NCBI RefSeq assembly: GCF_003063295.1
Contig: NZ_MUXF01000016.1
Location: 31,273-95,272 of the forward strand
Direction: 5' to 3'
From: Arcobacter lacus
Lineage (GTDB): Bacteria; Campylobacterota; Campylobacteria; Campylobacterales; Arcobacteraceae
DNA length: 64,000 nucleotides
Shown: piece by piece, positions 1 to 64,000 of the stretch
Position numbering within the stretch: the stretch's first letter is position 1
Layout of the letters: each line of letters opens with the position of its first letter
The notes under the pieces: model-generated
The model's input: only the letters and a program-made list of their open reading frames with translations
What the model was told of the DNA's origin: nothing
Database searches by the model: none
Made by a program: the position numbers and the translations under genes

Positions 1-5
1 TTGAG

Positions 6-11
6 TATAAT
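6..11 (+). promoter_or_regulatory. -10 element for maf
   Basis: A perfect TATAAT sits 20 bases before the TTG start of the maf gene, which would leave a leader of about a dozen bases. The -35 region lies outside the window or is not recognisable. Inference from sequence only. Confidence 0.5.
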
Positions 12-31
12 CCAAATAAAAAAGGACTATT

Positions 32-577
32 TTGATAAGACTTGGCTCAAATTCACCAACTCGTGCACTTATTTTAAAAAACTTTGGAATTGATTTTATT
101 CAAAATGGTGGAGATTTTGATGAAGATAGTATAAAAACAACAAATCCAAAATCATTTTGTTATGAAGCAACTTTAGGAAAATTCAAAGAACTTTATAAAA
201 AATATGGTGTTGAAGATATGGCACTTTTAGTTGCAGATAGTGTTGTTACTTGTGAAGGGAAACTTTTAAGAAAAGCAAAAGATTATGATGATGCTAAAGC
301 TATGCTTGAACTTCAAAGTGAAAATAAAACTTCAGTTATTACTTGTATGATTTATAAATCAAAAGAGAAAGAATTTATTGATATTTCTATTACAACTTAT
401 CAATTTTCAGAATTTAAAAAAGAAGATATGAAAGAGTATTTAAACTCAGGTGAATGTTTTGGAAAAGCTGGAGCAATAATGGTTGAAGGATTTTGTAAAC
501 CTTATATAAAAAATGTTATTGGATATGAAAGTACAGCCATGGGACTTTGTGTAGAAAAGTTAAAAATGTTTTTATAA
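32..577 (+). CDS. maf: Maf family nucleotide pyrophosphatase
   Basis: Maf/HAM1-fold protein of 181 residues. Family members hydrolyse non-canonical or modified nucleoside triphosphates in the cytoplasm and were first linked to septum inhibition. The N-terminus LGSNSPTRALIL matches the family signature (L-x-S-x-S-P-x-R), and ADSVV around residues 68-72 matches the conserved catalytic acidic region. The start is TTG, preceded by AAAGGA at a good distance; no earlier start exists in frame. It is a single gene converging on a cytochrome c peroxidase gene, with a hairpin between them. Family assignment is firm; the exact nucleotide substrate is not deducible. Confidence 0.88.
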   Translation: MIRLGSNSPTRALILKNFGIDFIQNGGDFDEDSIKTTNPKSFCYEATLGKFKELYKKYGVEDMALLVADSVVTCEGKLLRKAKDYDDAKAMLELQSENKTSVITCMIYKSKEKEFIDISITTYQFSEFKKEDMKEYLNSGECFGKAGAIMVEGFCKPYIKNVIGYESTAMGLCVEKLKMFL

Positions 578-606
578 TTTAAGAGGAAAATCCTCTTAAA
601 TTTTTT
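578..606 (+). terminator. Rho-independent terminator after maf
   Basis: TTTAAGAGGA (578-587) pairs perfectly with TCCTCTTAAA (591-600) around an AAA loop and is followed by six Ts. It lies between the convergent maf and peroxidase genes, just before the stop of the latter. Confidence 0.75.
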
Positions 607-1624
607 AGTTAAATGACGGTTTCTCAGTATCAAGAGTTGATTCTGGAAGTTGTGGATAAGAGATTGCTGGTTTTTTACCTTTTAATGTTTTCAAAAATGT
701 TACAATTTTTGCTGCATCATTATCAGAAATATCAATACCTAATTGAACTGAACCCATCTCTTTAACTGCCTCATTAAGTGACCAAATTTGTCCATTATGG
801 AAATATGGTGCTGTTTCTGTTATATTTCTTAAAGTTGGAGCTTTAACCATACCATTTGCATCACCTTTAAAATCTCCAACATTTGTAAATTTATATTTTG
901 AAGCAACTTCAAATGGTTGCATTGTTCCACCTAAAGCTATACCATTATGGCAACTTGTACAACCTTTATCAATAAATAAATTTAATCCTTCTTTTTCTTC
1001 ATTTGATAAAGCTTTTGTATTTCCATTTAAAAACTCATCAAATTTTGAAGGAGTAACTAAAGTTTTTTCAAAAGTTGCAATTGTTGATGTGATTTTCTCA
1101 AAATCAATTTTTACATCATTTCCATAAGCTTTTTTAAATTCAGCAACGTATTCTGGAATAGAGTTAATTCTTTGTTCAACAAGTGATGGAGGTGCAGCCA
1201 TTTCTGGACCTGCTTGAATTGGACCTTGTGCTTGATCTGCTAAGTGTGGGCTTCTACCATCCCAAAATTGTGCTTTAAAAAATACAGAATTATAAACTGT
1301 TGGAGAGTTTAAATGATGTGGATTTGCTGTCCAACCATGACCTATTGCAACAGGAATTCCATCTGCTCCACCTAAACCTAAGTTATGACATGTATTACAT
1401 GAAATAATTCCACTTTTTGAAAGTCTTGGATCAAAGTATAATTTTTTCCCTAAATCTACTTTTTCTTTTGTGATTGGATCTTTTGGATCATCAATTAATT
1501 TCATCAATTGTGCTTTTTGAGCAGGAATTGCTTCTAAGCCACTATCTTTCGCTTTTTGTACCAACGAAGTTGCAAATAATGTACTTGCACCTAATAATAT
1601 TGATAAAGAGATTGCTAATTTCAT
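605..1624 (-). CDS. Dihaem cytochrome c peroxidase
   Basis: Periplasmic enzyme that reduces hydrogen peroxide to water with electrons from cytochrome c. A signal peptide covers about residues 1-19 (cleavage after LFA). Two c-type haem motifs are visible: CNTCH at 76-80 (low-potential peroxidatic haem) and CTSCH at 222-226 (electron-transfer haem). The length of 339 is normal for the CcpA/Ccp family. The start ATG has a strong GGAGG Shine-Dalgarno and a TATAAT -10 further upstream. It is transcribed alone, converging with maf. It fits with the cbb3 oxidase and bc1 genes in the window as part of a microaerobic respiratory chain. MauG-like relatives share the fold but usually differ in haem-environment motifs; peroxidase is the better call. 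Confidence 0.93.
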   Translation of the reverse strand: MKLAISLSILLGASTLFATSLVQKAKDSGLEAIPAQKAQLMKLIDDPKDPITKEKVDLGKKLYFDPRLSKSGIISCNTCHNLGLGGADGIPVAIGHGWTANPHHLNSPTVYNSVFFKAQFWDGRSPHLADQAQGPIQAGPEMAAPPSLVEQRINSIPEYVAEFKKAYGNDVKIDFEKITSTIATFEKTLVTPSKFDEFLNGNTKALSNEEKEGLNLFIDKGCTSCHNGIALGGTMQPFEVASKYKFTNVGDFKGDANGMVKAPTLRNITETAPYFHNGQIWSLNEAVKEMGSVQLGIDISDNDAAKIVTFLKTLKGKKPAISYPQLPESTLDTEKPSFN

Positions 1625-1653
1625 AATAAATCCTCCTAAATGAAATGTAAGTT

Positions 1654-1659
1654 ATTATA
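1654..1659 (-). promoter_or_regulatory. -10 element for cytochrome c peroxidase
   Basis: Read on the minus strand this is TATAAT, about 30 bases before the peroxidase ATG. A weak TTCACT lies roughly 15 bases further upstream as a possible -35. Confidence 0.5.
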
Positions 1660-1775
1660 GGAGAATTTTTATTAAGTGAAAATAAATTTTTATAATAAAT
1701 TTAGAATATTTTTATAATTTCTTCTTATAATATAAGATAAAAAATATCCTATTTAAACGAGTTGGAATCGCTGAT

Positions 1776-3581
1776 TTATTTTATTTTTTGAACTAATTGT
1801 TCAGGAAGTAAACCTAGACTTTGTTCTACAAGTTTTGTATCACCATGTTCTATAAATTTATCATTGTATTCAAAAGAAGTTAGTTGAACATTATGTATTT
1901 TTTCATCATTTAGGAATTCTAAAATAGCACTTCCAACACCACATTGTTTTTGTGAATCACTGAAAATATACCAATCATTATATTTTTTAGAGAGTTCTAA
2001 CAATAAATTTTTATCCAAAGGTTTTACAAATCTTAAATCTACAATTGTTATATCTTCATTATGCAAAGCTTCTGTATCGATTGCTCTTGATACTCCTGCT
2101 CCATAACCAATGAATAATTTACTTGATATTCCTGTTTTTAATATTTCAGCTTTTCCTAAAACAAAAGGAGTAGGGGCATAATTCAATTTTTTAAAAGCTC
2201 CTCTTGGATATCTAATAGCACAAGGATTATTTAAATTATATGCAAATTCTAAAGATTCTTCTAATGTTTCATTATCTCTTGGAGCAAATAAAACCATATT
2301 TGGAATAAATCTTAAAAATGAAATATCAAATGCACCTTGATGTGTTTCTCCATCATTTCCTACAATTCCTGCTCTGTCCATCGCAAAAACTACAGGTAAA
2401 TTCATCAAACAAACATCATGAATAATTTGATCAAAACCTCTTTGTAAGAATGTAGAATAAATAGTAATAAATGGTTTAAATCCTTCTTTTGCCATTGCTG
2501 CCATTGATGTTATTGCGTGTTGTTCAGCAATTGCAACATCCCAAAATCTTTCAGGAAATTCATCCATAAGTTTATTTATTCCTGTACCACTTGGCATTGC
2601 AGCAGTTACTCCTACTACATTTTCATATTTACAGGCTAAGTTTAAAAGGGCATCTGAAAATACTGCAGTTGCAGATTTTGGAGCTTCTTTTTTTATAAAT
2701 TCACCATCTTTAATATTAAATGGTCCCACTCCATGCCACTCTTCATGTTGACCTTCTGCTATTTTGTAACCTTTACCTTTTATTGTATGAGCATGTACAA
2801 TTACTGGTTTTTGCATAGCTTTTGCTATTTGTAAAGTTTCAATAACTTCTTTTAAGTCATGTCCATCAATAGGACCAATATAGTCAATTCCCATCTCTTC
2901 AAATAAAATACCAGGAGTTATAAGTTTAAATGCCTCTTCAAATCTTTTTGCTAGATATGTTGTACCTTCTGGCATATTTTTTCTTATAAATTTATCAACT
3001 TTTGATTTAAAACTTTGATAATATTTTCCAGCTAAAATTTTAGATAAATATTTTGAAATAGCACCTATTGGTTTTGCAATACTCATTTCATTATCATTTA
3101 AGATAATTACTACAGGAAGTTTCAAATCTCCAAGTTCATTTAGTGCTTCATAAACCATTCCTGCACTCATAGAACCATCACCAATCATAACTATTGGAAC
3201 TTTCTTTTCTTTTTTTAGTTTTATTGATTTTGCTGCACCAACTGCAAGTGAAATAGAAGTTGAACTATGTCCTGCTACAAAATAATCAGCAGGACTTTCT
3301 TTTGGTTTTGTAAAACCACTAAGTCCACCAAATTGTCTTATTGTTTCAAATTCATCCCAACGAGAAGTAAGAAGTTTATGAGGATAACATTGATGAGATA
3401 CATCGAAAATAAAAGGATCACTATAAGCATCAAATACATAGTGCATTCCAAGTGTTAGCTCAACTGCACCAAGAGTAGATGAAAAATGTCCACCTTTTCT
3501 TGATACAACATCGATTATTCTTTCTCTGATTTGGGAAGAAAGTTCTTCTAACTCTTTTAGTGATTTATCTTTTATATCCAT
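1776..3581 (-). CDS. dxs: 1-deoxy-D-xylulose-5-phosphate synthase
   Basis: First enzyme of the MEP isoprenoid pathway: condenses pyruvate and glyceraldehyde 3-phosphate using thiamine diphosphate; it also feeds thiamine and pyridoxal synthesis. The 601 residues cover the full transketolase-like architecture. The ThDP motif is visible as GDGSMSAGM (134-142) followed by NDNEMSI (162-168), with the middle domain containing the IAEQHA segment and a C-terminal transketolase domain. It is the last gene of lysA-pheA-hisC-dxs, 11 bases after hisC. G3P links it to the gapA-tpiA operon upstream; ispE of the same pathway lies at 46 kb. Confidence 0.97.
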   Translation of the reverse strand: MDIKDKSLKELEELSSQIRERIIDVVSRKGGHFSSTLGAVELTLGMHYVFDAYSDPFIFDVSHQCYPHKLLTSRWDEFETIRQFGGLSGFTKPKESPADYFVAGHSSTSISLAVGAAKSIKLKKEKKVPIVMIGDGSMSAGMVYEALNELGDLKLPVVIILNDNEMSIAKPIGAISKYLSKILAGKYYQSFKSKVDKFIRKNMPEGTTYLAKRFEEAFKLITPGILFEEMGIDYIGPIDGHDLKEVIETLQIAKAMQKPVIVHAHTIKGKGYKIAEGQHEEWHGVGPFNIKDGEFIKKEAPKSATAVFSDALLNLACKYENVVGVTAAMPSGTGINKLMDEFPERFWDVAIAEQHAITSMAAMAKEGFKPFITIYSTFLQRGFDQIIHDVCLMNLPVVFAMDRAGIVGNDGETHQGAFDISFLRFIPNMVLFAPRDNETLEESLEFAYNLNNPCAIRYPRGAFKKLNYAPTPFVLGKAEILKTGISSKLFIGYGAGVSRAIDTEALHNEDITIVDLRFVKPLDKNLLLELSKKYNDWYIFSDSQKQCGVGSAILEFLNDEKIHNVQLTSFEYNDKFIEHGDTKLVEQSLGLLPEQLVQKIK

Positions 3582-3592
3582 TTTAAACTCTA

Positions 3593-4696
3593 TTATAAAT
3601 TTTGTAATACTTCATCTAATAATTGAAATAATTTTGTATTTTGTTCAGGTTTCCCTATTGTAACTCTTATTGCATTTTGTTTATAACTTGTCAAATCTCT
3701 TACTATCATACCACGTTCTAATAGTTTTTGTGCTACTTCTTTTGACACATATTTATCACCAAATTTTATTGTAATAAAGTTTGTATATGAAGGTATATAT
3801 TCAAAACCTTTTTTTGTTACATACTCTTCATATCTTTTCATCTCTTCAAAGTTTTTAGAAATACAATCATTTACAAACTCTTTATCTTTTAGTGCTTCTA
3901 TTGCTGCTGCTAAACTCAAAGTTGTTATATTAAACGGAGCTCTTATTTTATATAGGTTTTGGATAATCTCATTTTGTGCAAATCCATAACCAACTCTCAT
4001 TCCACCAAGAGAATAAGCTTTTGAAAATGTTCCAAGGTATATAGCATTTGGGAAAGTATCTATTAAATCTTTTGGACAAATTCTTTTTTTCTCATCTTTA
4101 AATGCTGCATATTCTTGGTAAGCACCATCAACTACAACCAAGGTATTTTTATCAATAGTTTTTAAAAACTCATAAACATCATTTTTATCTAAACATTCAC
4201 CTAATGGATTATTTGGAATACACAAGAAGATTATATCTGCACCATGTTTTTTATATAGTTCTGAAAACTCTTCAAGGTTATGTTGTTCTGAGTTTGTTTT
4301 TATAATTTCTGCACCAACATGTTTTCCATAGATTTCATACATTGCAAAAGTTGTTTTTGCCATAAGTATTTTCGAATCTTTTTTACATTTTGCATGAATA
4401 CAAAACTCTAGTATTTGGTCACTTCCTGAACCAATGATTATATTAGAGCTTTCTAAATTATATTTTTTAGCTAAAGCATCTTTTAATTCATACATAGAAT
4501 CATCTGGATATAAACACATATTTTTAGCTAATTCTTGAATTTTTGCGATAACTTTTGGGCTTGTTCCATATGGATTTTCATTTGAAGCTAGTTTTATTAC
4601 ATCTTTTGAATCTATTCCATATTCTCTTACAACTAACTCAATTGGTTTTCCTGCTTCATATGTAGAAACATTTTTTAATACTTCATTAAATATCAT
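3593..4696 (-). CDS. hisC: Histidinol-phosphate aminotransferase
   Basis: Class I/II PLP aminotransferase that converts imidazole-acetol phosphate to histidinol phosphate in histidine synthesis. In many bacteria it also transaminates aromatic keto acids. The pyridoxal lysine is K226 in [16 protein letters not shown], and ASNENPYG (37-44) is the typical substrate-end motif. At 367 residues it has normal family length. It lies 11 bases from pheA and 11 from dxs, so the operon is tight. The placement directly after pheA suggests it may also serve phenylalanine or tyrosine formation; that is inference from context. Confidence 0.95.
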
Positions 4697-4707
4697 TTTT
4701 TCCTCTT

Positions 4708-5787
4708 TTAAATATCTTTTATCTCTTTTACATAAGAACCTAAAATTTTTACACTAGGTTTATGTTTTTCTAAAACTTTTTTTACATTTTCATCATCTTT
4801 ATGACCGTCAAAATCTATAAAAAATATAGAGTTCCCTTCAACTATATGCGATTTTATTTTTGTTAAATTTATGCCTGCGTTATTAAAATCATTTAAAAAC
4901 TTTACTAATCCACCTTGTTCATCAGGAAGATTTACTAAAATAGAAGTTTTGTCATTTCCACTTGGTGCATTTTCAAAATCACTTAAAATAAAAAATCTTG
5001 TTTTATTATTATCTTTATCTTCTATATTTTCAAATAAAATAGGAAGATTATATAGTTTTGCAGCAACATGAGCACAAATTGCAGCACTATTTGCTTCATT
5101 GGCTGCTAATTTTGCTGCTTTAGTTGTTGATTCTACTGGAATTAACTCAACTTCATCAAGTCCAAAATTTGTTAAAAATTTTCTACATTGATCAAACGCG
5201 ATATCTTTTGAATATATTTTTTTAATATCACTTATTTTATCACAAGTTGTTGCTAAAGTATGATGAATATTTAAAATAACTTCAGCAACAATTTTTGAGT
5301 CATAATTTGTAAATCCATTTATAGTATCATTTACAATTCCATTTGATGAATTTTCTATTGGAACAACACCAAATTTTATTTTTTTAGATTTTAACTCTTT
5401 AAAAATGCCTTTTATTGAACTAACTGAAACATAAGAACTCATAGCTCCAAATCTAGCTTCTGCTGCTTGATGAGTAAAACTTCCTTGAGGTCCAAGATAA
5501 CCTATATTTTCTGGTAGTTCTATATTTCTTGATATTGCAAAAATCTCTAAAAATAGTGCTTCTATTGCACTTCTATTTAATAGTCCAGAATTTTCTTGAT
5601 TAATTTTATCAAGTCTATCAATAATAGCTTTTTCTCTATCTGGTCTATATATCGCTCCACCGCTTTTGGCTTTTAAACTACCAACTTTATGGACAATTTT
5701 CATTCTTTCATTTAGTAAATCTAAAAGTTTATTATCAATATTATCAAGTTGGTTTCTTAACTCTAATAATCCATCTTCATTTGCCAT
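4708..5787 (-). CDS. pheA: Chorismate mutase / prephenate dehydratase
   Basis: Bifunctional P-protein that makes phenylpyruvate from chorismate. Residues 1-90 form the AroQ chorismate mutase helix bundle ([19 protein letters not shown]). Residues about 96-275 are prephenate dehydratase, with [24 protein letters not shown] and the NKTRF catalytic motif. Residues about 280-359 are a regulatory ACT domain that would bind phenylalanine for feedback inhibition. All three parts are complete at 359 residues. It sits between lysA and hisC with 11-base gaps on both sides. Confidence 0.96.
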
Positions 5788-5798
5788 AGATTTTGCCT

Positions 5799-7007
5799 TT
5801 ATTTTATAAACTCTTCTTCTAAAGCAATTAAATCCTCAAAAGTTTCTCTTTTTCTAATTAATCTATCTTTTCCATCTTCAATAGCAATTTCAGCAACTTT
5901 TCCTCTTGTATTATAGTTGCTTGACATTGTAAATCCATAAGCTCCTGCACTATAAATTGCTACTAAATCATTATGTTCAGTTTTTGGTAATTTTATGTTT
6001 TTGGCAAAAAAATCTCCACTTTCACAAACAGGACCAACTAAATTACAATCACTAAAATCTTGATTGTCATTTAAAACTTCAATTTTATGATAAGCATTAT
6101 ACAAAGCTGGTCTAATCAAATCATTCATAGCTCCATCAACAATAACAAATCTTTTATTTCCATTTATTTTTTCATATAAAACTTTTGTTACAAATATCCC
6201 TGAGTTTCCTACTATAAATCTTCCTGGTTCACAAATAATAGTTATATCAAGACCAAACATAGTTTCTAAAATTGATTGAGCATACTCATAAGTATCAATT
6301 AATTTTTCGTCTTTATAAATGATTCCTAATCCACCACCAATATCTATAAAAGATAATTCAATTTTTATAGCTTTTAAGTTTCTTACTAAATCAGCAACAA
6401 TTTTAACTGCTTCTTTTATTGGTTGAAGTTCAGTTAATTGAGAACCAATATGACAGTGAATTCCAACTGGATCTAAAAAATCACTATTTTTACATTGAAT
6501 ATACATTCTTTTTGCTGTATCTATATCAACTCCAAATTTATTTTCATGTAATCCAGTAGAGATATATGGATGAGTTTTTGGGTCAATATTTGGATTTACT
6601 CTTATAGAAATTCTTGCAATTTTATTTAACTCTTTTGCAATAATTTCAACTCTATCAAGTTCAGCAGAACTCTCCACATTTATCATTAAAATATCAAGTT
6701 CTAAGGCTTGTCTTATTTCATCATCAATTTTTCCAACACCTGAGAATATGATTTTGTATGATGGAATACCAACTTTTAAAGCTCGTTTTACTTCACCAAT
6801 ACTAACACAATCTGCCCCAGCTCCAAGATTTGCTAAATGTTTAATAACACTTAAATTTGAATTTGCTTTAACTGCGTAAGCAATAAGAGATTTTCTTGCT
6901 CTAAAGGCACTTTTTAATTCTTCATACTGGTTCGTAATATAGTTAAAATCATATACATAATATGGTGTTTGATATTTATTTGCTAATTCTTTAAAATTAA
7001 TACTCAT
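5799..7007 (-). CDS. lysA: Diaminopimelate decarboxylase
   Basis: PLP fold-III decarboxylase that converts meso-diaminopimelate to L-lysine, the last lysine step. Motifs in order: YAVKANSN with the PLP lysine near the N-terminus, HIGSQL, the glycine-rich FIDIGGGLGI, CEPGRFIVG and CESGDFF near the C-terminus. I place the start at the ATG at 7007 because AGGAAAAAA lies directly before it; a longer reading from 7022 would put that ribosome-binding site inside the gene. First gene of lysA-pheA-hisC-dxs. Length about 402, normal for the family. The dapB gene of the same pathway is at 39 kb. Confidence 0.95.
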   Translation of the reverse strand: MSINFKELANKYQTPYYVYDFNYITNQYEELKSAFRARKSLIAYAVKANSNLSVIKHLANLGAGADCVSIGEVKRALKVGIPSYKIIFSGVGKIDDEIRQALELDILMINVESSAELDRVEIIAKELNKIARISIRVNPNIDPKTHPYISTGLHENKFGVDIDTAKRMYIQCKNSDFLDPVGIHCHIGSQLTELQPIKEAVKIVADLVRNLKAIKIELSFIDIGGGLGIIYKDEKLIDTYEYAQSILETMFGLDITIICEPGRFIVGNSGIFVTKVLYEKINGNKRFVIVDGAMNDLIRPALYNAYHKIEVLNDNQDFSDCNLVGPVCESGDFFAKNIKLPKTEHNDLVAIYSAGAYGFTMSSNYNTRGKVAEIAIEDGKDRLIRKRETFEDLIALEEEFIK

Positions 7008-7075
7008 TTTTTTCCTAAACATAATTAAAATTTTAAATCTAAACTTTTATAAAAAAATTCAGAATTAAAACTTTC

Positions 7076-8635
<1,560 letters not shown>

Positions 8636-8636
<1 letters not shown>

Positions 8637-9838
8637 TAATCATTTTCCTCAATAACTAAAGCTTTAACTCCTGGTAAAACTTTTCCTTCTATTAATTCTA
8701 AAGAAGCTCCTCCTCCAGTACTAATAAATGTCATATCATCCTCATCACCAGTTACTCTAACTAAGTCAGCAGTATCACCTCCACCTACAACAGTTGTCGC
8801 ATAAGAGTTTGCAACTGCGTGAGAAATTTTTGTACTACCTTTTGCAAATCTATCCATTTCATAAACACCCATTGGTCCATTCCATAAAATAGTATTTGCA
8901 TCACTTAAAGCTTCACTAAATAAAAGTGCTGATGCTGGACCTATATCTAATCCCATCCAACCTTTTGGCATCTCTTGAATAGTTGAAATTTTTGCAATTG
9001 CTTCTGCATCAAATGCTTCAGCTGCTACAACATCAACAGGTAAATATAGTTTTACCCCTTTTGATTTTGCTTTTTCCATAATTTTTAAAGCTTCTGGCAT
9101 TAAATCATCTTCTACTAAAGAGTTTCCAATTTCGTGTCCAAGTGCTTTTAAAAATGTAAATGCCATTCCTCCACCAATAATTATTTTATCAACTTTTGGA
9201 ACAAGATTATAAAGTGCTTCAAGTTTACCAGACACCTTTGAACCTCCAACGATTGCAACAAAAGGTCTCTTAGGATTGTGAATTATATGGTGAAAGAATT
9301 TAATCTCTTTTGCCATTAAAAATCCAGCAGCTTTGTGTTCAATATCAAAATATTTAGAAATTCCTTCAACTGAAGCATGAGCTCTATGTGAAACACCAAA
9401 AGCATCATTTATATAAATTTCTGCCATTGAAGCTAATTTTTTGCTTAATTCTTCATCATTTTTTGTTTCACCAAGCTCAAATCTCATATTTTCAAGAAGT
9501 AAAATCTCTCCACTTTTAAGTTCTTTTGCTATTTTAAGTGTTTCTTCATCAACAACTCCTGGAGCCATTTTTATATCTTGTTTTAATAAAATATGAAGTC
9601 TTTTTGCTATTGGTAATAAAGAGTATTTTTCTTCAAAACCACCTTTTGGTCTTCCAAAATGAGACGATAAAATAACTGAACAATCATGATCAATACAATA
9701 TCTAATTGTATTTAAAGCACTTCTAATTCTTCTGTCATCTGTAATATTGTTATACTCATCCATAGGAACGTTAAAATCACATCTAATAAAAACTTTTTTA
9801 CCTGTAATCTCAATATTTTTAATCTCTTGTAATTGCAT
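8636..9838 (-). CDS. pgk: Phosphoglycerate kinase
   Basis: Transfers phosphate between 1,3-bisphosphoglycerate/ADP and 3-phosphoglycerate/ATP. Recognisable segments: [10 protein letters not shown] near the N-terminus, SHFGRP, the hinge region LGGSKV-like [13 protein letters not shown], and the C-terminal [10 protein letters not shown] nucleotide motif. I choose the ATG at 9838 (400 residues) because AAGGG lies just before it and the protein then starts at the normal family position; a reading from 9910 would overlap gapA by 55 bases. It follows gapA by 17 bases and overlaps tpiA by one. Confidence 0.96.
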
Positions 9839-9855
9839 TTTTACCCTTGAAAGAA

Positions 9856-10851
9856 TTATTTTGTAGCTACGTGAACACCCATGTCCACTAATCTTGTTGA
9901 ATATCCCCATTCGTTGTCATACCAAGATAAAACTTTTACCATATTGCCTTCGATAACTTGGATTGTGTCTAAGGGAACAACTGTTGATAATGTTTCACCA
10001 TTAAAATCAGAACTTACTCTATATTCTTCATCAATACCTAAAATGCCTTTTAAGTTTCCATTTGCAGATACTTTAAATGCTTCACAAACTTCTTCCAAAG
10101 TTACATTTTTTTTAAGTGTAACAGTTAAATCAACTAAAGAAACATTTGGAGTTGGAACTCTAATTGCTTGTCCATTTAGTTTACCTTTTAAATGAGGCAT
10201 AACTTTTCCAATAGCTTTAGCTGCACCTGTACTTGAAGGAGTTAAGTTAGTTGCACCTGCTCTTCCTTTTCTTGGATCTTTTTTGTCTTTTGCATCTAAA
10301 ATTGGTTGAGATGAAGTATATGAGTGAATTGTTGTCATTAAACCTTTTTCAATCCCAAACGCATCATCTAATACACGAGCTACTGGAGCTAGACCGTTTG
10401 TAGTACAAGAAGCATTTGATATGATTGGTTCTCCTGCATAACTATTTTCATTTGCACCAATTACAAATGTTGGAGTATCATCTTTTGCAGGTGCTGAAAT
10501 AACAACTTTTTTTACACCATTATCTATATATGCTTGACAAGACTCTTGAGTTAAAAATGCACCAGTACACTCTAAAACAACATCCGCTCCATAAGCAGCA
10601 AAATTAATTTTTGCAGGATCTCTTTCACTTAATAATTTAGCTTTATCTTTACCAATATAAATATATCCATCTTCAACTTTTACATCAAGCTTTGGTCCGT
10701 GAACTGTATCATATTTTAAGTTATATTGGATCATATCTTCACTACCACTAGCATTTGCAGCTACTAACTCAACATCGTTTCGACTTGCAATTATTCTTGC
10801 TACACATCTTCCGATTCTTCCTAAACCATTTATTGCAACTTTAACAGCCAT
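9856..10851 (-). CDS. gapA: Glyceraldehyde-3-phosphate dehydrogenase
   Basis: NAD-dependent oxidative phosphorylation of glyceraldehyde 3-phosphate. The Rossmann motif INGLGRIGR is at 8-16 and the catalytic cysteine is C149 in [12 protein letters not shown]. The C-terminal WYDNEWGYS motif is intact. Length 331 is typical. It is the first gene of the glycolytic/gluconeogenic operon gapA-pgk-tpiA-fabI and is divergent from nadD, with a 90-base shared promoter region. In this lineage the pathway is probably used mainly for gluconeogenesis; that is family knowledge, not visible here. Confidence 0.97.
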
Positions 10852-10902
10852 GTGTTCCCTTTAATCTAAATCTAAATGGTAGATATTTTATCCAAAAATT
10901 GC

Positions 10903-10908
10903 TATAAT
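10903..10908 (+). promoter_or_regulatory. -10 element for nadD-rsfS
   Basis: Perfect TATAAT 34 bases before the GTG start of nadD, in the divergent gapA/nadD intergenic region. On the other strand TAAAAT around 10885-10890 is a candidate -10 for gapA. Confidence 0.55.
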
Positions 10909-10941
10909 AATATTTAAGTATATTACAAAGGTTTTAAATAG

Positions 10942-11487
10942 GTGAAAATTGCAATTTTTGGTGGTAGTTTTGACCCAATTCATATAGCTCATAAAGCTAT
11001 TGTGAAAAGAGCGTTAGAAGAGTTGGAAATTGATAAACTGATTATTGTTCCGACATACTTAAATCCTTTTAAAAGTAATTTTTATTTAGAACCTAAAGTT
11101 AGATTTGAACTTTTAAAGAAAGTTTTTGAAAAAGTTGAAAAAGTTGAAATTAGCGATTATGAAATAAACCAAGAAAAATTAAGTTACTCTTTTAATACAG
11201 TAAATTATCTAAAAGATTTATATAAAGCTTCTAAAATATATTTTATTTTAGGTCAAGATAATGTTGAAAATTTAGATAAATGGTATAAAATTGAAGAGTT
11301 AAAAAAAATGGTAGAATTTGTAATTGCAACAAGAAGTGGTTATAAATCTGATAAATTAAAAGATTTTAAAACCTTAAATATTGATATCGATGTTAGTTCT
11401 ACATTATTAAGAACTCAAATTGATACAAAATATATCCCAAAAGAGATAAAAGAGGATATATTAAATTTAGATAAAGGTAAGCATTGA
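10942..11487 (+). CDS. nadD: Nicotinate-nucleotide adenylyltransferase
   Basis: Converts nicotinic acid mononucleotide and ATP to deamido-NAD in NAD synthesis. The nucleotidyltransferase signature GGSFDPIHIAH is at 8-18 and the second conserved motif (here VSSTLLR) is near residue 155. Length 181 is normal for the short epsilon-type enzyme. The start is GTG with AAAGG upstream. Its stop overlaps the TTG start of rsfS by four bases (TTGA), so the two are translationally coupled. The nadD-rsfS pairing is widespread in bacteria. Confidence 0.93.
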   Translation: MKIAIFGGSFDPIHIAHKAIVKRALEELEIDKLIIVPTYLNPFKSNFYLEPKVRFELLKKVFEKVEKVEISDYEINQEKLSYSFNTVNYLKDLYKASKIYFILGQDNVENLDKWYKIEELKKMVEFVIATRSGYKSDKLKDFKTLNIDIDVSSTLLRTQIDTKYIPKEIKEDILNLDKGKH

Positions 11488-11810
11488 ATACGAGATTAGA
11501 AGATATAAAAACAATATTAAGTGATAAAAAAGCTGAAAATATTGAAATTTTTGATTTAACATCAAAAAATTATTTGGTTGATTATGTTGTTATTGCAACA
11601 ACTTTAAATTCAAAACATGCTTTTGCATTGTTGGATTATTTAAAAACAGGTTTAAAGCCAAAAGGCGAAGAGTTTTTAAGAGTTGATGAAGATGAAGATT
11701 GGACAATTATTGATTTGGGTGATATTTTTATTCACTTAATGAGTGAAAAATATAGAATAAAATACTCTTTAGAAGAATTTCTAGCAACTTTTGGAAAAGA
11801 AGAAAAATAA
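11484..11810 (+). CDS. rsfS: Ribosomal silencing factor RsfS
   Basis: Iojap/RsfS family: binds ribosomal protein uL14 and blocks joining of 30S and 50S subunits under nutrient limitation. The family core is visible as IFDLTSKNYLVDYVVIAT, EEFLRVDEDEDWTIIDLGDIFIHLM and RIKYSLEEF. Length 108 is typical. Start TTG with an AAAGGT sequence upstream and a four-base overlap with nadD. A hairpin follows the gene. Confidence 0.92.
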   Translation: MNTRLEDIKTILSDKKAENIEIFDLTSKNYLVDYVVIATTLNSKHAFALLDYLKTGLKPKGEEFLRVDEDEDWTIIDLGDIFIHLMSEKYRIKYSLEEFLATFGKEEK

Positions 11811-11814
11811 ATAG

Positions 11815-11841
11815 AAAAAAGAGATTACATAATCTCTTTTG
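11815..11841. terminator. Bidirectional terminator between rsfS and argS
   Basis: AAAAGAGAT pairs with ATCTCTTTT around a TACATA centre, giving an A-run/T-run flanked hairpin that can work on both strands. The argS stop codon lies inside it. Confidence 0.65.
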
Positions 11842-13414
11842 CTTCTATTCCTAATAATTTTAATCCTACATTTATACTTAAAGCAGCAATGCTTAAAACT
11901 TTTAAGTAAAGGTTTTGTTCATCACTTCCTATAATTTTATGTTCATTATAAAATTTATGAATAGATGAAGCTAAATTATATAGATATTCAGTAATTTTTT
12001 GCATATCTCTTTTTGAAAAAGCTTCAGATAAGATTGATTCTAAAAGTAAAGATTCATAAACTAAGTTTAAGCCATCTTGATTAAGTTTTTCAAAACTAAT
12101 ATCTTTTATATCATCAAAATTTACTCCAGCTTTTACAAAAACTTGATTTATTCTAGCATGAGCATAATTTATATAAAAAATTGGATTAGAGGAATCTTGA
12201 TTTTTAAGTGTATCGATATCAAATTCTAAGTGTGTATCACTTTTTTTTGTCAAGAAAATAAATCTTAAAGCATCACTTCCAATTTCTTCTGTTATTTCTG
12301 ACATCAAAATAACATTTCCTTTTCTTTTACTCATTTTATATGGTTCGCCACCTTTTAAAAGTTGAACCATTTGTGATAAAAGAACTTCTAATTTTGAAGA
12401 ATCATTTCCTAAAAATTCAATAGCAGCTTTTACTCTTGTGATATATCCATGGTGATCTGCACCCCAAATGTTTATATATCTATCAAAATTTCTATCATAT
12501 TTATTTTTATGATATATTATATCTCCAGCTAGATATGTTGGAATTCCATTGTCTCTTACAACAACTCTATCACTATCATCACCATATTGTGTTGATTTTA
12601 AGTAAGTTTTATCATCTTTATCATAAAGAGAACCATTTTCTTCTAAAACTCTTTTTGTTTCATCCCAAGAAGAGTATAAAGATTTTTCTGAAACAAAATT
12701 ATCAAACTCTATTCCTAAATCTTTTAAATCCTTAACTATAAGATTCATAACAAAATCTTTTCCAAAAAGTGCTATATTTTTGAAATTATTTTCATCATAA
12801 ATATAATCTTTTCCATATTTTTCTATTACTAAATTAGCAATATCTATTAAATAATCGCCTCTATAATAAACTTCAGGATAAGTTATATCTTCACCATAAA
12901 TAAAATCTCTTGCCGCAAGATTTACAGAAAGTCCTAATAAATCCATTTGTGAACCAGCATCATTTATATAATATTCTGTTGTTATGTCATAGCCTAAATG
13001 TTTACCAACACGAGCTAGTGAGTCTCCAAAAATTGCACCTCTTGCATGTCCTATATGGAGTGGTCCAGTTGGATTTGCTGAAACATATTCAAGTAAAACT
13101 TTTTCACTTTTTTTATTTTGTTTAGCAAAATTCTTTTTATCTGAAAGTGAAATATCAACTAAAGATTGTAAAAATGAAGCAGATAATTTAAAATTGATAA
13201 ATCCATTTACCGCCTCAACTTTTTCAAAAATTGTAGGATTTTGAAGTTGTCCAATTAAGTCCTGTGCAATAAGCATAGGAGATTTTTTTAACTCTTTTGC
13301 AAGTGAAAAAGCAACAGGAGTTGCATAATGACCTAAAGATACATCTTTAGGTTTTTCTAAAACAATATTTGTTTCTAATACTTTTTCTATAAATTCTTTT
13401 ACTAAATTTTGCAA
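11825..13414 (-). CDS. argS: Arginyl-tRNA synthetase
   Basis: Class I aminoacyl-tRNA synthetase that charges tRNA-Arg. The HIGH motif appears in NPTGPLHIGHARGA, and a KMSK motif appears as YKMSKRKGN. The C-terminal DALR anticodon-binding domain is present (INYAHARINQVF). Length 529. It follows two tandem tatA genes with a 9-base gap; the tatA-argS order is also known in Campylobacter jejuni. The gene is terminated by a shared hairpin with the convergent rsfS. Confidence 0.96.
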   Translation of the reverse strand: MQNLVKEFIEKVLETNIVLEKPKDVSLGHYATPVAFSLAKELKKSPMLIAQDLIGQLQNPTIFEKVEAVNGFINFKLSASFLQSLVDISLSDKKNFAKQNKKSEKVLLEYVSANPTGPLHIGHARGAIFGDSLARVGKHLGYDITTEYYINDAGSQMDLLGLSVNLAARDFIYGEDITYPEVYYRGDYLIDIANLVIEKYGKDYIYDENNFKNIALFGKDFVMNLIVKDLKDLGIEFDNFVSEKSLYSSWDETKRVLEENGSLYDKDDKTYLKSTQYGDDSDRVVVRDNGIPTYLAGDIIYHKNKYDRNFDRYINIWGADHHGYITRVKAAIEFLGNDSSKLEVLLSQMVQLLKGGEPYKMSKRKGNVILMSEITEEIGSDALRFIFLTKKSDTHLEFDIDTLKNQDSSNPIFYINYAHARINQVFVKAGVNFDDIKDISFEKLNQDGLNLVYESLLLESILSEAFSKRDMQKITEYLYNLASSIHKFYNEHKIIGSDEQNLYLKVLSIAALSINVGLKLLGIEAKEIM

Positions 13415-13423
13415 TGTTTTCTC

Positions 13424-13657
13424 TTATGATTGTTTTGTTTGTGTAGATTCAGATGATTTTGTTGTTTGTTCTTTTTTTTCTATCTCATCGACTTTCTTTG
13501 CATCAGCAATTTCTTCTTCATCTTCTTTCATGGCTTTTTTAAAATTCTTAATTCCAGATCCTAAGCCTTTAGCAAGTTCAGGGATTTTTTTACCACCAAA
13601 TAAGATTAAAACAATTAAAACAATTATTAATAATTCCATACCGCTAGGCATACTCAT
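13424..13657 (-). CDS. tatA: TatA/E family twin-arginine translocase subunit (copy 1)
   Basis: Single-pass membrane protein of the twin-arginine translocation pore. A hydrophobic helix ([14 protein letters not shown], about residues 9-22) is followed by the hallmark hinge and amphipathic helix [17 protein letters not shown] and a charged, disordered tail. Length 77. It lies 20 bases after a near-identical paralogue at 13678-13902; the two share almost all of the first 42 residues. The Rieske protein at 61.8 kb carries an RRDF twin-arginine-like N-terminus and is a plausible client. TatB would normally have a different N-terminal sequence, so TatA/E is preferred. Confidence 0.92.
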
Positions 13658-13677
13658 AATTAATCCTTTTTAGTATC

Positions 13678-13902
13678 TTATGACTGTTTTGTTTCTGTTT
13701 TAGAAGATGATTCACTTTTTTTTTCATCAGCTTCAACTTTTTTTATATCAGCAGTTTCTTCATCATCTTCTCTTACAGCTTTTTTGAAGTTTTTAATTCC
13801 AGAACCTAAGCCTTTAGCAAGTTCAGGGATTTTTTTACCACCAAATAATATTAAAATAATTAATACAATTACTAATAATTGCATACCGCTTGGCATATGC
13901 AT
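13678..13902 (-). CDS. tatA: TatA/E family twin-arginine translocase subunit (copy 2)
   Basis: Second TatA-like protein, 74 residues, directly upstream of copy 1 in the same direction. N-terminal [21 protein letters not shown] helix, then the identical [20 protein letters not shown] segment, then a divergent acidic tail ending ETKQS. The DNA of the two copies is also very similar over the helix-hinge part, which points to a tandem duplication with possible gene conversion. Preceded by AAAGGA seven to eight bases from the ATG. Confidence 0.92.
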
Positions 13903-13968
13903 TGTTTATCCTTTTTTTGATATTCCAAATATTATAACTATAAAATGCTTAAATATTTTTCTTTTAAA

Positions 13969-14376
13969 TTATTTTAAAAAAAATTGAATTAACTTATATC
14001 CACTACCTGCAGCAACGATTGTTCCGATTAAATTTAATGAAATATTCAATATCGCAAGATAAAGTGATGTTCCAAACAATAAATAAGTCTCAATTGCAAA
14101 AGTAGAATAGGTAGTCAACGCACCTAAAAAACCTGTTGTTAAAAAAGCTTTTATATTTGTTGAAATAGTGTAATGAGAAAAATAAGCAAAAAGTATTCCA
14201 ATAACAAATGAACCAATAAGATTTACTAATAAAATTCCTAAAGGAAATTCTATTGAAAAATATCTATTTGTAAAATGAACAGAATAAGCTCTTACTATTG
14301 CACCTAGAAATCCTCCTAGTCCAATCGCTAAAACTGTCTGCCAACTAAGAGACATACTTTCTATACTCTTCTTCAA
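13969..14376 (-). CDS. crcB: Fluoride exporter CrcB/Fluc
   Basis: Small integral membrane protein (135 residues, four helices) of the Fluc fluoride-channel family; two copies form an antiparallel dimer that lets toxic fluoride out. Signature GGFLGAIVRAY sits in helix 1 and GFLGALTTYSTFAIE in helix 3. Only one gene is present, so a homodimer of dual topology is expected. The start overlaps the 3' end of the acyltransferase gene by 32 bases if the first ATG is used; the internal ATG at 14355, preceded by AGAAAG, is a realistic alternative. No fluoride riboswitch can precede it because the upstream DNA is coding. Confidence 0.9.
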   Translation of the reverse strand: MKKSIESMSLSWQTVLAIGLGGFLGAIVRAYSVHFTNRYFSIEFPLGILLVNLIGSFVIGILFAYFSHYTISTNIKAFLTTGFLGALTTYSTFAIETYLLFGTSLYLAILNISLNLIGTIVAAGSGYKLIQFFLK

Positions 14377-15031
14377 ATCGTTTTTTCATTAAAACTTCAG
14401 TATCTTCATACCAAGATGTATCTTTTGAAGCTTGTACTGGTTCAAGATATACAACTTTTACAATTCCTGGCGCTGCTTCAGCTTTTTGTGAATTTACAAT
14501 ATTTCTTGTATTAAACATAACTACTGGCTGAACCCTTAGATTATATTTATTTGCAACCATTTTTGCACCAGGCTTAAATTCTCCTATGAAAGTTCCATCG
14601 CTTCTTGTACCCTCTGGAAACATAGCTATTGGTCTTCCTTTTTCTAATCTATCTTTTGTTTCACTTAATAGATGAATAAGTCCAGCTTTATTTTCCCTAT
14701 CAATACTTATCATTCTTGGTGCTTTTATTATATGACCGAAGAAAAATAAATCAGTTATCTCTTTTTTTGCAACCCAAGCAATATCCCTTGAATGAATATA
14801 TTCCATTACGATAATATCGAGTAAAGATTGATGATTAATTATTATCATATCACAAGATTCGTCTAGTTTTCCTTCTGTTTCAAGAGTTATTCCCAAAACA
14901 AACATTTGGAAATTCATCCATATTTTTATAACTTTATGTGTATGATTTCTGAAAATATACATAAACATAACAGTAATAGCAACAGTAATTGAAAACTGTA
15001 TAAATAAAACTATTCCTCTAATTCGTTTCAA
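14345..15031 (-). CDS. plsC: 1-acyl-sn-glycerol-3-phosphate acyltransferase (PlsC-like)
   Basis: Membrane-associated acyltransferase expected to acylate lysophosphatidic acid to phosphatidic acid. N-terminal hydrophobic segment at about 8-27. The catalytic H-x4-D box is H67-D72 in NHQSLLD, and the substrate motif FPEGTRS is at 138-144. Length 228 is usual. It overlaps the upstream SH3-like membrane protein gene by 14 bases and the downstream crcB gene. Other members of the superfamily act on other lysolipids, so the acceptor is inferred. Confidence 0.88.
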   Translation of the reverse strand: MKRIRGIVLFIQFSITVAITVMFMYIFRNHTHKVIKIWMNFQMFVLGITLETEGKLDESCDMIIINHQSLLDIIVMEYIHSRDIAWVAKKEITDLFFFGHIIKAPRMISIDRENKAGLIHLLSETKDRLEKGRPIAMFPEGTRSDGTFIGEFKPGAKMVANKYNLRVQPVVMFNTRNIVNSQKAEAAPGIVKVVYLEPVQASKDTSWYEDTEVLMKKRFEEEYRKYVS

Positions 15032-16088
15032 AACTCTCTTCCTTTATCCAACCTATAAATCCATTATTTATACCTAAAACTTTAATAAAACCATTTTTTG
15101 TTTGTAAAACTTCAACTTTTTCTTCTTTATCTACTTTAAAGAAAATCGTTGAATTTTTTGTAGGTAAAATATATACAAACGAATCAGGTTTTACAATTCC
15201 TGTACTATTTGGTAAGTTATATAATATAGCAGTAATTAATGAAATAATAGTTAAAAATAGTATTATTTTATATCTTTTCCAAATAAAAATTAGCAATAAA
15301 ATAACAAAAACAACTATTGCAGCTATTTTTTTATACTTTTCAAAAGTTGAATCATTAGGATTTAAATCAGTTTGTGTACTTACTAATTCATTTTGTAGAA
15401 TCAATGGTATTTTTACATCTTTAAAGCTATTTGTTTTTGTATTATAGTATGTAAAAATTAGATTCTTTTGGTATATTGGAGTTACAAAGTAGTAAACTAA
15501 ATTTTGAATATCTTCCCATTCTTTTAAATTTGATAAACCTTGCTCTTCTACATTTTTTAGTTTGAAATCTTCTAAATTAGAGTTAATTGCATCGATATCA
15601 ATTATTGTGAGAGCAGATGTATTATTATATTGCTTTGTTTTGTATGCTTTTAATATTATATTATCAGCAATAATATTAGAGTATCTTTCATCACTTTTGC
15701 CAATCTCTGAATATCTAACTAAACTTGGACTAAGTTCTGATGAATCAACTAAAAGATTGTTATTCCACAAATTTACTTCAATATTTGGTAATTTAAAATT
15801 ACCACTTTTTACTTTAAAAAAGTAACTATTTTCATAAGTGTCATTTGAAATCTTTTTCCAAGAATTATTTTCATTTAGTAATTCTATATTTGAAGAATCT
15901 GAAAAAGTTGTAGTTAAATTTGTAAAATTATCTGTAGTAATAAGTGCTTTTACTGTAACTTCAAATCTTTGATTTTTATAAACATTATCAGGGATTTCTT
16001 TGTAAGAAAGATATAGATTTTTTGCAGCATAAAGATTTAGTGATAAAAAGATGTTGATTAAGATTAGTAGAAAAATATTTTTTTTCAT
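15018..16088 (-). CDS. Uncharacterised membrane protein with C-terminal SH3-like domain
   Basis: I do not recognise a named family. 356 residues: signal peptide at about 1-21 (cleavage after LYA), then a beta-rich extracytoplasmic region to about 245 resembling BatD-type or immunoglobulin-like modules, two closely spaced hydrophobic helices at about 255-292 (IAAIVVFVILLLIFIW and IILFLTIISLITAILY), and a C-terminal ~55-residue stretch with the pattern of a bacterial SH3 domain (VYILPTKNS ... GWIKEESF). It lies 28 bases after purQ and overlaps plsC by 14, so it is co-transcribed in a long minus-strand chain. A cell-envelope role is likely; no function can be assigned. Confidence 0.7.
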   Translation of the reverse strand: MKKNIFLLILINIFLSLNLYAAKNLYLSYKEIPDNVYKNQRFEVTVKALITTDNFTNLTTTFSDSSNIELLNENNSWKKISNDTYENSYFFKVKSGNFKLPNIEVNLWNNNLLVDSSELSPSLVRYSEIGKSDERYSNIIADNIILKAYKTKQYNNTSALTIIDIDAINSNLEDFKLKNVEEQGLSNLKEWEDIQNLVYYFVTPIYQKNLIFTYYNTKTNSFKDVKIPLILQNELVSTQTDLNPNDSTFEKYKKIAAIVVFVILLLIFIWKRYKIILFLTIISLITAILYNLPNSTGIVKPDSFVYILPTKNSTIFFKVDKEEKVEVLQTKNGFIKVLGINNGFIGWIKEESFETN

Positions 16089-16116
16089 TTCTTTTTTTAC
16101 AATAAAGAAAAATTCT

Positions 16117-16788
16117 TTATTGTAAAAAACCTTTCAGCATATTTACACCATCAATTGAACCTAAAATATCTTCGATAGCTCTTTCTGGGTGTGGCATTAA
16201 ACCAAATACATTTTTATCTTTATTACAAATTCCTGCGATATTAGAAACAGAACCATTCATATTCACTACATTACCATTTTTATCACAATATTTTAAAAGA
16301 ATTTGATTATTATCTTCTAACTCTTTTAATCCCTTTTCATCAATATAATAATTCCCATCATGGTGAGCAACAGGAATATTTAAAATATCGTCTTTTTTTG
16401 TTAAAGCTAAGAATTTATTATCATTATTTATAACTTTTATTGTATGAAATTTTGAAATAAAATGTAAAGAGTCATTTCTTTTCATAGCACCAGGTAATAA
16501 ACCAGCTTCTAATAATATTTGAAATCCATTACAAATTCCTAAAACTTTTCCACCTTTTGCAGCATATTCTTTAACAGATTCCATAACATTTGCAAATCTT
16601 GCAATTGCTCCACTTCTTAAATAATCTCCATAAGAAAAACCACCAGGAATTACAACTAAGTCAGTGTCTGAAGGAATTTTATCATCTTTGTGCCATATGA
16701 TTTCTACATCACATCCTAATTTTTCAAAAGCATATTTTGTATCATATTCACAGTTTGTTCCAGGAAATTGTAATACTGAAATTTTCAT
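16117..16788 (-). CDS. purQ: Phosphoribosylformylglycinamidine synthase, glutaminase subunit
   Basis: Supplies ammonia from glutamine for FGAM synthesis in purine biosynthesis. Class I amidotransferase: catalytic C86 in GICNGFQ and the H200/E202 pair in MPHPERA. The N-terminus VLQFPGTNCEYD is characteristic of PurQ. Length 223. It works with PurS (immediately upstream, one base apart) and the large synthase PurL, which is not in this window. Confidence 0.96.
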   Translation of the reverse strand: MKISVLQFPGTNCEYDTKYAFEKLGCDVEIIWHKDDKIPSDTDLVVIPGGFSYGDYLRSGAIARFANVMESVKEYAAKGGKVLGICNGFQILLEAGLLPGAMKRNDSLHFISKFHTIKVINNDNKFLALTKKDDILNIPVAHHDGNYYIDEKGLKELEDNNQILLKYCDKNGNVVNMNGSVSNIAGICNKDKNVFGLMPHPERAIEDILGSIDGVNMLKGFLQ

Positions 16789-16789
16789 A

Positions 16790-17035
16790 TTAACCTACTA
16801 TTTCTATATTGTAATCTTCAATAACTGTATTTGCCAAAAGTTTTTCACACATTTTTTTTACTTCAACTTCTGCATCTTGTTTGTTTGAAGAATTTAATTC
16901 AATAATAATTTGTTTACCAATTCTAACATTTTTAACTATATCTTTAAAACCTAAAGTATCTAAAGCATGATGAGTTGCTTTCCCTTGATCATCAAGTACA
17001 CCTTGTTTTAATCCTACATTTACAATTGCTTTCAT
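16790..17035 (-). CDS. purS: Phosphoribosylformylglycinamidine synthase subunit PurS
   Basis: 81-residue PurS that bridges PurQ and the small-type PurL into the FGAM synthase complex. Features: KAIVNVGLKQGVLDDQGKAT at the N-terminus and the LGFKDIVKNVRIGKQI segment. Its presence indicates a three-subunit PurLQS complex rather than the single-chain enzyme of Escherichia coli. Stop and the purQ start are one base apart. It follows purC by 56 bases. Confidence 0.94.
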   Translation of the reverse strand: MKAIVNVGLKQGVLDDQGKATHHALDTLGFKDIVKNVRIGKQIIIELNSSNKQDAEVEVKKMCEKLLANTVIEDYNIEIVG

Positions 17036-17091
17036 TTATCACCTTACATTTAATATTTTTGGGATTATATCTAAAACTACTTTATAGCAGT

Positions 17092-18045
17092 TTATTTACT
17101 TAATCTATTTAATATAGTGCTATAACCATCTAATATTTTATTTTTTATGCTATCTGGTACAATAACTTCTAATTTTTCACCAGCTTTTAAATCTTTAGCT
17201 TTTTCTTTCCAATTTTCTGATTTTCCAAAATCTCTTAAAATTTGTTTATCCATAGAGATATAGTTTCCTGCATCAAAATCTTCTTTTGAAATAAATCTAG
17301 AACTTTCAGGAGTTAAAACTTCATCTCCTAAAACCCATTCACCTTTTGAGTTCACAAAAACTTCAAGTTTTGTATCAACTACAATAATTCCATTCTCTTG
17401 CGCAAATTTAGTAAAATCTTTAAATAATTTTTCTAAACTAGAAACAATCTCTGGGAAAGTTTCTCTTACTTTTTGAGAATTTAAAGGAATATCTTTTACA
17501 CCTTTTGTTGTAGGAGTAAATAATGGTGTTTCAAATTTTGACCACTCTTTTAAATCAGAAGAAAGATTTAATCCATAAGGATCTTGTCCTTTTTGTGTTG
17601 CTTCAAATAAAGAACCAGTTAAATAATTTCTAAAAATTAATTCAAATTGAACTACTTCACCATCAATTTGTGCTTCTAATGGTTTACACAATTCCATCAT
17701 TTGGCATCTTGGTGCGATACTTAATGATGAATCAACATTTTCAGATAAAATTGCAGTTCTAATTCCAGCTTTTTTTGCAAAATCCGCTCCAAAATTTGAA
17801 ATCGCAGTTTGAGAAACACCTTTTCCTTTTATTTCTAAATTTAATGGAATATCAAATACAGAACATCTATCACTTCTTACAAGTAAAACTTTAGCTTCTT
17901 CACCTGGACAGCTATATAAATCCGCATTCTTCCCTATGTAAAAAAGGTTGTAACCTAAATTTTCTAATTCTGAAATACCTTTTAAAGTTGTAGTTTTCTT
18001 TGTTTTTGGCCAAAGATTAAGTTCTATAATTTTTTCTATTTTCAT
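17092..18045 (-). CDS. purC: Phosphoribosylaminoimidazole-succinocarboxamide synthase
   Basis: SAICAR synthetase: joins CAIR and aspartate in purine synthesis. Conserved parts include LLVRSDRCSVFD, the aspartate/CAIR-binding region FRNYLTGSL, VDTKLEVF and LTPESSRF. At 317 residues it is the long (~300) form, whereas Campylobacter and many other bacteria have a short form near 236 residues. It lies 11 bases after the ctp protease gene and before purS-purQ, so the three purine genes form a cluster. purF is at 39.7 kb. Confidence 0.92.
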   Translation of the reverse strand: MKIEKIIELNLWPKTKKTTTLKGISELENLGYNLFYIGKNADLYSCPGEEAKVLLVRSDRCSVFDIPLNLEIKGKGVSQTAISNFGADFAKKAGIRTAILSENVDSSLSIAPRCQMMELCKPLEAQIDGEVVQFELIFRNYLTGSLFEATQKGQDPYGLNLSSDLKEWSKFETPLFTPTTKGVKDIPLNSQKVRETFPEIVSSLEKLFKDFTKFAQENGIIVVDTKLEVFVNSKGEWVLGDEVLTPESSRFISKEDFDAGNYISMDKQILRDFGKSENWKEKAKDLKAGEKLEVIVPDSIKNKILDGYSTILNRLSK

Positions 18046-18056
18046 TCTTTCTCCAG

Positions 18057-19367
18057 TTATTTATTCATAATTACTAAACTTTTTAAAATCGCTAATGAAG
18101 TATTTAATTGATTGTCTTCTAATAAATCATCTTTCGAAATTGTTTTTTTAGTTTCATCTTTTATTGCTTTTTCTTCTTTTTTTATAGCATCTTTAGTTTC
18201 ATCAACTTTTTGAAGTTCTCCTTCAAGATGTTTTTTCAAATCTGCTTCTTTTATTTTAAATGAATTATCATCATTTTGTGTAACTTTTCCTGCATATGCT
18301 GTTACATCAGGAGTTACTCCTTCAGCTTGAATAGTTCTTCCACTTGGTAAATAATATTTTGCAATAGTCAATTTAATATTTTCTGTTTTACTTTCATTTA
18401 TTGGAAGAACAGCTTGAACTGAACCTTTACCAAATGTTTTTTCACCTACAATAACTGCTCGTTTGTGGTCTTGTAAAGAACCACTAACAATTTCTGAAGC
18501 TGAAGCTGAACCTTCATTTACCAATACAACTAAAGGTAGCTTTGTTTTTGTTCCAGAAGTTGTAGCTTCAAATTTTTCTTCATCTTCAGCACTTCTTCCT
18601 TTTTGAGAAACAATTACACCTTTATCAACAAATAAATTTACAACACCAATTGCTTGATTTAATAAACCACCTGGATTATTTCTTAGGTCTAAAATAAGTC
18701 CTTTTACATTTTTATTCTCTTTGATGATTTTTTCTAAGTCATTTGTAACTTTTTCATCAAAACTAGCAATTCTAAGATAAAGTAAATTTTCATTTTCTAT
18801 TTTTTTAGCAAAAACTGATTGGATTTTTATAATATCTCTTTGCATTTTAAATTCTAATGGTTTTAGTTCACCTTTTCTTACAACAGCAATTGTTATGTTA
18901 GTTTTAGGTTCACCTCTCATTAAAGTTACTGCTTCATCTAAAGTCATACCAATAGTTGATGTTTCATTGATTTTTAAAATAATATCACCAGATTTAATAC
19001 CAGCTTTAAATGCAGGAGTATCATCTATTGGAGAAATTACAGTTAAAGCACCATCTCTCATTCCAACAGTAATACCAAGTCCTCCAAACTCACCTTGAGT
19101 TTGAATACTCATCTCTTTTGAAGCTTTTTTATCAAGATAGCTTGAATGTGCATCAAGTTCTTGCATTAAGCCTTTTAAAGTTTTATCAACAATTTCTTGT
19201 AGTTTTATATCATCAACATAATATTTTTCAACAGTTCCTATAACTTTCGTCAATTTTGATAACGATTCAAATCTCGTTTGTTCAGTTTCTTCTACTTTTT
19301 CTTTTGCAAAAAGTGAGTGAGATAGAACTAATGCTACAGTTGTAGTTACTAGAAATAATTTATTCAT
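18057..19367 (-). CDS. ctp: C-terminal processing peptidase (S41 family, PDZ)
   Basis: Periplasmic serine protease with Ser-Lys dyad, acting on C-termini of envelope proteins. Signal peptide at about 1-21 (cleavage after SLFA). Domains: N-terminal helical part, PDZ domain about 92-170 (GGLGITVGMRDGALTV ... GDIILKIN), catalytic core about 195-350 with S289 in NEGSASASEIV and K314 in TFGKGSVQ, then a charged Lys/Glu-rich tail. Length 436. It starts the minus-strand chain leading to purC. A TATAAT-type -10 (minus strand, 19400-19405) precedes it. The chromosomal neighbour across the divergent region is a YfgM-BamB-like pair, also envelope related. Confidence 0.92.
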   Translation of the reverse strand: MNKLFLVTTTVALVLSHSLFAKEKVEETEQTRFESLSKLTKVIGTVEKYYVDDIKLQEIVDKTLKGLMQELDAHSSYLDKKASKEMSIQTQGEFGGLGITVGMRDGALTVISPIDDTPAFKAGIKSGDIILKINETSTIGMTLDEAVTLMRGEPKTNITIAVVRKGELKPLEFKMQRDIIKIQSVFAKKIENENLLYLRIASFDEKVTNDLEKIIKENKNVKGLILDLRNNPGGLLNQAIGVVNLFVDKGVIVSQKGRSAEDEEKFEATTSGTKTKLPLVVLVNEGSASASEIVSGSLQDHKRAVIVGEKTFGKGSVQAVLPINESKTENIKLTIAKYYLPSGRTIQAEGVTPDVTAYAGKVTQNDDNSFKIKEADLKKHLEGELQKVDETKDAIKKEEKAIKDETKKTISKDDLLEDNQLNTSLAILKSLVIMNK

Positions 19368-19399
19368 TTTTTTATAGCCTTTAAAATTTATAGGGAAAT

Positions 19400-19405
19400 A
19401 TTATA
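19400..19405 (-). promoter_or_regulatory. -10 element for ctp
   Basis: On the minus strand this reads TATAAT preceded by TTTG, about 33 bases before the ctp ATG. Confidence 0.5.
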
Positions 19406-19484
19406 CAAAAAAGTTCATAAAAGAAAGTAAGATTTTATCAAAAATTTTGTACCATATCAATTAGTTTAAAAAAAGGTTTTTAAA

Positions 19485-20063
19485 ATGAGTTTAAAAGAAG
19501 ATGTTGGTTATATCAAAAATGAGTTGAGTAGCGAAGAAAAATTTATTGAAAATTTTGTAAAAGGCGAAAGATTTTTTAAAAAATATAAAACATTAATTAT
19601 TGCAGCTGTAGTTATTTTAATTATTGGTTTAATTGGTTTTACAGTTAAAAAAAGTATTGATAATTCAAATAAACATGATGCAAATATTGCTTTAAGTCAA
19701 TTTTTAGAAAATGGTGATGAAAAAGCACTTGAAACACTAAAAAATAAAAGTGAAAAACTTTACGAAATAGCATTATTTCTACAAGCTAAAAAAGACAATA
19801 AGGTAGCTTCAATAGAACTTCCTATGTTAAAAGAATTAGTAAAGTTTCAAACAGCAACAGCTTCAAATAATATCGAAGAATTAAACTCTTTAACAATGCA
19901 AAGTGATTTTCTATTAAAAGAGTTTGCTTTATTTAATAAGGCTTTAGTTTTGGTAAATGAAGGAAAATATGAAGAGGCAAAAAAAGAGCTAAGTCAAATC
20001 TCTCAAACTTCAAAAGCCTATGAGTTAGCAACTTTATTAAACCACTATTTATTAACAAAATAA
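19485..20063 (+). CDS. YfgM-like membrane-anchored TPR protein
   Basis: 192 residues: a short cytoplasmic N-terminus, one membrane helix at about 37-55 (LIIAAVVILIIGLIGF), then an all-helical extracytoplasmic region with TPR-like helix pairs (ALVLVNEGKYEEAKKELSQI). This is the layout of the YfgM/Tetratricopeptide_7-type ancillary SecYEG-chaperone proteins. The next gene, 10 bases on, encodes a BamB-like lipoprotein; yfgM and bamB are also adjacent in Escherichia coli, which supports the call. Sequence similarity to YfgM is not strong by eye, so the name is an inference from architecture and neighbour. Confidence 0.65.
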   Translation: MSLKEDVGYIKNELSSEEKFIENFVKGERFFKKYKTLIIAAVVILIIGLIGFTVKKSIDNSNKHDANIALSQFLENGDEKALETLKNKSEKLYEIALFLQAKKDNKVASIELPMLKELVKFQTATASNNIEELNSLTMQSDFLLKEFALFNKALVLVNEGKYEEAKKELSQISQTSKAYELATLLNHYLLTK

Positions 20064-20073
20064 GGAAAAAAAT

Positions 20074-21057
20074 ATGAAATATATCTTAGTTTCATTACTG
20101 TCAGTTTTTTTATTTACAGCTTGTTCAGGTAAAAAATATTTTGAGCCAGAAGATACAAGTAGTAATATAGAATTAAATGAAAAATCTATTCCTGCAACTA
20201 TAAAAGCAATTAACAAAATAGGTGCTACTTTAGAAGATAACAAATTCATTACAAAAAATGGAATCTCGCAAAATGAACTTCCTGAAGGTTTTGAATTTTT
20301 AAATTTAACTGAAGATGGAAGAGTTATTGCCACAAATTACATTGATAAAATTTTAATTGGAAATCAAGAAAAGAAAGTAAATGAAGTTGTTGTAGCTGCA
20401 AGTTTAAGAAATGAAAAATTAGCACTTATTTATTCTGATAACTCAATGGAATTAATAGATATAAATACAAATAAAACTCTATTTAAAGAGTATTTACCAA
20501 TTTCATTAGCAAATGATACAAGAATTGCAAATCCACTTTTTATGGGGAATTTAATTTTATTTCCTAGCTTAAATGGTAGAGTTATTATTGTATCTTCTGT
20601 AAATAATGAAGCTGTTAGAAATATTTCAGTTGATCCAGATAGTCAATTTAATAATATCATTTATTTAGGAGTAATTGAAAGTAATCAAACTTTAATAGTT
20701 GCTAGCCCAAATAGAGTTGTATCAATTTCTCCAAGAGATGTTATTTCAAAAGAGTATGACTTAAGAGATATTATTGTTAATAATAATGATGTTTATATAG
20801 CAACAATTGATGGTCAAATTATTAAATTAAATCCAACTTTAGATGAAGTAGCAAAGAAAAAGTATAAATATGCAAAAATTCATGCTTTAGCATTCTCTGA
20901 CTCTTTATATGCGGTTGAATCTCAAGGTTATTTGATTAATATAGATGAAAACTTTGATAAAGACGTGATATATGATTTTAGTTTTGATAATGAAGAAAGA
21001 ATGATTGCTATTGGAAATAAAATTTATTTTGGGTCTGATTATATAACTTTACCATAA
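20074..21057 (+). CDS. BamB-like outer-membrane assembly lipoprotein
   Basis: 327 residues. Lipoprotein signal peptide with lipobox FTAC (Cys near residue 17). The rest has repeated beta-propeller blades (for example GNLILFPSLNGRVIIVSS, VSISPRDVISKEYDLRD and VYIATIDGQIIKLNP) of the PQQ/WD type seen in BamB, which helps the BAM complex insert outer-membrane proteins. BamB normally has eight blades in about 390 residues, so this copy is shorter. The AAGGA ribosome site is well placed. Convergent with truD, with a strong hairpin between them. Confidence 0.75.
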   Translation: MKYILVSLLSVFLFTACSGKKYFEPEDTSSNIELNEKSIPATIKAINKIGATLEDNKFITKNGISQNELPEGFEFLNLTEDGRVIATNYIDKILIGNQEKKVNEVVVAASLRNEKLALIYSDNSMELIDINTNKTLFKEYLPISLANDTRIANPLFMGNLILFPSLNGRVIIVSSVNNEAVRNISVDPDSQFNNIIYLGVIESNQTLIVASPNRVVSISPRDVISKEYDLRDIIVNNNDVYIATIDGQIIKLNPTLDEVAKKKYKYAKIHALAFSDSLYAVESQGYLINIDENFDKDVIYDFSFDNEERMIAIGNKIYFGSDYITLP

Positions 21058-21081
21058 CTATAAGCCTTTTTAGGCTTATAG
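21058..21081. terminator. Hairpin between the BamB-like gene and truD
   Basis: CTATAAGCCT (21058-21067) pairs with AGGCTTATAG (21072-21081) around a TTTT loop, directly after the stop of the BamB-like gene. There is no long T-run, but the position between convergent genes supports termination. Confidence 0.6.
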
Positions 21082-21088
21082 AAACTTC

Positions 21089-22087
21089 TTAAGAAAAATT
21101 TCTATTCGCTAAAAACTCCACAAAAACAGTCGCATAAGAGCCTTTTTGTAAAATAAAATCTAAACTACAAACTTTTTTTGAAGCATCATATTTACATGAA
21201 ATATTTTTTGGGAAAACAATTGCTTCTCTTCTATATCCTTTTTCTTGAATATATGAATCATCATATTTTGATTCGATTTTTGAAGCTTCGCTCATTGCTT
21301 TAAATACATTTCTTCCTGGAAGTAATCCTGTTGGAATGATTTTTTCATCTTTAAAATCTTTAATGATTTTTTCAGTAATTGTTTTTGGAGTGAAAAATTT
21401 ATTTTTTTCTAAATCTAAAAAAACATCTCCATCTAAAAGTTTAAATTCATCTTTAGATAGTGTTAATCTTTCAACTAACCAAGCATTAAAAAAACTACTT
21501 TGGTAAGCAGAAACTAACATCTTAGATAATTTTTTATCTTTTATTATCTCTTTACCATAAACAACATTTTTTGCTTTTTCAATATTATCTACAACTTCTT
21601 TTCCAAATCTTTGATAACCAAAATAGTTTGGCATTCCATTTTTAGATATTATTTTGATAATTTTTTGAATATGATTAATATCAGAAATTTCAACATCATA
21701 AAGATTTATTTTAAATCTATTTCCTTCTAAATCACCAATATTTAGTTTTTCATTATGTAAAAAAATTTCTAAAATCTCTATTTTTTTACTTCTGAAATTT
21801 TTTATCTCTTTTGAGTATTTTTTAGGAATAGTTATATATTGAGTAGTAGTTGCTCTTTTATCTTTTAATCCTGCATAACCAATTTCATTTGAATACACAT
21901 TTAAAAATTTTGCAATCCTATCTATAAGTTCCCAAGTATCACAGTTTGTTTTTTTTATTTTTAAGACTAAGAAGTTACCAGATAAAGAGAATTTTATTGG
22001 CTGTTCTTCAACTATAAAATCCTCTTCATTCTGAATAAATTTAAAGTTTAGAGTTTTATCATTTGATGGATAAAATCTTTTTATCAA
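21089..22087 (-). CDS. truD: tRNA pseudouridine(13) synthase TruD
   Basis: Modifies uridine 13 in tRNA(Glu) and others. The TruD signature GYAGLKDKRATTTQY contains the catalytic aspartate D76. Further conserved parts are PNYFGYQRFG and the insertion-domain region. Length 332 is normal. The start is TTG, overlapping the stop of the dksA-like gene by four bases (TTGA), so the two genes are coupled. Confidence 0.93.
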   Translation of the reverse strand: MIKRFYPSNDKTLNFKFIQNEEDFIVEEQPIKFSLSGNFLVLKIKKTNCDTWELIDRIAKFLNVYSNEIGYAGLKDKRATTTQYITIPKKYSKEIKNFRSKKIEILEIFLHNEKLNIGDLEGNRFKINLYDVEISDINHIQKIIKIISKNGMPNYFGYQRFGKEVVDNIEKAKNVVYGKEIIKDKKLSKMLVSAYQSSFFNAWLVERLTLSKDEFKLLDGDVFLDLEKNKFFTPKTITEKIIKDFKDEKIIPTGLLPGRNVFKAMSEASKIESKYDDSYIQEKGYRREAIVFPKNISCKYDASKKVCSLDFILQKGSYATVFVEFLANRNFS

Positions 22088-22455
22088 CTTTTTGCTCTTT
22101 TTAGGTTTTCTTGTTCGTAAACAGTTCTACACTCTGTACAAAACTTAGCAAAAGGTTTTGCTTTTAATCTACCTAAAGGAATATTTATTCCGCACATATC
22201 ACAAATTCCGTAAGTTCCGAGAGTAATTTTCTTTAAAGCATCTTCAATTTGTTTTAATTCATCCAATTGGTGATTTGTAATCATACCTTCAATAAATGAA
22301 TCACTTACAAGTTCAGCATAATCTAAATCGTCATTTATGTCTTGCTCTTTTAATTGGTCAATATTTTCTCTACTGCTATTAACATGAGACAAAATATTCT
22401 CTTTTCTTTCAAGTAAAATAGCTCTTAACTCGTCAATCTGCGTTTTATTTGCCAT
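22084..22455 (-). CDS. dksA: DksA/TraR family zinc-finger regulator
   Basis: 123 residues. N-terminal coiled-coil region, then the C-terminal four-cysteine zinc finger CDMCG ... FCTECR with the conserved IPLGRLKAKPFAKFC core. DksA proteins bind in the RNA polymerase secondary channel and, with ppGpp, retune rRNA and amino-acid promoters. It is short compared with the 151-residue Escherichia coli protein but of a length known in Campylobacterota. Strong GGAGAG ribosome site and a TATAAT -10 at 22478-22483 (minus). Coupled to truD. Confidence 0.9.
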   Translation of the reverse strand: MANKTQIDELRAILLERKENILSHVNSSRENIDQLKEQDINDDLDYAELVSDSFIEGMITNHQLDELKQIEDALKKITLGTYGICDMCGINIPLGRLKAKPFAKFCTECRTVYEQENLKRAKS

Positions 22456-22477
22456 ATTCTCTCCTTAAATTTGCGCG

Positions 22478-22483
22478 ATTATA
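22478..22483 (-). promoter_or_regulatory. -10 element for dksA-truD
   Basis: Minus-strand TATAAT in the sequence GATATAATCG, 23 bases before the dksA-like ATG. Confidence 0.5.
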
Positions 22484-22572
22484 TCTTTTTTAATATATAT
22501 AAATGGTTAAAGTAATATAAAAGGTAAATATTATAGGATTTCTTTGAATTTAACGCTTGCTTAACTTAAAGT

Positions 22573-22581
22573 TGGTACAAT
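22573..22581 (+). promoter_or_regulatory. Extended -10 promoter of the ABC/Cys-motif operon
   Basis: TGGTACAAT (22573-22581) combines a TG extension with a TACAAT -10. It sits 15 bases before an AAAGGAG Shine-Dalgarno, giving a very short leader to the ATT codon at 22606. Confidence 0.5.
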
Positions 22582-22605
22582 AATTTTTCGACAAAGGAGT
22601 TAACT

Positions 22606-22851
22606 ATTTCGGCTTTATCAAAAATTTTTATATTATTTATTTTAACTTTTTTATCAATTTTTATTTATTGTATTTTTTTAAATAATAAAACTAGTTATTC
22701 ATCAATCATTACAAAGATTACTAAAAATTCTAATTTGGCATATTCAAATAGTATTTTTGAATCAAGATTTAAAGAAAATCAAAATAATAATTCGAATTTA
22801 GTTTTGGTTCCATTACAAATAAGTTATTTGGATTTTGTATATGAAAAATAG
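22606..22851 (+). CDS. Small membrane-anchored protein with apparent ATT start, first gene of an ABC operon
   Basis: An 81-codon reading frame missed by ordinary start-codon rules. It begins ATT TCG GCT at 22606, six bases after a consensus AAAGGAG, and stays open to TAG at 22849-22851. No ATG, GTG or TTG occurs in frame between the preceding in-frame stop (22567) and this point; the first TTG comes some 40 codons later. The predicted protein has a hydrophobic helix at about 4-26 (KIFILFILTFLSIFIYCIF) and a polar Asn/Ser/Lys-rich remainder, so a signal-anchored periplasmic protein. It overlaps the permease gene by 11 bases. Function unknown; no family recognised. A sequencing error in the start codon is an alternative. 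Confidence 0.6.
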   Translation: MSALSKIFILFILTFLSIFIYCIFLNNKTSYSSIITKITKNSNLAYSNSIFESRFKENQNNNSNLVLVPLQISYLDFVYEK

Positions 22852-24019
22852 TGTTTTTTTCAATTTCATTTTTTTGCTTTTAGTAAAACACAAATCAAAA
22901 CATTTTGCTATTTTTTTAATATCAATTTTTATTGTGTTTTTAACTTCATCAATTTTATTCATCAAAAATAGTTTACAACAAGAGATTTCTGAAGCTTTAG
23001 AAAACCAAAGTGATTTTATAGTACAAAAAACTATAGCTAATAAAATAAAAGATATTGATATCTCTTTAATAGATAAATTTTATGAAATAAATGGAGTTTC
23101 AAAAGTAACTCAAAGAGTTTATGGACAATATTATTTTATGCCAGAAAATATCTACTTTACTATTATTGGAATTGATTTTTTTGAAGAAACTACAAATCAA
23201 GATTTAAAAGAACTTTTAAACTTTTTAAATATTTCAAAGTTTTTAGAAAAAGATTCTATGATTATTGGAAATGGTATTAAAAAAGTATTGGATAAATATG
23301 CTTATTTTGATTCTTATGATTTTAAACTTGAAAATGAAAATTCAAAAAATATCAAAATTTTTAAAGATTTACCAAAAGAAGCAAATTTAATAGCAAATGA
23401 TCTGATAATTATGGATATAAATATCGCAAAAAGGATTTTAGATATTAAACCAGATTTTGCAACAGACATAGTTTTAGATGTTCCAAATCCACTTGAAAGA
23501 CAAAATGTAAAAGAACAGATTCTTTTAAAAGAGTCAAACATAAGAATTTTACAAAAAGATGAACTAAAAAAAGAGTATGAAAATATGTTTAATTATAAAG
23601 GCGGAATTTTTTTGATTTTATTTATAGTTGTAATATTTACATTTATTTTAGTTTTATATCAAAGATATTCAATGATTAGTTCAAATGATAAAAGAGAAAT
23701 AGGTATTTTAAAAGCAGTTGGTTGGAGTATAAAAGATATTATAAAACTTAAAATTATAGAAAATTTCATAGTTGCTTTTATGGCATTTATTATAGGAGTA
23801 ATTTTTGCTTATATTTTTGTATTTATTTTACAAGCACCAGTATTAAAAAATATTTTTATAGGTTTTTCAAATATCAAAAATGATTTTATTTTAAATGAAA
23901 ATATAAGAATTTCAAATCTTATTACATTATTTTTATTTTTTATGGTTCCATTTTTAAGTGCAGTTTTAATTCCTGTTTGGAAAATAGCAGTAATTGATGC
24001 TACAAAGAGTATGAAATGA
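22841..24019 (+). CDS. ABC transporter permease, FtsX/MacB-like
   Basis: About 392 residues. One helix near the N-terminus (about 20-40), a large extracytoplasmic domain, then three helices in the C-terminal FtsX domain (about 255-280, 305-335 and 360-385). The coupling segment KREIGILKAVGWSIKDI before the third-last helix is typical of FtsX/LolC/MacB permeases. I prefer the ATG at 22841; a TTG two codons earlier is possible. It overlaps the small upstream gene and shares ATGA with the ATPase gene downstream. Systems of this type move or extract lipids, lipoproteins, peptides or signal across the envelope rather than import solutes. Confidence 0.85.
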   Translation: MKNSVFFNFIFLLLVKHKSKHFAIFLISIFIVFLTSSILFIKNSLQQEISEALENQSDFIVQKTIANKIKDIDISLIDKFYEINGVSKVTQRVYGQYYFMPENIYFTIIGIDFFEETTNQDLKELLNFLNISKFLEKDSMIIGNGIKKVLDKYAYFDSYDFKLENENSKNIKIFKDLPKEANLIANDLIIMDINIAKRILDIKPDFATDIVLDVPNPLERQNVKEQILLKESNIRILQKDELKKEYENMFNYKGGIFLILFIVVIFTFILVLYQRYSMISSNDKREIGILKAVGWSIKDIIKLKIIENFIVAFMAFIIGVIFAYIFVFILQAPVLKNIFIGFSNIKNDFILNENIRISNLITLFLFFMVPFLSAVLIPVWKIAVIDATKSMK

Positions 24020-24687
24020 TAAAAATCAAAAACTTAAATAAAGTCTTCTATGAAAATACAAATAAAGAATTTTATGCTTTAAAAGATATAAATTTAAATA
24101 TAAAAAAATCATCTTGTGTTGTTTTAAAAGGAGTTAGTGGGAGTGGAAAATCAACTTTATTATCTCTTATTGCAACTTTACAAAAACCATCTAGTGGTGA
24201 AATTGTCGTAGAAAATGAAAGTATTGCAAAACTTCCTGATTTTCATGCTTCGAATTTTAGAGCAAGAAAAATTGGATTTATTTTTCAATCATTTAACCTT
24301 TTTAATGAGTTAAGCGTTAAAGATAATATTAGTCTTCCTTTAATTCCTCTTGGATTTTCTCAAAAACAAATAGATGAAAAAGTAATAAACACTTTAAAAC
24401 TTGCAAATATTTTACATAAAAAAGATGAATTAGTCTCAAATCTTTCAGGTGGAGAAAAACAAAGATGTGCAATTGCAAGAGCTTTAGTAAATAATTGTGA
24501 AATAATACTTTGTGATGAACCAACTGCAAACTTAGATTATGAAAACTCTAAAAATTTTATAGAGATTTTAAAAGAGTTAAAAGAACTAAAAAAAACAATT
24601 ATTATTGCAACTCATGACCCAATTTTTGATAATCTTGATTTTGTAGATTCTGAAATTCTTATAAAAAATGGACAAATTTGTGAATAG
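24016..24687 (+). CDS. ABC transporter ATP-binding protein, LolD/MacB-like
   Basis: 223-residue ATPase partner of the FtsX-like permease. Walker A GVSGSGKST at 39-47, Q-loop IFQSFNLF near 89-96, signature LSGGEKQR at 143-150, Walker B IILCDEPTANLD at 163-174 and switch His in IIATHD near 202. All motifs are intact. It overlaps the permease by four bases (ATGA) and the downstream membrane protein gene by 20, so stoichiometric coupled translation is expected. Confidence 0.92.
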   Translation: MIKIKNLNKVFYENTNKEFYALKDINLNIKKSSCVVLKGVSGSGKSTLLSLIATLQKPSSGEIVVENESIAKLPDFHASNFRARKIGFIFQSFNLFNELSVKDNISLPLIPLGFSQKQIDEKVINTLKLANILHKKDELVSNLSGGEKQRCAIARALVNNCEIILCDEPTANLDYENSKNFIEILKELKELKKTIIIATHDPIFDNLDFVDSEILIKNGQICE

Positions 24688-25648
24688 TATATTTTTATCA
24701 AATGAGATAATCATTTTTTTATTTGTACAACTAACTCTTTTTATTCTTTTATTTGTAGCTTTTTATTTTTCGTTTTTTATTATAAAAAATTGGGATTTTA
24801 GTAAAACTTCAAATAAACAATACAAGCTAGAAAAAACTTCATATTTAGTCATTTTAATCATAACATTTACACTTATTGTAAAAATATTTTTATTTCCTTA
24901 TTTTGCTTATACCTTAGACAATTTGTCAAATGTTGTTCCTGGCGCTATGTGTGCTGCTGGAATTGTTGGAGCAAATAAATATGGACAGATAAATTTATTT
25001 TTGAAAATTGTAATTTTATTTTTTATAGGAATTTGGCTTATCATCAACTCTTTTGATATAAAAGAAAAAACTTATCCATATACAAAGAAAAAATATTTTT
25101 TATATATTTTTATTTTTATTTTCTCTATTCTTGAACTAATTTTAGATTTTTTGTTTTTATCAAATATTCCTACAAAAGAGCCAGTTTTATGTTGTTCAGT
25201 GATTTTTGGAGTAAATGGTATCGGAAGTAAAATACCATTTGATTTATCAATAAATACTTTTTTAATGCTTTTTTATATGATATATTTGTTGATAATTTTT
25301 CTAAATCTTCAAAAAAAAGCATTTTTAAATTTGCTTACAAATTTTTTATTTTTATATATTGCATATTATGCAACTACTTACTTTTTTTCAACATATATTT
25401 ATCAACTACCAACTCATCAATGCCCATTTTGTATGCTTCAAAAAGAGTACTTTTTTGTAGGTTATTTTATTTGGGGAAGTTTATTTTTAGGAACATTTTT
25501 TGGAGTAGCAAGTTTTGTTTTAAAATTAATTTTGAAAAAAGATTTTGATTTTATTTATAGATATTCAATTATTTTTAATACCTTATTTGTATTTTTGAAT
25601 TCTTTTTATGTGATTAGATATTTTATTATAAATGGAGTCTTTTTATAA
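24668..25648 (+). CDS. Eight-helix membrane protein with conserved-looking Cys motifs
   Basis: I do not recognise a named family. 326 residues with about eight hydrophobic helices (roughly 10-40, 57-80, 108-128, 143-164, 193-213, 217-243, 261-288, 296-322). Five cysteines are grouped: C95 in PGAMCAAGIVGANKYG, C175-C176 in PVLCCSVIFGVNGIG, and the CxxC pair C252/C255 in HQCPFCMLQ. The two loops with Cys followed by a glycine-rich stretch, plus a CPxC at a helix edge, recall the layout of VKOR/DsbB-type thiol oxidoreductases or of a haem/metal-handling protein, but this is only an analogy. It starts inside the ATPase gene and is the last gene of the operon, ended by a strong palindromic hairpin. 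Confidence 0.75.
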   Translation: MDKFVNSIFLSNEIIIFLFVQLTLFILLFVAFYFSFFIIKNWDFSKTSNKQYKLEKTSYLVILIITFTLIVKIFLFPYFAYTLDNLSNVVPGAMCAAGIVGANKYGQINLFLKIVILFFIGIWLIINSFDIKEKTYPYTKKKYFLYIFIFIFSILELILDFLFLSNIPTKEPVLCCSVIFGVNGIGSKIPFDLSINTFLMLFYMIYLLIIFLNLQKKAFLNLLTNFLFLYIAYYATTYFFSTYIYQLPTHQCPFCMLQKEYFFVGYFIWGSLFLGTFFGVASFVLKLILKKDFDFIYRYSIIFNTLFVFLNSFYVIRYFIINGVFL

Positions 25649-25675
25649 ATCCGTAAAATTTTACGGATTTATAAA
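25642..25675. terminator. Perfect 34-bp palindrome, terminator
   Basis: A perfect palindrome centred between 25658 and 25659 (half-site TAAATCCGTAAAA) follows the stop of the Cys-motif membrane gene at the convergent border with the small lipoprotein gene. It probably ends transcription from both sides. Confidence 0.65.
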
Positions 25676-25680
25676 TATAA

Positions 25681-25944
25681 TTATTTATTTTCAGTTGTAG
25701 TTTCAGCAGCTTTTTCTTCAGTAGCTGGAGTAGCTTCTTCTGTTTGTGCTTTTTCTTCAGTAGCAGTAGCTTCTTTAACTTCAGTAGCTGGAGTTTCATT
25801 TTTTACTTCAGCAACTGGTGCTTCTTTAACTTCAGCAGCAGGAGTTTCAGTTTTTGTTTCAGTAGTTGCTGCAGGTTTTTTTTCTTCTGTACAACCTGTT
25901 AATAAAGCCATTAATACAGCTGTCCCTAATAATACTTTTTTCAT
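25681..25944 (-). CDS. Small low-complexity lipoprotein
   Basis: 87 residues. Signal peptide with lipobox LTGC (Cys 18), then only Glu, Ala, Thr, Lys, Pro and Val: imperfect repeats of the type ETPAAEVKEAP / AEVKNETPATEVKEA and a TEE/AT-rich tail. The chain is predicted to be disordered and strongly acidic/lysine mixed. Similar Ala/Glu/Lys-rich lipoproteins are common in this lineage, but function is unknown. Good AAAGGA ribosome site. Repeat number may vary between strains. Confidence 0.8.
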   Translation of the reverse strand: MKKVLLGTAVLMALLTGCTEEKKPAATTETKTETPAAEVKEAPVAEVKNETPATEVKEATATEEKAQTEEATPATEEKAAETTTENK

Positions 25945-26130
25945 CTTAGCGTCCTTTTAAATATATTTGTTAAAAACAAGTGGAATAGTACCAAAAAATT
26001 GTTAATAAATTGTGAATAAATTTGAATATTTTTAGTAAAAATTGAAAATAGGACAATTTTAATATAATTTTGATATTTTGCTATGAAATTGAATTGAAAA
26101 ATATTTATAAAAAAGGCTTAAATTTAAAAG

Positions 26131-26206
26131 TGGAGGAGCTAGTCGGACTCGAACCAACGCATGTCGGATTTGCAATCCGAGGCATTACCAGCTTTGCTAT
26201 AGCTCC
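26131..26206 (-). tRNA. tRNA-Cys (GCA)
   Basis: 76-nt cloverleaf with CCA encoded. Acceptor GGAGCTA pairs with TAGCTCC; discriminator base is U73, as expected for tRNA-Cys. Anticodon GCA lies in the loop of the CGGAT/ATCCG stem. Third of three tRNAs in a minus-strand operon. Confidence 0.95.
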
Positions 26207-26259
26207 ATAATAAAAAATCAAATAAAATAAGAAGTTAGATGATTTTGAGGAGATGTGTA

Positions 26260-26348
26260 TGGCAGAGAGCAAGGGATTCGAACCCTCGGAGGCGTGAACC
26301 TCGCCGGTTTTCAAAACCGGTACAATCGACCAACTCTGTCAACTCTCT
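26260..26348 (-). tRNA. tRNA-Ser (TGA)
   Basis: About 89-nt class II tRNA with CCA encoded. Anticodon TGA between CCGGT and ACCGG stem arms; long variable arm GAGG...CCTC; T-loop GGTTCGAATCC. The 5' end is placed at A 26348 so that AGAGAGT pairs with GCTCTCT. Middle gene of the tRNA operon. Confidence 0.95.
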
Positions 26349-26357
26349 ACACATCAA

Positions 26358-26444
26358 TGGTGCGAATGGTGAGAATCGAACTCACACTCCGAAACCGGAA
26401 CGGGATTTTAAGTCCCGCGCGTCTACCTATTCCGCCACACTCGC
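26358..26444 (-). tRNA. tRNA-Leu (TAA)
   Basis: 87-nt class II tRNA with CCA encoded. Acceptor GCGAGTG pairs with CATTCGC (one G-U); anticodon TAA between the CGGGA and TCCCG stem arms; T-loop GTTCGATTC. First gene of the Leu-Ser-Cys operon, directly behind a consensus promoter. Confidence 0.95.
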
Positions 26445-26489
26445 ATTTGGTAAGTCATTTTCAAGTCGTTAAACTCAAAATGGACTGGA

Positions 26490-26518
26490 AGTATATACAT
26501 TTTTTTATTTTTTGTCAA
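26490..26518 (-). promoter_or_regulatory. Consensus sigma-70 promoter of the tRNA operon
   Basis: On the minus strand: TTGACA (26518-26513), 17 bases, then TATACT (26495-26490), about 45 bases before the tRNA-Leu 5' end. It is the best -35/-10 pair in the window; most other promoters here have only a -10. Confidence 0.75.
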
Positions 26519-26590
26519 GAGTATTTTTTAGAAATTTTAGAATTTATAAAATAGCTTGATTTTTTAATAAAAAACAAAAAGCAATAAATG

Positions 26591-26596
26591 TATAAT
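26591..26596 (+). promoter_or_regulatory. -10 element for ilvD
   Basis: Perfect TATAAT 40 bases before the TTG start chosen for ilvD. The ATG at 26588 overlaps it, which argues against that ATG as start codon. Confidence 0.6.
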
Positions 26597-26635
26597 CTAG
26601 CTATATTATTTAATGAAAATCAAAAGGATTATAAA

Positions 26636-28324
26636 TTGAGAAGTGATGAAGTAAAAAAAGGGTTTGATAGAACACCTCACAGATCATTATTAAGAGCTAC
26701 TGGATTAAAAGATGAAGATTTCGATAAACCATTCATTGGAGTTGCAAACTCATTTATTGAGTTAATTCCAGGACATTTTTTCTTAGATAAAGTATCTGCT
26801 ATTATAAAAGAAGAAATAAAAGCTAATGGTTGTGTACCATTTGAATTTAATACTATTGGAGTTGATGATGGAATTGCGATGGGACATGATGGAATGTTAT
26901 TTTCTTTACCATCAAGAGAGTTAATAGCAAACTCTATTGAAACAGTTATGAATGCACATAAACTAGATGCAATGATTGCTATTCCAAACTGTGATAAAAT
27001 TGTACCAGGTATGATTATGGGTGCTTTAAGAGTAAATGTTCCAACAATCTTTGTTAGTGGAGGACCTATGGAAAAAGGTTACACTAAAGATGGAACTCCT
27101 ATTGATTTAGCTACTGCATTTGAAGCTGTTGGAAAACATGAAGCTGGACAAATGAGTGATGAAGAATTAAAAGACATCGAATGTAATGCCTGTCCAAGTG
27201 GTGGTTCATGTTCAGGAATGTTCACTGCAAACTCTATGAATACACTTATGGAAGCTATGGGTATTGCACTTCCTGGAAATGGAACAATTTTAGCTTTAAC
27301 GCCACAAAGAGAAGAGTTGTATAGAAAAGCAGCTAGAAGAATTTGTGAAATTGCACTTGATAAAGCATCAAGGGAAAAATATAAATTAAAAAATATTTTA
27401 AATGAAAATGCAGTTAAAAATGCTTTTGCTGTTGATATGGCAATGGGTGGAAGTTCGAATACAGTTTTACATATGTTAGCAATTGCAAAAGAAGCAAATG
27501 TTAATTTTAATCTTGAAGATATTAATAAAATTTCTAAAAGAGTTTCTCATATTGCAAAAATTTCTCCATCTTTATCGACTGTTCACATGGAAGATATCAA
27601 CAAAGCTGGTGGAGTTAATGCTGTTATGAAAGAGATGACAAAAAGAGGTGATGATATTTTATTAAATAACCTTACAATCTCTGGTGAAACTTTATTAGAA
27701 AAAATCAAAGATGCGGTGATATTAGATACAAATATCATTCATACTATTGATAATCCTTATTCTCAAGTTGGTGGATTAGCAATTCTTTATGGTAACTTAG
27801 CTGAACAAGGTGCTGTTATTAAAACTGCTGGAATTACTGGTTCAAGAGTATTTACAGGAACTGCTGTTTGTTTTGATGGGCAACCAGAAGCTATCAAAGG
27901 AATTGTTTCTGGAAAAGTTAAAGCTGGAAATGTTGTAGTTATTAGATATGAAGGACCAAAAGGAGGTCCAGGGATGCAAGAGATGCTTGCACCTACAAGT
28001 CTAATTATGGGAATGGGATTAGGAAGTTCTGTTGCACTTATTACTGATGGAAGATTTAGTGGTGCAACTAGAGGTGCTTCAATTGGTCACGTAAGTCCTG
28101 AAGCAGCAGAAGGAGGAATGATTGGATTATTAAAAGATGGTGATGAAATTCATATCGATGTTGACCAATATATTTTGTCTGTAAACTTAAGTGATGAAGA
28201 AATTGCGAAAAGAAAAGCGGAATTTAAACCTCTTAAAAAACCTCTTAACTCTTCTTGGTTAGGACAATATAGAGCTCTTGTAACAAATGCAAGTAGCGGA
28301 GCAGTTTTAAAAACTGATTTATAG
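26636..28324 (+). CDS. ilvD: Dihydroxy-acid dehydratase
   Basis: Fe-S dehydratase that forms the 2-keto acids for valine and isoleucine (and the precursor of leucine and pantothenate). Cluster and active-site cysteines appear in [11 protein letters not shown] and in [14 protein letters not shown]. The C-terminal substrate segment [23 protein letters not shown] is intact. I place the start at TTG 26636 (562 residues, LRSDEVKKG...) because AAAGGA lies seven bases before it and this is the normal family N-terminus; the in-frame ATG at 26588 falls on the TATAAT promoter element. Single gene with its own terminator. Confidence 0.95.
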
Positions 28325-28352
28325 TTTAAATAGGCTATTTTGCCTATTTAAA
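28325..28352 (+). terminator. Terminator after ilvD
   Basis: TTTAAATAGGC (28325-28335) pairs with GCCTATTTAAA (28342-28352) around a TATTTT loop, starting right after the ilvD stop. Confidence 0.7.
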
Positions 28353-28365
28353 TTAATAATTTATT

Positions 28366-28387
28366 AACTATTTATTGAAAAATAGTT
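28366..28387. repeat. Inverted repeat upstream of htrA
   Basis: AACTATTT (28366-28373) and AAATAGTT (28380-28387) flank a six-base spacer. It lies about 50 bases before the GTG of htrA and just upstream of candidate -10 sequences (CATAAT at 28409-28414). It could be an operator or a second hairpin after ilvD. Confidence 0.4.
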
Positions 28388-28438
28388 TACTTTTTTGCTT
28401 TAACATATCATAATAATTTAATTAAAAAGGATATAAAA

Positions 28439-29866
28439 GTGAAGAAAAAACTTTTACTTATTTCTACGTTAATAGCAACTCAACTCTTTGCAAAAACAAT
28501 AGAGTTAGAGATGATGGAAAAAGATCCACAAAGAATTAGCCCAAATTCAACAAATGAAATTTTATCATTTAATAATAGTATAAAAGATTCTGTTCATTCT
28601 ATAGTAAATATATCTGCAAAAAAAAGTGTCGATACTGATGTTGATAGCTTACCATTGCAAATGTTTAATGATCCATTTTTTAAAAGATTTTTTGGAGACC
28701 AGTTTGGAAATCAACTTAAACAAAATAGAGTACAAAGATCATTAGGATCAGGAGTAATCGTTTCAAAGAATGGATATATTGTTACAAATAACCATGTTAT
28801 TGAAAATGCTGAAGAGATTACTGTAACTATTGGTGATGATACAACTGAATATAATGCAAAATTAATTGGAAAAGATGCAGATAGTGATATTGCAGTAATT
28901 AAAATAGATGTAAAAACTGATTTAACTCCAATTAAATTTGCACACTCAAACAGTGTAATGGTTGGAGATTTGATTTTTGCAATTGGAAATCCATTTGGTG
29001 TTGGAAGTACAGTTACTCAAGGAATTGTTTCAGCTTTAAATAAAAATAAAGTTGGAATAAATAAATATGAAAACTATATTCAAACAGATGCTTCTATAAA
29101 TCCAGGAAACTCTGGTGGTGCATTAGTAGATAGTCGTGGCGCATTAATAGGTATTAACACTGCAATTATTTCTAAAAGTGGAGGAAATAATGGTATAGGA
29201 TTTGCAATTCCAGTTGATATGGTAAAAGATGTAGTTGAAAAACTTGTAACTGATGGAAAAGTTGTAAGAGGATATTTAGGGGTTGTAATAGCTGATTTAG
29301 ATAAAGAAACACAAAAAGTTTATAAAAGAAAAGAGGGTGCTTTAGTTTTAGACGTATCAAATGACACACCAGCTTCTAAATATGGATTAAAAAGAGGGGA
29401 TTTAGTATATGCAATAAATGGTAAAGTTGTAAAAGATAGAACAAGTTTACAAAATAGCATTGCATCATTTAAACCAAAAGAAAAAGTTAAATTAGATGTT
29501 GAAAGAGATGGTAAAGATATAACTTTGAATATTGTTTTAGAAGATAGAGCAACTAATTTAGGACAAACTCCAACAGCAGAAAGTAATCTTTTCTTAGGTG
29601 GATTAAAGCTTAGTGCTATTGACACTGTTACTCAAAAGCAATATAGACTATCATCTGATACAATTGGTATATTAATTTCAGATGTTGAGCCAAAATCAAA
29701 AGCTGAAAAAGCTGGTTTTGAAGCTGGAGATGTTATTATTCAAATTGAAGATGTAGAGATTAAAAATTTTGCAAATTTAGAGAATGCAATAAAAAAATAT
29801 GAAAATAAAAATAAAAGAGTTTATGTAAATAGATATGGTCAAACGATTTTATTTATAATTCAATAA
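28439..29866 (+). CDS. htrA: Periplasmic serine protease/chaperone HtrA (DegP/DegQ family)
   Basis: Envelope quality-control protease. Signal peptide at about 1-18 (cleavage after LFA). Chymotrypsin-like domain with catalytic H119 (TNNHV), D150 (DSDIAV) and S225 (NPGNSGGAL). Two PDZ domains at about 275-365 and 385-470. Length 475 matches Campylobacter HtrA. The start is GTG with AAAAAGGAT upstream. The next two genes encode a response regulator and histidine kinase; the same order htrA-cprR-cprS occurs in Campylobacter jejuni, where HtrA is also important for virulence and stress. An 8-bp inverted repeat (28366-28387) precedes the promoter region. Confidence 0.95.
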   Translation: MKKKLLLISTLIATQLFAKTIELEMMEKDPQRISPNSTNEILSFNNSIKDSVHSIVNISAKKSVDTDVDSLPLQMFNDPFFKRFFGDQFGNQLKQNRVQRSLGSGVIVSKNGYIVTNNHVIENAEEITVTIGDDTTEYNAKLIGKDADSDIAVIKIDVKTDLTPIKFAHSNSVMVGDLIFAIGNPFGVGSTVTQGIVSALNKNKVGINKYENYIQTDASINPGNSGGALVDSRGALIGINTAIISKSGGNNGIGFAIPVDMVKDVVEKLVTDGKVVRGYLGVVIADLDKETQKVYKRKEGALVLDVSNDTPASKYGLKRGDLVYAINGKVVKDRTSLQNSIASFKPKEKVKLDVERDGKDITLNIVLEDRATNLGQTPTAESNLFLGGLKLSAIDTVTQKQYRLSSDTIGILISDVEPKSKAEKAGFEAGDVIIQIEDVEIKNFANLENAIKKYENKNKRVYVNRYGQTILFIIQ

Positions 29867-29878
29867 AAAGGATTTCCC

Positions 29879-30556
29879 ATTATTAAAGTACTCATGATAG
29901 AAGATGATTTAGAATTAGCTCAAATCATTACAGATTATTTAAAATCGTTTGATATAGAAATTACAAATACAGATAGTCCATATAACGGACTATCAATGCT
30001 CAATGTTCATAAAGATTATCAGTTGATAATTTTAGATTTAACACTTCCTGAAATTGACGGATTAGAGTTGATTCCAAAAATTAGAGAAAAATCAAATATT
30101 CCAATTATTATCAGTTCTGCACGAGATGATATTTTAGATAAAGTTATGGGATTAGAAAGAGGAGCAGATGATTATCTTCCAAAACCATATAATCCAAGAG
30201 AACTTCAAGCTAGAATAAAAACAATTTTAAAAAGAGTTGATTTAAAAACTGAACCTAAAAAAGCTGAACAAAGTTCTTTATTTGAAATAAGAGAAGCAGA
30301 TATGCAGATACTTTTTAAAGGTGTTCATTTAACACTTACTTTAGCGGAGTATGATATTTTAAAACTTTTAATTCAAAGAAATCATGGAGTTGTAGCAAGA
30401 GAAGATTTTATATATGCAAGTGATAATATAGAAGATGATTCATCTTTAAAAAATATTGATGTAATTATCTCAAGAATTAGAACAAAACTAGCAAAAATTG
30501 ATGATAGTAATACTTATATAAAATCAGTAAGAGGTATTGGATATCAACTTATATGA
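29879..30556 (+). CDS. cprR: OmpR-family response regulator, CprR-like (apparent ATT start)
   Basis: Receiver domain (about 1-118) plus winged-helix DNA-binding domain (about 135-225). Receiver residues: acidic pair in MIEDD, phosphorylated Asp in LIILDLTLP (D53 with the start used here), and K in YLPKPYNP. I place the start at ATT 29879: AAAAGGA lies six bases before it and the reading ATT ATT AAA GTA CTC ATG gives the normal first beta strand (IKVLMIEDD). The ATG at 29894 would delete half of that strand and is 21 bases from the ribosome site. Overlaps the kinase gene by four bases. Called CprR from the htrA-cprRS gene order in Campylobacter; ArsR-type regulators are related. Confidence 0.85.
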   Translation: MIKVLMIEDDLELAQIITDYLKSFDIEITNTDSPYNGLSMLNVHKDYQLIILDLTLPEIDGLELIPKIREKSNIPIIISSARDDILDKVMGLERGADDYLPKPYNPRELQARIKTILKRVDLKTEPKKAEQSSLFEIREADMQILFKGVHLTLTLAEYDILKLLIQRNHGVVAREDFIYASDNIEDDSSLKNIDVIISRIRTKLAKIDDSNTYIKSVRGIGYQLI

Positions 30557-31776
30557 TAAAAAATATCTCTATTTCTACTTTTGTAAATATAATATTTGCG
30601 TTAGCTTTTTTATCTATATTTGTAACTTTTACAATATTTGTGAATTATGATAAACAAAAACATGAATTAACTTTACAAAATAGATATGAGTTAATTGCTG
30701 AAAATATTTTAATAACATTTCAAAATAATCCAACGGTTGAAGTACTTTTATCTTTATACAAAAAATTTCAAGTTTCTCCCATTGAAGATAAAGATGAAAA
30801 GCTTGAGATTATAAAAAATGCTCAAGAATTAACTATAACTCAAAATTATTTAGGAACTTATAGAGTTTATAAATATGATGATATTTATTATATTTATGTA
30901 CAACAGTATGGTTATAATGTTATGCTAAAAGATTCTGCAAATCATCGTTATAATATGGCATTTATTGTTTTAGGATTTATAGTTTCTATTTTTACTTTTT
31001 TAATTTTATATGAAATATTAATGAAAAAGTTAAAACCATTAAAGATGTTAAATAAACAAATTATTGAATTTTCGCAAGGAAATAAAGATATAAAATTAAA
31101 TTACACAAGTACTGATGAGGTAGGAACAATAGCAAGAAATTTTAATGAAGCAATAAATATTATAAATAATCAGTCAAAATCAAAAGATTTATTTATGAGA
31201 AATATGATGCATGAGCTAAAAACTCCTATCACAAAAGCGATGTTTATTGCAGAAACTTTAGAAGATGATAAAACAAGAGAAAATCTTCAAAGAGCTTTTA
31301 AAAGAATGGACGATATTATCAAAGAACTTGCAACAGTTGAAAAGTTGACTTCTCAAAATACCATGATATATAAAGAGAAAACAAAATTCTCAAATATTTA
31401 TAAAAAAACTCTAGAAATTATGATGATAAATCCTCAAAATATTGATGCAAATGTAGATGATTTTGACTTTGAAGTTGATACTTACATGATGTCAATAGTT
31501 TTAAAAAATCTAATTGACAATGCTATCAAATTTTCGTTAGATAAAAAAGCAACAATAAATGCAAATAAAAATTTTATAGAAATTATCTCTTTAGGTAAAC
31601 CTTTAAAAAATGATTTATCACACTATACTGAAGCTTTTTGTCAAGAAGAGAAAAGAAGTGAAGGTTTTGGATTGGGGCTTTATATTGTAAAAACTATTGT
31701 AAATTTGCATAAATATAAGTTAGAATATAAATATGAAGATGGAAAAAACTATTTTATTATAAAGATGGCAAAATAA
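30553..31776 (+). CDS. cprS: Sensor histidine kinase, CprS/ArsS-like
   Basis: 407 residues. Two membrane helices (about 8-30 and 135-155) enclose a ~100-residue periplasmic sensor region; HAMP-like linker about 155-207; HisKA with H220 in MMHELKTPITKAM; ATPase domain with N-box NLIDNAIKFS (319-328) and glycine-rich GFGLGLYIVK (371-380). The usual D-x-G-x-G box between these is not recognisable (ISLGKPL appears there), a trait also seen in the epsilon ArsS group. Translation is coupled to the regulator by an ATGA overlap. CprS in Campylobacter affects biofilm and envelope stress; transfer of that role is inference. Confidence 0.85.
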   Translation: MIKNISISTFVNIIFALAFLSIFVTFTIFVNYDKQKHELTLQNRYELIAENILITFQNNPTVEVLLSLYKKFQVSPIEDKDEKLEIIKNAQELTITQNYLGTYRVYKYDDIYYIYVQQYGYNVMLKDSANHRYNMAFIVLGFIVSIFTFLILYEILMKKLKPLKMLNKQIIEFSQGNKDIKLNYTSTDEVGTIARNFNEAINIINNQSKSKDLFMRNMMHELKTPITKAMFIAETLEDDKTRENLQRAFKRMDDIIKELATVEKLTSQNTMIYKEKTKFSNIYKKTLEIMMINPQNIDANVDDFDFEVDTYMMSIVLKNLIDNAIKFSLDKKATINANKNFIEIISLGKPLKNDLSHYTEAFCQEEKRSEGFGLGLYIVKTIVNLHKYKLEYKYEDGKNYFIIKMAK

Positions 31777-32196
31777 TTAAATTTTGCACTCTTTCATAAT
31801 CTCAAACCAATTTTTATTAAAATGTTTTTTGATATATTTTTCTTTATGTGGAATAGTACAATTAGAACAATCATGGTGTATAAAATTCTCAGATTCAAAT
31901 TTTGAACCATTTTTTGAATCAATACTACAATATGAATATAATATTTTATTGTCTTGCTTTTTTAAGCCTTTGTCATTAAATCTAAAATGTGGACAAGCAC
32001 ATAAATAGCAATTTAAATTTTCTATATTGTGACATTTTTTATTTTCTTTATAAAGAAGACAAAAATTTGGTTCATTAATCACCATATTTTCAAATTTAAA
32101 ATAATCTATTATTTCATCAATATTATAATCTTTCAGTTTTGTTATAATTTTTTGATGTTCTTTTCCTTGATTTAAAAACCACTCTTCATAAGTCAT
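31777..32196 (-). CDS. Cysteine-rich protein, possibly Fe-S or zinc binding
   Basis: 139 residues, cytoplasmic, no signal peptide or helix of membrane type. Nine cysteines: C46, C55, C63, C66, C68, C90, C110, C113, C137; clusters NCYLCACPH and HHDCSNCTIPH have the spacing of metal or iron-sulfur ligands. I do not recognise the family by name, though proteins of this look occur in Campylobacterota. It converges directly on the cprS stop (no gap) and is followed divergently by a lipoprotein gene. Its AAATAC ribosome region is weak (GGAAATAC before ATG). Confidence 0.7.
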   Translation of the reverse strand: MTYEEWFLNQGKEHQKIITKLKDYNIDEIIDYFKFENMVINEPNFCLLYKENKKCHNIENLNCYLCACPHFRFNDKGLKKQDNKILYSYCSIDSKNGSKFESENFIHHDCSNCTIPHKEKYIKKHFNKNWFEIMKECKI

Positions 32197-32278
32197 TGTA
32201 TTTCCTATATTTTCTTCTCAAATAGTTTACAATTAATATTTTTAAGAGTACAATAAAAACTTATTTTAAGGAGCAAAA

Positions 32279-32842
32279 ATGCTTAAAAATATATTTCTTT
32301 TAGCAACAATTTTTATTCTTTCTGGTTGTATTCCAAAAACAACACCTTCAATTATTGAAGAAAGATTTTCAAATCAAAAAGAGATATCAACATTTGATAG
32401 TTGTACAAATTTTTCATATATTTCACAAATTGATGATATAAAATATGGAAAACTTTTTGTTGAACATATAAATTTAAATAGTGATTGCAAATGGAATGGC
32501 TTAGCAAGAGGTTATTTTGTATCTCTTTTTATGGATACTATAAAAGCTAAATCATATAAATTAGTTGAAAGATTAGATTTTTCTAATATAGAAGTAAATA
32601 CTTATTTGGTTGATGATATGTATTATGTAAATATCGTAAATCAATATAAAGTTTTTGAAGATATTTTTATAATAGATTATAAAGGATTTTATACAACAAA
32701 TCTAATAAAAAAATATGACAGCAACTACACAAATATTTATTTAGAAAAACCAAGATTGGATACAAATTATTCAAATAGTTTAGTAAGAATGAATTTTATA
32801 AATTCATATTTCTCAAAAGAGAGAGAATCTTTTGCGAATTAA
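32279..32842 (+). CDS. Lipoprotein of unknown function
   Basis: 187 residues with a clear lipobox (LSGC, Cys 17). Mature part is mixed alpha/beta without recognisable motif; two further cysteines (in FDSCTNF and SDCKWNG) could pair in the periplasm. Preceded by TACAAT (-10) and AAGGAG. It overlaps the MFS transporter gene by 11 bases, so the two are co-translated. No function assigned. Confidence 0.7.
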   Translation: MLKNIFLLATIFILSGCIPKTTPSIIEERFSNQKEISTFDSCTNFSYISQIDDIKYGKLFVEHINLNSDCKWNGLARGYFVSLFMDTIKAKSYKLVERLDFSNIEVNTYLVDDMYYVNIVNQYKVFEDIFIIDYKGFYTTNLIKKYDSNYTNIYLEKPRLDTNYSNSLVRMNFINSYFSKERESFAN

Positions 32843-33965
32843 TCTTTTAATTATTATTTATTGCCTTATTGTTGTAATGTCAGTTATGTATGCAACACAA
32901 CCATTGCAACCACTTTTGGCAAAAGAGTTTAATATTACAGTTATTCAAGCTTCTTGGTTTACAGCAGTTATTTTACTTTTTATGGCAATTTCTCCTATTA
33001 TTTATGGATACACTTTAGAAAAAATGTGTGCAAAAAAGATGTTGATAAATGCTTCTTTTATTTTACTGATAACAAATATTTGTTTGGGATTATCTACAAA
33101 TTATGAAATGTTTTTATTTTTTAGAGTTTGTGAAGCTTTAGTTGTACCTGCTATTTTAACTTCTTTGATGAGTATTTTGGCAAATATTGATAAAGAAAAT
33201 GTAAAATTTAATATGTCAATATATGTTGCAGCAACTGTTTTTGGTGGACTTGTTGGAAGAATATTTTCTGGATTTATTGCTACAACATTTTCTTATGAAT
33301 ATGTATTTTATTCTCTTTCTTTAGCAATTTTAGTATCTATTACTTTGATAAAAAAGTTGGACTACAATGGTGATGCAACTATTATAAAACCAAAGATAAA
33401 TGATGTAATAAATATTTTACAAGATAAAAGGTTTGTTATAATTTATTTCGTAATGTTTTGTATTTTTTTTGTTTTTGCTGGTGTTTTAAATGTATTACCA
33501 TTTAGAGTAAAAGACATCTCTGAACATTTTTCAGAATTTCAAATATCATTGTTATATTTAGGTTATGGAATGGGTATTTTGGTATCTTTAACTTCAAAAA
33601 AGATTATAAAATTTTTTAAAAATGAAATAAATACTATTTTAGTTGCATGTGGTTTTTTTATATTTGTAACAATATTTCTAACAAATAATGACATTATATA
33701 TTTATTTTTACTTCTATTTTTATTTTGTATTGGAATGTTTACAGCTCATACTGTAAGTACACAACTTGCGAATTCTATGAAATCTTCTCAAAAATCTTTA
33801 ACATCTGGAATGTATTTAACTTTTTACTATTTAGGTGGAGCAATGGGTTCTTTTTTACCTACAATTATTTATAAAAACTTTGGTTGGGATTTTATGATAT
33901 ATCTATTTGCGCTTATTTTAGTCGTAGTAGAAATAGTTGTTTTTATCAATAAAAAATTGTTTTGA
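32832..33965 (+). CDS. Major facilitator superfamily transporter
   Basis: 377 residues, 11-12 hydrophobic helices. The N-terminal motif MYATQPLQPLLAKEFN in the first helix-loop is typical of YnfM-like drug/arabinose-efflux MFS proteins. The start is TTG inside the end of the lipoprotein gene; the next in-frame ATG would remove most of helix 1. Substrate unknown. The promoter of the following SIMPL gene overlaps its stop codon. Confidence 0.82.
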   Translation: MRINLLIIIYCLIVVMSVMYATQPLQPLLAKEFNITVIQASWFTAVILLFMAISPIIYGYTLEKMCAKKMLINASFILLITNICLGLSTNYEMFLFFRVCEALVVPAILTSLMSILANIDKENVKFNMSIYVAATVFGGLVGRIFSGFIATTFSYEYVFYSLSLAILVSITLIKKLDYNGDATIIKPKINDVINILQDKRFVIIYFVMFCIFFVFAGVLNVLPFRVKDISEHFSEFQISLLYLGYGMGILVSLTSKKIIKFFKNEINTILVACGFFIFVTIFLTNNDIIYLFLLLFLFCIGMFTAHTVSTQLANSMKSSQKSLTSGMYLTFYYLGGAMGSFLPTIIYKNFGWDFMIYLFALILVVVEIVVFINKKLF

Positions 33966-33971
33966 TATAAT
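33966..33971 (+). promoter_or_regulatory. -10 element for the SIMPL gene
   Basis: TATAAT directly behind the TGA of the MFS gene, 29 bases before the next ATG. Confidence 0.45.
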
Positions 33972-33994
33972 CTATAAAATAGAAAGGAATTTCA

Positions 33995-34711
33995 ATGGAA
34001 AAGTTAAGTTTAAAATCATCTTTTGTTTTAGGTTTTTTTATTTTTATTGGTTTAGGAACTTTGGGATATTTTATTTCGAGTAGTTTTTTAAAATCAAAAG
34101 AGTTAGAAAGAACAGTTATTGTAAAAGGTTTGTCAGAAAAAGAGGTACAAGCAAATATTGTATTATGGCCTATAAAATTTTCTGCAACAGCATCAACTTT
34201 AGATGAATTATCAAAAAAAGTTGAAAGTGATACAAATAAAGTTTTAGAGTTTTTAAATAAATATGGAGTAAAAAAAGAAGATATTACAGTTAATTCTCCA
34301 TCAATCATAGATAAAAATGCAAATGAATTTACAGAAAGAGACTATACTTTGAGATATTTAGCAAATAGAACTATAAATATATATTCTCAAGATATTGAAA
34401 AAATAAGAGATGTAAGTGGAAAACTATTTGAATTATCACAAAATGGAATTTTATTCAGAGTAGATGATTGGGATTCAAAAATAGAGTATCTATATACAAA
34501 ATTAAATGAAATAAAACCAGCTATGATTGAAGAAGCAACGGCAAATGCTAGAGAAGTTGCACAAAAATTTGCTCAAGATTCAAATAGTAAATTAGGTAAA
34601 ATCAAAAAAGCAACTCAAGGACAATTTGAAATAACTAGTAGAGATAAAAATAGCGAACACATAAAAAATATTAGAATTGTATCAACAGTTGAGTATTATT
34701 TAAATGATTAA
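33995..34711 (+). CDS. SIMPL domain (DUF541) protein
   Basis: 238 residues. One N-terminal helix (about 10-30, FVLGFFIFIGLGTLGYFIS) anchors or secretes it; the rest matches the SIMPL/YggE fold: ERTVIVKGLSEKEVQANIVLWPI at the start and a VSTVEYYLND end. Periplasmic SIMPL proteins such as YggE and BP26 oligomerise and are linked to oxidative or envelope stress, but the mechanism is not known. AAAGGAA ribosome site. Terminated by a strong hairpin shared with convergent alaS. Confidence 0.85.
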   Translation: MEKLSLKSSFVLGFFIFIGLGTLGYFISSSFLKSKELERTVIVKGLSEKEVQANIVLWPIKFSATASTLDELSKKVESDTNKVLEFLNKYGVKKEDITVNSPSIIDKNANEFTERDYTLRYLANRTINIYSQDIEKIRDVSGKLFELSQNGILFRVDDWDSKIEYLYTKLNEIKPAMIEEATANAREVAQKFAQDSNSKLGKIKKATQGQFEITSRDKNSEHIKNIRIVSTVEYYLND

Positions 34712-34736
34712 GAGATAGTTTAATACTATCTCTTAA
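34708..34736. terminator. Terminator between SIMPL gene and alaS
   Basis: TTAAGAGATAG (34708-34718) pairs with CTATCTCTTAA (34726-34736) around a seven-base loop; the SIMPL stop codon is inside the stem. Symmetrical, so likely used from both sides. Confidence 0.7.
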
Positions 34737-34738
34737 AA

Positions 34739-37294
34739 TTATAAGTTTTCTTTTGCGTAGTCTAAAGCTTTAGTTTTAGCTTCTTCGATTTTAGAAGTAT
34801 CTTTTCCACCTGCTTGTGCAAAGTCAGGTCTTCCACCTCCACCTCCACCAACGATTGGAGCAATATTTTTTATCCAATCACCAGCTTTGATGTTTGTATT
34901 TTTACTTCCAGCTACAATCAAAACTTTATCATCTTTTGCTTGTAATAAGAAAATTGCAACTTTTTCGTTTGCATTTTTTGTATCATCAACAATTTTCTTT
35001 AAATCACCATTTTCTACTACTGAAACTATAACTTTTGTATCATTTATAATAGTTTCTTCAATAGGAGAAGAAGTTTTACTTTGAGAAGTTTCTATCTCTT
35101 TTTTCAAATCTTTGATTTGCTCTTTTAGTTTTTTTATACCTAAAATTACATCACTGTTTTTAACTTCTGCTTGAATTTCATTCATTTTTGAAATTATATC
35201 TTTAGTATATTTTATTGCAGCAGTTCCACAAACAGCTTCTATTCTTCTTACTCCCGCACTAACACCTGATTCTTTTACTATATAAAAACTTCCAATATCA
35301 GCTGTATTTCTTACGTGAGTTCCACCACAAAATTCAACAGAAACATCTTCAAAACTTACAACTCTTACAACATCACCATATTTTTCACCAAACATAGCAA
35401 TAGCACCTTTTTTCTTTGCTTGTTCAATAGGAAGTTCTTCAACATTTCCTGAAATTCCTCTTGCTATCATAGAGTTAACTAAGTCTTCAACTTCATCAAT
35501 TTGTTCTTTTGTCATAGCTTTTGGATAAGTAAAGTCAAATCTTAGTCTTGAAGCATCATTTAAAGAACCAGCTTGAGAAACAGTATCTCCTAAAACTATT
35601 TTTAGAGCACTTTGAAGTAGATGTGTAGCACTATGGTGTTTTGCAACTTCATTTCTATTTACAACGATGGCATCAACACTCTCACCTTGTTTTAAAGATG
35701 AATTAACAACTTTTACTTTTGAAAGATTTAGTCCATGAAATTTTGTAGTTTCTTCAACAATAGCAATATGTTTATTATCTTCTAAAGCTCCAATATCTCC
35801 ATTTTGTCCACCACTTGTAGCATAAAATGGAGTTTTATCTAACATTACCCATCCAGTTGAATCTTTTTCTAAAATTTTCACTTCTTTAAAATGTTCATCT
35901 AAAAGAGCAATAATTTTTGATTTGTAAGTTGTATTGTTATATCCAACAAATTCATTTGAACCGAATTTTTCTAATAATTGTTTAAAATCACCTTCGTTTG
36001 AAGTATCACCACTTCCTTTCCAAGCTGCTTTTGCCATAGCTTTTTGGTTATTCATTAATTCATCAAATTTAGCTAAATCAACTTTTAAATCTCTATCTCT
36101 TAACATATCTTCTGTTAAGTCTAAAGGGAAACCATAAGTGTCATATAATTTAAATGCAGTAACACCAGAAAAAATATCTTTTGTTTTTTCTAGTTCTTCA
36201 TTAAATAAAGACATCCCTAAATCAATAGTTTTAAAGAATCTATCTTCTTCTAAAGTTAATTGTTCTTCAATGAAATTTTTATTTTCAACAAGTTCTGTAT
36301 AGTGTCCACCCATTATTTCTATTAAAGTGTCAAGAAGTTTCGCCATAAATGGTTTTCTAAATCCTATTAAATAACCATGTCTAACTGCACGTCTTAATAT
36401 TCTTCTTAAAACGTAAGGTCTTCCTTCATTTCCAAATAATATTCCTTGTGAAAGCATAAAAGAACAAGCTCTTAAATGGTCAGCAATTACTCTATATGAA
36501 CCAATATTTTCTGAAGTTGCATTTTTAGAAGAAATTTCTTCGATTTTTTTAATTATTGGTTTGAAATTAGACGAATCAAAGTTATTAAATACACCTTCTT
36601 TAATTGCAATTACTCTTTCAAGACCCATTCCTGTGTCGATAGATGGTTTTGGAAGAGGATTTAGTTTTCCATCAGCTGTTCTTTCGTATTGCATAAATAC
36701 TAAGTTCCAGATTTCTAAAAATCTATCTCCATCTCCTCCCATATAATCTTCTTTACCATTGAAGTTTTCTTCTCCTTGGTCATAAAAAATTTCACTACAA
36801 GGTCCACAAGCACCTGTATCTCCCATTGACCAAAAATTATCTTTATCTCCAAACCTCATAATTCTTGACGGATTTATGTACTTTGACCAAATATCAAAAG
36901 CTTCATCATCATTGTTATGAACTGTAACCCATAATTTGTCTATAGGAAGTGCTAAATTAACTGTAACAAATTCCCACGCATAAGCAATAGCATCTTCTTT
37001 AAAATAATCTCCAAAAGAGAAGTTCCCTAACATCTCAAATAAAGTGTGATGACGTGCAGTGTAACCCACATTTTCAAGGTCATTATGTTTTCCACCAGCT
37101 CTTACACATAATTGGCATGATGTAGCTCTTGGATTTTCAGGTCTTGGAACAACTCCAGTAAATATATCTTTAAATTGTACCATACCAGCATTTGTAAACA
37201 TTAATGTAGGGTCATCAGGAATTAAAGGCATAGATGAAACAATTTCATGTCCTTTGCTTCTAAAAAACTCTAAATATTCTTTTCTAATATCCAT
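34739..37294 (-). CDS. alaS: Alanyl-tRNA synthetase
   Basis: Class II synthetase charging tRNA-Ala, with editing of mischarged Ser/Gly. 851 residues. Aminoacylation core at the N-terminus ([33 protein letters not shown]), editing domain with zinc motif HHSATHLL ... EFCGGTHV, and C-terminal DHHA1 region with [15 protein letters not shown]. All domains are complete. Transcribed alone, convergent with the SIMPL gene. Confidence 0.97.
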
Positions 37295-37403
37295 TAAATT
37301 ATCCGTTATTTATATAAAATTTCTTTATTTTATCCAAAAGTTTATTTAGCCTTGATTAGTAGAAGTTTATAAAATATAAAACTAGATTTAAGTTTTTAAA
37401 AGT

Positions 37404-37409
37404 TATAAT
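37404..37409 (+). promoter_or_regulatory. -10 element for trxA
   Basis: TATAAT about 67 bases before the trxA ATG in a 180-base AT-rich gap between divergent alaS and trxA. Confidence 0.4.
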
Positions 37410-37475
37410 TTTTCACGTTTTAAAAAACTATGAAATAAAATAAATGATAAATAAAATTTAATAAAAGGATAAAAT

Positions 37476-37793
37476 ATGGGAAAATATATTGAATTAACAG
37501 CTTCAAATTTTGATGAAGTAACAAGCAAAGGTGTATCTATGGTAGATTTCTGGGCTCCTTGGTGTGGACCTTGTAGAATGATTGCTCCTGTTATTGAAGA
37601 ATTAGCAAGCGATTTTGAAGGAAAAGCAAATATTTGCAAAGTAAATACAGATGAAGAACAAGATTTAGCTGTAAAATTTGGTATTAGATCAATTCCTACT
37701 GTTATCTATATCAAAGATGGTAAAGTTGTAGACCAAACAGTTGGTGCTTCTTCAAAACAAGCATTTACTGATAAAATTAATTCTCTTTTATAA
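37476..37793 (+). CDS. trxA: Thioredoxin
   Basis: Cytoplasmic disulfide reductase, 105 residues. Active site WCGPC (C30, C33); conserved cis-proline in SIPT and a C-terminal GAS. No signal peptide. trxB follows 212 bases downstream, after an intrinsic terminator, so the two genes are neighbours but probably separate transcription units. Confidence 0.97.
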   Translation: MGKYIELTASNFDEVTSKGVSMVDFWAPWCGPCRMIAPVIEELASDFEGKANICKVNTDEEQDLAVKFGIRSIPTVIYIKDGKVVDQTVGASSKQAFTDKINSLL

Positions 37794-37816
37794 TTAAATA
37801 AAAGATTAAAATTTAG

Positions 37817-37847
37817 AAGGAAGATGTTTTTACATCTTCCTTTTTTT
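37817..37847 (+). terminator. Terminator after trxA
   Basis: AAGGAAGATG pairs with CATCTTCCTT around TTTTTA and is followed by Ts. One of the clearest intrinsic terminators in the window. Confidence 0.85.
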
Positions 37848-38005
37848 ATTTAAAATATTTAGTATTTAAGATAGATATAAATTATTAAATGATAAAATTT
37901 TTCCATAATATTTGTTTTATATAATCTATAACTTACAAATATTTTAGTATCATAATATTTTTATAAATATATGAGATGAATTAAAATTAAATTAAGGATT
38001 TCAAT

Positions 38006-38935
38006 ATGTTAGATTTAGCAATTATAGGTGGAGGACCAGCTGGTTTAACTGCTGGATTGTATGCTACTAGAGGTGGTTTAAAAAATGTTACTATGTTTGA
38101 AATGGGAATGCCTGGAGGACAAATAACAAGTTCTTCTGAAATTGAAAATTATCCTGGACAAATTGAAATTGTTTCTGGAATGGATTTAATGATGAAATGG
38201 CCAGAACAGTGTCAAAGATTTGGACTTAAACATGAAATGGCTCAAGTTGAAAATGTTTCAAAAAATGGTGATATTTTTAAAATAGTAACATCAGATAAAA
38301 AAGAGTATGAAGCAAAATCAGTTTTAATGGCAACTGGTTCTGTTCCAAGACGTGCAGGATTTAAAGGCGAAGATGAATTCTTTGGAAAAGGGATTTCTAC
38401 TTGTGCAACTTGTGATGGATTTTTCTACAAAGGAAAAGAAGTAGCTGTTGTTGGTGGTGGAGACTCTGCTATTGAGGAAGCTATATATTTAGCAAAATTA
38501 TGTAAAAAAGTATATTTAGTTCATAGAAGAGATACTTATAGAGCAGCGCCTAGTACAGTTGAACACATGAAACACACAGAAAATATTGAAGAAGTTACAA
38601 ATGTTAGCGTTGAAGAAGTATTTGGTGATGCAAGTGGAGTTACAGGATTAAAAGTAAAATGTAATAAAACTGGTGAAATCAGAGATTTACCAACTCCAGG
38701 TGTATTTATTTTTGTAGGAAGAGATGTTTTAAATGCGCCTTTAAAACAAGCAGATGGTTCTTTTTTATGTGATGTGAGAGAAAGTGGTGAAGTTGTGGTT
38801 GATTTAAAAATGAGAACATCAGTTGCAGGACTTTATGCAGCAGGTGATATCAGAATTGATGCAGCAAAACAGGTTGTTTGTGCAGCAGGTGATGGTGCAA
38901 CAGCAGCGGTTAATATTATTGAGTATTTAGGATAA
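38006..38935 (+). CDS. trxB: Thioredoxin reductase
   Basis: FAD-dependent NADPH:thioredoxin reductase, 309 residues. FAD motif [12 protein letters not shown] (7-18), NADPH motif [12 protein letters not shown], redox pair C133/C136 in [10 protein letters not shown], and C-terminal AAGDIR. Length and order are typical of low-Mr reductases. The 212-base region before it is AT-rich with several TATAAT-like boxes, so a dedicated promoter is likely. It precedes dapB by 13 bases. Confidence 0.96.
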
Positions 38936-38948
38936 GGGAATAATTTAA

Positions 38949-39722
38949 ATGGTTAAAATAGGTATTTTAGGAAGTACTGGTAGAGTTGGTTCGCTATTAA
39001 TTGATGATTTACAAAATGATAAAGATGCTAAATTATCAGTAGTTCATGTTACTAGAAAGTTATTAAAAACTTTGCCACAAGAAACAGTCGTTACAAATGA
39101 TATAAAAGTTTTATTTGATTCTTGTGATGTAATTATTGATTTTAGTAAACCTTCTGCAACTGAGGCACTTTTAACTGAAGTTGTTGAAAATGGTGCAAAA
39201 AAACCGTTAGTGATTGCAACAACTGGATTAAATAAACATCAGCAAAATTTATTAGTTGAAGCTAGTAAACTGGTACCTATTTTATATGCAACAAATATGA
39301 GTTTAGGAGTTGCAGTTTTAAATAAACTTGTAGCTTTAGCTTCTAAAACATTAAGAGATTTCGATATTGAAATTGTAGAACAACATCATAAACATAAAAT
39401 TGATGCACCTTCTGGAACTGCTTTAACATTAGCTGAACATGCTGCAAATGCAAGAGATTTGAACTTAGATGATGTAAGAGTTTCAGGACGAGATGGAAAT
39501 GTTGGACCTAGAACTAAAGATGAGATTGCTGTTATGGCATTAAGAGGTGGAGATATAGTAGGACGACATACAGTTGGGTTATATAATGATGGAGAATTCT
39601 TAGAATTAAATCATACAGCAACTGCAAGAAATACTTTTTCTAGAGGTGCAATTAAAGTTGCAAAATGGATTGTAGGAAAAGATGCAAAACTATATTCAAT
39701 CAATGATGCTTTAGGTCTATAA
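38949..39722 (+). CDS. dapB: 4-hydroxy-tetrahydrodipicolinate reductase
   Basis: NAD(P)H reductase in lysine/meso-diaminopimelate synthesis. Nucleotide motif GILGSTGRVGS at the N-terminus and catalytic region EQHHKHKIDAPSGTALTLAE. Length 257. Sits between trxB and purF with 13- and 10-base gaps; the dapB-purF pairing also occurs in Campylobacter jejuni. Confidence 0.96.
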   Translation: MVKIGILGSTGRVGSLLIDDLQNDKDAKLSVVHVTRKLLKTLPQETVVTNDIKVLFDSCDVIIDFSKPSATEALLTEVVENGAKKPLVIATTGLNKHQQNLLVEASKLVPILYATNMSLGVAVLNKLVALASKTLRDFDIEIVEQHHKHKIDAPSGTALTLAEHAANARDLNLDDVRVSGRDGNVGPRTKDEIAVMALRGGDIVGRHTVGLYNDGEFLELNHTATARNTFSRGAIKVAKWIVGKDAKLYSINDALGL

Positions 39723-39732
39723 GGAAAATAAT

Positions 39733-41079
39733 ATGTGTGCAATAGTTGGAATTTTTGGGAATGATAATGCAGCGAGATTAGCCTCGGTTGCTCTATTTGC
39801 GATGCAACATAGAGGTCAAGAAGCAACAGGTATTTCTTCATCATGTGATGGAAAAATTTATACAAAAAAAGATAGAGGTTTAGTTTCAGAAGTTTTTACT
39901 GATGCCGCACTAAAATATCTAAAAGGAAATATGGCAATTGGGCATAATAGATATTCAACAGCTGGTGGAGATTCTATTTTAGATGCACAACCTGTTTATG
40001 CAAAATATAAACTTGGTGAAATATCAATTGTTCATAATGGAAACTTAATAAATAAAGATGAAGTTAGACAAGATTTAATTGATAAAGGTGCAATTTTTCA
40101 AACAGGAATGGATACTGAAAATTTGATTCATCTAATTGCAAAAAATACAAAAGATAGATTAAGAGATAGAATTAAAGAAGCATTAGAAAAAACTATTGGT
40201 GCATATTGTTTTATAGTGCAAAGTAGAAGTAAACAATTTGTTATTAGAGATAGATACGGAATTAGACCGTTATCTATTGGGAAATTAAAAAGTGGTGGAT
40301 ATATAGTTGCTAGTGAAACTTGTGCTTTTGACTTAGTTGGTGCTGAGTTTATACGAGATGTAAGACCTGGTGAAATGCTTATTTTAGCTGAAGGTTGTGA
40401 GCCAGAATCTATTCAATTATTTGAACCAGAATTTAGACCATGTGCTTTTGAATACGTATATTTTGCTAGACCAGATTCTGTTATTGATGGTAAAAATGTA
40501 TATACATCTAGAGAAAATATGGGCAAAGTTTTAGCTATGAATGATAAAAATAAAAATATCAAAATAGATATGGTTGTTCCTGTTCCAGATTCTGGAGTTC
40601 CTGCAGCTCTAGGCTACGCAACACAAAGTGGAATTCCTTTTAAATATGGAATCATTAGAAATCACTATGTTGGAAGAACTTTTATTGAGCCAACTCAAGA
40701 GATGAGAGATTTAAAAGTAAGAATGAAACTTAGTCCTATGAGATCTTTAATTGAAGGAAAATCTTTACTTGTTATTGATGATTCAATTGTAAGAGGAACA
40801 ACTTCAAAAAGAATAGTAAAATTACTAAAAGAAGCAGGGGCTAAAGAAGTTCATTTCAGAGTTGCTAGCCCAGAAATAAAATTTCCATGTTTCTATGGAA
40901 TTGATACTCCAAATAAAGAAGAATTAATTTCAAATAATATGAGTAAAGAAGAAGTTTGTAAATATATAGAAGCTGATAGTTTAGAATATTTATCGATTGA
41001 TGATTTAGTAAATGCAATCGGAAATGATAGAAATTATGCACTTGAAAGTTTTGATGGAGATTACTTCGTAAAAGCGTAA
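39733..41079 (+). CDS. purF: Amidophosphoribosyltransferase
   Basis: First committed enzyme of purine synthesis. N-terminal Ntn glutaminase with the cysteine nucleophile directly after the initiator Met (MCAIVGIFG); no long propeptide, so only Met removal is needed. Phosphoribosyltransferase domain with LLVIDDSIVRGTTSKRIV (PRPP motif). Length 448. Its TAA and the ATG of the next gene overlap by one base. Confidence 0.96.
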   Translation: MCAIVGIFGNDNAARLASVALFAMQHRGQEATGISSSCDGKIYTKKDRGLVSEVFTDAALKYLKGNMAIGHNRYSTAGGDSILDAQPVYAKYKLGEISIVHNGNLINKDEVRQDLIDKGAIFQTGMDTENLIHLIAKNTKDRLRDRIKEALEKTIGAYCFIVQSRSKQFVIRDRYGIRPLSIGKLKSGGYIVASETCAFDLVGAEFIRDVRPGEMLILAEGCEPESIQLFEPEFRPCAFEYVYFARPDSVIDGKNVYTSRENMGKVLAMNDKNKNIKIDMVVPVPDSGVPAALGYATQSGIPFKYGIIRNHYVGRTFIEPTQEMRDLKVRMKLSPMRSLIEGKSLLVIDDSIVRGTTSKRIVKLLKEAGAKEVHFRVASPEIKFPCFYGIDTPNKEELISNNMSKEEVCKYIEADSLEYLSIDDLVNAIGNDRNYALESFDGDYFVKA

Positions 41080-42041
41080 TGAGTGAATTAAAAAATGTAT
41101 TAACTATCGGAAGATACTTAAAAAATAAATTTGGTGAAAAAGTTTACAAAATTCCTATTTCAATATCTGGATTTACTTGTCCAAATATTGATGGAACAGT
41201 AGCTCGTGGTGGTTGCTCTTTTTGTGAAAATGATTCTTTTAGCCCAAATTTACAAGAAAAAAGAACAAAATTTAAACTTAATCCTAAAATTAATGAGAAT
41301 CCATATTTAGAAAATCAATTAAAACAGCTAGAAATGCAGTTTTTTGCTACAAAAAAAAGACTTGAAAATAAATTTGGTGTAAAAAAATTTATAGTTTATT
41401 TCCAATCTTTTACAAATACTTATGCTCCATTTGATACTTTAAAAGCTTTATATGAAAAAGCTTTGAGTTTTGATAATGTTATTGGTTTGAGTATTGGAAC
41501 AAGAACAGATTGTATGACAGATGAAATTTTAGATTTTTTAGTAGAAAAGTCTAAAAATAAAGAGATTTGGATTGAGTATGGAATTCAGTCATTTTTTGAT
41601 GAAACACTTGTAAAAATAAATCGTGGTGATAGTGTTTCTAATATGAAATATTGGATAAAAAGAACAAAAGATAGAGGATTGAAAGTTTGTGGACATTTGA
41701 TTTATGGTTTGCCAAATGAAACACAAGAGATGATGCTTGAAACTTTTAAACAAACTTTAGAGTTAGAAGTTGATTCTATAAAATTCCACCCTTTATATGT
41801 AGTGAAAAATACACTTTTAACAAATGATTTTAAAAAAGGAAGATTTACTCCAATTTCTGAAGAACTATATATTGATACAGTTGTAAAATCTATTATAAAT
41901 CTGCCTTCAAATATATCAGTTCAAAGAATAACTGCTGGAATAGATGATAGTAGTTTATTGTCACCACAATGGTGTAAAGATAAACATCAACAAATGAAAA
42001 ATATTAGATTAGCTTTAGAAAAAGAGGGATGGAACTATTAA
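41079..42041 (+). CDS. TIGR01212-family radical SAM protein (YhcC-like)
   Basis: 320 residues. The N-terminal region TCPNIDGTVARGGCSFCEND supplies the cysteines of a radical SAM [4Fe-4S] site with the long C-x(n)-C-x2-C spacing of this family. Later segments GLSIGTRTDCM, WIEYGIQSF and GHLIYGLPNET are typical. Substrate is unknown for the family, though a role in RNA or protein modification is often supposed. Translation is coupled to purF (TAATG). A hairpin separates it from the convergent LysR gene. Confidence 0.85.
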   Translation: MSELKNVLTIGRYLKNKFGEKVYKIPISISGFTCPNIDGTVARGGCSFCENDSFSPNLQEKRTKFKLNPKINENPYLENQLKQLEMQFFATKKRLENKFGVKKFIVYFQSFTNTYAPFDTLKALYEKALSFDNVIGLSIGTRTDCMTDEILDFLVEKSKNKEIWIEYGIQSFFDETLVKINRGDSVSNMKYWIKRTKDRGLKVCGHLIYGLPNETQEMMLETFKQTLELEVDSIKFHPLYVVKNTLLTNDFKKGRFTPISEELYIDTVVKSIINLPSNISVQRITAGIDDSSLLSPQWCKDKHQQMKNIRLALEKEGWNY

Positions 42042-42063
42042 ATAGTACCTTTTGGTACTATTT
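42040..42063. terminator. Terminator between radical SAM gene and lysR-type gene
   Basis: AAATAGTACC (42040-42049) pairs with GGTACTATTT (42054-42063) around TTTT; the stop codon of the LysR gene lies inside the stem. Confidence 0.7.
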
Positions 42064-42954
42064 CATTTTTAAAAGGTAGTCAACTACATTTTCAATAAAT
42101 GCATCATGTTTTTTATCTTTTCTATATGCAATATAAAGTTTTCTTAACATTTTTTGATTACCAATTCTTGATTCATATAAAGCACCAGCTTTTAATAGTG
42201 ATTCAATTGCATTTCTTGAAACAATAGAAACAGTTGGAGTTAAATTTTTATCTGAGTGTAAAACAGTCTGAACTATTGTTGTTGCTGATGTAACTTCACT
42301 AGTTACATTAAATGTATCACAGTCAGGATAATTTGCTTTTTCAAGATTTTCTTTAAATAATAATCTTGTATTTGATTCAGGATTTCTACAAACCCATTTA
42401 TAAGATAATAAATCTTCAGCTTTAGCTTTTAATGGAAGTTTTTGATTAGAAAATATTACAATTTCATCTTCCATCCATTCTCTATAGATGATTTCTTCAT
42501 TTGGAATGTAATTTTCAACCAAAGCTATATCTATTTTTTTATCGAGTAAATCTTGAATAGCTTCATGAGAAACTGAAACATTTATAGATACATCATTATG
42601 AATATTTTCTTTTAAATTATTTAAAAATCTAGGAAGTATATAATTCCCGATTATAAAAGAAGCACCAAATACAAATGTTACATTTTTATTCATTATTTTT
42701 AATAGTTCTTTTTCAGCATTTGCGACACATTTTTCAATTTTAAGAGCAATTCCGTGAAGTATTTGCCCCTCTTTAGTTAATTTTATACCATTCTTTTTTC
42801 TGTCAACAATTTGAACATCTAAATAATCTTCAATAAATTTCATTTGTTGTGTTACTGCTGGTTGAGAAATTCCTAGCTTAGCAGAAGCTTTCGAAAAAGA
42901 TTTTTCTCTAACAACAGTTAAAAAAGTTTCTAATTTTGCAAAATCAGTGAGCAT
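42058..42954 (-). CDS. LysR-family transcriptional regulator
   Basis: About 298 residues. Winged HTH at the N-terminus (TFLTVVREKSFSKASAKLGISQPAVTQQMKFIE) and a periplasmic-binding-like effector domain from about 90. I prefer ATG 42954, which has GGAG six bases before it; a longer reading from TTG 42966 would include that site. Divergent from uvrD across about 115 bases, the usual autoregulated arrangement, but the target genes are unknown since uvrD is an unlikely one. Confidence 0.88.
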   Translation of the reverse strand: MLTDFAKLETFLTVVREKSFSKASAKLGISQPAVTQQMKFIEDYLDVQIVDRKKNGIKLTKEGQILHGIALKIEKCVANAEKELLKIMNKNVTFVFGASFIIGNYILPRFLNNLKENIHNDVSINVSVSHEAIQDLLDKKIDIALVENYIPNEEIIYREWMEDEIVIFSNQKLPLKAKAEDLLSYKWVCRNPESNTRLLFKENLEKANYPDCDTFNVTSEVTSATTIVQTVLHSDKNLTPTVSIVSRNAIESLLKAGALYESRIGNQKMLRKLYIAYRKDKKHDAFIENVVDYLLKMK

Positions 42955-43041
42955 TACAATCTCCAATAAATAAATTGAAAGAATAATAACATTTATTTAT
43001 ATATAGAATAATTAAGAGAAATAATGAATTTATATTATATA

Positions 43042-43050
43042 TGGTATAAT
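43042..43050 (+). promoter_or_regulatory. Extended -10 promoter of uvrD-truB-ispE-smpB
   Basis: TGGTATAAT: TG extension plus perfect TATAAT, 20 bases before the uvrD ATG. Confidence 0.55.
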
Positions 43051-43070
43051 AAATAACAATTGGAGAGAAA

Positions 43071-45125
43071 ATGTCTGAAAATTTATTATTATCATTAAAT
43101 GATTCACAAAAAATTGCTGCTCAACATATCGATGGTCCATTACTTATTTTAGCTGGTGCCGGAAGTGGGAAGACAAAAACTATCACAACAAGACTTGCTT
43201 TTTTAATATCTATTGGTATAGATCCAAGTTCAATTTTAACTTTAACTTTTACAAATAAAGCAGCAACTGAGATGAGAGAACGAGCATTTTCCTTATTTGA
43301 TTCATCTAAGATATTTACTCCACCTTTACTTTGTACTTTTCATAAATTTGGTTTACTATTTCTAAAATTTCATATGAGTGAATTGGAAAGAAAAAACAAT
43401 TTTATTATAATTGATACAGATGATAAAAAAAGAATTTTAAAGTCAATTAATAAAGAGATTCCTTCTGCTCTTTTAGCTTCGGAAGTTTCAAAATATAAAA
43501 ATTCAATATTAGCTCCAAGTGAAGTTAAAGCAACAGCACAGTTAAAACTTTATCAAGAAATAGCACAAATATATGAAGATTATGAAAACTATTTAGAAAA
43601 AAACAATTTAGTAGATTTTGATGATTTACTTCTTCTTCCTTATAAAATATTGAAAAACAATGAGAATTTAGCAAAACAAATTAGTCAAAAATACCAGTAT
43701 ATTATGGTAGATGAATATCAAGATACAAATGAGTTACAATATAGACTTTTAAGACTTTTATGTTCAAGCCATAATAATCTTTGTGTGGTTGGTGATGATG
43801 ATCAATCTATTTATGGATGGCGTGGTGCGACTATAAAAAACATATTGAATTTTTCTGATCATTTTGAAAATAGTTTAGTTATAAAATTAGAAGATAATTA
43901 TCGTTCAACAGATACTATTTTAAATCATGCAAATCAATTAATAGAGCATAATAGAGATAGATTAGGAAAAAAATTAATAGGAACTAGAACAAAAGGTGAT
44001 TCTATAAGAATTTATGAATCAAATGATGAAAATGACGAAACAAGAAAAATTGTAGAAGATGTAAAAAAACTTATAGATAGTGGAGAAAATCCTAAAAATA
44101 TAGCAATTTTATTTAGAGTAAATGCACTATCACGTTCTTTAGAAGAAGGATTTAACAAAGCAGGATTACACTATAAACTTGTTGGTGGAATGAAGTTTTA
44201 CGAAAGAAGTGAAATTAAAGATTTAATTGCATACTTTAGAATTTTAACAAATCTAAATGATAATTTTTCTATAAAAAGAATCATAAATAAACCAAAAAGA
44301 GGTATAGGAAAAACAACAATTGAAAAACTTGAAGAAAAATCTATTGAAACTGGTAAATCTATTTTTGATTTGATTCAAGATCTTGATGCTGAAGGTATTA
44401 GTTTAATTGTTGGTAAAAAGAATGCAAGAACACTAAAAGTATTTGAAGCTTCTATTTTAGATTTAAGAGAATCCCTAACTCAATCAAAAATGAGATTTTT
44501 AGATAACTTTGAGGAGACTTTTGATTATAGAGCTTCATATGATAATCTTCCTGATGGTTTTGAAAGACAAGCAAATATTGATGAGTTCTATGGATATATA
44601 AGAGATTATTTTATTCAAAATCCTCATTTAGATTTAAAAGATTTTTTAAATGAGATTGCACTTGAAAATGAAAATGATGATTATAGTGGTGAAGCTGTCT
44701 CAATGATGAGTGTACACGCATCAAAAGGTTTAGAGTTTAAACATCTATTTATTATTGGTTTAGAGGAAGGTTTTTTCCCAATTACTGGTGATGGAAGTGA
44801 TTTAGAAGAAGAAAGAAGATTAGGTTATGTTGCAATTACAAGGGCAAAAGATAATCTTACTTTATCTTTTGTTCATTCAAGATTTTATAAAGGAAAAAGA
44901 ACAGTTCTTTCAAAAAGTAGATTTTTAAGTGAATCTGGACTTATAAAAGGAAGTTTAACTATTCAAAAACAAGCAGATTTTAAAAAAGGTGATATCGTTT
45001 CTCACAAAATCTTTGGAATGGGAAGAGTAGAAAAAGTAACGAGTGCTGGTAAAGATTATAAATTAACTATTAACTTTGGTGGAACAAAAAGAGATATATT
45101 ATCTTCATTTGTGGAAAAAGCTTAA
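43071..45125 (+). CDS. uvrD: ATP-dependent DNA helicase UvrD/Rep/PcrA family
   Basis: Superfamily 1A 3'-5' helicase for repair and replication restart. 684 residues. Walker A GAGSGKT (29-35), TLTFTNKAATEMRER, DEYQDTN, GDDDQSIYGWRGA, and C-terminal SVHASKGLEFKHLFI and RLGYVAITRAK. The C-terminus KGDIVSHKIFGMGRVEKV is the Tudor-like region shared by UvrD and PcrA. First gene of a tight cluster with truB. Confidence 0.93.
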   Translation: MSENLLLSLNDSQKIAAQHIDGPLLILAGAGSGKTKTITTRLAFLISIGIDPSSILTLTFTNKAATEMRERAFSLFDSSKIFTPPLLCTFHKFGLLFLKFHMSELERKNNFIIIDTDDKKRILKSINKEIPSALLASEVSKYKNSILAPSEVKATAQLKLYQEIAQIYEDYENYLEKNNLVDFDDLLLLPYKILKNNENLAKQISQKYQYIMVDEYQDTNELQYRLLRLLCSSHNNLCVVGDDDQSIYGWRGATIKNILNFSDHFENSLVIKLEDNYRSTDTILNHANQLIEHNRDRLGKKLIGTRTKGDSIRIYESNDENDETRKIVEDVKKLIDSGENPKNIAILFRVNALSRSLEEGFNKAGLHYKLVGGMKFYERSEIKDLIAYFRILTNLNDNFSIKRIINKPKRGIGKTTIEKLEEKSIETGKSIFDLIQDLDAEGISLIVGKKNARTLKVFEASILDLRESLTQSKMRFLDNFEETFDYRASYDNLPDGFERQANIDEFYGYIRDYFIQNPHLDLKDFLNEIALENENDDYSGEAVSMMSVHASKGLEFKHLFIIGLEEGFFPITGDGSDLEEERRLGYVAITRAKDNLTLSFVHSRFYKGKRTVLSKSRFLSESGLIKGSLTIQKQADFKKGDIVSHKIFGMGRVEKVTSAGKDYKLTINFGGTKRDILSSFVEKA

Positions 45126-45138
45126 ATAGGATAAGCTT

Positions 45139-45996
45139 TTGCAAGTAAGATTTTATGAAAAAGAACAATTAAATAAATTGTTAGTAGTGAATAAACCTAT
45201 ATTCATGAGTTCAAATTTTTATTTGAACAGAATAAAAAGAAAATATAAAAATAAAAAAGCTGGATTTAGTGGAACACTAGATCCTTTTGCAAAAGGTTGT
45301 TTGATTGTTGCTTTTGGACAATATGCAAAGCTTTTTAAATATTTATCAAAAACTCCAAAAACATATAAAGCAGTAATTTGGCTTGGAGTAAAATCAAAAT
45401 CTTTAGATATAGAAGAAATTGAAAGTATAGATTTAATAGACAAATTAGATAAAAGCCATATTATAAAAGAGTTAAATTTACTAAAAAGCGAAATAGAATA
45501 TATTCCTCCAAAATTTAGTGCAAAAAAAATTGATGGAAAAAGAGCTTATGAATTAGCAAGAAATGGAGTTGAAGTTGAACTGAATAAAACAAAAATGACG
45601 ATTTTTGATACGAAATTTGTTTTATATAATCATCCATTTATAACTTTTGAAGTAACTGTTAGTGAAGGAACTTATGTTAGATCTTTTGCACAAATACTTT
45701 TAGAAAAATTAAATAGTTTTGGAACTTTATCTTATCTTGAACGATTAAATGAAGGTGAATTTTTTTATGAAAATGAAAAAGAGTTAAATCCATTAGATTT
45801 TATAAAATTACCTGTAAATAAATATTTGGGCACAGCTGAATGGCTAGAAAAAGGTAAAAAGATAGGAATTGAGTATGTTGATAAGAAAGATAATGGGAAA
45901 TATCTTATAATAACTGAAGAGTTTTTTTCTATTATTGAAATAGTAGATAATGATGTAAAATATCTAATAAATAAAGTACCAAAATATGGAATATAA
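45139..45996 (+). CDS. truB: tRNA pseudouridine(55) synthase
   Basis: Makes Psi55 in the T-loop of tRNAs. Catalytic aspartate in GFSGTLDPFAKGCL; other motifs KTYKAVIWLG, PPKFSAKKIDGKRAYELAR and VSEGTYVRSFAQ. The start is TTG with AGGATAAG before it, 13 bases after uvrD. Length 285. In Campylobacter jejuni csrA lies between truB and ispE; here there is nothing between them. Confidence 0.94.
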   Translation: MQVRFYEKEQLNKLLVVNKPIFMSSNFYLNRIKRKYKNKKAGFSGTLDPFAKGCLIVAFGQYAKLFKYLSKTPKTYKAVIWLGVKSKSLDIEEIESIDLIDKLDKSHIIKELNLLKSEIEYIPPKFSAKKIDGKRAYELARNGVEVELNKTKMTIFDTKFVLYNHPFITFEVTVSEGTYVRSFAQILLEKLNSFGTLSYLERLNEGEFFYENEKELNPLDFIKLPVNKYLGTAEWLEKGKKIGIEYVDKKDNGKYLIITEEFFSIIEIVDNDVKYLINKVPKYGI

Positions 45997-45997
45997 A

Positions 45998-46762
45998 ATG
46001 ACTGAAAAATCTTATGCAAAAGTAAATATTTTTTTAAAAATAGCAAATAAAAGAGATAATTACCATGAACTTGTATCAAGATTTGTACGAGTTCATAGTC
46101 TTTATGACAAAATCTCTTTTATTAAATCTAAAAGGAAAGCTTTTGAAATTATAGGAAATTTTGGTTGCAAAATGGAAACAAATACTATTTTTAAAGCATA
46201 TGAACTTATTAAAAGCTATAAAGGTGTTGAAGATTTTTTTCAAGAGTATAGCGTTGAAGTAGAAAAAAATATTCCAGAGTTTGCAGGACTTGGTGGTGGA
46301 AGTTCAAATGCAGCTACATTTTTGATTATGACAAATAAATATTGTAAACTAAACTTATCAAAAGATGAATTATGCAAAATTGCAGTTAAAATTGGTGCTG
46401 ATGTTCCATTTTTTGTATATGAATATGACAGTGCGAATGTTACAGGCATCGGAGAAATTGTTGAGAAATTTGATGAAGAAATTTTAAATATAGAAACTAT
46501 TACTCCTGATATTAAATGTAATACTGGTGAAATTTTCAAAATTTTTAGAGAAAAGTTTTATAAAGAGATATCAAAAGAAGAAGCCAATAAATTGCTTAGT
46601 ATGAAATCTTTTGATATACTAAAACAATTTGGTATAAAAGATGCAAATGATTTATATGAAAGTGCATTGAGTTTATATTCGCAATTAGGCGATTATGAAA
46701 AAAAAGATTGGTATTTTAGTGGTAGTGGAAGTTCATTTTTTAGGATAAATAATGGCAAATAA
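45998..46762 (+). CDS. ispE: 4-diphosphocytidyl-2-C-methyl-D-erythritol kinase
   Basis: GHMP kinase of the MEP isoprenoid pathway. The N-terminal [11 protein letters not shown] and the ATP loop [16 protein letters not shown] are diagnostic. I favour ATG 45998, preceded by GGAATATAAA; an ATG four codons earlier (45986) overlaps truB by 11 bases and has no visible ribosome site. About 254 residues. Shares the pathway with dxs at 1.8 kb. Its end overlaps smpB by 11 bases. Confidence 0.92.
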
Positions 46763-47228
46763 AAAAGATACAAAAAAGAATTTAGTTTTTAAAAACAAAA
46801 AAGCATTTCATGACTTTACTATCTTAGAAACTTTAGAAGCTGGAATTGTCTTAGAAGGTAGTGAAGTAAAAGCAATAAGAGAGGGTAGAGTTAATCTAAA
46901 AGATTCTTTTGTTCGTATAATTAAAGGTGAAGTATTTTTACTTAATGCTCATATCTCTCATTTAAGTACAACTCACTCAACTTATAGACCAGATGAAAGA
47001 AGATCTAGAAAACTTTTACTTCATTCAAAACAAATAGACAAAATGTACTCTAAAGTTACGAAAGATGGGATAACATTAGTTGCATTAAAATTATATTTTA
47101 ATGATAAAAATATGATTAAAGTTGAAGTTGCAACAGCACAAGGTAAAAAATTACATGATAAAAGAGAAGATTTAAAAGCAAAAACTATGAAACGTGAAAC
47201 TGAACAAGTTTTAAAATCTTTTAAATAG
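46752..47228 (+). CDS. smpB: SsrA-binding protein SmpB
   Basis: tmRNA partner in trans-translation. 158 residues: [35 protein letters not shown] is the OB-fold core, and a basic C-terminal tail ([19 protein letters not shown]) reaches into the mRNA channel. AGGATAAATA precedes the ATG within ispE. Last gene of the uvrD-truB-ispE-smpB cluster. The ssrA gene is not in this window. Confidence 0.96.
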
Positions 47229-47281
47229 GATATTTTTTATCTCTTTTATAAGTTTAAATTATAATTAGAATAATAACTCAT

Positions 47282-47313
47282 TTGTTAATTAATTGTTAAT
47301 TTTTTTGTTAATT
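47282..47313 (+). repeat. Three phased direct repeats TTGTTAATT upstream of ccoN
   Basis: Copies at 47282-47290, 47293-47301 and 47305-47313, spaced 11 and 12 bases (one helical turn). They lie just upstream of, and overlapping the -35 region of, a candidate -10 TATGAT at 47330-47335. This is the layout of a multi-site regulator-binding region for the cbb3 oxidase operon. The binding protein is unknown. Confidence 0.5.
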
Positions 47314-47329
47314 TTAAGTTTCTCTTAGC

Positions 47330-47335
47330 TATGAT
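47330..47335 (+). promoter_or_regulatory. Candidate -10 element of the ccoNOQP operon
   Basis: TATGAT about 57 bases before the ccoN ATG; an alternative TATAAA lies at 47368-47373, but that would leave almost no leader before the GGAGGAG ribosome site. Confidence 0.4.
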
Positions 47336-47391
47336 TTTGTTCAATGAGTGACTTTTTGTGACTTGTATATAAAATTAGTAGGAGGAGATTG

Positions 47392-48858
47392 ATGCAAAAC
47401 GGTGCACAAATTGAGTATGATTACTCAGTTGCAAAAGCCTTTACATTTGCAACAATATTGTTTGGTATCATAGGTATGACAATTGGTGTTGTACTTGCGT
47501 TTCAATTAGCTTTCCCAGAGCTAAATCATTTAGCAGGGGAGTATGGTACATTTAGTAGATTAAGACCTTTACACACTAATGGTGTTGCTTTTGGTTTTGC
47601 TTTAAGTGGTATTTTCGCAACTTGGTATTACGTATCTCAAAGGGTATTTAAAGTTTCATTAAAAGAATCACCTTTTTTAATGGCTATTGCAAAATTACAC
47701 TTTTTGTTATATTTCATTACTATTCTTTTAGCTGTTGTTACTTTGTTTATGGGAATTACAACATCAAAAGAATATGCTGAATTAGAGTGGCCACTTGACA
47801 TTTTAGTTGTTGTTTGGTGGGTTTTATGGGGTATCTCAATTTTTGGAATTATTGGAATTAGAAGAGAAAGAACTCTATATATTTCAGTTTGGTATTATAT
47901 TTCTACATTTATTGCAGTTGCAATGTTGTATTTATTCAATAATATGGAAGTTCCAACTTATTTAGTTTCTGGATATGGTTCATGGATTCACTCTGTATCT
48001 ATGTATTCTGGTACAAATGATGCACTAGTACAATGGTGGTATGGACATAATGCTGTTGCATTCGTATTTACTACACCAATTATTGCTATGATTTATTATT
48101 TTTTACCAAAAGAATCTGGACAAAATGTTTATTCTTATAAATTATCTATCTTAGCATTCTGGGGATTATTATTTGTTTACTTATGGGCTGGTGGACACCA
48201 CCTTATTTATTCAACTGTTCCAGATTGGATGCAAACTATGGGTTCTGTTATGTCAGTTGTTTTAATTTTACCATCATGGGGATCTGCAATTAATATGCTT
48301 TTAACAATGAAAGGTGAATGGCAACAATTACAAACAAATACATTAATTAAATTTATGGTATTAGCTTCAACTTTCTATATGTTATCTACTATTGAAGGTC
48401 CAATTCAATCAATCAAATCGGTAAATGCAATTGCACACTTTACAGATTGGATTCCTGGTCACGTTCATGATGGTGTTTTAGGATGGGTTGTATTTATGAT
48501 TATGGCAGCTTTATATCACATGGTTCCAAGAATGTATAAAAAAGAGTTATATTCTAAATCTTTAATGGATACACAATTCTGGTTACAAACTACTGGTATC
48601 GTTTTATACTTTACTTCTATGTGGATTGCAGGTATTACACAAGGTATGATGTGGAGAGCTTATGATGAATATGGTTCATTAGTATATTCATTTATTGATA
48701 CAGTAAATGTATTACATCCATATTATACAATTAGAGCAGTTGGTGGGTTATTATACCTAATTGGATTCTTTATATTTACATATAACATTTATAAAACAAT
48801 TAAATGTGGTAGAGTGCTTGATAAAGAGCCAGTAAATGCAACTCCAGTAGCTGCGTAA
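47392..48858 (+). CDS. ccoN: cbb3-type cytochrome c oxidase subunit I
   Basis: Catalytic haem-copper subunit of the high-affinity oxidase. About 12 membrane helices; histidine ligands are recognisable in RPLHTNGVAFGF, in the copper region WWYGHNAVAFVF with AGGHHLIYS downstream, and in HFTDWIPGHVHDG. Start is ATG 47392 behind a very strong AGGAGGAG; a TTG directly before it is less likely. Length 488. First gene of ccoN-ccoO-ccoQ-ccoP. Confidence 0.97.
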   Translation: MQNGAQIEYDYSVAKAFTFATILFGIIGMTIGVVLAFQLAFPELNHLAGEYGTFSRLRPLHTNGVAFGFALSGIFATWYYVSQRVFKVSLKESPFLMAIAKLHFLLYFITILLAVVTLFMGITTSKEYAELEWPLDILVVVWWVLWGISIFGIIGIRRERTLYISVWYYISTFIAVAMLYLFNNMEVPTYLVSGYGSWIHSVSMYSGTNDALVQWWYGHNAVAFVFTTPIIAMIYYFLPKESGQNVYSYKLSILAFWGLLFVYLWAGGHHLIYSTVPDWMQTMGSVMSVVLILPSWGSAINMLLTMKGEWQQLQTNTLIKFMVLASTFYMLSTIEGPIQSIKSVNAIAHFTDWIPGHVHDGVLGWVVFMIMAALYHMVPRMYKKELYSKSLMDTQFWLQTTGIVLYFTSMWIAGITQGMMWRAYDEYGSLVYSFIDTVNVLHPYYTIRAVGGLLYLIGFFIFTYNIYKTIKCGRVLDKEPVNATPVAA

Positions 48859-48872
48859 GAAAAGGAGAGATT

Positions 48873-49538
48873 ATGTTTCATTGGTTTGAACAAAGACCGT
48901 TTTTCTTTGCGGTACTAGTATTTTTATTTGTTGCATTTGCAGGAATTATAGAAGTAATTCCAGACTTTGCAAAACAAAGTAGACCAACAGTTGGTACAAA
49001 ACCATATTCAGTATTAGAATTAGCTGGAAGAAATGTTTATATTAAAGATTCGTGTAATGCGTGTCACTCTCAGTTAATTAGACCATTTAAATCTGAAACA
49101 GATAGATATGGTATGTATTCATTATCAGGTGAATATGCATATGATAGACCATTCTTATGGGGTTCAAAAAGAACTGGTCCAGATCTAATGAGAGTTGGAA
49201 ATTATAGAACTACTGATTGGCATGAAAATCATATGTGGCAACCTTCATCTGTTGTTCCTGGAAGTATTATGCCAGCGTATAAACATCAATTTTCAAATAT
49301 TGCTGATGTAGAAACTGCTTATGCAGAAGCTTTAACAGTTAAAAAAGTATTTAATACTCCTTATGACCAAGAAGGTATGCCTAAACTTGGAACTTGGGAA
49401 GAAGCAAAAGCTGCTGCTTTAGAAGAAGCAAAAGCAATTGCAGAAAATATGAAAAATGAAGATGTTAAAAAAGCTGTTGCAAACGGTGAAGTTCCTGAAA
49501 TAGTTGCATTAATTGCATATTTAAATTCTTTAAAATAA
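48873..49538 (+). CDS. ccoO: cbb3-type cytochrome c oxidase subunit II (monohaem)
   Basis: Membrane-anchored cytochrome c. One N-terminal helix (about 10-29) and one haem motif CNACH at 61-65; distal methionine probably in SIMPAYKH. A C-terminal Ala/Glu-rich helical stretch follows. Length 221. AAGGAGAG ribosome site; 14 bases after ccoN. Confidence 0.96.
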   Translation: MFHWFEQRPFFFAVLVFLFVAFAGIIEVIPDFAKQSRPTVGTKPYSVLELAGRNVYIKDSCNACHSQLIRPFKSETDRYGMYSLSGEYAYDRPFLWGSKRTGPDLMRVGNYRTTDWHENHMWQPSSVVPGSIMPAYKHQFSNIADVETAYAEALTVKKVFNTPYDQEGMPKLGTWEEAKAAALEEAKAIAENMKNEDVKKAVANGEVPEIVALIAYLNSLK

Positions 49539-49548
49539 GAGGTCTCTG

Positions 49549-49773
49549 ATGGAATATGAAACACTTTTAACAGTACAAGGCTACGCTAAATTCTTTTTAG
49601 TTTTAGCTGTATTCATTATATTTTACTCATATGCTTATTCTATTTATAAAAGGGATAAAACAGGGGAAAGGGATTTTGAAAAATACTCAAAGCTTGTACA
49701 TGATGATTCAAGTGTTTCAACTCCTCTTGAAGAAAGAAAAAAAAATAATGATATAGATAATAAGGAGAAATAA
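49549..49773 (+). CDS. ccoQ: cbb3-type oxidase subunit CcoQ
   Basis: 74-residue single-helix protein (helix about 14-33) with a charged cytoplasmic tail, lying between ccoO and ccoP as in other cbb3 operons. Sequence is poorly conserved, so identity rests mainly on size, topology and position. It stabilises the oxidase in other bacteria. Confidence 0.85.
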   Translation: MEYETLLTVQGYAKFFLVLAVFIIFYSYAYSIYKRDKTGERDFEKYSKLVHDDSSVSTPLEERKKNNDIDNKEK

Positions 49774-49774
49774 G

Positions 49775-50665
49775 ATGAAATCTATGGTTATAGGTGGAAT
49801 AATTCTTATCATCGCTCTAATGGCAGGAACTTACTTTGTAGCGGGTGATGCTTTTAACAGTGATGATTATATTAATAGCCTAACAATGTTAGGTGCAGTA
49901 GCAATTATTACAATCAGCGTATTTGTTGTATTAAAATATGTTAATCAAATGAAAAATGATACTGCAAGTGGGGAATTAACTGAAGAAAAATGGGATGGTA
50001 TCGGTGAATATAAAAATCCTATTCCAACAGGATGGGGATTAGCATTTATAGGTGCAATTTTATGGATGTTCTGGTATTTTACTGTAGGTTATCCAATTAC
50101 TGGATTCTCTCAAATTGGTCAATGGAATGAAGAGACTAATGAGTATAATGCTAAATTTGAACAAAAATGGGTAAATCCATCTGAAGAGACTTTAAAAGCT
50201 ATGGGACAATCAGTATTCTTAGTTCAATGTGCTCCTTGTCACGGTGTTGATGCAGAAGGTATTGAAGGGAAAGCTCATAATTTAACAAAAAGAATATCTA
50301 AAGAACAAATTGTTTATACTATTAAAAATGGTGCAAATAATTTAACAACAGATTTCCCTGCAGGAATGCCACCAATGATGTTAACAGAAGATGCTGATAT
50401 TGATACAGTTGCTACATACGTTGCAAGTGGATTCAAAGGTGAACAACCAGCTGCTTATGCTGTTTGTGCAACTTGTCATGGTGAAGATGGAACTGGTATG
50501 CCTTTTGTTGGTCCAAATATTAAAGCTTATGATGATGCATTAGTTATGGCTGTATTAAAAGAAGGTAAAAAAGGTCTAATTGGTACAATGCCAAGCTTTA
50601 ATGAAAGACTTAACGAAACTCAAGAGAGAGCATTGGCTTCATATTTAAGAAGTTTAGGAGAGTAA
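49775..50665 (+). CDS. ccoP: cbb3-type cytochrome c oxidase subunit III (dihaem)
   Basis: Entry point of electrons into the oxidase. Two N-terminal helices (about 5-22 and 38-55) and a third hydrophobic stretch near 88-106, then two haem motifs CAPCH (152-156) and CATCH (231-235). Length 296. Starts two bases after ccoQ with AAGGAGAAATAAG before the ATG; followed directly by a DUF4006 gene. Confidence 0.96.
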   Translation: MKSMVIGGIILIIALMAGTYFVAGDAFNSDDYINSLTMLGAVAIITISVFVVLKYVNQMKNDTASGELTEEKWDGIGEYKNPIPTGWGLAFIGAILWMFWYFTVGYPITGFSQIGQWNEETNEYNAKFEQKWVNPSEETLKAMGQSVFLVQCAPCHGVDAEGIEGKAHNLTKRISKEQIVYTIKNGANNLTTDFPAGMPPMMLTEDADIDTVATYVASGFKGEQPAAYAVCATCHGEDGTGMPFVGPNIKAYDDALVMAVLKEGKKGLIGTMPSFNERLNETQERALASYLRSLGE

Positions 50666-50666
50666 T

Positions 50667-50909
50667 ATGGCTGGAAATACACAAATGAACGAAAATGAAA
50701 GAGGTATTTTTAAATTAAATGGAATTTCAGGTATGTTAGTAGCTGTTGTTCTATTATTAACAATCCTTGCTGTTTTAGTAGTAAATGCAGTATTAGTTCA
50801 ACAAAGAGAAGCTACAAACTACTATAAAATAAACCAAGATTTAAATGGTTTAAAAGCAAATAGTGCAGATAATCATACACAGTACCAACTTGTTGGTAAT
50901 GAGAAATAA
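50667..50909 (+). CDS. DUF4006 family protein
   Basis: 80 residues with one helix (about 20-45, MLVAVVLLLTILAVLVVNAVLV) and a short polar tail. The N-terminus NENERGIFKLNGISGML is typical of DUF4006, which sits behind ccoP in Campylobacterota. It begins one base after the ccoP stop. Probably a small accessory subunit of the oxidase; not proven. Confidence 0.82.
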   Translation: MAGNTQMNENERGIFKLNGISGMLVAVVLLLTILAVLVVNAVLVQQREATNYYKINQDLNGLKANSADNHTQYQLVGNEK

Positions 50910-50919
50910 GGAGTAAAAT

Positions 50920-51012
50920 ATGGAAAAAATTATTGGTATTTTACTTGTAGTTGCAGCTATAATGACTATATATTTTGGTTATTTTGATGCAGCAAAAGTA
51001 TATGTTGGTTAA
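50920..51012 (+). CDS. 30-residue single-helix membrane peptide in the cbb3 operon
   Basis: A short gene from ATG 50920 to TAA 51010-51012 with AAGGAG nine to ten bases upstream. The peptide MEKIIGILLVVAAIMTIYFG plus ten polar or aromatic residues forms one membrane helix. Its stop is followed at once by the ATG of the next gene (TAAATG). Size and position match the tiny helical subunits known in other cbb3 oxidases (for example CcoM), and I recall a small gene at the matching place in Campylobacter. Function inferred only. Confidence 0.75.
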   Translation: MEKIIGILLVVAAIMTIYFGYFDAAKVYVG

Positions 51013-51642
51013 ATGAAAAAAGTTAAATTTTTTAAAGTAGGAGTGATTTTTTCACTTTTACTTTTTTTCTATACAAGCTTAAATGCTCAAAATTACATCT
51101 TGAATGATGATAAATTAATTGATGATAGAGCAAAAGAAAAAATCAATCAAATTGGTGATGAAGTTAAGTCTAAATTAGGTGTTAATATATATATTTATGC
51201 AAAATCTACTTTAGGCTTAGATGATAATATTAAAATAAAAGATAAAATTGAAATAATAAAATCAAATGAAAATAAGATTTTAGAAAATTTGCAAAATCCA
51301 TATATTTTAATGACTATTTATGTTGAAGAAAATATCGTAAATTTAATTTTTACAGAAGATTTAAAAAATACAATTGATAAAAATGATATTTTAGATGGCT
51401 ATGTTGTTCCTCTTCTTGCATCAAAAGATAAAAATACTCTTTATGCAAAAGTTAGTGCAGCAACTTTGAATGGCTATGCAGCTATTGCTGATACTTTAGC
51501 AGATTCTAAAAATATAAAATTAGAAAGTAGTATAGGAAATTCTGGTAAAGTTTCTGGTACAATTTGGAGGGTATTTATGTATACTCTTGTTGTTGTTGCA
51601 CTATTGACTTATACTTATGCTGTTTTAAGAAAGAGAAAATAA
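51013..51642 (+). CDS. TPM-domain-like secreted membrane protein
   Basis: 209 residues. Signal peptide about 1-25 (cleavage after LNA), a TPM-like domain about 30-165 (LIDDRAKEKINQIGDEVKSKLGVNIYIYA), and a C-terminal helix about 188-205 followed by RKRK. TPM proteins are linked to photosystem repair in plants and to unknown envelope roles in bacteria. Located in the cbb3 operon between the 30-residue peptide and the FixH-like gene; a role in oxidase assembly is possible but not shown. Confidence 0.7.
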   Translation: MKKVKFFKVGVIFSLLLFFYTSLNAQNYILNDDKLIDDRAKEKINQIGDEVKSKLGVNIYIYAKSTLGLDDNIKIKDKIEIIKSNENKILENLQNPYILMTIYVEENIVNLIFTEDLKNTIDKNDILDGYVVPLLASKDKNTLYAKVSAATLNGYAAIADTLADSKNIKLESSIGNSGKVSGTIWRVFMYTLVVVALLTYTYAVLRKRK

Positions 51643-51645
51643 ATT

Positions 51646-52203
51646 ATGAAAAGAAATTATTGGCCACTGTTTTTTGTAGGAATTTTTAGTTTTGTATTTT
51701 CAATGATTGTTTGGACAATTAACAAAGCTGTAAGTGTCCCTACAATTGAAGATAGAAGTTTTATGAAAAAATATCAAGATGTCGATGAACATTTTAATGT
51801 AATGATGGAATCAAATCAAAAATTTCTATCAAAATATGATTTTGAAATGTATTTAAATGGTAAGAAATTTGATTTAACTACAGAAGATATAAAATATTCT
51901 CAAAGAGTAATTGAAAAATATTCAGAAAATAAAAACCTTTTAAAAATAGGTGAAAACAATCTAAAGATTGTAGTAGTAGACAAAATAACAAAAGAAAAAA
52001 AAGATATGAAAATTGATTTAATAGTTTCAAAAACTATGACTAATGATAGTGATATACCTATTAAAAATGATAATTTTACAAATTTAAATAATACTTTTTC
52101 TTCAAATTTTGATATAAAAGAGGCAAATAATTGGATTATAACAGGTAGTTTCAATGTTGATGAAACAATAGGTTATATTTATATTAAAACAAATGCTATC
52201 TAA
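51646..52203 (+). CDS. FixH/CcoH-like protein
   Basis: 185 residues with one N-terminal helix (about 6-26) and a periplasmic domain. The pattern WPLFFVGIFSFVFSMIVWTI followed by VPTIEDRSFMKKYQDVDEHFN resembles FixH/CcoH, the assembly factor that in other bacteria is needed for cbb3 maturation. The position after ccoNOQP supports this. It overlaps addB by 11 bases, tying a respiratory gene to a repair gene. Confidence 0.65.
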   Translation: MKRNYWPLFFVGIFSFVFSMIVWTINKAVSVPTIEDRSFMKKYQDVDEHFNVMMESNQKFLSKYDFEMYLNGKKFDLTTEDIKYSQRVIEKYSENKNLLKIGENNLKIVVVDKITKEKKDMKIDLIVSKTMTNDSDIPIKNDNFTNLNNTFSSNFDIKEANNWIITGSFNVDETIGYIYIKTNAI

Positions 52204-54562
52204 AAAAAAACTTTTAGTTTTTCCAACTTCAAGAGCAATCAGAGATTATATCTCTAAACAAAAGAGTGATAATACTCTTTTGCCTTTTATTCTAACTATA
52301 GATGAATTTTTAAAAAAATCAATATCATTACCAGATTTAAAATATTGTGAAGAAGAACATAGAATTCTTTTTTTAAATGAAGCAATAAAAAATGTTGATA
52401 TAAAGAAACTAGGAATTTCAAATAATTTTACAAAATTTTTGAAGCAAAGTGATTATATATATAGATTTTTTTTGGAATTAGCAAGTGAGAAAGTTGAAAT
52501 TGAAGAGATACAAAATGTTGATACATATGACTTTTATTTAGAGCATTTAGAAATTCTAAAAGTTATTAAAAAAAAATATATAGAAATTTTAGAAAAAAAC
52601 TCTTATGTTGATAAAATAAATTTTGATAAATCTTACTCAATAAATAAAAACTTTTTAGATAAATTTCAAGATGTTGAGCTCTATTTTGAAGGATATTTTA
52701 CGAAAGTAGAGTTTGAAATTGTAGAAAAAATATCCCAAAAAATAGATACAAAAATTATATTTTATTCAAATTATTACAATCAAAAATCATTAGAAGTTTT
52801 TAAAAATCTTAATATTAATCTAAAAATTGATCACAAATATAAAATTGATTTAACAAATAAAATTATTTTAGATGAAGAAGAGATAAAAAGCTTATTAGAA
52901 AGTTATGAAATAAAAGGATTTTCATCAAGGTTAAATCAAATAGCATATATAAAATCTTCTATAGAAAAATCTGTGTTAAATGGAGTGAATCCTACAAATA
53001 TAGCTTTAGTTTTACCGGATGAGAGTTTTGCAGATACTCTTCAACTATTTGATGATGAAAGATATTTTAATTACGCTATGGGGAAAAGCATAAAAAATAA
53101 AGAACTTTACCAAATAGCAAATGCAATTTATTTATATCTTAGTGAAGATGAAGAAAAAAATATTTCAAATCTAACTTATTTAAAAGTTGATAAAGAAGTC
53201 ATAGATAAAAACATAAAACCTTTTTGGAATAAAATTACAAATAAAGAGTTACTTTTATTTATTACAGATTTCATAAAAGAAAAAGAAAAAAATGTAGAGT
53301 TACTTGAAAAGTATGATGAACTTCTTTACAAACTAAATATTGTACTTTTTTCAAATGAAAATCAAATTTTATTAAAAGATGTATATAAAATATTTTTACA
53401 AAAATTATCAACAATTACTTTAGATGATATAAATTCTGGAAGAATTACAGTTTTAGGATTACTTGAAACAAGAGCTATTTCTTTTGATACCGTGATAATT
53501 TGTGATTTTAATGAGTCATTTATTCCAAAGATTTCAGTTAAAGATAAGTTTTTATCAACAAAATTAAAACAATTAGCAAATCTTCCAACTCAATTTGATA
53601 GGGAATCTTTACAAAAATATTATTACAAACGATTGATAAGTTCTTCAAAAAATGTTTTTATATCTTATGTGAACTCTGAAACAAACCAAATTTCAAGATT
53701 TGCAAATGAACTTTTTGAAAAGAATATTATAACAGATACAAATGACAACTTCTACAAACATATTTTATATGTTAATCATAAAATTTCTCATTTTGAGGAA
53801 GAGATATTAGAGCAAATTGATTTAACAAAATTTATTTGGTCTGCTACATCATTTAAAACTTTTTTACAATGTAGAAGAAAGTTTTATTTGCAAAATATAT
53901 TAAAAATCAGGGAACATTCAATCTCTTTAAAACCAAAAGGGTATGAGTTAGGTGATATTATTCACTCTATTTTAGAAGATTATTATACTATTGATAAAAA
54001 TTCAAATGAACTAAGTTTTGAAAAAATTGAAGAACTTTTTTATAAATATAAAAGTTCAAATCCTTTTTTGATTTTAGATTTGGAAATTTGGAAGAAAAAA
54101 CTTTATGAATTTTATTTATATGATAAACAAAGATTACAAAATAGGGTAATTGTTAATTTAGAAAAGAATTTTGAATGTGAATTTAATGGCATAAAAATAA
54201 GAGGAATTATTGATAGAATTGATAAAATTGAAGATAATTATGAGTTGATTGATTATAAAACATCTTCAAGTTTAAGTGTTGATACTTTAAAAAATTATGA
54301 AAAAAGTTCAGATTTCCAACTAGAATTTTATTATATTGCAATGAATCAACTTTTTAAGACAACTAACATAAAAGCATATTATTATGATTTAAATACTCCT
54401 TCTCTTATCCCAGAAATTTCAATAAATGAGAAATTAGAGCTACTAAGTCAAAAATTTGATGAATTAAAAGAGCTTTCAAAAGAAAAAATATCTTTTTTTA
54501 AGTGCGAAGATAAAGCAAATTGTTTATACTGTTCTTATAAAATCATTTGTAATAGGGAATAA
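52193..54562 (+). CDS. addB: AddB-like PD-(D/E)XK nuclease subunit
   Basis: 789 residues; partner of AddA in double-strand break resection and RecA loading. N-terminus LLVFPTSRAIRDYI has no Walker A, so the helicase-like part is inactive. C-terminal RecB-type nuclease: GDIIHSILEDYY and catalytic LIDYKTSS (D687, K689). The iron-sulfur staple of AddB is intact: one Cys in FLQCRRKFY near 560, and C777-x2-C780-x5-C786. Shorter than Gram-positive AddB. AddA is at 56-59 kb on the other strand. Translation is probably coupled to the FixH-like gene. Confidence 0.85.
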   Translation: MLSKKKLLVFPTSRAIRDYISKQKSDNTLLPFILTIDEFLKKSISLPDLKYCEEEHRILFLNEAIKNVDIKKLGISNNFTKFLKQSDYIYRFFLELASEKVEIEEIQNVDTYDFYLEHLEILKVIKKKYIEILEKNSYVDKINFDKSYSINKNFLDKFQDVELYFEGYFTKVEFEIVEKISQKIDTKIIFYSNYYNQKSLEVFKNLNINLKIDHKYKIDLTNKIILDEEEIKSLLESYEIKGFSSRLNQIAYIKSSIEKSVLNGVNPTNIALVLPDESFADTLQLFDDERYFNYAMGKSIKNKELYQIANAIYLYLSEDEEKNISNLTYLKVDKEVIDKNIKPFWNKITNKELLLFITDFIKEKEKNVELLEKYDELLYKLNIVLFSNENQILLKDVYKIFLQKLSTITLDDINSGRITVLGLLETRAISFDTVIICDFNESFIPKISVKDKFLSTKLKQLANLPTQFDRESLQKYYYKRLISSSKNVFISYVNSETNQISRFANELFEKNIITDTNDNFYKHILYVNHKISHFEEEILEQIDLTKFIWSATSFKTFLQCRRKFYLQNILKIREHSISLKPKGYELGDIIHSILEDYYTIDKNSNELSFEKIEELFYKYKSSNPFLILDLEIWKKKLYEFYLYDKQRLQNRVIVNLEKNFECEFNGIKIRGIIDRIDKIEDNYELIDYKTSSSLSVDTLKNYEKSSDFQLEFYYIAMNQLFKTTNIKAYYYDLNTPSLIPEISINEKLELLSQKFDELKELSKEKISFFKCEDKANCLYCSYKIICNRE

Positions 54563-54568
54563 ATACAC

Positions 54569-54593
54569 ACAAGTTCTATTTATTAGAACTTGT
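54569..54593. terminator. Terminator between addB and prfB
   Basis: ACAAGTTCTA (54569-54578) pairs with TAGAACTTGT (54584-54593) around a five-base loop between the convergent genes. Confidence 0.65.
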
Positions 54594-55676
54594 TGCTATT
54601 AATACATCTTCAATAATTTTTGTTATATCGCCATCTAAAATAGCATCAACATTTGAATAACCAATATTACTTCTACTATCTTTTACTTGTTGATAAGGTT
54701 GAAGTACATAAGATCTAATTTGATGACCCCAACCATTTTCACTTTTTTCTATACCATCTTTACTTGCTCGTTGTTTTTCAAGTTCAAATTCATATAATCT
54801 AGATTTTAACATTTTAAAAGCACTATCTTTATTTTTATGTTGACTTCTATCATTTTGACATTGAACTACAATTCCTGTTGGAATATGTGTAATTCTAATA
54901 GCTGATTCAGTTTTATTTACGTGTTGTCCACCAGCTCCACTTGCTCTGTATGTATCAATTCTAATATCTTTATCTTCAATTACAATATTGATATTATCAT
55001 CAATTTCTGGACTTACCATAACTGATGAAAAAGATGTGTGTCTTTTAGCATTTGAGTCAAATGGAGAAATACGTACAAGTCTGTGAATACCATTTTCTGC
55101 TTTCATATATCCATAAGCATTTTCACCTTTGATGATAAAAGAAACATCTTTTATTCCTGCTTCATCACCATTTTGATAATCAAGAAGTTCAACTTTAAAA
55201 TCATTTCTTTCTGCCCATCTAAGATACATTCTATATAAAATGCTTGCCCAGTCTTGTGATTCAGTTCCACCAGCTCCTGGATGAATAGAAACTATTGCAT
55301 TTGAAGCGTCATCTGGATTTGAAAGCATTACAGATATTTCAGTTGATTTGATTAAATTTTCTAAATCACTAGCTTCTTCATAAAGCATCTCTAAAGTTTC
55401 TTCATCTTTTTCTGCTGTTGCCATTTCATAAAGTTCATTTGTTCCAGTTAATGAGTCAAATGCTTTATTAAATTTATTTAGTTTTCCTAAAATTCTATTT
55501 TTTTCTATTCCTATTTTTGTAGCATTTTCAACATCATTCCAAAAATCTTGAGATGCTTCCTCATTTTTTATTTCAGCTAATCTATTATTTAAAATATCAG
55601 GTTTTAGAATACCTTTTATATTATTTAATTTTGTATTTAGAAGTTTTAATAATTCTGAATATTCGTATGCGTCCAT
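54576..55676 (-). CDS. prfB: Peptide chain release factor 2
   Basis: Releases peptides at UAA and UGA. The UGA-recognising SPF motif is at 204-206 ([14 protein letters not shown]) and the catalytic GGQ at 249-251 (GAGGQHVNK). The 366-residue frame is continuous: there is no internal UGA frameshift site near codon 26 as in many bacteria, so autoregulation by frameshifting is absent. The AAGGA is a little far (about 11 bases) from the ATG. Confidence 0.95.
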
Positions 55677-55734
55677 TTATTTTTTAATCCTTTAAAAAGT
55701 GTTTATAAAAGTTGTGTTTTGAAAGAGAGTTGAA

Positions 55735-55753
55735 AAAGGGCTATTAGCCCTTT
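55735..55753 (-). terminator. Terminator after the cytochrome c gene
   Basis: AAAGGGCT (55735-55742) pairs with AGCCCTTT (55746-55753) around ATT, with extra Ts on the minus strand. It separates the cytochrome gene from prfB. Confidence 0.75.
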
Positions 55754-55755
55754 AT

Positions 55756-56391
55756 TCATTTTTTAGAAGGATTATTTAAATCTTTTAAGTAAGCGTAAAT
55801 ACCTTTAATTGTTTTGCTATTTAAGTTACTTGTATGAATTGCTGCATTTAAAGAACTTTCTTTTCCATTTCTACCTAATTCATAATCTTTTAAAGAACTT
55901 TGCATATCTTCAACAGATAAAGAATTTAAAGCTACACCACCTTTTTTAACTTCACCTTTTGCTCCATGACAAGTTTGGCATTGATTAACATAAATTTTTT
56001 GAGCATCAACTTTTGCTTCTTGAACCTCTTTTTCAATTTTTGCTTTTTCTTCAGCTTGTTTTTTTTGCTCTAATTTTGCAAGGATATTTGCTTCCATTTG
56101 AGCTTGATTCCCTACAAATTGAGTTGTTCCAAACTGTTGAGTTGTTGGAGTTTTTAGAATATAAATAAAATTCATACCATTTGCAGTTTGAGAAATTTTA
56201 ATATCATCAACTGCCCAACCTTGTTTTTTCATATCATTTACAGAGAACTTTCCAGCACATGCACCACCATCAAGGGCAATATTTTCAATAGTACTCATAG
56301 AAGAATGATTTTCTTTAAAGCACATAGTTGTATCAGCTAAAATAGAAGTCGTTCCTAATAGTAAAATAGAAGAAAGAATAGCTTTTTTCAA
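55756..56391 (-). CDS. Periplasmic monohaem cytochrome c
   Basis: About 211 residues. Signal peptide about 1-20 (cleavage after ILA), an N-terminal domain of ~90 residues with two Cys (TMCFKE, GGACAGK) of unknown type, an Ala/Gln/Glu/Lys-rich helical linker, then a small cytochrome c domain with CQTCH at 138-142. I place the start at TTG 56391, with AAAAAGGA seven bases upstream; the in-frame TTG at 56418 would put that site inside the gene. An electron carrier is likely; redox partner unknown. Confidence 0.82.
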   Translation of the reverse strand: MKKAILSSILLLGTTSILADTTMCFKENHSSMSTIENIALDGGACAGKFSVNDMKKQGWAVDDIKISQTANGMNFIYILKTPTTQQFGTTQFVGNQAQMEANILAKLEQKKQAEEKAKIEKEVQEAKVDAQKIYVNQCQTCHGAKGEVKKGGVALNSLSVEDMQSSLKDYELGRNGKESSLNAAIHTSNLNSKTIKGIYAYLKDLNNPSKK

Positions 56392-56454
56392 GATAAAATC
56401 CTTTTTTTTAAATTGCAAGATTTTATCATAATAAGATTAAATTTTTATAAGAAA

Positions 56455-59187
56455 TTAAACTTCATACATCAAACAACTATCTGTTTTTAGATATATTAGA
56501 TATGATTTTACATTAGCAGTTTGGAATATATCTTTTATTGCTTTTTTATAATATAAAACTTGACTTTTGTGTTCTTCTAACTCTTCTTTTGTAGTTTTAT
56601 AATCTATAATGTAGTAACTATCATCCTTATAAAGAAGCAAATCTATAATTTTTATTTCTTCTTTATAGATTAGAGCTTGTTCACTAATGAACGAAGAATT
56701 TATTATTATGGAATTAAATAATTCATTATTTAATAAAAAATTTAATCGTCGTTCAATATCCACAAAATCTTCATCATTTAAGTAGTTTGAAAATCTTGTT
56801 TTTGATAAGTTTACAAAATATTTTAAATTTTCTTTAGAAAAATCATTCATCATTTCCAAACAATAGTGAGTTGCTAAACCAAAATATTTTGCATGAAGAT
56901 GATTTACTTCTATCTCTTTTTCTTTTACTATTTGTTTTTCTTGAGTTCCTAAATTTAATGGAGTATATGAAATTATATTTTTTCCTTCGTCTATTTTTAC
57001 TAAATTTGAACTCTCAATTATTTTTCCAATTTTGCAAACATTCATATTTAATATATCAAAAACGCTTGATTTCTCTTTTTTTAAAATAATCATATTATTT
57101 TTTGCTCTTGTCATTGCAACATATAAAATATTTATTTCATCTTCTAAGCTTAGTTTTTTTTCTTTTTCTATAGCTTTTTCATACTCTTTATTGAAGTTTT
57201 CATAACCTTTTATTTTATAGAAAATATTTTTTAATTCTAAGTTTTCATAATCAAAAAGAAGTGAAGATTTATCAACATTTTTTCTTTTTATTCTATCAAG
57301 AAGTATTACAGTGTGAAACTCTAAACCTTTTGATTTAAAAATAGTTAATATCTGAAGCCCTTTAGATTCACTATTTTCCATAATAGCTTCGAGTTTATCG
57401 ATTTCATAAACAAAATCAACTATGTTATTAAAATTTGAACTTACTTCAATAAGTTTAATTATATTTTCATCTATAATTTTTAGTTTTTTTGATAACTCTT
57501 TTATTAGTTCTTGAACAGAAATTTCATCTAAATTAATTTCCAAATCTAAAGTTGTTAAAAGTTTATTTCCAATAATAGCATTTAGATTTTCTTTATAAAT
57601 TTCTTCTTTAAAATAGGTATATTTTATGGCATTTATAACTGCTTTTACATTTTGTTGATTTATGAGTTTTGAAGTCATTTCTGTTGAAATTTTCATATTT
57701 GGAAATTTTTGTTTTAAATAATAATATAAAGATAAAACATCATCATTTGTATAAGTTAAAATTGAAATATCATTAAAATTTACGCCATTTTTCAATAACT
57801 CTTCAATTTTTTTTGCAACATTTACAAACTTTTCATCTTCTTCAAAAGCAGTGTCAACAACAACTTCTACATAACCATTTGTTCTTACTGATTCTTGTTT
57901 AAAATACTCATAATTTGGCAAATTTAAAAAAAGCTCATTTACAAAATTTATTACATTTTCACATGAACGATAATTTGTATTTAAAACTTCAACTTCCAAA
58001 ATCTTATTTGTATTTGCTACATAATCAAAAAGTTCTCTTTTCCCACCACGAAATCTATAAATTGATTGTTTTGTATCTCCCACATAAAAAAATGTTTTGA
58101 ATTTTGTAACATCGCCTGATAAAATTTCATCAATTAATGGTTCTAAAATTTTGTATTGTAAAAGTGAAGTATCTTGAAATTCATCTATTAAAATATGAGA
58201 ATAGTTTGAATCAAGTCTAAAATATAAAAAATCTTTATCTATTTTTGTAGATAACAAGTCATAAACTAAATTTGAAATATCATTAAATTCTAAATAGTTT
58301 TTATTTTTATTAAACTCAAATTTAAAATTTTTAAATTTTAAATATACTTCAAATATCTTGTTCAAGCTAAAACCAGCTCTTATTTTATAGTAAATTGATA
58401 ACTCATCTTTTAACTTAAAAAAATCATTTTTATTTGATTCATTTGCACATTTTTTAAAATATGAATAATCTTCAAAATTCTCTTTTTCAAGCCAAGTTCT
58501 TCCAAATAAATCCTCAAAAGTCTCAAAATCAACTGCATTTTTTGCACTATTACTTGCATTTGCACAAGATAAAATTGATTCTTTTATCTTAAATGCCTCT
58601 TTTAAAATATTCTCTTTTTGTAGTTCAATCAAACTTGCATCGATATTTATAACTTCTATATCTTCATTTTTTTCTAAAATAGTTTTAAACAATTCAAAAA
58701 TAGAGTTGAATTTCTTTTTTTCATAAAATGATAAATCTATCAAAGTTTGAAAATCTTTTTCATTAAGTGATTTTAAAAATTCATAACTAAGTTTTTCAAT
58801 ATCATCATTTTTTATTTCAAAATCATCACCTATTCCGATATATCCGCAAAATTCTCTTAAAATTTTATTTACAAATTTATCTATTGTAAAAATAGATAAG
58901 TTTGCATTTGAAAATTGTTTGATTAAGATATTTTTTTTACCAAGAATTTCTTCTTTACTTAAATTTACTTCATTTTCTATTGCATTTAAATATGCTTCAT
59001 CATCTCCTAAAGTAAGAAGAGTTTTATAGATTCTTTCGCTCATTTCATTTGCAGCTTTATTTGTAAATGTTAGAGTTAAAATCTCATTTGGTTTTGCACC
59101 AAGAAGAAGTAAACAAATATATCGAACTGTTAGTGCGAAAGTTTTACCACTTCCTGCACTTGCTTTTAATGCTAAGTAATTTTTCAT
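56455..59187 (-). CDS. addA: AddA-like helicase/nuclease (RecB family)
   Basis: 910 residues. SF1 helicase with Walker A KASAGSGKTFAL (8-19), LTLTFTNKAANEMSERI, LIDEFQDTS, GDTKQSIYRFRGGKRELF and TIFKSKGLEFHTVIL / YVAMTRAK; C-terminal PD-(D/E)XK nuclease with IIDYKTT (D862, K864). Works with AddB for recombinational repair. Here addA is on the minus strand, separated from addB by prfB and a cytochrome c gene, whereas the pair is adjacent in Campylobacter jejuni. Divergent from argB. Confidence 0.9.
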   Translation of the reverse strand: MKNYLALKASAGSGKTFALTVRYICLLLLGAKPNEILTLTFTNKAANEMSERIYKTLLTLGDDEAYLNAIENEVNLSKEEILGKKNILIKQFSNANLSIFTIDKFVNKILREFCGYIGIGDDFEIKNDDIEKLSYEFLKSLNEKDFQTLIDLSFYEKKKFNSIFELFKTILEKNEDIEVINIDASLIELQKENILKEAFKIKESILSCANASNSAKNAVDFETFEDLFGRTWLEKENFEDYSYFKKCANESNKNDFFKLKDELSIYYKIRAGFSLNKIFEVYLKFKNFKFEFNKNKNYLEFNDISNLVYDLLSTKIDKDFLYFRLDSNYSHILIDEFQDTSLLQYKILEPLIDEILSGDVTKFKTFFYVGDTKQSIYRFRGGKRELFDYVANTNKILEVEVLNTNYRSCENVINFVNELFLNLPNYEYFKQESVRTNGYVEVVVDTAFEEDEKFVNVAKKIEELLKNGVNFNDISILTYTNDDVLSLYYYLKQKFPNMKISTEMTSKLINQQNVKAVINAIKYTYFKEEIYKENLNAIIGNKLLTTLDLEINLDEISVQELIKELSKKLKIIDENIIKLIEVSSNFNNIVDFVYEIDKLEAIMENSESKGLQILTIFKSKGLEFHTVILLDRIKRKNVDKSSLLFDYENLELKNIFYKIKGYENFNKEYEKAIEKEKKLSLEDEINILYVAMTRAKNNMIILKKEKSSVFDILNMNVCKIGKIIESSNLVKIDEGKNIISYTPLNLGTQEKQIVKEKEIEVNHLHAKYFGLATHYCLEMMNDFSKENLKYFVNLSKTRFSNYLNDEDFVDIERRLNFLLNNELFNSIIINSSFISEQALIYKEEIKIIDLLLYKDDSYYIIDYKTTKEELEEHKSQVLYYKKAIKDIFQTANVKSYLIYLKTDSCLMYEV

Positions 59188-59237
59188 GGACTAATAATAC
59201 TAAAGTAATACTTTTTTGTTAATAAGATTGTTTTAGC

Positions 59238-59243
59238 TATAAT
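59238..59243 (+). promoter_or_regulatory. -10 element for argB-thrC
   Basis: TATAAT 30 bases before the argB ATG in the short divergent addA/argB region. Confidence 0.5.
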
Positions 59244-59272
59244 CTTAACTTTAAAAATCTCAAGGATATTTA

Positions 59273-60178
59273 ATGGCACAAACAAATCCAAAAGTTCAAA
59301 CTCTAATAGATGCTATTCCATATTTTAAAAAATTCTATGGAAAAACGATAGTTATAAAATATGGTGGATCTGCACAAACAAGTGATGATTTAAAAGAAAA
59401 ATTTGCTCAAGATATAGTTTTATTAACTCTTTTAGGAATAAAACCTGTTGTTGTTCACGGTGGAGGAGCAAGAATTACAGAACTTTTAAATAAACTTGAA
59501 ATTCCATCATCTTTTGTTGATGGATATAGAGTTACTTGTAAAGAGAGTATGAGAGTTGTTGAAATGGTTTTAAGTGGAGAAATTAATAAAAATATTGCTT
59601 CTTTATTAAATTTTCATGGTGCAAAAGCCATTGGAATTTCAGGGAAAGATTCTGGAATTATAAAAGCAGTTCCAAAAGATGGTGGAAAGTTTGGTTATAC
59701 AGGAGATATAACTTCTGTAAATGGAGAACTTATAAATAATCTAATAAAAGAGGGATTTATTCCTGTAATTGCACCAATAGCAAATGGAGATGAAGCAAAT
59801 CATCCAGGATTTAATATAAACGCTGATGTTGCAGCTTGTGAAATTGCAATGGCATTAAAAGCTCAAAAAGTTATATTTTTAACTGATACAATTGGTGTTT
59901 TAAATAAAAATGGTGAATTGATTCAAACTTTAGATAAAGCAAATGTTGAAATGTTTAAAAAAGATGGAACAATTGCTGGTGGAATGATACCAAAAGTTGA
60001 TTCTTGTATTGAAGCTATTCATAATGGTGTAAATAAAGCACATATTATTGATGGTAGAGTTGAGCATTCAATTTTATTAGAGTTATTTACAAGTGATGGA
60101 ATTGGAACACAATTTATCAGAGTTGATAATCCAAATAATGGTGTTGATATCGAAAAATTATTAAATAAACAAGATTAA
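59273..60178 (+). CDS. argB: Acetylglutamate kinase
   Basis: Phosphorylates N-acetylglutamate in arginine synthesis. Motifs: VIKYGGSAQTS (phosphate loop), VVHGGGARI, VEMVLSGEINKNIAS and the C-terminal DGRVEHSILLELFT. The N-terminal extension of ~25 residues (ALIDAIPYFKKFYGK type) is that of hexameric, arginine-sensitive forms, so feedback inhibition is plausible. Length 301. Followed by thrC after 18 bases. Confidence 0.96.
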   Translation: MAQTNPKVQTLIDAIPYFKKFYGKTIVIKYGGSAQTSDDLKEKFAQDIVLLTLLGIKPVVVHGGGARITELLNKLEIPSSFVDGYRVTCKESMRVVEMVLSGEINKNIASLLNFHGAKAIGISGKDSGIIKAVPKDGGKFGYTGDITSVNGELINNLIKEGFIPVIAPIANGDEANHPGFNINADVAACEIAMALKAQKVIFLTDTIGVLNKNGELIQTLDKANVEMFKKDGTIAGGMIPKVDSCIEAIHNGVNKAHIIDGRVEHSILLELFTSDGIGTQFIRVDNPNNGVDIEKLLNKQD

Positions 60179-60196
60179 AAGAGAAAAGGAAAGTAA

Positions 60197-61678
60197 GTGA
60201 ATTTTATAGAAACAAGAGGAAATGACGGAATAAAACCTGTAGAAGTTCCATTTAGTGAAGCTATTTTAAATCCAAGTACATCTTTTGGAGGGCTTTATGT
60301 ACCTAAGCATTTACCAAAATTAGAAGATAATTTTATTCAAAATCATGTAAATAAAAGCTACAAAGAGCTAGCTTATGATATTTTGAAAGCTTTTGAAATT
60401 GATATTGATGAAAATGAAATCAAAAAAGCTTTAGATTTATATGATAATTTTGATGATGCTTCAAATCCTTGTCCAGTTGTAAAGGTAAAAGAAGATTTAT
60501 TTGTTCATGAACAATATCATGGACCAACACGAGCATTTAAAGATATGGCATTACAACCTTTTGGTTCAATTTTAAGCTCAATTGCAAAAAAAAGAGATGA
60601 AAAGTACCTTATTCTTGCTGCAACTTCAGGAGATACAGGACCAGCAGCATTAAATACATTTAAAAATAAAGAGAATATTCAAGTAGTTTGCCTTTATCCA
60701 GATGGTGGAACAAGTGATGTTCAAAGACTTCAAATGGTTTGTGAAGATGGGAAAAACTTAAAAGTATTAGGAATCAAAGGAAACTTTGATGATGCTCAAA
60801 ATGCCCTTAAAAATTTACTTGCTTCAAAAACTTTTAAAGAGGAATTAGAAAAAGATAATATTAAATTAAGTGCTGCAAATTCAGTAAACTTTGGAAGAAT
60901 TATATTTCAAATAATTTATCACTTCTGGTCATATATTCAACTATTGAAACAAAATGAAATTACATTTGGTGAAAAAATTTATTTAGTTGTTCCAAGTGGA
61001 AATTTCGGAAATGTTTTAGGAGCTTTTTATGCTCAAGAAATGGGACTTCCTATAGAAAAACTTTTAGTAGCATCAAATGAAAATAATATCTTAACAGAGT
61101 GGATAAATACAGGAATTTATGATATTAGAAATAAAGAACTAAAACTTACAAAATCTCCAGCAATGGATATTTTGAAATCTTCAAATATTGAAAGAGTAAT
61201 TTATTCACTTTTTGGAGCAAATAGAACAAAAGAGTTAATGGAAGAGTTAAATAAAAATAATATATTTGAAATGAGTAAAAAAGAAACAGAACAACTACAA
61301 AAATATTTTTCTGCTATTTACTCAAATGACACTTTTGGAGCTAAAACAATTAAAGAGTTTTTAGATATTGGATACTTAATGGATCCTCATACTGCAACTT
61401 GTATAAAAGCATATAATGAGTTGAAAGAAAAACCTTTAAAAACTGTTATTTATTCAACTGCTGAATGGACAAAATTTTCTCCAACTGTATTAAATTCTTT
61501 AAATGAAAACTCTATAAAATATGCTGACAAAGAAGCTTTAGAAGAAATTTCATCAAAATATAGTGCAATCTTACCTGAAAGTATTAAAGAATTATTTAAT
61601 GCAAAAATCAACCACTCTTTAGTAATAAATAAAGAAGATATTGAAACTGAAATCGTAAAATTTATTAGAGAATTATAA
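60197..61678 (+). CDS. thrC: Threonine synthase
   Basis: PLP enzyme converting O-phosphohomoserine to threonine. PLP lysine in TRAFKDMALQPFG, and AATSGDTGPAAL and VPSGNFGNVLGA as cofactor-binding motifs. Length 493, the long (class II) type. GTG start with AAAAGGAAAG before it. Co-transcribed with argB, although the pathways differ. Confidence 0.95.
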   Translation: MNFIETRGNDGIKPVEVPFSEAILNPSTSFGGLYVPKHLPKLEDNFIQNHVNKSYKELAYDILKAFEIDIDENEIKKALDLYDNFDDASNPCPVVKVKEDLFVHEQYHGPTRAFKDMALQPFGSILSSIAKKRDEKYLILAATSGDTGPAALNTFKNKENIQVVCLYPDGGTSDVQRLQMVCEDGKNLKVLGIKGNFDDAQNALKNLLASKTFKEELEKDNIKLSAANSVNFGRIIFQIIYHFWSYIQLLKQNEITFGEKIYLVVPSGNFGNVLGAFYAQEMGLPIEKLLVASNENNILTEWINTGIYDIRNKELKLTKSPAMDILKSSNIERVIYSLFGANRTKELMEELNKNNIFEMSKKETEQLQKYFSAIYSNDTFGAKTIKEFLDIGYLMDPHTATCIKAYNELKEKPLKTVIYSTAEWTKFSPTVLNSLNENSIKYADKEALEEISSKYSAILPESIKELFNAKINHSLVINKEDIETEIVKFIREL

Positions 61679-61755
61679 TTTTCTCTAATAAAAATTTTAT
61701 ATAAATATTTTATACTAAAATAATTAAAAATTACAAAACTAATCCTCTAAATAAT

Positions 61756-61769
61756 TTGATATGTATCAA
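61756..61769. promoter_or_regulatory. FNR/CRP-type palindrome upstream of petABC
   Basis: TTGATATGTATCAA is a perfect match to the FNR consensus TTGAT-N4-ATCAA. Its centre is about 40 bases before the start point predicted from the TATAAA at 61790-61795, the normal position for a class II activator. Suggests oxygen- or redox-dependent control of the bc1 complex by a Crp/Fnr-family protein. Confidence 0.65.
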
Positions 61770-61789
61770 TATATTTTAAGAAAAATTAT

Positions 61790-61795
61790 TATAAA
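61790..61795 (+). promoter_or_regulatory. -10 element of petABC
   Basis: TATAAA about 41 bases before the petA ATG; spacing to the FNR-type palindrome supports it as the -10 of an activator-dependent promoter. Confidence 0.5.
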
Positions 61796-61835
61796 ATCAA
61801 GCCTAATTCTAAATTTTATATAAAGGAAGCCAAAT

Positions 61836-62336
61836 ATGTCTAATAAAACAAATAGACGAGATTTTATTGGTTATTCATTTGCTGCAGTTGCTGCGGTAGG
61901 TGGTGCTGCGTCTCTTGTTGGAATGAAACAAGTATGGGATCCACTTCCAAGTGTTCTTGCAGGTGGATTTACAGAAATAGATTTATCTTCAGTAAAAGCG
62001 GGTGAACCAGAAACTTTTACATGGAGAGGAAAACCTATTTTTGTTTTGAAAAAAACAACTGAGATGGAAAATAGTGATAGAGATTTAGTTATCGGTGAAG
62101 ATAGATATACTGTTGCTATTGGTCTTTGTACACACTTAGGTTGTATTCCTGCATGGAAAAAAGATAAGTGGAAATGTGCATGTCATGGTGGGGAATTTAA
62201 CCCTAGTGCAAAAAATGTTTTTGGACCACCACCAAGACCGCTAGATTTACCTCCATTTGAAGTAAAAGGAACTACAATCGTTTTAGGTAACGAAGGTCCT
62301 GAATACAAAAAAATCGCTGATACATTAAAAGCATAA
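61836..62336 (+). CDS. petA: Ubiquinol-cytochrome c reductase iron-sulfur subunit (Rieske)
   Basis: [2Fe-2S] subunit of the bc1 complex. Twin-arginine-type N-terminus RRDFIGYSFAAVAAVGGA (7-24) serves as Tat signal and membrane anchor. Cluster ligands: C98 and H100 in CTHLGC, C114 and H117 in CACHGG; C103 and C116 form the expected disulfide. Length 166. Likely exported by the Tat system to which the tatA genes belong. AAAGGAAG ribosome site; 10 bases before petB. Confidence 0.97.
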   Translation: MSNKTNRRDFIGYSFAAVAAVGGAASLVGMKQVWDPLPSVLAGGFTEIDLSSVKAGEPETFTWRGKPIFVLKKTTEMENSDRDLVIGEDRYTVAIGLCTHLGCIPAWKKDKWKCACHGGEFNPSAKNVFGPPPRPLDLPPFEVKGTTIVLGNEGPEYKKIADTLKA

Positions 62337-62346
62337 GGAGTGATGA

Positions 62347-63597
62347 ATGGCAAAATTTGAAAAAGCTAACTCTGTTGGAGAATGGTTAGACCAAAGACTA
62401 AATCTAACTACATTCAATAAAGTTATGATGACTGAATATTGGATTCCTAAAGATATAAATTTCTTATGGGCAATGGGTGTATTATTAGCTACTACTTTTG
62501 GTATTTTAGTAATTTCTGGACTGTTTTTAATGATGTATTACAAACCTGATGTTGCATTAGCATTTGATTCAGTTAACTATACAATTATGCAAGAAGTTGC
62601 ATTTGGTTGGTTATTTAGACATATGCATGGTGTTGCAGCTTCTGTTGTATTCTTAATTATTTATATTCACATGTTTACAGGAATTTATTATGGTTCTTAT
62701 AAACAAGGTAGAGAAATGATTTGGATTTCAGGTATGTTATTATTTATGACATTCTCTGCTGCTGGATTCTCTGGATATATGTTACCATGGGGACAAATGT
62801 CTTATTGGGCTGCAATGGTTATTACTAACTTATTTGGTGGAGTTCCTGTTATTGGTCCTGAATTAGTTGTATGGATTAGAGGTGACTTTAACGTTGCTGA
62901 TGCTACATTAACAAGATTCTTTATGTTACACGTATTCTTATTACCAATTACTATTATGGGTATTATTGGACTACACTTTTATACATTAAGAATTCCTCAC
63001 GTTAATAACCAATCTTCTGATGAATTTGATTTTGATGCTGAAGCTGAAAAATATTTAAGTGGAAACAAAAAAGAATCAAAAGTTATTCCTTTCTGGCCAA
63101 TATTTATCTCTAAAGATTTAGCGGTTCTTGGAATATTCTTGATTTTCTATTTCTACTTAGTATTCTTCCATTATAATTTTGCAATGGATCCAGTAAACTT
63201 TGACCCGGCAAATTCAATGGTTACGCCTGCTCACATTTATCCAGAGTGGTATTTCTTATGGTCATATGAAGTATTAAGAGGTTTCTTCTTTGATATTGCT
63301 GGAATTAAAGCTTTTGATATTGGATTAATGGCTTTTGCTTTCGCTAATGGTATTTTCTTAGTATTACCTTGGTTAGATAGAGATCCAAAAATTTTACCAG
63401 CACACAGAAGACCAGCATTCTTTATTTGGTTCTGGATATTAATGGTAGATTTAATTGTTTTAACTGTTTATGGTAAATTACCTCCAACAGGAGCAAATGC
63501 ATGGGTTGGATTCTTTGCAGCTGTAATATTTATTTTATTATTCATTGTACTTCCAATAATTACAAAAATTGATGCAAAAAGAAGGGGAACACTATGA
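62347..63597 (+). CDS. petB: Ubiquinol-cytochrome c reductase cytochrome b subunit
   Basis: 416 residues, eight to nine helices. Haem ligands in the HMHGVAASVVF and HVFLLPITIMGIIGLH regions; the Qo-site PEWY motif is visible as YPEWYFLWSYE. A charged loop of ~40 residues (FDFDAEAEKYLSGNKKES) separates the two halves. Full-length fused form, not split b6/IV. Overlaps petC by four bases (ATGA). Confidence 0.97.
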   Translation: MAKFEKANSVGEWLDQRLNLTTFNKVMMTEYWIPKDINFLWAMGVLLATTFGILVISGLFLMMYYKPDVALAFDSVNYTIMQEVAFGWLFRHMHGVAASVVFLIIYIHMFTGIYYGSYKQGREMIWISGMLLFMTFSAAGFSGYMLPWGQMSYWAAMVITNLFGGVPVIGPELVVWIRGDFNVADATLTRFFMLHVFLLPITIMGIIGLHFYTLRIPHVNNQSSDEFDFDAEAEKYLSGNKKESKVIPFWPIFISKDLAVLGIFLIFYFYLVFFHYNFAMDPVNFDPANSMVTPAHIYPEWYFLWSYEVLRGFFFDIAGIKAFDIGLMAFAFANGIFLVLPWLDRDPKILPAHRRPAFFIWFWILMVDLIVLTVYGKLPPTGANAWVGFFAAVIFILLFIVLPIITKIDAKRRGTL

Positions 63598-64000
63598 GAG
63601 AATTTAAAATTTTAGCAGTAGTAATAGTTTTAACACTAATTACTTACTGGGGAGTTGAACCATTTGCTCATTCGCAAATGCATCCACATGTGTCTCCTGC
63701 AAATTTTAATTTTGCTGAAGCTGATAAAGAATCAGCAAAAGAAGGTGTTGAAAAAGCTGAAAAAGCTTTAGCTGAAGCTGAAAAAGCTGGAAATGAAAAA
63801 GCTATTCATACAGCAAAAACTGATTTAGATGCTAAAACAACTTTTGAAAAAGACATTAATGAATTTTGGGCTTCTAACGAAGAATCAATTAAAGCAGTTG
63901 GTGATGTAGCAAATGGTGAAACTTTAGTTACAACAAACTGTACAGCTTGTCATAGTATTGAATCAAAAGGTTTTCCAAAAGTTATGGATAATGCTACTGC
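63594..64000 (+). CDS. petC: Ubiquinol-cytochrome c reductase cytochrome c1 subunit (partial)
   Basis: Only the first ~135 codons are inside the window. N-terminal helix (FKILAVVIVLTLITYWGVEPF, residues 4-24), then a ~55-residue Ala/Glu/Lys-rich, probably coiled-coil stretch (40-90), then the haem motif CTACH at 116-120. Epsilon-type c1 usually has two haems; the second would lie beyond the window. Starts inside the petB stop (ATGA). Confidence 0.92.
   Translation, partial: MREFKILAVVIVLTLITYWGVEPFAHSQMHPHVSPANFNFAEADKESAKEGVEKAEKALAEAEKAGNEKAIHTAKTDLDAKTTFEKDINEFWASNEESIKAVGDVANGETLVTTNCTACHSIESKGFPKVMDNAT

Follow-up and report, generated by a model that had tools for sequence, protein, structure and literature searches.

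The best explanation for a compact four-gene operon in the window (the whole 64,000-nucleotide stretch of Arcobacter lacus DNA analyzed here), to which we give about an even chance, is that it encodes an assembly machine that handles copper on the periplasmic side of the inner membrane. In this machine a type VII ABC transporter, an eight-helix Cys protein (TM8) and NosL would together replace the PCuAC-Sco route in the genus. Copper handling by the module is well supported, the metal itself being one that we infer, and the most likely recipient is the cbb3 oxidase. The more specific proposition, namely that a type VII ABC unit and a new eight-helix Cu(I) protein put copper into cbb3 and have displaced PCuAC-Sco in part of the Campylobacterota, is put forward tentatively.

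In the window genome (G000, an Aliarcobacter-type bacterium) the module consists of four plus-strand genes, each overlapping the next, by 11 nt (small gene and FtsX), 4 nt (FtsX and ATPase) and 20 nt (ATPase and TM8). This check of the reading frames bears out an earlier sequence-only reading, which had described four overlapping or touching genes, the first encoding a small anchor protein. That gene (22606 to 22851, stop codon at 22849-22851) specifies 81 residues, with one N-terminal membrane helix followed by about 54 residues that are thought, from the predicted topology, to be periplasmic, and that end in YLDFVYEK. The protein matched no Pfam family, and its only NCBIfam match was chance-like (E 0.13). 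The operon had been taken to begin at 22573, which merely lies inside a frame that is free of stop codons from 22570. ATG, GTG and TTG are absent from this frame before the membrane helix. A Shine-Dalgarno sequence, AAGGAG, can be read directly at 22594 to 22599 on the plus strand, 6 nt before an ATT codon; when the window is compared with 8 relatives, the region 5′ of the operon is conserved and AGGAG is invariant. Each of the 24 genus genomes with TM8 begins the small gene with AUU or AUC. The ATT at 22606 is the supported start, and its retention across the genus, as AUU or AUC, is a natural example of weak translation initiation. Of the single promoter and strong terminator also proposed, a hairpin resembling a Rho-independent terminator is present on the plus strand (25642 to 25675; 15 pairs, 3 of them G-C), with two terminator-like sites found against 0.9 expected in 5 kb, whereas promoter-like sites are at chance level (35 found, 35.6 expected).

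Two genome searches located TM8 at 73 places, and 60 loci besides the window were retrieved. All 60 have FtsX, then ATPase, then TM8, encoded on the same strand; seven of the 60 lie on contigs that, judged by their length, are those of L001-L007 in a first set of 47 loci. In that first set, 41 loci include at least 1.9 kb 5′ of TM8, and 38 of these have both FtsX and ATPase there; the exceptions are L027 and L034, with neither, and L043, with the ATPase alone. The proposal that the genes form a single system whose linkage is kept thus holds for these three genes. It does not extend to the small gene, for which 5 of the 37 loci from outside the genus leave no room (L176, L177, L178, L181 and L211); because NosL extends up to FtsX in those loci, the small gene is not universal.

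The permease (22841 to 24019, plus strand; 392 residues from an ATG) matches the FtsX C-terminal domain, PF02687, with E 1.1e-12 and 48.5 bits against a cut-off of 25.5. Its AlphaFold model (pLDDT 82) matches LolE, MacB and HrtB (Foldseek E 1.8e-13 for LolE and 5.4e-12 for MacB), and the order of helices and strands is that of the LolE/MacB fold, in which helices 1 and 2 flank a periplasmic domain. Domain and fold both mark the protein as the transmembrane subunit of a type VII ABC transporter; against the ABC-2 family of NosY it gave only E 0.25 (ABC2_membrane_2, Pfam). The LolD-like ATPase (24016 to 24687, plus strand; 223 residues) matches PF00005 with E 1.7e-34, and its 25 listed NCBIfam matches are all under their curated cut-offs. 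The pair thus resembles LolCDE, MacAB, FtsEX and BceAB in having an FtsX-fold permease and a LolD-like ATPase, but it falls under the curated cut-offs for LolCE (26.6 of 362.45 bits), LolD (188.4 of 307.75 bits), FtsE and MacB (12.6 of 966 bits for the permease, which is encoded separately from the ATPase rather than fused to it), and its partners are copper-related.

TM8 (24668 to 25648, plus strand; 326 residues), defined by its reading frame and a structure model (pLDDT 89, pTM 0.86), is outside all described families as judged by sequence comparison. Searches of Pfam, NCBIfam and PDB sequences with the window protein or its profile returned nothing, and 42 members compared with Pfam at E 0.1 gave weak matches to CYYR1 (two members), SVM_signal (one) and DUF4714 (one). 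Homology of this last gene to a characterized family, which would have spoken against the original proposal, was therefore not found. Foldseek gave no match to the TM8 fold at E≤0.001 (best E 0.57). The rows of a VIA structure comparison, with Z 8.9-12.5, include designed bundles, FAT domains, KCNQ channels, cytochrome b561 and oxidase subunit III and are nearly all over residues 1-172; we read them as generic helical-bundle likeness. They say little about the C-terminal half, where H250 and CPFC are located. Invariant in all 42 members are M94-C95, C175-C176, H250 and C252-P-F-C255-M256, and the resulting motifs, M-C, C-C and H-x-CPFC-M, are in loops for which a periplasmic location is predicted.

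Such loops with CPFC and C-C motifs could also belong to a membrane thiol oxidoreductase, similar in function to DsbB or VKOR, that would keep copper or its chaperones reduced, with the ABC part in the same pathway. A DsbD_2 neighbor is consistent with this reading, as are the anchored Cys proteins, with a suggested reductase role, which a study of the Campylobacter jejuni PCuAC-Sco operon also places there (PMC8267372). However, at E 0.1 none of the 42 TM8 members matches DsbB or VKOR in Pfam, and a redox enzyme alone would not need an ABC unit. Moreover, the invariant Met residues beside the Cys motifs suit Cu(I) ligation. We therefore consider it unlikely that TM8 is primarily such an enzyme; the Cys pairs may have a redox role within the copper pathway. 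Of the metal, haem or thiol functions first suggested, the metal one survives, with copper indicated; we do not favor haem or a plain thiol transporter.

NosL is a Cu(I) chaperone. PF05573 matched all 31 proteins compared with it, i.e., 30 proteins encoded next to the module, 28 of them upstream and 2 downstream, that had been chosen by similarity, together with the NosL of the window genome. NosL is present in 31 of the 41 first-set loci (all except L001-L008, L012 and L034), and in the retrieved stretch of 34 of the 37 loci outside the genus. Within the genus it is unlinked to the operon; that of the window genome is at G000:C1:28660 (E 6.6e-33), and a second, membrane-anchored protein similar to NosL is likewise encoded elsewhere, along with a DsbD_2 protein, so these likely partners were hidden from the author of the sequence-only reading. 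Among the 28 genus genomes that are at least 90% complete, 23 have both TM8 and NosL and 5 have neither, and the second NosL-like protein (E<1e-60) is found in 22 of the 23 and none of the 5. In G164, which is 76% complete, a two-domain NosL is present and TM8 was not found; in G167, the sole NosL match adjoins nosZ. In a class sample of 150 genomes, all 47 with TM8 have NosL, and 10 have NosL without TM8.

This co-occurrence is partly confounded by nos operons, because 32 of the 47 TM8-plus class genomes also have NosZ, against 8 of the 103 TM8-minus ones. The module might then mature N2O reductase, as does NosDFY-L, in which NosY is an ABC-2 permease; the NosL partners, and a distance of about 11-20 kb between module and nosZ in G058, G061 and G074, would fit. 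Yet NosZ (PF18764) was not matched in the window genome or in 14 others of the 47, all 15 of which have NosL; complete genus genomes with NosZ number 7, against 23 with TM8; and 8 class genomes have NosZ without TM8. This distribution rules out NosZ as the sole recipient, and maturation of NosZ seems to us rather improbable as the module's function. The module does resemble NosDFY-NosL in combining an ATP-driven ABC unit with a Cu(I) chaperone at the periplasmic face, but its permease is of the FtsX type, its operon lacks NosD and includes TM8 and the small protein, and it occurs in genomes without NosZ.

Genes for receptors similar to the TonB-dependent copper receptors OprC/NosA adjoin the module in three loci (L020, L030 and L045), and all three products have the CxxxM plug motif, in GACPNRMD; that of L030 was aligned to OprC (6fok). 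Those of L030 and L045 scored 188.1 and 178.3 of the 472.45 bits set for the NCBIfam TonB-copper equivalog, although it was their best-ranked family. Such a receptor would be an outer-membrane partner outside the window operon, and the evidence for it is limited to local adjacency in these three loci. The motif occurs in 24 of 47 TM8-plus and 12 of 103 TM8-minus class genomes. Within the genus it is no marker of the module, because all 5 members in the class sample have it, whether TM8 is present or not. An obligate OprC-type partner was therefore rejected.

The cbb3 oxidase is suggested as recipient by the alternation of the module with PCuAC-Sco. Sco1 at E<1e-30 is present in all 5 TM8-minus and none of the 23 TM8-plus complete genus genomes (Fisher p 1e-5, ignoring relatedness, in one genus). 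Sco and PCuAC, the latter looked at beside Sco in the TM8-minus five and G169, are in one operon in all six. Weak Sco-domain matches above the curated cut-off occur in two TM8-plus genomes, G160 (E 1.5e-12) and G150 (8.7e-5), and two more, G158 and G173, have matches at E≤0.001. The exclusion may reflect a single evolutionary switch, because AU tests, the second on a tree of 29 of the 31 genus genomes, were compatible with a single TM8-minus clade (p 0.19 and 0.24); one independent pair has support, and we make no claim that replacement happened independently several times. A PF00115 oxidase of the ccoN type is encoded in all 31 genus genomes. In the window its match is at 47428-48753, within ccoNOQP (47389 to 50665, plus strand), 22 kb downstream of the operon; ccoO, ccoQ and ccoP were named by eye from open reading frames. 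In C. jejuni, deletion of the corresponding PCuAC-Sco operon lowered cbb3 activity by more than 50% (PMC8267372). PCuAC-Sco (Cj0908-0911 in C. jejuni) and the module are alike in proposed cbb3 copper supply, and the former occurs in the genus where the module is missing, but it has no ABC transporter and no protein homologous to the module; Sco1/SenC and PCuAC domains are absent among the Pfam matches listed for the four operon proteins.

Another cuproenzyme, e.g., the copper-containing octahaem sulfite reductase MccA/SirA, is a long shot as recipient. Published reports describe nosL and nosY genes after sir genes in Shewanella (PMC5955497) and, in Parageobacillus, a NosDFY-L set without NosZ for which another recipient was suggested (PMC13068155), but MccA alone would leave the mutual exclusion of module and Sco unexplained. 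Multicopper oxidases, present in 4 of the 28 complete genomes of the genus, are too infrequent to be the recipient. A MacB-type copper export or tolerance pump is very improbable: the FtsX fold matches MacB among others, but no MacA adaptor or outer-membrane channel was noticed among the annotated neighbors (without a dedicated search), the partner is a copper-supply chaperone, and module-less genus members have a copper-supply operon instead.

Our preferred reading is therefore that of a copper assembly machine. It would work on the periplasmic side of the inner membrane, with NosL proteins as binders of Cu(I), and the FtsX-LolD pair would convert cytoplasmic ATP use into movement of periplasmic components. 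The periplasmic domain of this pair is probably connected with the copper carrier by the small anchored protein. TM8 would take up Cu(I) through the Met/Cys/His motifs on its periplasmic side and, under copper scarcity, deliver it to a cuproenzyme of the membrane or periplasm, the CuB site of cbb3 being the likeliest destination. The second NosL-like protein and the DsbD_2 protein may form a copper relay whose thiols are held reduced. In the genus, the module would substitute for the PCuAC-Sco operon.

No description of this module was found in the open-access literature searched for it or its parts. Its pattern bears on how copper reaches the oxidase in 23 of the 28 complete genus genomes, which have a ccoN-type oxidase gene without a strong Sco match; the clean presence or absence of the operon between close relatives makes this question testable. 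We know of no earlier use of an FtsX-type ABC unit in metal-center assembly. If our reading is true, metal-center assembly would join lipoproteins, drug efflux and cell-wall enzymes among the tasks of type VII ABC systems, NosL would gain a function in organisms without N2O reduction, and there would be a third way of building a copper center, besides chaperone relays and NosDFY.

The operon encodes a small anchored protein, an FtsX permease (PF02687), its partner ABC ATPase and TM8, an eight-helix Cys membrane protein (24668..25648, + strand). Neither the permease nor the ATPase reaches the curated cut-offs of LolCE, LolD, FtsE and MacB; a structural model of the permease (pLDDT 82) finds matches in LolE, MacB and HrtB, a haem exporter. 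The small protein has no Pfam match and, in NCBIfam, one at E 0.13 only. TM8 of the window matches no Pfam or NCBIfam family and has no sequence relative in the PDB, and its confident eight-helix AlphaFold model (pLDDT 89, pTM 0.86) finds no confident fold match. A Pfam scan of 42 TM8 members gave only chance-like matches, namely CYYR1 in two, SVM_signal in one (E 0.0074) and DUF4714 in one.

The linkage of these genes, proposed in the sequence-only reading, was upheld in a second set of loci, where FtsX, ATPase and TM8 occur together in 60/60; the two sets are not fully independent, since 7 of the 60 loci repeat contigs of the first (47 TM8 loci from a scan of genome contigs). Outside the Aliarcobacter-type genus of the window, NosL genes usually precede the operon, and a DsbD_2 protein and a TM-anchored NosL-like one often follow it. 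NosL is found in 31 of the 41 first-set loci having at least 1.9 kb upstream; L001-L008 are without it, and L012 and L034 have a NosL-like protein only. In the second set, 37 loci (35 genomes) lie outside the genus, and NosL is in the fetched stretch of 34 of them; L183 has only the NosL-like protein, and L157 and L158 neither. All 30 NosL-type neighbours in a picked set match PF05573, as does the NosL of the window genome (31 of 31); of the anchored NosL-like proteins, 6 of 29 match it, weakly, the anchored protein being a divergent relative. In the window genome the module parts lie at three separate loci: the window operon, a single NosL at G000:C1:28660 and, at G000:C10:212598, DsbD_2 together with the anchored NosL-like protein.

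Several loci depart from this layout or have further neighbours. L043 (240-2961; contig filed as Desulfosarcina) has the order NosL, NosL, ATPase, TM8; FtsX is missing from among these genes, and the contig as a whole gave no match to it. In L034 (6001-7478), TM8 and a NosL-like anchored protein occur without FtsX and ATPase, adjoining an aroC-like gene and a 443-residue protein of unknown role. The module of L033 lies beside ABC-2 permease and NosL genes; this contig bears the doubtful-looking label of a metagenome-assembled Helicobacter pylori genome. The TM8 proteins of L021, L023 and L025, filed under Krumholzibacteria, are 48-49% identical to that of the window, reflecting either lateral transfer or wrong binning. 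An L,D-transpeptidase-like gene recurs upstream of NosL in L010, where a YkuD domain was found, and in L011, L013, L022 and L026, assigned by cluster. Beside the NosL-like/DsbD_2 pair of the window genome, L071 (8051-12377) has genes for a TonB receptor, an ABC importer and a periplasmic binding protein, which by eye resemble an uptake set for cobalamin or haem.

TonB-dependent receptors with the CxxxM plug motif of OprC adjoin the module in L020, L030 and L045. TonB-copper is the best NCBIfam family for those of L030 and L045, below its cut-off, and the alignment of the L030 receptor to OprC runs through the motif. CxxxM is one half of the OprC copper site, and HxM the other, according to PMC8610252.

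In a 150-genome sample of the class, TM8 occurs in 47 genomes and NosL in 57, including all 47; NosZ occurs in 40, 32 of these with TM8, and 15 TM8 genomes, the window's included, have NosL and no NosZ. Among 31 genomes of the genus, TM8 is found in 24 and NosL in 26. Of the 28 with a completeness of at least 90%, 23 carry both and five carry neither; NosL without TM8 is confined to two incomplete genomes, G164 (76%), with a two-domain NosL, and G169 (87%, with NosZ), with one short NosL only. The sole NosL match of G167 adjoins nosZ, and thus may not belong to the module. At E<1e-60, the anchored NosL-like protein occurs in 22 of the 23 complete TM8-plus genomes (absent from G161) and in none of the five TM8-minus. 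Neither NosZ nor Cu-oxidase explains the pattern in the genus, as they occur in just 7 and 4 of the 28 complete genomes, respectively.

The TM8 residues invariant in 42/42 members include M94, C95, C175, C176, H250, C252, P253, F254, C255, M256, Q258, K259 and E260. Met, Cys and His next to one another are usual ligands of Cu(I). The Cys-bearing loops (2-3, 4-5 and 6-7) are all predicted on the same side of the membrane. Lys and Arg, counted with five flanking residues, lie mostly on the opposite loops (15 vs 4), which, by the positive-inside rule, points to a periplasmic Cys side.

A PF00115 oxidase gene is present in 31/31 genomes of the genus, and in the window lies 22 kb downstream of the operon. 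Strong Sco1/SenC matches (E<1e-30) were found in the five TM8-minus complete genomes and G169, and in 0 of 24 TM8-plus genomes; of the TM8-plus genomes, G160 (E 1.5e-12) and G150 (E 8.7e-5) have weaker matches that pass the cut-off, and G158 and G173 have matches that fall below it. In all six genomes, the strong Sco gene is preceded by genes for PCuAC and a short anchored protein, much the same arrangement as in C. jejuni cj0908-0911; according to PMC8267372, deleting that operon costs more than half of the cbb3 activity. Trees of 31 genomes were built on ccoN, and of 29 genomes on a 4.3-kb part of the cco region. Counted over the complete genomes, the best trees show 3 and 2 changes of TM8 status, respectively; because a single TM8-minus clade is not rejected (p 0.19 and 0.24) and one independent pair is supported, the exclusion between TM8 and strong Sco, exact in this sample, rests on few events, perhaps one. 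In TM8-minus G030, the dksA-to-tRNA site is collinear with the window minus 22495-25639, the four-gene block. As in the window, the dksA side of this empty site (L083 11200-12700) is joined to a hairpin, a lipoprotein-like gene, the genes for tRNA-Cys/Ser/Leu, and ilvD; sequence similar to that upstream of the operon seems to remain there, hinting at loss.

The four overlapping or touching genes that had been claimed are present; they lie on the plus strand and overlap, and a hairpin at 25642-25675 closes the operon. The first gene is indeed present, but the earlier start assigned to it is corrected to ATT at 22606, which is backed by comparison and has AAGGAG six bases before it. Its frame has no stop from 22570 on, and no ATG, GTG or TTG ahead of the membrane helix. 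The start is ATT, ATC or ATA, with AGGAG invariant, in the window and eight relatives, and ATT or ATC in all 24 TM8-bearing genus genomes (23 loci by eye, plus the window); L188, from the genus, has a TTG further upstream, ahead of the Shine-Dalgarno sequence. In more distant loci, e.g., L017, L021 and L023, the aligned codon is ATG or GTG. By eye, other starts are ATA in L008, L009, L014, L015 and L159, ATC in L016, and apparently ACG in L010, L011, L013, L022 and L026, where no canonical start fits the aligned place. By our motif rule, the small gene is present in 25 of 37 loci outside the genus, of which only L159 is without a plausible canonical start (judged by eye, with the GTG of L169 accepted as one); of the remaining 12, five have no room for it and seven are unclassified.

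The type VII ABC unit is of a known kind; neither a role for it in copper-centre assembly nor a system joining it to NosL, TM8 and the small protein was found in searches of an open-access library. In the mechanism we propose, Cu(I) would be carried by NosL, and accepted and then passed on by TM8, with the force supplied by the FtsX-ATPase unit, by analogy with other type VII systems. The small protein is probably an adaptor to FtsX; NosL may itself contact FtsX where that gene has no room, since it directly precedes FtsX in those five loci. The end of the small gene overlaps the FtsX start, and its weak start codon may, via coupled translation, restrict how much of the entire unit is made.
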